This document shows, piece by piece, positions 1-21,374 of a DNA stretch of 21,374 bases. The position numbers and the translations under genes are program-made. Under the pieces are notes generated by a model. The model ran no database searches and was not told the DNA's origin. It saw only the letters and a program-made list of their open reading frames with translations. Source of the DNA: a virus; the IMG/VR virus record IMGVR_UViG_3300042691_000922, positions 1 to 21,374 of that record; one strand, written 5' to 3'. The first letter of the stretch is position 1. Each line of letters starts with the position of its first letter.

Positions 1-2
1 CC

Positions 3-365
3 GGTTCACCCACCAAATCTTATATGTGTAACTCGGATAACCCGAAGATGCACAGCTCCAACATGGGTAAAGCGGGCAAGGGCTACGCTGACGGCGGTAT
101 GGTTCCGCTTCCACCGAATACACGCTTCATCGGGACTGATAAAGTGCCTATGCCCCCAGTTCGGCCTACAACTCCAGCAATGTCACAGCCGCTTGGGACT
201 AGACTAAACCTTCCACCTGTAGGTTATTTTAGTCAGATGCCCCCGACAGGTAAGGCACCTATGACACCCCTGATGGGTAACATACCTCTGTTCACCCCAA
301 AGACCCCAATTCAAAAAGTTAACGAGTATGTGAAGCAACGCGGTTTGAAAAGTAAAGGGGCTTAA
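3..365 (+). CDS. Partial small protein with a YADGGMV motif, open at the left edge
   Basis: The frame is open from base 3, so the true start is probably outside the window. The first ATG (base 24) has no Shine-Dalgarno sequence before it. The visible part is about 120 residues, rich in Pro, Met and Gly and poor in predicted secondary structure. It carries a KGYADGGMV motif followed by Pro-rich segments and a short basic C-terminal tail (VNEYVKQRGLKSKGA). The same YADGGMV motif occurs in the Pro-rich protein at the right end of the window. Such motifs are common in small uncharacterised phage proteins. The gene sits 5 bases ahead of the portal gene, where a terminase-portal junction is usual, so a packaging or virion-internal role is possible but only inferred. 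No function is assigned. Confidence 0.7.
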   Translation, partial: GSPTKSYMCNSDNPKMHSSNMGKAGKGYADGGMVPLPPNTRFIGTDKVPMPPVRPTTPAMSQPLGTRLNLPPVGYFSQMPPTGKAPMTPLMGNIPLFTPKTPIQKVNEYVKQRGLKSKGA

Positions 366-370
366 CCGTA

Positions 371-2449
371 ATGGCTGGACTTTCGATTCTCAGAGTTGTT
401 AGTAATTCCGAACTTGTTAAGCAAGAGAAGGATCGTATTAACAAAGAAGTTCAGGATCGCCAGAACAACCCCCTCATTCTTGGTATATCGTCTTATCTCC
501 GCGAGTGCTGGGATGCTGCCAAGATTGCGAAACAGCCTCTTGAGTTGAAAATGCTCAAGGCTATGCGTCAGCGTAACGGTGAGTATGAGGCAGATAAACT
601 TACAGCCATCCAAACTCAGGGTGGGTCTGAAGTCTACATGATGATCACTGAGGTTAAGTGTAGGGCTGCTGAGAGTTGGCTACGCGACATCCTGCTTGAT
701 ACAGGTACTCCCCCTTGGGACATCAAGCCTACGCCACTCCCTGAGTTATCTCCTGTTCAGGCTAAAGAGATCGAGTCTATCTTTGCTGATACAGTCATGG
801 AGATACTGAAGTCCGAGGATCGTGCTCCTACTCGTGATGAGGTCTCCCAGCTAAAAGAGATGGTAGCTCAGGACTATAGGTTCCGTGTTCTGCATGAGGC
901 TCAGACCCGTGCGGACAAGATGAATTTGAAAATTTCTGATCAGTTCGCTGAAGGTGGCTGGTCTGAAGCCTTTAACGATTTTATTACTGACCTTGTTACT
1001 TACCCTTGTGCGTTTATCAAAGGGCCAGTTGTACGTAGACAGCGTGTCCTAGGTTGGACTCAGGATGAGTTCGGTAAGACGGTTGCTGCTCCAACAGAGC
1101 GCATTGCGCCTGAGTATGAGCGTGTAGACCCGTTCAGAATCTTCCCAGAACCGGGTGTGTCTAACCTGAATGACGGCTATATCTTCGAGCATCACCGCCT
1201 AACCCGTATGGACTTGGCTGATCTCATCGGTGTTCCGGGGTATGACGACAACTCCATCAAGGCTGCTCTTGAGAATGGGAACGCTTCTTCTTGGGTTAAT
1301 GTATCCTTCGAGTTTCAGAAGGAACAGGAAGAGCACAAGTTCAATACGACACTTCGCCCTACCGAGATGTTCGATGCCCTTGAGTTCTGGGGTAAGGTAA
1401 GCGGGCAGATGCTGTTGGATTGGGGTCTCACGGAAGAAGATGTCCCAGATGAATCTAAAGAGTACGATGCCAATGTGTGGGTAGTGGGCAACCATGTCAT
1501 CAAGGCTGTGCTCAACTATGACCCACTAGGTGAGAAGCCATACGCCAAGACTTCGTTTATCAAATGCCCCGGCGCGTTCTGGGGCAAGGGTATTCCTGAG
1601 ATCATTGAAGATATCCAGAATGTCTGTAACGCAGCAGCCCGTGCTCTTGTGAACAACATGGGTATCTCGTCTGGTCCACAGGTTGAAGTTAACGTAGATC
1701 GTCTCCCTCCGAACGAGGATATCACCCAGATTCACCCGTGGAAGATTTGGCAGGTATTGAATGATCCTGTCGGGTCAAGTGCGCCTGCTGTACGGTTTTC
1801 ACAACCAGACGATAATGCGACAACACTTGTTGCTGTGTACGATAAGTTCTCACGGTTGGCTGACGAGCACTCGGGTATTCCTGCGTATCTGTACGGTGAT
1901 CTTAACGTTCAGGGGGCTGGTCGCACATCATCTGGGCTGTCTATGCTTATGGGCAGCGCCGGTAAGGGCATCCGCCAAGTCGTTATGCACATCGACGCCG
2001 ACATAGTTAAGCCGATAGTCAAGCGTCAGTATATCTACAATATGCGTTATGATCCTGATGAAAGCATCAAGGGCGATGTTATCATTCTGCCTCGCGGTGC
2101 AATCAATCTCGCATCTAAGGAGACAATGAATGTTCGCAGACTTGAGTTTCTCAATGCTACGTCGAACCCTGTCGATATGGAAATCATCGGTAAAGATGGG
2201 CGGGCTGCTATTATTAGAGAAGTTTCTCGAAGCCTGCAGATGCCTATGGACGAAATTGTCCCGTCATCTGAAAAGATGGTTTACAATGATCGGATGAAGG
2301 CCAAGGCAGCTATTGCTCAGGCCAGTTCACCACAACCACAAGCCGGTATATCGGCTCCAAAATCTACACCTACCCAACCCGATGGAAGTCCAAAAGGCGG
2401 TATGGATTCAAACGTAGTAGCAAATAGAGCAGTGGGGGTTAATCGATGA
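371..2449 (+). CDS. Portal protein (P22-like)
   Basis: This is a 692-residue portal, close in size to P22-type portals (about 725 residues). Portals form the dodecameric ring at one capsid vertex through which DNA is packaged and ejected, and they nucleate coat and scaffold assembly. Visible hallmarks are a wing and clip region with VDPFRIFPEP at about residues 252-261, and a conserved stretch around residues 517-533 (GRTSSGLSMLMGSAGKG) typical of podovirus portals. The C-terminal ~50 residues are Gln/Pro/Ser-rich and probably form a flexible barrel end. An A/G-rich AAAGGGG motif precedes the ATG at good spacing. The next gene overlaps its stop by 4 bases (ATGA), indicating translational coupling. 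The scaffold and coat genes follow, the standard head-module order. Confidence 0.93.
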   Translation: MAGLSILRVVSNSELVKQEKDRINKEVQDRQNNPLILGISSYLRECWDAAKIAKQPLELKMLKAMRQRNGEYEADKLTAIQTQGGSEVYMMITEVKCRAAESWLRDILLDTGTPPWDIKPTPLPELSPVQAKEIESIFADTVMEILKSEDRAPTRDEVSQLKEMVAQDYRFRVLHEAQTRADKMNLKISDQFAEGGWSEAFNDFITDLVTYPCAFIKGPVVRRQRVLGWTQDEFGKTVAAPTERIAPEYERVDPFRIFPEPGVSNLNDGYIFEHHRLTRMDLADLIGVPGYDDNSIKAALENGNASSWVNVSFEFQKEQEEHKFNTTLRPTEMFDALEFWGKVSGQMLLDWGLTEEDVPDESKEYDANVWVVGNHVIKAVLNYDPLGEKPYAKTSFIKCPGAFWGKGIPEIIEDIQNVCNAAARALVNNMGISSGPQVEVNVDRLPPNEDITQIHPWKIWQVLNDPVGSSAPAVRFSQPDDNATTLVAVYDKFSRLADEHSGIPAYLYGDLNVQGAGRTSSGLSMLMGSAGKGIRQVVMHIDADIVKPIVKRQYIYNMRYDPDESIKGDVIILPRGAINLASKETMNVRRLEFLNATSNPVDMEIIGKDGRAAIIREVSRSLQMPMDEIVPSSEKMVYNDRMKAKAAIAQASSPQPQAGISAPKSTPTQPDGSPKGGMDSNVVANRAVGVNR

Positions 2450-2670
2450 TTCGCCCAGATGCTCAGGTTATCAAGGCTTTCGCGCTTATGGTTAGGCAGT
2501 ACCCAGACGTACTGACCTATCTTCAAGCGTGGAGAACCCATGAACTTGAGAATCTACCATTTGCGCTAGCAAACTCGGCAATTTCACAGGGGCGTTGCCA
2601 AGTCCTAGGCGAGCTTGTAAAGTTCGCACAAGAAGCACCTGACCTAGCGGCTAAAAAGCCGACTAGTTAA
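2446..2670 (+). CDS. Small coupled head-region protein, unknown function
   Basis: This 74-residue protein begins in an ATGA overlap with the portal stop, preceded by a GGGGG motif inside the portal gene. It looks alpha-helical (KAFALMVRQYPDVLTYLQAW, then a second amphipathic segment ending in KFAQEAPDL), with a short basic tail. I see no known domain. Its fixed place between portal and scaffold suggests a small head-assembly or portal-associated factor, but that is inferred from position only. The open frame, coupling and tight packing make it a credible gene. Confidence 0.8.
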   Translation: MIRPDAQVIKAFALMVRQYPDVLTYLQAWRTHELENLPFALANSAISQGRCQVLGELVKFAQEAPDLAAKKPTS

Positions 2671-2697
2671 CACGCACACCGGATAGGAGCGTACCTA

Positions 2698-3756
2698 ATG
2701 GCACTACCAGAACAGATTCGCAAACAGAGTGAGGCAGTACAGGAATTGTACAAGCAACTTGGCGCTGAGGATAGCGGAGCAGACACATCTGCCTCCGACG
2801 AAAACTCTTCGACGGGTGACAACGCTGGTACACAGTCTGACAGCGCCGACACTTCAGTTAGTTCTGTTGACCAATCTACGGAGAAGAACGAGCGTAGCAC
2901 CGTAGATGGCCCGAGTTCAGAAAATTACGAGCAGCAGTGGCGTTCCCTGCAAGGTATGTATAACGCCCAGAACAATCGCCTACAGTCTGTTACGGAGACC
3001 AATAAAGAGTACCAATCTAGAATTGCTCAGATGGAGCAGCTTCTCGCTTCGTTATCAACAGTCCCATCCAATACCACTCCGATTATGGCTAATCAGAACC
3101 TTGTCTCTGAGTCAGATCGTAATGATTACGGTGAGTCCATTGATGTGATGCGTAAGGTTTCTCGTGAAGAACTCTACCCTGTGGCTGCTAAGATTGCTTC
3201 TATCGAAGCAACCATTAATCAGCTTGCATCTAGTTTGAATACTTCAGTACTTCCTCAGGTTCAACGGGTTGCCCACCAGCAGGCCATGAGTTCTGAAGAG
3301 AGGTTCTGGACAGCTTTGTCTAACTCCGTACCGAATTGGCAGCAGATCAATAACGATTCTGGCTTTCAGAATTGGTTGTTGTCTATTGATCCTTTGACTG
3401 GAATTTCACGTCAGACATACTTGGAGCAAGCGCAGAACTCCTTGGATGTTAGCCGTGTGGTAGCGTTCTTCCAATCGTACTCTGAATCGTCCGGTAAGTT
3501 TCTTGCCGACGCTAATGCTCAACCTAATCGGTCTGCAGTATCCTCTCAACTTGAGAAGCAGGTTAATCCGGGTCGCTCTAAAGGCGGTTCAGCCCCTGTT
3601 ACTCAAAACGCCAAGACATACACCGCCGCTGACATAACCGACTTTTTCAATAAAGTCCGTCAAGGTGTATATCGCGGTAAAGAGGACGAACGCGACCGTA
3701 TTGAACGCGACATCTTCGCTGCACAGCGGGATGGACGCATTGTCGTAAACGGTTAA
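2698..3756 (+). CDS. Capsid scaffolding protein
   Basis: A 352-residue protein placed directly before the coat gene, as scaffolds are. Scaffolds direct coat assembly into a procapsid and then leave. Residues 22-75 are an acidic, Ser/Thr/Asp-rich low-complexity stretch. Residues 76-120 are strongly heptad-like (YEQQWRSLQGMYNAQNNRL, then IAQMEQLLASL), a predicted coiled coil. The middle is helical. The last ~48 residues carry a charged basic helix (KVRQGVYRGKEDERDRIERD followed by AAQRDGRI), the pattern of coat-binding ends in podovirus scaffolds. The start follows a TAGGAG motif at 2682-2687. Sequence identity among scaffolds is low, so the call rests on architecture plus position. Confidence 0.85.
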   Translation: MALPEQIRKQSEAVQELYKQLGAEDSGADTSASDENSSTGDNAGTQSDSADTSVSSVDQSTEKNERSTVDGPSSENYEQQWRSLQGMYNAQNNRLQSVTETNKEYQSRIAQMEQLLASLSTVPSNTTPIMANQNLVSESDRNDYGESIDVMRKVSREELYPVAAKIASIEATINQLASSLNTSVLPQVQRVAHQQAMSSEERFWTALSNSVPNWQQINNDSGFQNWLLSIDPLTGISRQTYLEQAQNSLDVSRVVAFFQSYSESSGKFLADANAQPNRSAVSSQLEKQVNPGRSKGGSAPVTQNAKTYTAADITDFFNKVRQGVYRGKEDERDRIERDIFAAQRDGRIVVNG

Positions 3757-3771
3757 CTAGGAGTTAAGCTC

Positions 3772-4680
3772 ATGGCTTTTTCAGTCGCAGCAGGTCGTCC
3801 GCAGTATTCGGGCAACTTCATTCCCGAAATCTGGTCGGGCAAACTTATCCAGAATTTCTACGATGCAACAGTCCTCGCAGCCATTTCCAATACGGATTAT
3901 GAGGGTGAGATTCGTCAGTACGGTGATACGGTCAACATCCGTACTACCCCTGAGATCACCATCTCGACATACGTAAAGGGCCAGACTCTTGCAGTGCAGA
4001 GTCCAGAGAAGGCCAAGTTGCAGCTTATGATCGATAAAGGCGAGTACTTTGCCTGCATCGAAGACGATGTTGATAAGGTTCAGGCTGACATCGCTATGAT
4101 GGATACTTGGTCGAAGGACGCCTCCGAGCGTATGAAGATCAAGATCGATACCCGCGTTCTCACCGACCTGCTCCCAGATATTGCTGCGACTAACAAAGGC
4201 AACACCGCCGGTCGTATCACTGCCAATATCGACCTTGGTTCAACAGGTACTCCTGTTGCGCTTACTAAGTCCAATGTTTTGGATTACATCGTTGACATGG
4301 GTGTTGTTCTTGACGAAGCCAATGCTCCTGAGTCGGATCGCTTTCTTATTATTCCAGCCAAGATGGCTGGCTTTATTAAGAAGTCTGACCTTAAGGATGC
4401 TTCGATCACTGGCGACAGTACGTCGGTATTGCGTAATGGTCGTATCGGCATGATCGACCGCTTTATGCTCTACACAAGCCATAACTTGGCTGTCTCATCT
4501 GGCAAGTTCAGCCTCATCGCTGGTCACAAGATGGGCTTCACGTTCGCATCTCAGATGACAAACATGGAAACCATTCGCTCTGAATCAACCTTCGGCAATA
4601 TTATCCGTGGTCTTCAGGTCTATGGCTACAAGGTTGTCAAGCCTGAGGCTTTGGTTCAGGGCGTTGTAACAGTCGCCTAA
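3772..4680 (+). CDS. Major capsid (coat) protein, P22-coat/HK97-fold type
   Basis: A 302-residue coat protein, the main shell subunit. The N-terminal segment FIPEIWSGKLIQNFYDATVL leads into a beta-rich region (YGDTVNIRTTPEITISTYV), typical of the P22-coat-like family of HK97-fold capsid proteins. The C-terminal part (GHKMGFTFASQMTNMETIRS and then GLQVYGYKVVKPEAL) matches the usual end of this family. No cleaved delta domain is evident, consistent with a separate scaffold gene. An AGGAG motif (3759-3763) sits 8 bases before the ATG. A strong hairpin terminator follows immediately, probably limiting read-through from this highly expressed gene. Confidence 0.93.
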   Translation: MAFSVAAGRPQYSGNFIPEIWSGKLIQNFYDATVLAAISNTDYEGEIRQYGDTVNIRTTPEITISTYVKGQTLAVQSPEKAKLQLMIDKGEYFACIEDDVDKVQADIAMMDTWSKDASERMKIKIDTRVLTDLLPDIAATNKGNTAGRITANIDLGSTGTPVALTKSNVLDYIVDMGVVLDEANAPESDRFLIIPAKMAGFIKKSDLKDASITGDSTSVLRNGRIGMIDRFMLYTSHNLAVSSGKFSLIAGHKMGFTFASQMTNMETIRSESTFGNIIRGLQVYGYKVVKPEALVQGVVTVA

Positions 4681-4682
4681 TT

Positions 4683-4707
4683 AGAAGGGGGGTAACACCC
4701 CCCTTTT
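4683..4707 (+). terminator. Rho-independent terminator after the coat gene
   Basis: The stem AAGGGGGG (4685-4692) pairs with CCCCCCTT (4698-4705) around a 5-base loop TAACA. An outer G-T and A-T pair and a T-run follow. It begins 3 bases after the coat stop. The T-tract is short (4 T), so termination may be partial. Confidence 0.85.
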
Positions 4708-4737
4708 CCCCTTGTCATCTTTTACGGAGTAAGTCTA

Positions 4738-5211
4738 ATGGCTACTTATACCACCGCAGTCGGCTTCAACGCCGGTTCAGCCGCTTATCCAGCGGATTCG
4801 CTCAATAAGTCCCACCGAGTCGAAATCACTCTCGACTTCCCGAAGATCATTGCTGCTCGCGCAGCAGCCGGTCTCACAGCACTCGCTGCCTCCGATGTCT
4901 TGGAAATCCTTCCAATTCCAGCCGGTTCGATTGTGTCTAACGTAGGCATGGTTGTAACGACTGCTGCCGGTGTTACCAGCACGTTGTCGATTGGTGACGG
5001 CTCTGCCGCCGCTGGTTATCTTGCTGCTACGTCGGTCAATGCTACCGGTACTTCGGGTGGCGTTCCTGTCCTTGCGTCTGGTGCATTCGCTCCAACGCTC
5101 TCGGGCGGTAAGGTCTATGCGGCTGCTGATACGATTGACGTGACCATCGGTACTGCAGTCCCTGCAGCCGCTGTTGTCCGCGTGTTTGCAATGCTCACTG
5201 ATCTCAACTAA
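4738..5211 (+). CDS. Probable head decoration/capsid-associated protein
   Basis: A 157-residue, Ala/Thr/Val/Gly-rich protein with a predicted all-beta content (for example VLEILPIPAGSIVSNVGMVV). Its length, composition and position immediately after the coat gene fit capsid decoration or head-stabilising proteins. Codon choice looks as optimised as in the coat gene, with many GCT, GGT and TCG codons. It has its own ACGGAG Shine-Dalgarno and lies between two near-identical G6/C6 hairpins, so its transcript level is probably set apart from the genes downstream. I recognise the general type from phage head modules but cannot name a family. A head-fibre or tail-tube-like role is an alternative. 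Confidence 0.65.
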   Translation: MATYTTAVGFNAGSAAYPADSLNKSHRVEITLDFPKIIAARAAAGLTALAASDVLEILPIPAGSIVSNVGMVVTTAAGVTSTLSIGDGSAAAGYLAATSVNATGTSGGVPVLASGAFAPTLSGGKVYAAADTIDVTIGTAVPAAAVVRVFAMLTDLN

Positions 5212-5218
5212 TATAGAT

Positions 5219-5242
5219 AGGGGGGCATAAGCCCCCCTTTTT
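5219..5242 (+). terminator. Rho-independent terminator after the decoration gene
   Basis: A perfect 8-bp stem AGGGGGGC (5219-5226) and GCCCCCCT (5231-5238) with an ATAA loop, followed by TTTT. It starts 8 bases after the preceding stop codon. It has the same G6/C6 core as the terminator at 4683-4707. Confidence 0.9.
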
Positions 5243-5246
5243 CTGT

Positions 5247-5252
5247 AAGGAG
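5247..5252 (+). promoter_or_regulatory. Ribosome binding site that selects the second ATG
   Basis: AAGGAG lies 4 bases from the ATG at 5257 but 7 bases from the in-frame ATG at 5260. The coat and nearby genes use 7-8 base spacing, so 5260 is favoured. Confidence 0.6.
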
Positions 5253-5259
5253 AATAATG

Positions 5260-5541
5260 ATGGCTAGAGACATGACATCTACCCACTTAAATGTGGACGG
5301 ACAGCTTCATACAGGTAAGATTCGATTGCTAGGCATATTATATACATCTGCCGGTGGGGGGCTTGACCACATCAATCTGTACGATGCTACGTCTGCAACC
5401 GGCCCTGTAAAATTAGAGTTAGACACCACCAAACAAGGTGTTATTACTTGGAATCTCCCCGAAGACGGTATGCTGTTTACTAACGGGGTTTACTGCGACA
5501 TTGGTGGGGCAACATCTATTACTGCGCTGTTGAAGGATTGA
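5260..5541 (+). CDS. Small beta-rich structural protein, unknown
   Basis: 93 residues from the ATG at 5260 (94 from 5257). The sequence is mainly predicted beta strand (KIRLLGILYTSAGGGLDHIN and then GVITWNLPEDGMLFTNGVYC). The final part reads like a small jelly-roll or oligomer-forming capsid-associated protein. It follows the decoration terminator with a strong AAGGAG site and is separated by one base from the next gene. No domain is recognised. A second decoration or head-completion protein is the most natural reading from position, but this is inference. Confidence 0.75.
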   Translation: MARDMTSTHLNVDGQLHTGKIRLLGILYTSAGGGLDHINLYDATSATGPVKLELDTTKQGVITWNLPEDGMLFTNGVYCDIGGATSITALLKD

Positions 5542-5542
5542 T

Positions 5543-5797
5543 ATGGCTAAGACACCCGCATGGCAGCGCAAAGAAGGTAAGAACCCTAGTGGCGGTCTCA
5601 ATGCCAAGGGTAGAGCCTCCTACAATGCAGCTAATCCCGGTAAGCCGGGGTTAAAGCCTCCGCAGCCTGAGGGCGGCTCGCGTAAAGATTCTTTCTGTGC
5701 TAGGATGACTGGCATGAAGAAAAAGCTAACGTCTGCTAAGACAGCAAACGATCCTAACTCTCGTATCAATAAGTCTCTCAGAGCATGGAACTGCTAA
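5543..5797 (+). CDS. Small basic conserved phage protein (KTPAWQRKEGKNPSGGLNAK type)
   Basis: An 84-residue, very basic protein. Its N-terminal motif TPAWQRKEGKNPSGGLNAKG (residues 4-23) and the later SRKDSFCARMTGMKKKL (46-62) with a terminal SLRAWNC define a small family I have seen in aquatic phages and some other genomes (I associate it with a DUF6321-type entry from memory, unverified). Two Cys residues, at 52 and at the last position, could bind metal or form a disulfide, but nothing shows this. It is the first member of a run of small Lys/Arg-rich genes. Nucleic-acid binding or virion packaging with the DNA is plausible from charge alone. Function unknown. Confidence 0.85.
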   Translation: MAKTPAWQRKEGKNPSGGLNAKGRASYNAANPGKPGLKPPQPEGGSRKDSFCARMTGMKKKLTSAKTANDPNSRINKSLRAWNC

Positions 5798-5798
5798 G

Positions 5799-5978
5799 GT
5801 GCCAAAATCTAAAGTAAACGAGGCCGGTAACTACACCAAGCCTTCTCTGCGTAAACGCATATTCAATGAGATTAAGGCTGTTGCAGTACAGGGTACTGCC
5901 GCTGGGCAGTGGTCGGCTCGTAAGGCACAACTTCTTGCGAAACGATATAAAGATGCTGGAGGAGGTTACCGTGACTAA
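5799..5978 (+). CDS. Small basic protein with WSARKAQLLAKRY motif (GTG start)
   Basis: A 59-residue gene starting at a GTG one base after the previous stop. It reads PKSKVNEAGNYTKPSLRKR at the N-terminus, then GQWSARKAQLLAKRYK and GGGYRD at the C-terminus. The NYTKP, LRKRIF, QWSARKAQ and GGGY elements are a pattern I recognise from conserved small proteins in phages and some large DNA viruses, so this is a real gene despite its size. Upstream, CTAAGG gives a weak Shine-Dalgarno overlapping the stop, so coupling to the previous gene is likely. Its end overlaps the start of the next gene by 8 bases. Function unknown; the helix-rich, Arg/Lys-rich sequence suggests nucleic-acid contact. Confidence 0.85.
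   Translation: MPKSKVNEAGNYTKPSLRKRIFNEIKAVAVQGTAAGQWSARKAQLLAKRYKDAGGGYRD
5958..5965 (+). promoter_or_regulatory. Strong ribosome binding site fixing a GTG start
   Basis: GGAGGAGG ends 5 bases before the GTG at 5971. It fixes that codon as the start of the next small gene, although the frame stays open further upstream. Confidence 0.8.
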
Positions 5979-6123
5979 ATCGCAGAAACATTACCTTCCA
6001 AATGGTAAAGAGTACGTTGGCCCAACCCATAAAATGGGCGGTGAGCTACACACTGGCGCGTCACACACGTCAGCCAGTAAGAGACTTTCGCATTCTGCGC
6101 CTAAGGTTATGAAGAAGAAATGA
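5971..6123 (+). CDS. Small HYLPNGKEYVGPTHKMGG-type phage protein (GTG start)
   Basis: 50 residues: TKSQKHYLPNGKEYVGPTHK, then GGELHTGASHTSASKRLSHS and a basic end. The reading frame is open back to 5866, but that stretch overlaps the previous real gene, while a strong GGAGGAGG site points to the GTG at 5971. The pattern YLPNGKEY-GPTHKMGG-LHTGA-HTS-S-LSH resembles other tiny phage proteins seen beside the same neighbours. It contains six His, which could bind metal, though no defined site is visible. The stop overlaps the next ATG (ATGA). Function unknown. Confidence 0.8.
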   Translation: MTKSQKHYLPNGKEYVGPTHKMGGELHTGASHTSASKRLSHSAPKVMKKK

Positions 6124-6353
6124 AAGCACCTCAGAAATCACTTAAGGATTGGTCTGATCAAAAGTGGCGTACCAAGTCTGGTAAGCCATCTAGTAAGACA
6201 GGCGAGAGGTATCTGCCGGAGGCTGCAATTAAGGCGTTATCTCCTGCAGAGTATGCAGCTACAACTGCAGCGAAGCGTAAAGGTACAAAAGAAGGCAAGC
6301 AGTTTGTACGACAACCTACTAAGATCGCAGCCAAAACAGCTAAGTTCAGGTGA
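6120..6353 (+). CDS. Small basic protein, KWRTKSGKPS...GERYLPEAAIKAL family
   Basis: A 77-residue Lys/Arg/Ala-rich protein. Its order of motifs (LKDWSDQKWRTKSGKPS at residues 8-24, TGERYLPEAAIKAL at 27-40, YAATTAAKRKGTKEGKQFV at 45-63, PTKIAAKTAKFR at the end) matches a conserved small family I recognise from marine phages and giant viruses. I do not recall its accession reliably. The start is an ATGA overlap with the preceding gene. The highly basic helical character suggests nucleic-acid binding or a role inside the capsid, but no catalytic motif is visible. Its genomic partners on both sides are also basic miniproteins. Confidence 0.88.
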   Translation: MKAPQKSLKDWSDQKWRTKSGKPSSKTGERYLPEAAIKALSPAEYAATTAAKRKGTKEGKQFVRQPTKIAAKTAKFR

Positions 6354-6358
6354 GCAAA

Positions 6359-6532
6359 ATGGATAAGAAGCAGCAGAACAAAGTTCGTAAGGTTATGCAC
6401 GAATTTAAGACTGGTACTCTTCACGGCGGTATTAATCCCGCTGGCCCTAAAAAAGCTCCCGTGGTAAAGAATCGGAAACAGGCTATTGCTATTGCACTTA
6501 GCTCGGCTGGTGTGAAGCGGAAGACGAAGTGA
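6359..6532 (+). CDS. DUF6496-like small basic protein
   Basis: 57 residues from the ATG at 6359, preceded by AGGTGA with the AGG 8 bases upstream. A GTG at 6350 overlapping the previous stop is the alternative start (60 residues). The motifs KVRKVMHEFKTGTLHGG and NRKQAIAIALSSAG are hallmarks of the family I know as DUF6496, which is also widespread in bacteria. In that family the helical VMHEFK and RKQAIAIAL segments are invariant, but the function is not established. It is the last strongly basic member of the 5.5-6.5 kb cassette. Confidence 0.88.
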   Translation: MDKKQQNKVRKVMHEFKTGTLHGGINPAGPKKAPVVKNRKQAIAIALSSAGVKRKTK

Positions 6533-6545
6533 AAGGGACTAACAG

Positions 6546-6779
6546 ATGACTCGCTATCTACGTAATACACGCGACGGCTTTATCTACGACTGGAACCCAA
6601 TCCTTGCAGAGAACGCATCATGCGAGGAAGTAACTGAGGAAGAAGCGTTTCCAGAGCGTTTCATTCCTAAGGCCCAGAAAGGTCGTAAGGCCAAGATTGA
6701 TTTATCGACTGAGGATATTCCTGAAGAGCCTGCAGTTGAAAACACAGAGTTGAATCTCGAAGCTAGTCGGGGGCTGTAA
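6546..6779 (+). CDS. Small acidic phage protein, RYLRNTRDGFIYDWNPILAE type
   Basis: A 77-residue protein with an N-terminal conserved block, TRYLRNTRDGFIYDWNPILA, then EEVTEEEAFPERFIP and a low-complexity acidic C-terminus. The N-terminal block (a residue pair followed by GFIY and an ILA motif) is common in small phage proteins near head-tail connection genes. It contrasts in charge with the basic cassette before it. A GAAAGGGA site precedes the ATG. It lies 2 bases before the adaptor gene. Function unknown; position suggests head completion. Confidence 0.78.
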   Translation: MTRYLRNTRDGFIYDWNPILAENASCEEVTEEEAFPERFIPKAQKGRKAKIDLSTEDIPEEPAVENTELNLEASRGL

Positions 6780-6781
6780 AT

Positions 6782-7435
6782 ATGATACTCCTAGATGTGA
6801 TCACCGAAGTTAGGAAGATGCTGCAAGATACGAGCACTGAAGCGTCTCTTCAGCGGTATTCGGATGCGACACTTCTAGGGTTTGCCAATCAGACTCTGAA
6901 GCGCATGGCTCTTATACGCCCAGATTTGTTTGCGTATATCGGCGAGATCACTTGTACAACTAATGCGACGTTACAGTCAGCACCGTCTGATTCCATCAGG
7001 ATCATGGAAATCTTCAGGATTAAAGACGGTCCCGGTATACGCGAGACCAATAGAGAGATTCTGGATCAGACATATCCCGATTGGGTTACAGAAGAAGCTA
7101 GTGCCTGCATTAGCTGGATGCGCCATGCCCGTAATCCTAATCGATTCTTTATCTACCCTCAGTCGCCTGCTGGGCAGATTCTCATCGGTGAGTACTGCCA
7201 GACACCTCCGACTTATGCGTCATCTACAACTGTGGCCCTTCTTCCAGATGCGTATTTACCAGTTGTGGTAGACGGTACTTTATTCCTTGCTGAGTCTATC
7301 GATAACGAACATGTCAACTCTAATCGTGCTCAACTTTTCCAGCAGTCTTTCATACAGACTCTAACTACTTCCTTCCAATCTAGATCAGTTACAGATACAG
7401 AAGAAGCCGGACTAACTAAGAAGGAAGTTGTGTAA
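6782..7435 (+). CDS. Head-tail adaptor-like protein (DUF6682-like)
   Basis: A 217-residue protein. The N-terminal helices VITEVRKMLQDTSTEASLQR, then YSDATLLGFANQTLKRMALI RPDLF, follow the pattern of phage connector proteins that dock under the portal (I associate it with DUF6682 from memory). The central segment has beta strands with a P-rich loop (NPNRFFIYPQSPAGQILIGE), and the C-terminal half is helical (a DGTLFLAESIDNEHVNSNRA segment). Adaptors of this type form a dodecameric ring between portal and tail nozzle. The stop overlaps the next ATG by one base (TAATG), so the two are probably made in fixed ratio. Confidence 0.75.
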   Translation: MILLDVITEVRKMLQDTSTEASLQRYSDATLLGFANQTLKRMALIRPDLFAYIGEITCTTNATLQSAPSDSIRIMEIFRIKDGPGIRETNREILDQTYPDWVTEEASACISWMRHARNPNRFFIYPQSPAGQILIGEYCQTPPTYASSTTVALLPDAYLPVVVDGTLFLAESIDNEHVNSNRAQLFQQSFIQTLTTSFQSRSVTDTEEAGLTKKEVV

Positions 7436-8088
7436 TGGCTACACGGACCTTTATCTCCCTCGAAAGCAAGCTGTCTCCTAGTGTTCCGGGGTGTCCTAGA
7501 CCTACTATCCAGCAGTATGTCAGGGATGCGGCAATAGAGGTCTGTGAGAGAACCCTCGTATGGCGCTACGAACAGCCTCTTGTTCGGCTCACTCCCGGCG
7601 TGTACGAGTATGAGTACGAGGCTCCGACTGATTCTGAGGTTGTAGCTGTCATCCATGCAGCGGTAAACGGTTCTAAGATATCAGCGATGTCTCAGGATGA
7701 GATACACAGAGTGTACCCAGACTGGCCTTCTACTGATGCTACAGTCCGGTCTACTCCACGATTTATTTCGCAGTTTGACCCAGATCATTTTATTATCGTG
7801 CCTGTACCAGACTCATCCGTTGCCTACGACATTAAGATGTTCTTGGCTTTGAGGCCAACGCCAGACTCGACAGGTATGGATAAGACAGCATTTGATGAGT
7901 GTGAGCAGCTTATCATGCACGGTGCATTGCAACATTTGCTGGTGCTGCCTAATAAGTCATGGACAGATAGAGACCTTGCTACCTACCATGCCAAGCAGTA
8001 TTCCTACAAAACTGCTAGCCGTAAGGCAAAGGCTAATCTAGGTGTTGCTAGGGCGTCACTTAGCGTACAAATGCGTCCGTTTGCATAG
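7435..8088 (+). CDS. Second head-tail connection/tail protein
   Basis: 217 residues, coupled to the previous adaptor gene by a 1-base overlap with AAGGAAG just upstream. The segment SVPGCPRPTIQQYVRDAAIE (about residues 16-35) followed by CERTLVWRYEQPLVRLTPGV and a beta-rich middle with a repeated P-x-x-D pattern recurs in phage structural genes. The C-terminus is helical and basic (YHAKQYSYKTASRKAKANLG). It is similar in size and design to its neighbour (helix, P-rich beta core with FISQFDPDHFIIVPVPDSS, helix), so the pair may be distant relatives that form stacked rings. A tail-tubular protein A-like role is an alternative reading. Moderate confidence in function, high in gene. Confidence 0.65.
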   Translation: MATRTFISLESKLSPSVPGCPRPTIQQYVRDAAIEVCERTLVWRYEQPLVRLTPGVYEYEYEAPTDSEVVAVIHAAVNGSKISAMSQDEIHRVYPDWPSTDATVRSTPRFISQFDPDHFIIVPVPDSSVAYDIKMFLALRPTPDSTGMDKTAFDECEQLIMHGALQHLLVLPNKSWTDRDLATYHAKQYSYKTASRKAKANLGVARASLSVQMRPFA

Positions 8089-8096
8089 GTGTCAGC

Positions 8097-8432
8097 ATGT
8101 CAGATGTTATCAAGCTAGTTCAAGGCGATACGCTTCCACAGATTTATCTCACTCTGACGAATGAGACGACTGGTGCTGCTATCGATGTATCCGGCGCTTC
8201 CATATCAGTGGCAGTTAAATTCAGGTTGGCTGGTGCTACGACTACATTGTCTACGATCCCATGCACGAAGACTGATGCTGTCAACGGTATTGTGTCTTTT
8301 GACTTCGGCAACGGAGAACTGGTCGGGATTGATCCCGGTATGTACGAGGGGGAGATAGGCGTCACCTTCGGCACTGAGATTCAAACTGTATACGATCTTC
8401 TTCGCTTTAGGGTTCGTGAGCAGTTTGCATGA
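8097..8432 (+). CDS. BppU-like Ig-fold tail/baseplate protein
   Basis: A 111-residue beta protein. It opens with IKLVQGDTLPQIYLTLTNET and continues DVSGASISVAVKFRLAGATT, the pattern of the N-terminal domain of baseplate upper proteins (BppU-like) and related small tail proteins. It ends with EIQTVYDLLRFRVREQF, a typical last strand of these domains. Here the domain stands alone. It could hold the fibre base or form part of the tail collar. The ATGA overlap at its end couples it to the next gene. Confidence 0.75.
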   Translation: MSDVIKLVQGDTLPQIYLTLTNETTGAAIDVSGASISVAVKFRLAGATTTLSTIPCTKTDAVNGIVSFDFGNGELVGIDPGMYEGEIGVTFGTEIQTVYDLLRFRVREQFA

Positions 8433-8890
8433 GCAACATAAAGGTAGCAGTAAGCGTTGTTGATTCTTCCGGCATCATAGCAAATGTAGCTATAAGTGCG
8501 GGTAATAACTTTACTGTTGCTGCTACCTATGAGCCGACGATAGTTTCGCTTTCATACATCCTTATAAAAGCTGACGTGTTTAATCCGTTCGCTCTGTTTG
8601 ATACTGCTAGTACATCGGAAATTGTACTACGTCATCCTAAACCAGCGTATTCCGATTCAGCGGTAACGTCTGACCCAGATGTCAAGATTGTTAGTTCGAT
8701 CCTTTCTGATTCCGCTGTAACGTCTGAGCTATTTGCCTCGACACTAGTTAAGAATGTAGACTTTAACACAGCCACAGCAGAGGTTGATTCCGAACCGGTG
8801 ACAACTTCAGAGGTGTTTGTCCTTACACTAAACGCTCTGGACTCTAATGCGTTTAATGGGTATAGCTTTAATAGCGCAAGTTTGAACTAA
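8429..8890 (+). CDS. Repetitive Ser/Val/Thr-rich tail-region protein, unknown
   Basis: 153 residues, starting in an ATGA overlap. The N-terminal half is beta-like. The middle contains an imperfect repeat (YSDSAVTSDPDVKIVSS then LSDSAVTSELFAS then SEPVTTSEVFV) built from a short D-S-A-V-T-S core. The C-terminus has the aromatic FNGYSFNSASLN pattern. The repeats are encoded by similar DNA (8651-8671 and 8705-8725). No family is recognised. Its place between a BppU-like protein and a fibre-associated protein suggests a minor tail or fibre-linker protein. It has no signal peptide or membrane segment. Confidence 0.7.
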   Translation: MSNIKVAVSVVDSSGIIANVAISAGNNFTVAATYEPTIVSLSYILIKADVFNPFALFDTASTSEIVLRHPKPAYSDSAVTSDPDVKIVSSILSDSAVTSELFASTLVKNVDFNTATAEVDSEPVTTSEVFVLTLNALDSNAFNGYSFNSASLN

Positions 8891-8900
8891 GAGGTTTGTT

Positions 8901-9347
8901 ATGGCTAAAGATTTTGTAAAAGCTGAAGGCAAAGTTACTCTTGTGCTGACTGGTTCAGATGGAGCGGTCAAAGAAACACGGGAAGTAGAAAATCTTGTTG
9001 TTCAGGTAGGGCTAAACTATATTGCTTCACGTATGAAGGACGCCACTGCTACGGCGATGACTCATATGGAAGTAGGCACATCGTCTACTGCTGCCAGTCT
9101 AGCTCAGACAACTCTGGTTGCTGCTGTATCGGCTAGTCGCACAGCCCTTACAAGTACTACTGTAACAACAAGTTCCGTTGCTTACGCCTGCACATTTGGG
9201 GCAGGGGTCGGTACAGGCGCTCTTACAGAAGCTGGTATCTTCAACGCTGCTTCAGCCGGTACTATGCTTTGTCGGACGGTGTTCTCTGTTATTAACAAAG
9301 GCGCAGCCGATACCTTGACCATAACGTGGACCATAGCAGTGAGTTAA
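8901..9347 (+). CDS. Tail-fibre-associated structural protein
   Basis: 148 residues. It begins with VKAEGKVTLVLTGSDGAVKE and then EVENLVVQVGLNYIASRMKD, followed by a Thr/Ser/Ala-rich beta region with TEAGIFNAASAGTMLCRTVF and a final NKGAADTLTITWTIAV. I recognise this as a recurring small structural protein found beside phage tail fibres, with a conserved AGIFNA and INKGA-DTLTITW end. It is probably a trimeric or collar-type tail component. The ATG follows an AAGAGG motif, and the stop is separated by one base from the fibre gene. Exact role not established. Confidence 0.75.
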   Translation: MAKDFVKAEGKVTLVLTGSDGAVKETREVENLVVQVGLNYIASRMKDATATAMTHMEVGTSSTAASLAQTTLVAAVSASRTALTSTTVTTSSVAYACTFGAGVGTGALTEAGIFNAASAGTMLCRTVFSVINKGAADTLTITWTIAVS

Positions 9348-9348
9348 C

Positions 9349-10911
9349 ATGGCTATTTTAGTCGCAAATAACGCAACCAGTTATCTCGCTGGCACTCTTA
9401 CAGCAGTAGCCACTAGTCTTACTGTATCAAGTGGGACGGGTACGCTATTTCCGACAATATCCGGCAGCGATGTGTTCTATGTAACGCTGACAAATACCTC
9501 GAATCAGAACGAGATTGTGAAGGTAACAGCCAAGGCTACCGATACTTTTACGATTGTCCGCGCACAAGACGGCACTTCTGCGCGAGCCTTTGCGATTGGC
9601 GATAAGGTAGAACTCAGGGTCATAAAAGTAGTATTTGACGATAAAGCCTCACTTACCAACGATCAGACTTTTAGCGGGACGAATGTCTTTTCTGGTTCAA
9701 CAACAACGGACTTAGTTCGCATTACTCAGACAGGAACTGGAAATGCGTTTGTTGTCGAGGATAGCACGAATCCTGACGTTAGTCCTTTTGCAATCGTTGC
9801 AAGTGGAAATGTAGGTATCGGTACGACCTCGCCACAAGCTAAACTATCCGTGTCCAATGCTGGTGCAGCAGGATTAGAATTTTTTACAAATTATCCCGGT
9901 GGCGGTGTTGGGACTTACATTCAAAGTTACAACAGAAGCGGCACTGCTTATGTAAGCACAGCATACGATGCAACAGACCATTCGTTTAGAACGAGCGGAA
10001 CTGAACGTATGTTTCTTAACTCGTCTGGCAGCGTCGGGATCGGGTCGGCGTCGCTGTCCAACATAAATTTACGAGTATCAAAAACTCTCACCGGAGGCTC
10101 TAATGCCTTTGGATATTTTTCTGACTCAGCAGTCCAATCAGATGTGACTTTAGGTGCCTTTTATTTCAGCACAAGTGCCACTGCCGCATCGGGTACTTTG
10201 GGTAATGTGAACCACTTTAGGGCCAGTCAGGCTTCATTTGGGACTGCTACATTTTTAAACCAGTTTGGGTTTATTGCAGAAAATAGTTTACTTGGTGCTA
10301 CAAATAACTACGGATTTATTGCGTCTGACACTGCGGCAGTAACGGCGGGTAAGACTGCCTACGGGTTCTATTCAGCAGTAAACACCGCCACAGGCGGCGG
10401 CACTACGTATGGCTTCTACGCTGTCGGGACTGCGCCAAACTATTTTAATGGCAATGTCGGGATTAATGAGACAAATCCCACACATGAGTTAACTGTCGGT
10501 GGAACGGCTAGTGCAACATATTTTAATCTTGGGGGTAATACTGCATCCGCTCCAGCAGTTGATGCGGCAATAACAAGACCAGCAAATGGTACTCTTGCGT
10601 TCATTGCAAATGCTGCTGAACGTCTCCGCATTGGGTCGTCAGGGCAAATTGGCATTGGCGGTGCAAACTACGGCACGTCCGGTCAGATACTCACATCAGG
10701 TGGTGCGGCAGCGGCTCCGTCTTGGGCAGATGCTCCCGCCAGTGGTGCTACGGGCGGTGGGTCTGATGCTGTGTTTGTTCTGAACGACAAGACCATTACG
10801 ACCTCGTACACGATTGCTTCTACTAAGAACGCCAGCTCTGTTGGCCCTTTAACTATTAACTCGGGCGTAGTGATTACAATCTCGTCTGGCTCACGTTGGG
10901 TGGTTCTCTGA
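9349..10911 (+). CDS. Tail fibre/adhesin with GIG-type repeats
   Basis: 520 residues in three parts. Residues 1-96 are the N-terminal module shared with two later proteins (VANNATSYLAGTLTAVATSL, then the EIVKVTAKATDTFTIVRAQD block), presumed to attach it to the virion. Residues ~103-475 hold repeated beta-helix-like elements: NVGIGTTSP (about 154-162), RMFLNSSGSVGIG, GNVGINETNPTHEL, and RLRIGSSGQIGIG. The last ~42 residues (TTSYTIASTKNASSVGPLTI... SGSRWVVL) form a short C-terminal tip domain common in phage fibres. The Peptidase S74 autochaperone often found after GIG repeats is not present. The stop overlaps the next start (TGATG). Confidence 0.85.
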   Translation: MAILVANNATSYLAGTLTAVATSLTVSSGTGTLFPTISGSDVFYVTLTNTSNQNEIVKVTAKATDTFTIVRAQDGTSARAFAIGDKVELRVIKVVFDDKASLTNDQTFSGTNVFSGSTTTDLVRITQTGTGNAFVVEDSTNPDVSPFAIVASGNVGIGTTSPQAKLSVSNAGAAGLEFFTNYPGGGVGTYIQSYNRSGTAYVSTAYDATDHSFRTSGTERMFLNSSGSVGIGSASLSNINLRVSKTLTGGSNAFGYFSDSAVQSDVTLGAFYFSTSATAASGTLGNVNHFRASQASFGTATFLNQFGFIAENSLLGATNNYGFIASDTAAVTAGKTAYGFYSAVNTATGGGTTYGFYAVGTAPNYFNGNVGINETNPTHELTVGGTASATYFNLGGNTASAPAVDAAITRPANGTLAFIANAAERLRIGSSGQIGIGGANYGTSGQILTSGGAAAAPSWADAPASGATGGGSDAVFVLNDKTITTSYTIASTKNASSVGPLTINSGVVITISSGSRWVVL

Positions 10912-11534
10912 TGTCTAAAATTGTACTCACCTCTGATCCTCTCAGCACAACAACAGCGGGGGCGTTAGAATACACTTCTCCTGTTATCTATGGCACACCA
11001 GTGGGGGCACAAAGGGGCGTCATTCCCAACTCGCAATTTTATCGGTTAAATGCTGATTATGTAGGGACAGCATCAACTAGCGCACAAGGCATATATGGGT
11101 CATCGCTTGGTGTAACGCTGTCCTCAAGCACAGTTTATGCGTTTGAAATGGTTGTTGTTTTTTCAAAAACAGCTACCGCAACAGCGCATAGTTTGTCTCT
11201 TAGTTTTGCTGGAGCAGCTACAATTAACAATATTTTATATGGCGGCGTGTACAATGCTCTCTCCGGTGTTTTTACATCAGGTTCAGGCAGTGGCCCGCTT
11301 ACATTTTTTTCAAACACAGCCGCAGCAGCTTCTATGGGCAATGCTAGTGCAACCGCTAATTGGAATTGGCCAATGCAATTAAGAGGCACTGTCAACATTA
11401 ACGCTGGCGGTACGTTTATCCCACAATACACTACATCAGTGTCCGTTGGCCCTTATTCAACCCTTGCAGGGTCGTATTTCTTAATCTACCCAATTGGCTC
11501 CGCAGGGCTTATTAACGTAGGAACATGGGCATGA
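10911..11534 (+). CDS. Tail fibre-module protein, copy 1 of a tandem duplication
   Basis: 207 residues from the ATG at 10911 (TGATG overlap with the fibre stop). A TTG at 10896 would add five residues but lies inside the previous gene and is less likely. The protein is clearly paralogous to the next one: IVLT-D-L near the N-terminus, GAQRGVIPNSQFYRLNADY, SSSTVYAFE, TINNILYGGVY, and GGTFIPQYTTSVSVGPYST followed by SYFLIYPIGSAG and VGTWA. The last 40 residues are best conserved. It is beta-rich and lacks the N-terminal attachment module, so it may be a fibre tip subunit or a receptor-binding partner. The family is a phage tail-associated type I have seen, not functionally named. Confidence 0.8.
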   Translation: MSKIVLTSDPLSTTTAGALEYTSPVIYGTPVGAQRGVIPNSQFYRLNADYVGTASTSAQGIYGSSLGVTLSSSTVYAFEMVVVFSKTATATAHSLSLSFAGAATINNILYGGVYNALSGVFTSGSGSGPLTFFSNTAAAASMGNASATANWNWPMQLRGTVNINAGGTFIPQYTTSVSVGPYSTLAGSYFLIYPIGSAGLINVGTWA

Positions 11535-12157
11535 GTTCAATTGTTCTCACCGCAGACACTCTCCTTGGCACGACACCCGCTATCGGCTCTGTTGAGTTCG
11601 ATGGAAAGGCGTTCTACAACACGGCGCAAGGCACGCAGCGCGGGGTCATACCCGGCGCTCAGTTTTTTCGGTTGGAATCTAACCTTGCGGGCGCAAATGT
11701 CAGCACGGTGCAGAGCGTGTTTGGCGTTAGCGTCACGTTGTCTACTTCAACGGTGTACGCTTTTGAGGCCATGTACTATTTTAACAAAACAGCAGGGGCT
11801 ACATCGCATACTCTTGGCATTGGGTATGGTGGGTCGGCAACACTCAATAATATATTATGGAACGCGGTTGGAATTGATACTTCTGCCACACCACCACTTA
11901 GAAGCACTAACTTTGAAGAAGTTGCATCTACTTCTGCGGCTAATGTAGCATTTACAGCAGCGGTAGCTTCGGCAGCTTCGACAGTGGTTGCAAACATTAA
12001 AGGCATTGTCAGCATCAATGGCGGCGGTACGTTTACGCCTCAGTACACGCTCTCTGCGGCCCCAGGTGGTGCGTATAGCACTATGGCGAATAGTTACTTC
12101 CTGATCTACCCAATCGGCGCGTCCGGCGCTAACATTTCCGTAGGAGCTTGGGCATGA
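11531..12157 (+). CDS. Tail fibre-module protein, copy 2 of a tandem duplication
   Basis: 208 residues from the ATG at 11531, which forms an ATGA overlap with the previous stop. An in-frame ATG at 11525 is only 2 bases from the TAGGAA site, so 11531 (8 bases away) is preferred and also aligns with copy 1. Shared blocks with copy 1 are QRGVIPGAQFFRLESNLAG, STSTVYAFE, TLNNILWNAV and GGGTFTPQYTLS followed by SYFLIYPIGASG and VGAWA. The copies have diverged strongly in the middle, so they may bind different ligands or assemble as a heteromer. Its C-terminal codons contain the TAGGAG site for the next gene. Confidence 0.82.
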   Translation: MSSIVLTADTLLGTTPAIGSVEFDGKAFYNTAQGTQRGVIPGAQFFRLESNLAGANVSTVQSVFGVSVTLSTSTVYAFEAMYYFNKTAGATSHTLGIGYGGSATLNNILWNAVGIDTSATPPLRSTNFEEVASTSAANVAFTAAVASAASTVVANIKGIVSINGGGTFTPQYTLSAAPGGAYSTMANSYFLIYPIGASGANISVGAWA

Positions 12158-12687
12158 CCGTAACAATTGATGGCAGCGCAAGCGTTACGATTAACTCAGG
12201 CGCGATACTGGGGCTTACCTCTGCTACGGCTCAGGCATCTACGTCAGGTACTAGCATTAACTTTACGGACATACCGTCATGGGTAAAGCGTATTACTGTG
12301 ATGCTTGGTGGTGTTAGTTTGACTACAACAGCGTCAAACATAGGCGTTAGAATTGGTTCAGGTAGTTTTGAAGCAACTGGTTATGTTGGTGGGTATGGTG
12401 TTACTACTACCGTCCCTGCCGCAAACGCTGCTGCATCTGATCAATATATAATACTTGGGAGTATTTCCGCTGCTGCTGATACCCTGAACGGTGCGTTAAT
12501 CATAACCAATGTCTCTGGCAATTTATGGGTTGCTCAAGGCACATTTTTTAGAGATTCTGGGACTACTGATGCGGCGTTTATGGTTGCGGCTTCAAAAACT
12601 ACTTCTGGGGTTCTTGACCGGGCACAAGTAACGCTAACCTCTACCGGAGCCTTTGACGCTGGCACTATCAACATTATGTACGAGTGA
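12154..12687 (+). CDS. Fibre-tip-like protein with SWVKRITVMLGG motif
   Basis: 177 residues from the ATG at 12154 (ATGA overlap), preceded by TAGGAG at 12141-12146, 7 bases away. A TTG at 12148 could add two residues but is less likely. The block FTDIPSWVKRITVMLGGVSL (about residues 38-57) is a recognisable element in many phage tail and fibre C-terminal domains, and the rest is beta-rich with a final QVTLTSTGAFDAGTINIMYE strand. In other phages this domain is fused to longer fibres. Here it is a separate gene after the duplicated pair, so it probably acts as an individual tip or adaptor. Confidence 0.78.
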   Translation: MTVTIDGSASVTINSGAILGLTSATAQASTSGTSINFTDIPSWVKRITVMLGGVSLTTTASNIGVRIGSGSFEATGYVGGYGVTTTVPAANAAASDQYIILGSISAAADTLNGALIITNVSGNLWVAQGTFFRDSGTTDAAFMVAASKTTSGVLDRAQVTLTSTGAFDAGTINIMYE

Positions 12688-12751
12688 TCTGATGGAACTT
12701 AACAAACTAAAAACTATTAGCCTTACTGTCTATCTGTGATAAGGAATCACT
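12688..12751 (+). other. 64-bp intergenic gap within the fibre block
   Basis: One of the larger gaps in the fibre block. It holds an AAGGA site for the next gene and a 15-codon ATG frame (12692-12739) with no supporting features. I see no clear hairpin or promoter. Confidence 0.5.
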
Positions 12752-13768
12752 ATGGGAATCGCACTTGTTAAGAACAATGCTTTCAGTACGCTGCTCTCAA
12801 GTATTGCTTCGGGGGCCACTAGCCTTACCGTGGCTAGCGGAGAGGGTGCTCGGTTTCCAACTATCTCAAGCGGTAATTTCTTCTATGCCACCCTTATCAA
12901 TAGCTCCAATCAATATGAAGTTGTTAAAGTAACAGCTAGGGCTACGGATGTTTTTACAATTCTCCGTGGTCAAGATGGGACTGCAGCCAGTGCCTACACT
13001 GCCGGTGATCGAATTGAGCTACGTCCCACTGCCGCATTGTTTGACGATAAGCTATCTTTAGGCGGAGGCACTCTTACTGGCGCACTCGCTGTCCCATCTG
13101 GAGCAATAACTACTCAAGTTCCACAGGTTCAGGAAGTCGTTAAGAAAACCGGCGATACGATGTCGGGTACTCTCATTGTGCCTGAACTGCGCGGGCCATC
13201 CAATGTTATCAATGTTCCGACAGGACATAAGATTACTACTACGGGGTTAGGTTCTGTAACCGGAGCAACAGTAGGTTCAATCGTGGCACCGGGTATGATC
13301 ATCCAAACCCAGACATTGTTTGTTGATGCCGTTACGACCTATTCAGCCGCAGGGGCAGGCGGAGAAGCCGAGATTTCAAGTTTTGCTTCTAGTTTCACCC
13401 CAAAATTTTCTACTAGTAAAGTACTCATAGGGTGGGGGTTATCAGGTGAAACTAGCGACGGTAATACCTTCCATATAAAACGAAACGGGACTAAAATAGG
13501 TATTAACTCTACAAGTTCTGACTACTGGTCCGGTTGGATGCCAGATTTTTACGACGCCAATGCTGCTTCCACACCTCAACATAGGTATATGGCATATGTT
13601 GACTCTCCTGCTACAACGTCTGCAATCTCCTATACGTTTTGGTTTAGAACATCCGGTACAGCCGCTAGAACTTTCTATCAAAATCGTGCGGTGAACAATA
13701 CTAATGCTGGGGCGGCAGACTATGAACTTGTCACAAGCTATCTAATCATTCAGGAGATCACGCAATGA
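12752..13768 (+). CDS. Tail fibre/adhesin with beta-sandwich tip
   Basis: 338 residues. Residues 1-101 are the shared attachment module (VKNNAFSTLLSSIASGATSL, then VASGEGARFP, YEVVKVTARATDVFTILRGQ and AGDRIELRPTAALFDDKLSL). Residues ~102-178 contain a fibre linker with the KKTGDTMSGTLIVPELRG element. From ~179, PGMIIQTQTLFVDAVTTYSA, then SSFTPKFSTSKVLIGWGLSG, FHIKRNGTKIGI, and MAYVDSPATTSAISYTFWFR outline the small beta-sandwich tip common in marine phage fibres. The stop overlaps the next gene (ATGA), which is a chaperone-like protein. This is one of three fibres that share an N-terminal module, so they may sit at equivalent sites on the virion. Confidence 0.88.
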   Translation: MGIALVKNNAFSTLLSSIASGATSLTVASGEGARFPTISSGNFFYATLINSSNQYEVVKVTARATDVFTILRGQDGTAASAYTAGDRIELRPTAALFDDKLSLGGGTLTGALAVPSGAITTQVPQVQEVVKKTGDTMSGTLIVPELRGPSNVINVPTGHKITTTGLGSVTGATVGSIVAPGMIIQTQTLFVDAVTTYSAAGAGGEAEISSFASSFTPKFSTSKVLIGWGLSGETSDGNTFHIKRNGTKIGINSTSSDYWSGWMPDFYDANAASTPQHRYMAYVDSPATTSAISYTFWFRTSGTAARTFYQNRAVNNTNAGAADYELVTSYLIIQEITQ

Positions 13769-14076
13769 GGTACGATATTACTCATGCGATTCAGTCTCTT
13801 TGTCCCAACGCAACTTGGCGGTTGCACGGGTCGGATTATTCCGGTCTTGTCTGGCTTGATATTCAGATTGATAAACCTGAAGAAGCGGCGCTCCTAGCAG
13901 AAGTTGATCGCCTTCAGGCTGCATGGGACCGGAATGAATACTCACGTAAACGCGCTGCTGAGTACCCGCCAATATTTGACTATCTTGATGCCGTTGTTAA
14001 GAATGATCAGGGTCAGATGAACCAGTACATATCTGACTGCCTTACCGTAAAAGCTAAGTACCCAAAGCCGGAGTGA
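13765..14076 (+). CDS. Tail-fibre chaperone/XkdW-like protein
   Basis: 103 residues, starting in an ATGA overlap with the beta-sandwich fibre. The C-terminal part, RAAEYPPIFDYLDAVVKNDQ and then a helix ending in VKAKYPKPE, matches a motif found in phage tail-assembly chaperones and XkdW-like proteins (Y-P-[PS]-I-x-D-x-L-D-A ... V-K-A-K-Y-P-K). The N-terminal half (residues 1-60) is an alpha-beta region with a W-rich strand (WRLHGSDYSGLVWLDIQI) that may read the fibre partner. Such genes usually follow the fibre they help fold. Here two fibres flank it, so either could be its client. Confidence 0.75.
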   Translation: MRYDITHAIQSLCPNATWRLHGSDYSGLVWLDIQIDKPEEAALLAEVDRLQAAWDRNEYSRKRAAEYPPIFDYLDAVVKNDQGQMNQYISDCLTVKAKYPKPE

Positions 14077-14080
14077 TCTA

Positions 14081-15418
14081 ATGGGCGTCCAAGTAGCCAA
14101 TAATGCTTTTAGTACGCTCTTCAGCGCGTTAACCTCTGTAGCCACAACCATGACCGTGGCTTCTGGTCATGGAGCTAGGTTTCCATCTGCGTCTGTTGCT
14201 TCCGGTAATTACTTTTATGTTACTCTTATCAAGTCCAGCGGCGTTACCGAGATTGTAAAAGTTACTGATAGATCGACTGACGTATTCACAATCGTTCGTA
14301 GTCAAGATGGTACGACAGCAACTACGTTTACTGCAGGTGACAGAGTAGAACTCCGCCCAGTGGCTGCACTATTTAACGAACTACCAAACCGGCTTCTTAT
14401 CACTGCGGACTATACAGACCTGTCTGTAACAAATGGTAAGCTGGATAATATCGTTAGTGCAATCGGTCCAGTCGGTGGTTTAGGTAAGTTCCTCACAGCC
14501 ACTATAAATTCTAAAGGTAGAATCACAGCACTCACCGAGACAAACGGTATCGTCCAGACAGATACTTTTGCGTTCACAACTTCAGGCGCTACCCAGACTT
14601 GGACTAAACCCACAAGTGCCGGGTCTCTTATACGTATCCAATGCTGGGGCGGCGGTGGCGGCGGAGGTAGAGCAGCTTCAGGTGGAGGCGGAAGCGGCGG
14701 TGGCGGTGGTGGGTATCTTGAACGCTGGATGAGTTTGGCTGACGTGACATCAACTGTATCTGTCGTTGTAGGAGGAGGCGGAGCGGGTTCAGCAGCATCT
14801 AATACAGCCGGAACCGCCGGAGAGAATACTACATTCGGTGCTTACGTAACCGCTTACGCTGGGGGCGGCGGAGGCGGTGCTGTTGGAGGCGGCGGAGGCG
14901 GAGGCGGCGGAGAGATGTCTGCCGGAGTTAGCGGGACTTCAACTTCTCCCGGAGCTGGCGGTGCTATTGGCGGAGGGCATGGGGCGTTTAATAGTTCAGG
15001 AAGTGCTGTGGCTACTTCTACTCAACGCGGTGTTCTCAACACAGCATATACAGACTTCCCAGCAACAGCCGCAGCCGCAGTCGGTAATATTCCTTGGGGC
15101 TTTGGCAATGATGCCCGTAGCGTATTTGGAGGCGGAGGCGGAGGCGGCGGAAATGGCGGTGCTGTATCCGGTACTGAAAGTACAGGCGGCTTTGCTGTTT
15201 TTGGTGGCGGCGGAGGCGGCGGAGGGTACAACGGTTCACAAGCCAACAACGGTTCTGTTCGCGGTACTAGTCTATACGGCGGAAGCGGCGGGGACGGCGC
15301 TACAGATTCAGGTACTGGTTCCAACGGGACAACTCCTGCCGGTGGCGGGGGAGGTTCAGAACTTGGCAACGGCGGCGCTGGCGGCAACGGTCGTGTAATT
15401 GTTACAGTCTATGTATAA
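14081..15418 (+). CDS. Polyglycine-rich tail adhesin
   Basis: 445 residues. Residues 1-100 are the shared N-terminal module (VANNAFSTLFSALTSVATTM, TEIVKVTDRSTDVFTIVRSQ). Residues ~115-160 carry a fibre shaft element (GKFLTATINSKGRITALTE). From ~168, TSGATQTWTKPTSAGSLIRI and QCWGGGG open a glycine-rich domain with many runs of 5-9 Gly (residues 190-196, 201-211, 261-277, 350-360, 375-382, 421-425), ending in the strand GRVIVTVYV. This is the recognised Gly_rich_2-type pattern, and polyglycine-II packing is known from T4-like phage adhesins such as S16 gp38. It is a credible receptor-binding tip. Extreme GGN repetition invites recombination. Confidence 0.88.
   Translation: MGVQVANNAFSTLFSALTSVATTMTVASGHGARFPSASVASGNYFYVTLIKSSGVTEIVKVTDRSTDVFTIVRSQDGTTATTFTAGDRVELRPVAALFNELPNRLLITADYTDLSVTNGKLDNIVSAIGPVGGLGKFLTATINSKGRITALTETNGIVQTDTFAFTTSGATQTWTKPTSAGSLIRIQCWGGGGGGGRAASGGGGSGGGGGGYLERWMSLADVTSTVSVVVGGGGAGSAASNTAGTAGENTTFGAYVTAYAGGGGGGAVGGGGGGGGGEMSAGVSGTSTSPGAGGAIGGGHGAFNSSGSAVATSTQRGVLNTAYTDFPATAAAAVGNIPWGFGNDARSVFGGGGGGGGNGGAVSGTESTGGFAVFGGGGGGGGYNGSQANNGSVRGTSLYGGSGGDGATDSGTGSNGTTPAGGGGGSELGNGGAGGNGRVIVTVYV
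14639..15415 (+). repeat. GGN-repeat (polyglycine-coding) region
   Basis: This stretch is dominated by GGC/GGA/GGT codons. An exact 21-bp direct repeat occurs at 14891-14911 and 15131-15151, 240 bp apart and therefore in frame. A related G-rich tract lies around 15204-15226. Confidence 0.85.
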
Positions 15419-15422
15419 GGAG
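15417..15422 (+). promoter_or_regulatory. Ribosome binding site with several candidate starts
   Basis: AAGGAG overlaps the previous stop. ATG 15423, ATG 15426 and GTG 15429 are all in frame, at 0, 3 and 6 bases distance. The GTG has the best spacing. Confidence 0.55.
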
Positions 15423-15428
15423 ATGATG

Positions 15429-15608
15429 GTGGCTACCTCAGCAGAAATTGAAAAGCAGCTCCTTACACATGAAGCGGTCTGTGCAGAACGTTACAATACG
15501 TTTATAACGCGTGTGGATAGGTTAGAGAAGATCATGCTTAACGCAGCCGCAGCATTGATCCTAGGTATGGCTGGCATACTCGCTACTATAATTATGAAAG
15601 GGGTTTGA
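15429..15608 (+). CDS. XhlA/holin-associated-like membrane protein
   Basis: 59 residues from the GTG at 15429 (longer if ATG 15426, 15423 or 15411 is used). The N-terminal 35 residues form a charged, heptad-like helix (EIEKQLLTHEAVCAERYNTF, then ITRVDRLEKIML). A single hydrophobic segment follows (NAAAALILGMAGILATIIM) with a short KGV tail. This coil-plus-one-TM layout resembles XhlA-type lysis proteins and other small phage membrane helpers. It begins the lysis and membrane cassette. The mechanism is inferred from architecture; homology is weak. Confidence 0.65.
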   Translation: MATSAEIEKQLLTHEAVCAERYNTFITRVDRLEKIMLNAAAALILGMAGILATIIMKGV

Positions 15609-15611
15609 ACT

Positions 15612-15770
15612 ATGGCTAAGATGATCATGGAATACGGCGGTAAAGAGAAGTACTCATCTAAAGGTATGATGAAAAAGCATGAAGGCAAAGAGACGCCTAT
15701 GAAAGAGAAGATGGAATACGGTATGAAAAAAGGCGGCATGGTTAAGCCAAAGATGAAGAAGAAGATGTGA
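15612..15770 (+). CDS. 52-aa Met/Lys-rich miniprotein
   Basis: A short gene with ATG at 15612, AAAGGGG about 8 bases upstream, and a stop one base before the next ATG at 15772. It translates to MAKMIMEYGGKEKYSSKGMM, then KKHEGKETPMKEKMEYGMKK, then GGMVKPKMKKKM: 11 Met and a very high Lys content in 52 residues. An internal similarity (MEYGGKEK and MEYGMKK) is visible. The KKGGMVK-like end resembles short tails seen on other aquatic phage miniproteins. It fills the only gap in this tight cassette, so it is very probably translated. No function is assigned; RNA/DNA binding or membrane-surface contact by the basic C-terminus is possible. Confidence 0.72.
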   Translation: MAKMIMEYGGKEKYSSKGMMKKHEGKETPMKEKMEYGMKKGGMVKPKMKKKM

Positions 15771-15771
15771 T

Positions 15772-16242
15772 ATGGACCCATTCACTCTCATTGCTGGAGC
15801 TACGGCGTTGTATAACGGCATTAAAGGTGCTGTAGATTCCGGCCATGAGATGTTGGATGTTGCCGAAAAGGTTGGTAGTTTATTTGGGCGTATCGCCCAG
15901 ATCACTCAACTTACATCAGGTAAGCGAAAGAAAAAACTATTCCAATCTCAAGCTGAGTATGAAGCCGAAGCCATAAAGTTATATACGCTTAAGGCTAAAG
16001 CACAGCAGCTTCAGTTGGATACCCGCAACTTATTTGTAGGTGCATATGGCATCGCTGCGTGGACCTCTATCCAAAAAGAGGTTACCGAAATGAGGAAAGA
16101 GGCGGCTCGTCAAGCCGCAGCAGCAATGAAAGAAGCTGAGGAAAACCGCAAAGACTTGATTATGGGTCTTTGGTTAATCGGTGCAGTTATATTGTTCTCT
16201 GTATGTGTCGGTATCGGGATGGTGGTGTTTACCCAAAAATGA
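15772..16242 (+). CDS. C-terminally anchored membrane protein
   Basis: 156 residues. The N-terminus MDPFTLIAGATALYNGIKGA leads into helices with LFGRIAQITQLTSGKRKKKL. The middle has FQSQAEYEAEAIKLYTLKAK and VGAYGIAAWTSIQKEVTEMR, and residues 104-128 are strongly charged and Ala-rich (RKEAARQAAAAMKEAEENRK). The only clear TM segment is at the C-terminus (about 130-153). The family is one I recognise from aquatic phage genomes without an assigned function. It is not a classical i-spanin, because the membrane anchor is at the wrong end. It may be a virion-internal or lysis-regulating protein. The ATGA overlap couples it to the lipoprotein gene. Confidence 0.78.
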   Translation: MDPFTLIAGATALYNGIKGAVDSGHEMLDVAEKVGSLFGRIAQITQLTSGKRKKKLFQSQAEYEAEAIKLYTLKAKAQQLQLDTRNLFVGAYGIAAWTSIQKEVTEMRKEAARQAAAAMKEAEENRKDLIMGLWLIGAVILFSVCVGIGMVVFTQK

Positions 16243-16421
16243 AATACTTTCTTATCATCACGCTAATTGCTTTGGCAGGGTGCGAAGACCGCTACCGATA
16301 CCCGTGTCAAGACCCTGCTAACTGGGACAGTGCCGAGTGCAATCCACCTATCTGCACCGCATCTGGAACGTGTACTGCTGATACGTTAAAACGAAATCCA
16401 TGCGGATCGGTGGCAAGATGA
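16239..16421 (+). CDS. Small Cys-rich lipoprotein
   Basis: 60 residues. MKYFLIITLIALAGC is a compact lipoprotein signal with a lipobox (ALAG-C), so Cys15 should be lipidated and the mature protein held at the outer or inner membrane. The mature part EDRYRYPCQDPANWDSAECN continues with further Cys at 23, 34, 39, 45 and 55, an odd number, so one could pair between molecules. The frame opens upstream, but the ATG at 16239 sits in an ATGA overlap and gives the correct signal. In a lysis cassette, an outer-membrane spanin-like lipoprotein is a fair guess, but it lacks the Pro-rich Rz1 look. The RYRYPCQDP sequence is shared with other phage lipoproteins as I remember them. Confidence 0.82.
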   Translation: MKYFLIITLIALAGCEDRYRYPCQDPANWDSAECNPPICTASGTCTADTLKRNPCGSVAR

Positions 16422-16672
16422 GAATTAAAGAGGATGAACTCCACGCCCTTCTCCAGTTCGTCATTGGCATCAGCCTGTGCTTGACCTTAACTGGAACCGT
16501 CTTTGCAGTGCTCTACAGCCTGATATTTGTTGTACAGCCGATTGATGGGCAGGCTCCAAACGACCAAGAATTTTTCAAGTTAATCGCCCCAATCGCAACA
16601 TTCCTGACAGGAACACTATCTGGAATCATGCTTGGTTCCAAATCAACCGGAGGTAAAGATGGACCTACTTAA
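16418..16672 (+). CDS. Two-TM holin-like membrane protein
   Basis: 84 residues from the ATG at 16418, an ATGA overlap with the lipoprotein stop. An ATG at 16400 would add six residues inside the previous gene. TM1 spans about residues 11-39 (LLQFVIGISLCLTLTGTVFA), and TM2 about 52-74 (FFKLIAPIATFLTGTLSGIM). The loop QPIDGQAPNDQEFFK is a conserved sequence among phage membrane proteins that I recognise. Both short TM helices with little soluble domain fit a holin or pinholin-like component beside the 3-TM holin gene. It overlaps the next gene by 14 bases. No Shine-Dalgarno is evident, so coupling is likely. Confidence 0.75.
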   Translation: MRIKEDELHALLQFVIGISLCLTLTGTVFAVLYSLIFVVQPIDGQAPNDQEFFKLIAPIATFLTGTLSGIMLGSKSTGGKDGPT

Positions 16673-17186
16673 AACATTCGGGCCGCTACTCGGCTCTATT
16701 GCACCTAGTATTGCTACCGCGCTCGGCGGTCCGCTTGCTGGTATGGGTGTGAAGGCTTTATCTCAAGCGTTGCTGGGTAATGAAAATGGAACTGCGGAAG
16801 AACTCTCTGCGGCTCTATCATCGGCTTCCCCTGAGCAGCTTTCGGTAGTCAAGAAAATTGACGCCGATTTCAAAGTCAGAATGAAAAGCCTCGACATTGA
16901 TTTAGAACGCATCGCTGCTGATGATCGTGCTTCTGCCCGCGATATGCAGAAAGAAACAAAAGACTGGATTCCACGGGCTTTGGCTATCGGAGTTACAGTT
17001 GGATTTTTCTCTATTATGATTTACATACTGATCTATGGACTACCGACAACAGGGAATGAGGCATTGCTGCTACTCCTCGGCGCACTACAAACAGCTTGGG
17101 GCGGCATCATTGCTTTCTACTTCGGCTCTTCGTCCGGCTCTCAGAAGAAAGACCAGATGATTTATAACTCGACACCAAAGGAATGA
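16659..17186 (+). CDS. Holin of the 3-TM GTA-type family
   Basis: 175 residues from the ATG at 16659, with GGAGGT 5 bases before it. A TTG further upstream is open but the site clearly favours this ATG. The N-terminal part is a hydrophobic, Gly/Ala-rich helix (LLKTFGPLLGSIAPSIATAL). A charged helix follows (DDRASARDMQKETKDWIPRA), then two strong TM helices at about 105-127 and 135-156 (GVTVGFFSIMIYILIYG and LLLLLGALQTAWGGIIAFYF), ending FGSSSGSQKK. The DRASAR, D-x-x-PR and YFGSSxGS pattern is the signature of 3-TM holins (PF11351 type) found in phages and gene-transfer agents. Its job is to open the cytoplasmic membrane so the muramidase can reach the cell wall. Confidence 0.88.
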   Translation: MDLLKTFGPLLGSIAPSIATALGGPLAGMGVKALSQALLGNENGTAEELSAALSSASPEQLSVVKKIDADFKVRMKSLDIDLERIAADDRASARDMQKETKDWIPRALAIGVTVGFFSIMIYILIYGLPTTGNEALLLLLGALQTAWGGIIAFYFGSSSGSQKKDQMIYNSTPKE

Positions 17187-17188
17187 CG

Positions 17189-17788
17189 ATGGATGGTTTT
17201 AAGGGCGCTGCACTACCTATGCAGCCAGAAGATGTCGCTACCGTAGCAGCAGAGATCGGTGTTGAGGAGGCCGCTCTTCGTGCTGTCCTCTCTGTGGAGT
17301 CTGCCGGTTCTGGGTTTGACAAAGCTGGGCGTCCTAAAGCTTTGTTTGAGCGCCATCACTTCTTCAAGCACCTCAAGGCAAAACCTGTTGAGTTGGATCA
17401 GGCCGTCGCTATGGGACTTGCATACCCTAAGTGGGGGGAGAAGCCATACCCAAAGGGGTCAGACGCTGTGTATGCGGAGATTGCTGCGGCTTATGATATC
17501 GACGCGGACGCAGCACTCCTGTCAACATCTTGGGGGTTAGGCCAAGTCATGGGTTCTAACTTTAAGATGGTAGGATGCGCTTCAGTCGATCAAATGGTTA
17601 AGCAAGCTATGGATGCTGAGGTAAGCCAGTTGCGTCATATGGCGGGATTCATCAAAACATCTGGTCTTCTACCAAAAATGCAAGCACTGGATTGGGCGGG
17701 ATTTGCTAAAGGTTATAATGGTCCCGGCTATGCAAAGAACCAATATGATGTTAAGCTAGCAGCCGCCTACACTAAGTTTACGGGGTAG
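17189..17788 (+). CDS. Endolysin: N-acetylmuramidase
   Basis: 199 residues from ATG 17189 (AAGGA 6 bases before it). The ATG at 17183 overlaps the holin stop but is 0 bases from the site. It is an N-acetylmuramidase-family endolysin (PF11860 type), which cleaves peptidoglycan between MurNAc and GlcNAc. The putative catalytic Glu is E37 in LRAVLSVESAGSGF. The family markers GRPKALFERHHFFKH, SWGLGQVMGSNF and KGYNGPGYA (substrate cleft) are intact. There is no signal peptide, so export depends on the holin. A family peptidoglycan-binding N-terminal domain is absent, as is usual for compact phage forms. Confidence 0.93.
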   Translation: MDGFKGAALPMQPEDVATVAAEIGVEEAALRAVLSVESAGSGFDKAGRPKALFERHHFFKHLKAKPVELDQAVAMGLAYPKWGEKPYPKGSDAVYAEIAAAYDIDADAALLSTSWGLGQVMGSNFKMVGCASVDQMVKQAMDAEVSQLRHMAGFIKTSGLLPKMQALDWAGFAKGYNGPGYAKNQYDVKLAAAYTKFTG

Positions 17789-17792
17789 TAAA

Positions 17793-20213
17793 GTGACAGC
17801 ATTTAAAGTCAGTAAGTTTTTAGGGAAAGCACCTAGGATTAGTCCTGAGTTGCTACCAGATGCTGCTGCTCAAATTGCGTCCAATGCTAAAGTATCCTCC
17901 GGTGACTTGATTCCGTATCGCATACCAACAGTCGTAGGTAGCGTTAATAGGAACGGCAATATCAAAACTATTTACCCTATGCGGGATACGAGTGACCCTA
18001 CGATTAACCGTTGGCTGTCGTGGACTACTGATGTTGATGTTGCTATCACAACCACCCTAAATGACGAAGAACAGCGAATCTATTATACCGGTGACGGAGT
18101 TCCGAAGGTAACAAACTACGCACTGGCTGTCGATGGTAGCGGCGTATATCCAGCGGCGTACTATGATCTTGGACTCCCACTACCGACTACGATACCAGTG
18201 ACAACGGCTACATCTTATAGCTCACAGACTATTGTGTCGTATGCTAGAGACTCCGGTAATACTGCTACAATCGTCACTTCCGGTAACCATGATCTAAATA
18301 CTGGGCAGAAAGTTACCATAGCAGGGTTTACATCCGCCGTTGGTAAGTTGTTCAATATAACAAATGCCCAAGTTACTGTTATAGATGATACCACCTTTAC
18401 ATACTACAGCGTCGGCACGGCAGTAGGGACGACTTCTGAATCAGACGGAACTGCAAACCTCGCCGGTAATACAAACACACGTAACTATATCTATACGTGG
18501 GTAACGCCTTGGGGTGAAGAATCTGTACCTAGTGATCTGTCCGAGACGCTGTATGTGAAAGAAGGGCAGACTATAACTGTAACTAACCTACCAACAGCAG
18601 CCCCTGCCGGTGACAATTTCATAACTGGGTTCAGGTTGTATCGCACTATCACCTCTAGTTCAGGCACAGATTACTTCCGTGTGAGGACAGTCTGGTTCCC
18701 GCTTAGTTTGGTACAGGCATCACGTACATCCAACACTGTAACGATGAAGGTATCCGAACATCACAACCTTCTCGTTGGCGACAAGATCAAGATATCCGGG
18801 ACTACTTTTAGTACGGGTGCTGACGCAACTTTTGATGTAACTGATGTAACCGTGCAGTCTGTAGTGGATGAGTATACGTTTACCTATATCGCTGCTGGAT
18901 CAACTAAAGCTACCACAGCTTGTACCGCAGGTACTCTTTACTGGGATGTTTCGGAACCAGAGACTACCGATTCCAGATACTATGAAGGTTCCTCGTTCAC
19001 AGATGATTACGATGTGAATGGCCTGACAACCCTGTTATCATCTTTGTACTACGACGCCCCAGACGCAGATATGAAGGGGCTTATTACTGCCCAGAACAAT
19101 ATCCTAGCTGGCTTTGTCGGTAACGAGTTGTGCTTCTCTGAACCCGGGAAACCTTGGGCTTGGCCTATTAAATACCGTCTTATCTTTGATTCGCCTATTG
19201 TTGCCATATCCCCCATAGCCGGGTCTATTATCGTCCTGACAGACAACTATCCATATCTTGTCAGTGGTAGTACACCAGCTAACATGGCGTCTGCGCGTAT
19301 TGATGCTCCGTTCCCATGCACATCTAAGCGTGGAGTTGTAAACGTAGGGTATGGCGTTGTGTTCCCTACCTATGGCGGACTTGGCATCTACAACCCGTCC
19401 GCCGGTATCGATATCGTAACTAAACTTGTTTATGATTGGGAAGCATGGGGTAGTGAGTTAGATTCTACTACCATAACTGCGTCGTTCTATGCGGGTAAGT
19501 ACTTTGCATCCCATTCCGCCGGATCATTTATCTTTGAACGCGAGGATAAGGTCGGTGGGTTTTTTATCGATACCCCGATAGAGTTTTCCACTGCCTATTA
19601 TGATAGTAAGTACAACAGGTTCTACTACATCTCAGACGAGTCCGGCACGTTGTCTGAATGGGATAAACTAGGCACAGAACTCCAGCCACTTGAGTGGAAG
19701 TCTAAGGTGATCGTCACCAAGGACTATATAAACCTCGGTGCTGCGCGTGTTGTTGGCGACTACTCAACGCCAAGTGAAGATACTGAAATTATCGTTGCTA
19801 ATAATCTATTGGTCCCGACCATTAACACGGCTCTGTTCGCACTGGTTACGGAACTCGGTACATTGAATGGTCCAACAAGCGCCACCCTAACAACCTCAGG
19901 TGCTCTTAACACTATGCAGGTAAACGGTGATCCATTCTTTACACCCGATATTACTGCTGCCTATGCTCAAAACATAACGGCTAACACACCGATAAATACG
20001 ACTGCTCTTAAAGAAGTAACGGGATCGTACCCTGTGTCCTTCAGGTTGTGGGCTAATAAGCAGCTTGTCTGCAATGTCACTGTGTCTAACTCCGACATAT
20101 TCCGCCTGCCACCGGGATATCGGTCAGATACATTCGAGTTTGCTGTGACCGGTTCTGCGCGTATCAGGGCAATTCACGTTGGTGAGACACCGTTTGGCTT
20201 GAGGACGACATGA
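17793..20213 (+). CDS. Tail nozzle/hub-like protein (gp12/gp10-like)
   Basis: 806 residues, GTG start 4 bases after the endolysin stop. The N-terminal pattern FLGKAPRISPELLPDAAAQI then ASNAKVSSGDLIPYR is shared by short-tailed phage nozzle proteins, followed by NRWLSWTTDVDVAI and the characteristic QRIYYTGDGVPKVTNY. The core is beta-rich (YIYTWVTPWGEESVPSDLSE; PKPWAW-like at 452-459; VVFPTYGGLGIYNPSAG). Two inserted, mutually similar beta domains occur (residues 154-223 and 311-381). The C-terminal region ends in a beta domain (FRLPPGYRSDTFEFAVTGSA). The role is inferred: the nozzle below the adaptor rings that opens on infection. A longer tail-hub role is an alternative. Confidence 0.82.
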   Translation: MTAFKVSKFLGKAPRISPELLPDAAAQIASNAKVSSGDLIPYRIPTVVGSVNRNGNIKTIYPMRDTSDPTINRWLSWTTDVDVAITTTLNDEEQRIYYTGDGVPKVTNYALAVDGSGVYPAAYYDLGLPLPTTIPVTTATSYSSQTIVSYARDSGNTATIVTSGNHDLNTGQKVTIAGFTSAVGKLFNITNAQVTVIDDTTFTYYSVGTAVGTTSESDGTANLAGNTNTRNYIYTWVTPWGEESVPSDLSETLYVKEGQTITVTNLPTAAPAGDNFITGFRLYRTITSSSGTDYFRVRTVWFPLSLVQASRTSNTVTMKVSEHHNLLVGDKIKISGTTFSTGADATFDVTDVTVQSVVDEYTFTYIAAGSTKATTACTAGTLYWDVSEPETTDSRYYEGSSFTDDYDVNGLTTLLSSLYYDAPDADMKGLITAQNNILAGFVGNELCFSEPGKPWAWPIKYRLIFDSPIVAISPIAGSIIVLTDNYPYLVSGSTPANMASARIDAPFPCTSKRGVVNVGYGVVFPTYGGLGIYNPSAGIDIVTKLVYDWEAWGSELDSTTITASFYAGKYFASHSAGSFIFEREDKVGGFFIDTPIEFSTAYYDSKYNRFYYISDESGTLSEWDKLGTELQPLEWKSKVIVTKDYINLGAARVVGDYSTPSEDTEIIVANNLLVPTINTALFALVTELGTLNGPTSATLTTSGALNTMQVNGDPFFTPDITAAYAQNITANTPINTTALKEVTGSYPVSFRLWANKQLVCNVTVSNSDIFRLPPGYRSDTFEFAVTGSARIRAIHVGETPFGLRTT
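18252..18461 (+). repeat. Repeat domain A in the nozzle gene
   Basis: Residues 154-223 form a beta domain with SGNHDLNTGQKVTIAGF, FNITNAQVTVIDDTTFTYYS and GTTSESDGTANL. It is the counterpart of repeat B. They share NHDL/HNL, GDK/GQKV-I-G, V-T-V-x-D-x-x-TFTY and the final small-residue strand. Confidence 0.7.
18723..18935 (+). repeat. Repeat domain B in the nozzle gene
   Basis: Residues 311-381: SEHHNLLVGDKIKISG, then FDVTDVTVQSVVDEYTFTYI and ATTACTAGTL. It aligns with repeat A by order of motifs, with low identity, so the duplication is old. Confidence 0.7.
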
Positions 20214-20548
20214 CTTACGCAGCTTTACCACCAGTGCCGCAGGTCGGTGTACCGGAATGGCAGTTTCAGTTCCTCAATGGGGTGAAGCAGAATGTTGAAT
20301 TGCTTACTGGACAGCGCGGTGTTACCGGATTTGAAGCTGTTATTAGCGGGCAGGTTACTGTACAGCCGATAGGTGAACTGTCTATCCAACAGACAAGCGC
20401 ACAAGGTTCAGGCTTTACAATATCGGGGAGTGATGTACCGTCTTTAGAGGACTATGGAAAGTTGCTAACTGACGTGAATACGCTTATTGGTGACGTTGCA
20501 TATATCAAAGCGGTGCTGAACGTCTTAATCGGGCAATTACAAAACTAG
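20210..20548 (+). CDS. Small tail protein with helical C-terminus
   Basis: 112 residues, ATGA overlap with the nozzle stop. MTYAALPPVPQVGVPEWQFQ then FLNGVKQNVELLTGQRG is a motif I recognise from tail genes that follow nozzle-type proteins in aquatic phages. A short beta region follows (VTVQPIGELSIQQTSAQGS). The C-terminal ~40 residues are a helix with heptad spacing (YGKLLTDVNTLIGDVAYIKA, VLNVLIGQL), suited to trimerisation. The role is unknown; it may be a tail-tip or needle-like component that assembles on the nozzle. Confidence 0.75.
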   Translation: MTYAALPPVPQVGVPEWQFQFLNGVKQNVELLTGQRGVTGFEAVISGQVTVQPIGELSIQQTSAQGSGFTISGSDVPSLEDYGKLLTDVNTLIGDVAYIKAVLNVLIGQLQN

Positions 20549-20557
20549 GAGATAGAT

Positions 20558-21374
20558 ATGAGTTTCTATGGTGGTATGAGATCGCAGGGGTTTTCATCTT
20601 CTGCACCGTCTACAGCTAACACTGCATTGCCTCCTGCGCTTGCAAGTATGTTTGGTCGCGCTCCTGCTGCTCCTGCCCCGATGGCTCCCGCTTCTGCTGC
20701 CCCGATGATGACTCTACCTGCTGTTCAGCAGCCCGGCGCTGGCGCACCGATGGCAATTAATATGCAGGCTTTGCAGACACAGCCGACTGGTACTGTCGCT
20801 AGCAACCCGAACTATCCGGTCTTGGATTTCCGTATGCAGCCTACCTATGCGGATGGCGGTATGGTTCCTCCCGCTGGTAGTATGGCTCCTCCTGCCGGTA
20901 TGGCTCCTCCTAGCCCACAGCCAATGCCGCAGATGCCCTCAGCTCCTGCCACCCCAATCAGTTCTGCTGATATGGAAGGTGAAATTCAACGGCTTATGTC
21001 TCAGAATCCTGAGGTTATTCAGAAGATTCAGCAGACGCTTATGCAGGCTGTTCAGTCTGGACAGCTTACACTTGAACAACTTAACACCGCTGTTCAGTTA
21101 GCTAAGGCAGCGGCACAGAACCCAGAGTTGTATCCGCGACTAAGAGCACTGGCTATTCAACGTGGCCTTGCTGACGAAGATGAATTGCCGCAGCAGTACG
21201 ATCAAAGCATTGTTATGGCGCTTCTACTCGCAGGTGCTGCAGTCCAGCAGCAGATGGGTGGTCAGTCTAGCGGTCCAGTTCAGCAGATGGCAAATGGTGG
21301 TCGCGTCCGTCCGGGTATGTACGCCGCAGGCGGTGGTATTGCTACAGGAAGTCCGTCCGGTGATCGCACGGGTC
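20558..21374 (+). CDS. Pro/Ala/Met/Gln-rich YADGGMV protein, partial at right edge
   Basis: Open through the window end (272 complete codons). TAGGAG sits 7 bases before the ATG. Residues 1-80 are Ala/Pro/Met-rich low complexity. QPTYADGGMVPPAGSMAPPA follows. A helical, Gln-rich region (EIQRLMSQNPEVIQKIQQTL; TLEQLNTAVQLAKAAAQNPE) looks like a coiled coil. The last part contains VQQMANGGRVRPGMYAAGGG then IATGSPSGDRTG, a Gly-rich motif seen in phage internal or scaffolding-like proteins. Such Gln/Met-rich proteins near the tail end are often virion-internal or ejected proteins, but this is inference. The motif YADGGMV is shared with the partial protein at the left edge. Confidence 0.75.
   Translation, partial: MSFYGGMRSQGFSSSAPSTANTALPPALASMFGRAPAAPAPMAPASAAPMMTLPAVQQPGAGAPMAINMQALQTQPTGTVASNPNYPVLDFRMQPTYADGGMVPPAGSMAPPAGMAPPSPQPMPQMPSAPATPISSADMEGEIQRLMSQNPEVIQKIQQTLMQAVQSGQLTLEQLNTAVQLAKAAAQNPELYPRLRALAIQRGLADEDELPQQYDQSIVMALLLAGAAVQQQMGGQSSGPVQQMANGGRVRPGMYAAGGGIATGSPSGDRTG

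What the first reader, a model, noticed from the sequence alone, without database searches (positions are those of the whole stretch)
9349..15418. Three adhesins share one attachment module but have different tips
The proteins at 9349, 12752 and 14081 open with the same ~100-residue module (VxNNAxST, VTLxxxSxxxEIVKVTxRxTDVFTIVRxQDGT, AGDRVELRP). Each then has a different end: GIG repeats with an SGSRWVVL tip, a beta-sandwich, and a polyglycine adhesin. The divergence among modules suggests old duplications, not a recent assembly artefact. A virion could carry three receptor-binding proteins at the same docking sites, giving broad or switchable host range. That such N-terminal modules dock fibres is established for phages in general; that these three compete or coexist here is inference.
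Basis: partly seen in the sequence, partly recalled or inferred. Interest (0 to 1): 0.62.

Follow-up and report, generated by a model that had tools for sequence, protein, structure and literature searches.

The report
Three phage fibres, one shared socket
This uncultured phage encodes three tail fibres that start with the same 100-residue plug, which a solved relative uses to hold fibres on its tail; only the first fibre's outer part is swapped between strains, and lab-studied relatives already carry three or four such fibres.

Summary
The proteins at 9349, 12752 and 14081 (F1, F2, F3) share a ~100-residue N-terminal module at 52-64% identity, then diverge. The module is homologous, in sequence and predicted fold, to the only resolved part (~116 of 439 residues) of the tail fibre in the cryo-EM portal-tail complex of podophage GP4 (8jov). 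Two window adaptor proteins and the nozzle protein also match GP4 chains, so "docking module" now rests on a solved homologue.

The arrangement is not unique. Bcep22-like phages JC1, BcepIL02 and CSP3 carry 3-4 tail-fibre genes, all with this module, between adaptor and nozzle genes.

New here: (1) between strains the F1 module is kept (93-100%) but everything from codon ~113 to the F2 ribosome-binding site is replaced, while F2, gp13765 and F3 stay; (2) the F1-F2-F3 triad persists in phages with only 58-65% nozzle identity; (3) all modules are under purifying selection; (4) "SGSRWVVL" is a conserved C-terminal cap, not a specific tip; (5) relatives encode the module as stand-alone 105-117-residue proteins.

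Unproven: that all three sit in one virion or at the same sites. In JC1 virions only the first paralogue was detected.

The parts
9349..9684 (+). F1 docking module (codons 1-112); retained when the rest of F1 is exchanged
   Evidence: 52% id to F2 and F3 modules; 93-100% aa id between strains, break at codon ~113; dN/dS 0.016-0.145
9685..10770 (+). F1 variable middle (GIG-repeat stalk in this allele)
   Evidence: replaced in L010/L011/L122 (324 aa) and L022/L126 (237 aa); partly different in L124 (577 aa)
10771..10911 (+). F1 C-terminal cap, ~46 aa ending SGSRWVVL; conserved type across alleles
   Evidence: 40-69% id between caps of otherwise different alleles; PHROG 36881 matches residues 467-520
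10911..11534 (+). cassette gene, 207 aa, no module; 46.5% paralogue of the next gene; probable accessory tip protein
   Evidence: role inferred from position and exchange
11525..12157 (+). cassette gene, 210 aa, no module; probable accessory tip protein
   Evidence: role inferred
12148..12687 (+). cassette gene, 179 aa, no module; same family as cassette genes in L006 and L010
   Evidence: 40-52% id to L010/L006 cassette proteins
12752..13051 (+). F2 docking module
   Evidence: AF2 block means 91-97 for residues 11-90, Foldseek to 8jov_1 TMt 0.77, rmsd 1.8
13052..13768 (+). F2 stalk and tip, retained between strains and in L253
   Evidence: whole-length 93.8% id to L010, 50% to L253; dN/dS 0.09-0.19
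13765..14076 (+). 103-aa protein between F2 and F3 in every relative with the triad; candidate fibre assembly partner
   Evidence: conserved in L010, L007, L164, L253; dN/dS 0.027
14081..14383 (+). F3 docking module
   Evidence: dN/dS 0.013-0.077
14384..15418 (+). F3 glycine-rich adhesin tip (PF21722 at residues 167-444)
   Evidence: conserved in L010, L007, glycine-rich in L253 and L164
6782..7435 (+). tail adaptor, homologue of 8jov_2 (12 copies)
   Evidence: phmmer 9e-8
7435..8088 (+). tail adaptor, homologue of 8jov_G gp81 (12 copies)
   Evidence: phmmer 5e-19; SU10_adaptor PF24175
17793..20213 (+). tail nozzle, homologue of 8jov_A (6 copies)
   Evidence: phmmer 3e-66

Best explanation
F1, F2 and F3 are three tail-fibre proteins of a podovirus whose tail core is of the GP4/Bcep22 type. 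Each is held on the tail by the same ~100-residue N-terminal plug (shown by homology to the docked part of the GP4 fibre). Each presumably forms a homotrimer (inferred from 18 = 6 x 3 chains in GP4). F2 and F3 carry constant tips and act as standing adhesins. F1 is the variable arm: its plug and C-terminal cap are kept, while its middle and the following module-less tip genes are exchanged between strains by recombination at the module boundary, changing receptor specificity (exchange shown, effect on receptors inferred). Because all three copies are intact, syntenic and under purifying selection over long divergence, the virion most likely displays more than one of them. Whether they share the six nozzle-type sites or use different rings of the tail is open.
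For: Module vs 8jov_1, E=1.1e-19; AF2 module vs the 116 resolved residues of 8jov_1, rmsd 1.8 A, 45% id. Adaptors and nozzle match the same solved complex. Same gene order in JC1, BcepIL02 and CSP3, whose 3, 4 and 4 fibre genes all carry the module. F1 break at codon ~113 in L010/L022/L126, new sequence up to the F2 ribosome-binding site; replaced cassette genes match tail-fibre PHROGs and lectin-like Pfams. Triad F1-F2-gp13765-F3 in L164 and L253. dN/dS 0.013-0.165 for all modules and 0.09-0.19 for F2/F3 tips.
Against: No virion data for this phage. In JC1, purified-virion mass spectrometry listed gp56 but not gp57 or gp59, so not every module protein is easily found in particles. Trimer state, site and stoichiometry were not modelled. 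Many relatives manage with one or two modules.
Confidence: 0.66

Rival explanations
1. The three paralogues do not compete: each is specialised for its own ring of the tail (for example nozzle sites for one, adaptor/collar sites for another), so one virion carries three fibre types at fixed positions.
For: GP4 was published as having three types of tail fibres (title cited; site assignments from memory). PMC11966396 describes two fibre proteins in GP4-like phages: a conserved 439-aa one (same length as 8jov_1) and one with a variable tip. JC1 mass spectrometry finds gp56 while the solved GP4 chain is more like gp57. In Lessievirus the second- and third-position paralogues form well-supported orthologous classes. 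Hardies (PMC10386132) suggests a link between dual adaptor rings and extra fibre genes.
Against: No structure shows two module-bearing proteins at different sites; the JC1 gp56 query found no module-bearing chain in 8jou. Modules cluster by phage lineage, not by position, between Lessievirus and the window group.
Confidence: 0.4
2. Mixed occupancy: F1, F2 and F3 homotrimers are loaded at random on the same six equivalent nozzle sites, so virions are mosaics.
For: The modules are 52-64% identical; symmetry-imposed maps such as 8jov could hide mixtures (inference).
Against: JC1 virions yielded only one of three paralogues.
Confidence: 0.3
3. Only one paralogue is a normal virion part; the others are minor, conditional or reserve genes expressed or assembled in special cases.
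For: JC1: gp56 only; many relatives have a single module.
Against: Strong purifying selection on all three modules and on F2/F3 tips; the triad is kept across species.
Confidence: 0.22
4. Heterotrimeric fibre: one copy each of F1, F2 and F3 modules make a mixed trimer at each site.
For: Three paralogues and, by analogy with GP4, trimeric sites.
Against: The closest solved fibre is 18 copies of one protein; relatives have 1, 2 or 4 modules; long unrelated stalks are unlikely to co-trimerise (inference).
Confidence: 0.04
5. Assembly artefact or chimaera of population variants.
For: Several contigs from other samples end inside the F1 cassette (L015, L016, L005), a sign of mixed variants.
Against: A separate 39.6-kb contig is 99.98% identical through the whole region; same triad in L164 and L253.
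Confidence: 0.02

Closest known systems
Tail fibre of Ralstonia podophage GP4 in PDB 8jov (Zheng et al. 2023, J Mol Biol 435:168258; paper itself not held)
   Same: Same N-terminal module by sequence and fold; two adaptors and nozzle also homologous.
   Different: 8jov shows one module-bearing protein in 18 chains; the window has three, with other stalks and tips.
Tail fibres of Bcep22-like Lessievirus phages JC1, BcepIL02, CSP3
   Same: 3-4 adjacent fibre genes, all with the module, between dual adaptor genes and nozzle gene.
   Different: Tips differ (Peptidase_S74 in JC1 gp57 and gp59); the fibre copies form a separate clade; the window portal gave no BLASTP hit to the JC1 portal; cassette exchange was not examined there.
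HMO-2011-like podoviruses
   Same: Portal homologue (27% over 83%).
   Different: HMO-2011 lacks the module, and its scanned stretch gave no nozzle or adaptor hit.
Phage fibres with exchanged tips under a conserved N-terminus (general pattern, described in PMC10386132)
   Same: Conserved docking end, exchanged C-terminal end.
   Different: Here three paralogues sit side by side and only one is seen exchanged between close strains.

Membership tests
GP4-type docked tail fibre (8jov chain 1) | Homologous N-terminal module | tested here: met
   phmmer 1.1e-19 over residues 2-96
GP4-type docked tail fibre (8jov chain 1) | Same fold of the docked part | tested here: met
   AF2 F2 module vs 8jov_1: TMt 0.77, rmsd 1.8, 99 columns
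GP4-type docked tail fibre (8jov chain 1) | Homologous nozzle and adaptors in the same genome | tested here: met
   3e-66, 5e-19, 9e-8
GP4-type docked tail fibre (8jov chain 1) | Homotrimer, six per virion, bound at the nozzle | not testable with these tools
   no complex prediction or virion available
Bcep22-like multi-fibre arrangement | 3-4 module-bearing fibre genes between adaptor and nozzle genes | tested here: met
Bcep22-like multi-fibre arrangement | Modules of one clade with Lessievirus | tested here: not met
   Lessievirus + GP4 modules form their own clade (99/95 and 100/96)
Lessievirus (as a virus genus) | Homologous portal | tested here: not met
   no BLASTP hit (E<=0.01) of the window portal to the JC1 portal
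Lessievirus (as a virus genus) | Homologous major capsid protein | not tested
   the JC1 capsid was not in the comparison set
HMO-2011-like podovirus | Homologous portal | tested here: met
HMO-2011-like podovirus | Same tail core and fibre module | tested here: not met
   no module, nozzle or adaptor hit in 34 kb of HMO-2011
Three receptor-binding proteins on one virion | All three present in purified virions | not testable with these tools
   nearest data: JC1 mass spectrometry found only gp56

The most novel reading that the evidence does not exclude
The module is a general-purpose socket protein: in this phage group it occurs fused to constant tips (F2, F3), on a linker whose cap may carry separately encoded, exchangeable tip proteins (F1 cassette), and as tip-less stand-alone proteins (105-117 aa) in other lineages. 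A phage would keep two fixed adhesins and one plug-in adhesin on one tail, changing receptor by swapping a cassette that starts just after the socket.
Probability: 0.3. Interest if true: 0.62.

Novelty: new member of a known kind. Interest (0 to 1): 0.42.

Why it matters
It ties a common N-terminal domain of environmental phage fibres to a solved docking site. It also shows that multi-adhesin tails with this socket occur in at least two phage lineages with copy number 1-4. The clear split between two conserved adhesins and one exchanged adhesin makes a testable case of division of labour in host recognition, and gives a simple sequence marker (the module) for finding candidate receptor-binding genes of uncultured phages.

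Tried and rejected
Assembly artefact: rejected (separate contig 99.98% identical; triad in L164 and L253). Recent duplication: rejected (module DNA only about 70% identical between F1 and F2 copies; AU test p=0.046 against the window-species modules being one exclusive clade, few columns). DNA inversion switching: no inverted repeats found in 8800-16000; a diversity-generating retroelement was not tested separately. Gp8901 as the GP4 gp80 fibre: only a weak profile match; the AF2 model instead matches a HFTV1 tail chain. Gp8097 and gp8429 vs JC1 gp55 and gp54: no usable match. F1/F2/F3 as one-to-one orthologues of JC1 gp56/57/59: not supported, lineages cluster apart. The GP4 genome record and the GP4 and Gill 2011 papers are not held. 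HMO-2011 as source of the tail: rejected. A genome scan with a wide module alignment could not be run for lack of a conserved stretch; a closer set gave five loci.
Full report
WHAT IS THERE. The window is a virus record of 21,374 bases holding a podovirus head-and-tail region on the + strand: portal 371, capsid 3772, adaptors 6782 and 7435, small virion-type genes 8097/8429/8901, then F1 (9349), three module-less genes (10911, 11525, 12148), F2 (12752), gp13765, F3 (14081), several small genes, endolysin 17183 and nozzle 17793. F1, F2 and F3 share residues ~1-100 at 52-64% identity and nothing significant beyond. No other window gene compared has the module.

WHAT THE MODULE IS. PHROG tail-fibre families match it in all three proteins. 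Against solved structures the only strong hit is chain 1 of 8jov, the portal-tail complex of podophage GP4, a 439-residue 'putative tail fiber protein' present as 18 chains (E=1.1e-19). An AlphaFold2 model of F2 has high confidence in the module (block means 91-97 for residues 11-90) and low confidence in the tip. Foldseek places the module on 8jov_1 with rmsd 1.8 A and TM 0.77 over the 116 residues of that chain that are resolved. The docked, ordered part of the GP4 fibre is thus this module. The window's two adaptors and its nozzle also match the same complex (E=9e-8, 5e-19, 3e-66). The docking role is an inference from homology, but a strong one. The placement of the GP4 fibre at the nozzle and the description of its other fibre types come from memory of Zheng et al. 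2023, whose title only is confirmed here.

IT IS NOT A LONE CASE. In the cultured Bcep22-like phages JC1, BcepIL02 and CSP3 every annotated tail-fibre gene (3, 4 and 4) begins with the module, between adaptor and nozzle genes. PMC9144972 states that each such phage encodes 3-4 tail fibre proteins. In 29 loci (some from the same phage) holding an adaptor-side gene (adaptor or gp8901 homologue) and the nozzle, the module count is 1 (9), 2 (13), 3 (5) and 4 (2). In larger records it is 0-3. A locus binned as Helicobacteraceae has four. Trees put Lessievirus and GP4 modules in one clade (99/95; 100/96) and the window-type modules elsewhere. Multi-copy sets therefore arose separately in the two lineages, or were homogenised within each.

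AGE OF THE TRIAD. L164 (55.4-kb record, nozzle 65% identical) and L253 (nozzle 58%) have the same order F1-F2-gp13765-F3. F2 is 50% identical to L253 over its whole length, tip included. F3 is glycine-rich in both relatives; the F1 tips differ (only residues 4-99 align), with RCC1-like repeats in L164 and a glycine-rich domain in L253. F3 of window and L253 group together (95/83), and a single clade of the window-species modules is rejected at p=0.046 with few columns. Old duplication is supported.

ONE VARIABLE ARM, TWO CONSTANT ARMS. Close strains (about 85-97% DNA identity in shared parts) from other samples keep the F1 module at 93-100% protein identity, then lose all similarity at codon ~113. 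Different DNA follows up to the F2 ribosome-binding site, where identity returns. Four F1 alleles were seen: 520 aa (window), 577 aa (L124, partly similar), 324 aa (L010/L011/L122) and 237 aa (L022/L126). The genes after F1 change with it, and some match tail-fibre PHROGs or lectin-like Pfams. By contrast F2, gp13765 and F3 stay. dN/dS is 0.013-0.165 for the modules, 0.09-0.19 for F2 and F3 tips and 0.044 for the nozzle. All three genes are thus maintained. That the F1 cassette sets receptor specificity is inferred.

DO THEY COEXIST? Unknown. JC1 virions analysed by mass spectrometry gave gp56 (7 unique peptides) but not gp57 or gp59. GP4 shows 18 copies of a protein that aligns best with JC1 gp57. 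Over the group, two different paralogue classes have therefore been seen in particles, but not yet in one phage. GP4-like YL phages have a conserved 439-aa fibre and a second fibre with a variable end, which echoes the constant and variable arms here. Hardies and colleagues (PMC10386132) noted that Bcep22-like phages have two adjacent adaptor genes and, for another dual-adaptor phage, asked whether that arrangement is linked to an excess of fibre genes. The window also has two adaptor genes. I therefore rate shared-site mosaics and separate-site fibres as similarly likely and neither as shown.

STAND-ALONE MODULES. At least two families of relatives encode the module alone. One is 106-109 aa ending ...LLL or LLLY (L033, L046, L047, L068, L078, L140-L144, L146), usually followed by a second module gene. 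The other is 117 aa ending ...TTGKAIAMAIVFGG (L172, L186, L191, L199, L232). Both end in a proper stop and are under purifying selection (dN/dS 0.02-0.3). A docking piece without a tip must do something by itself: carry a separate tip protein, or fill sites. This is the most novel lead.

VERDICT. A real, well-conserved, ordinary-in-kind but informative arrangement: a new member of the Bcep22/GP4-type multi-fibre design, with clear evidence that one of three arms is the exchanged one.

Noticed in passing
L033, L046, L047, L068, L078, L140-L144, L146 (106-109 aa) and L172, L186, L191, L199, L232 (117 aa): The docking module is encoded as a stand-alone protein with a conserved short C-terminal tail, in two separate families, under purifying selection.
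   Followed up: partly
10911-12157: gp10911 and gp11525 are tandem 46.5% paralogues without PHROG hits or Pfam hits above cut-off; L124 has two members of the same family.
   Followed up: partly
8901-9347: gp8901, highly conserved (74% mean column identity over 15 relatives), models at pLDDT 88 and matches a HFTV1 tail chain (9h4p_BD, E=1e-7); weak PF12571 tail-fibre N-terminus.
   Followed up: partly
13765-14076: 103-aa protein kept between F2 and F3 in all relatives with the triad; candidate fibre assembly factor.
   Followed up: no
6782-8088: Two adaptor genes side by side, as in Bcep22-like phages, whereas the portal is HMO-2011/Rhizobium-phage-like: head and tail may have different ancestries.
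   Followed up: partly
11950-12110: Contigs from other samples (L015, L016, L005) end inside the F1 cassette, a sign of several cassette variants in one population.
   Followed up: no
L006:1-560 vs window 12113-12650: A strain nearly identical downstream has a replaced middle of gp12148 only, so exchange also happens at the single-gene level.
   Followed up: no
L258: Contig binned as Helicobacteraceae with four module-bearing open frames of 250-350 aa.
   Followed up: no
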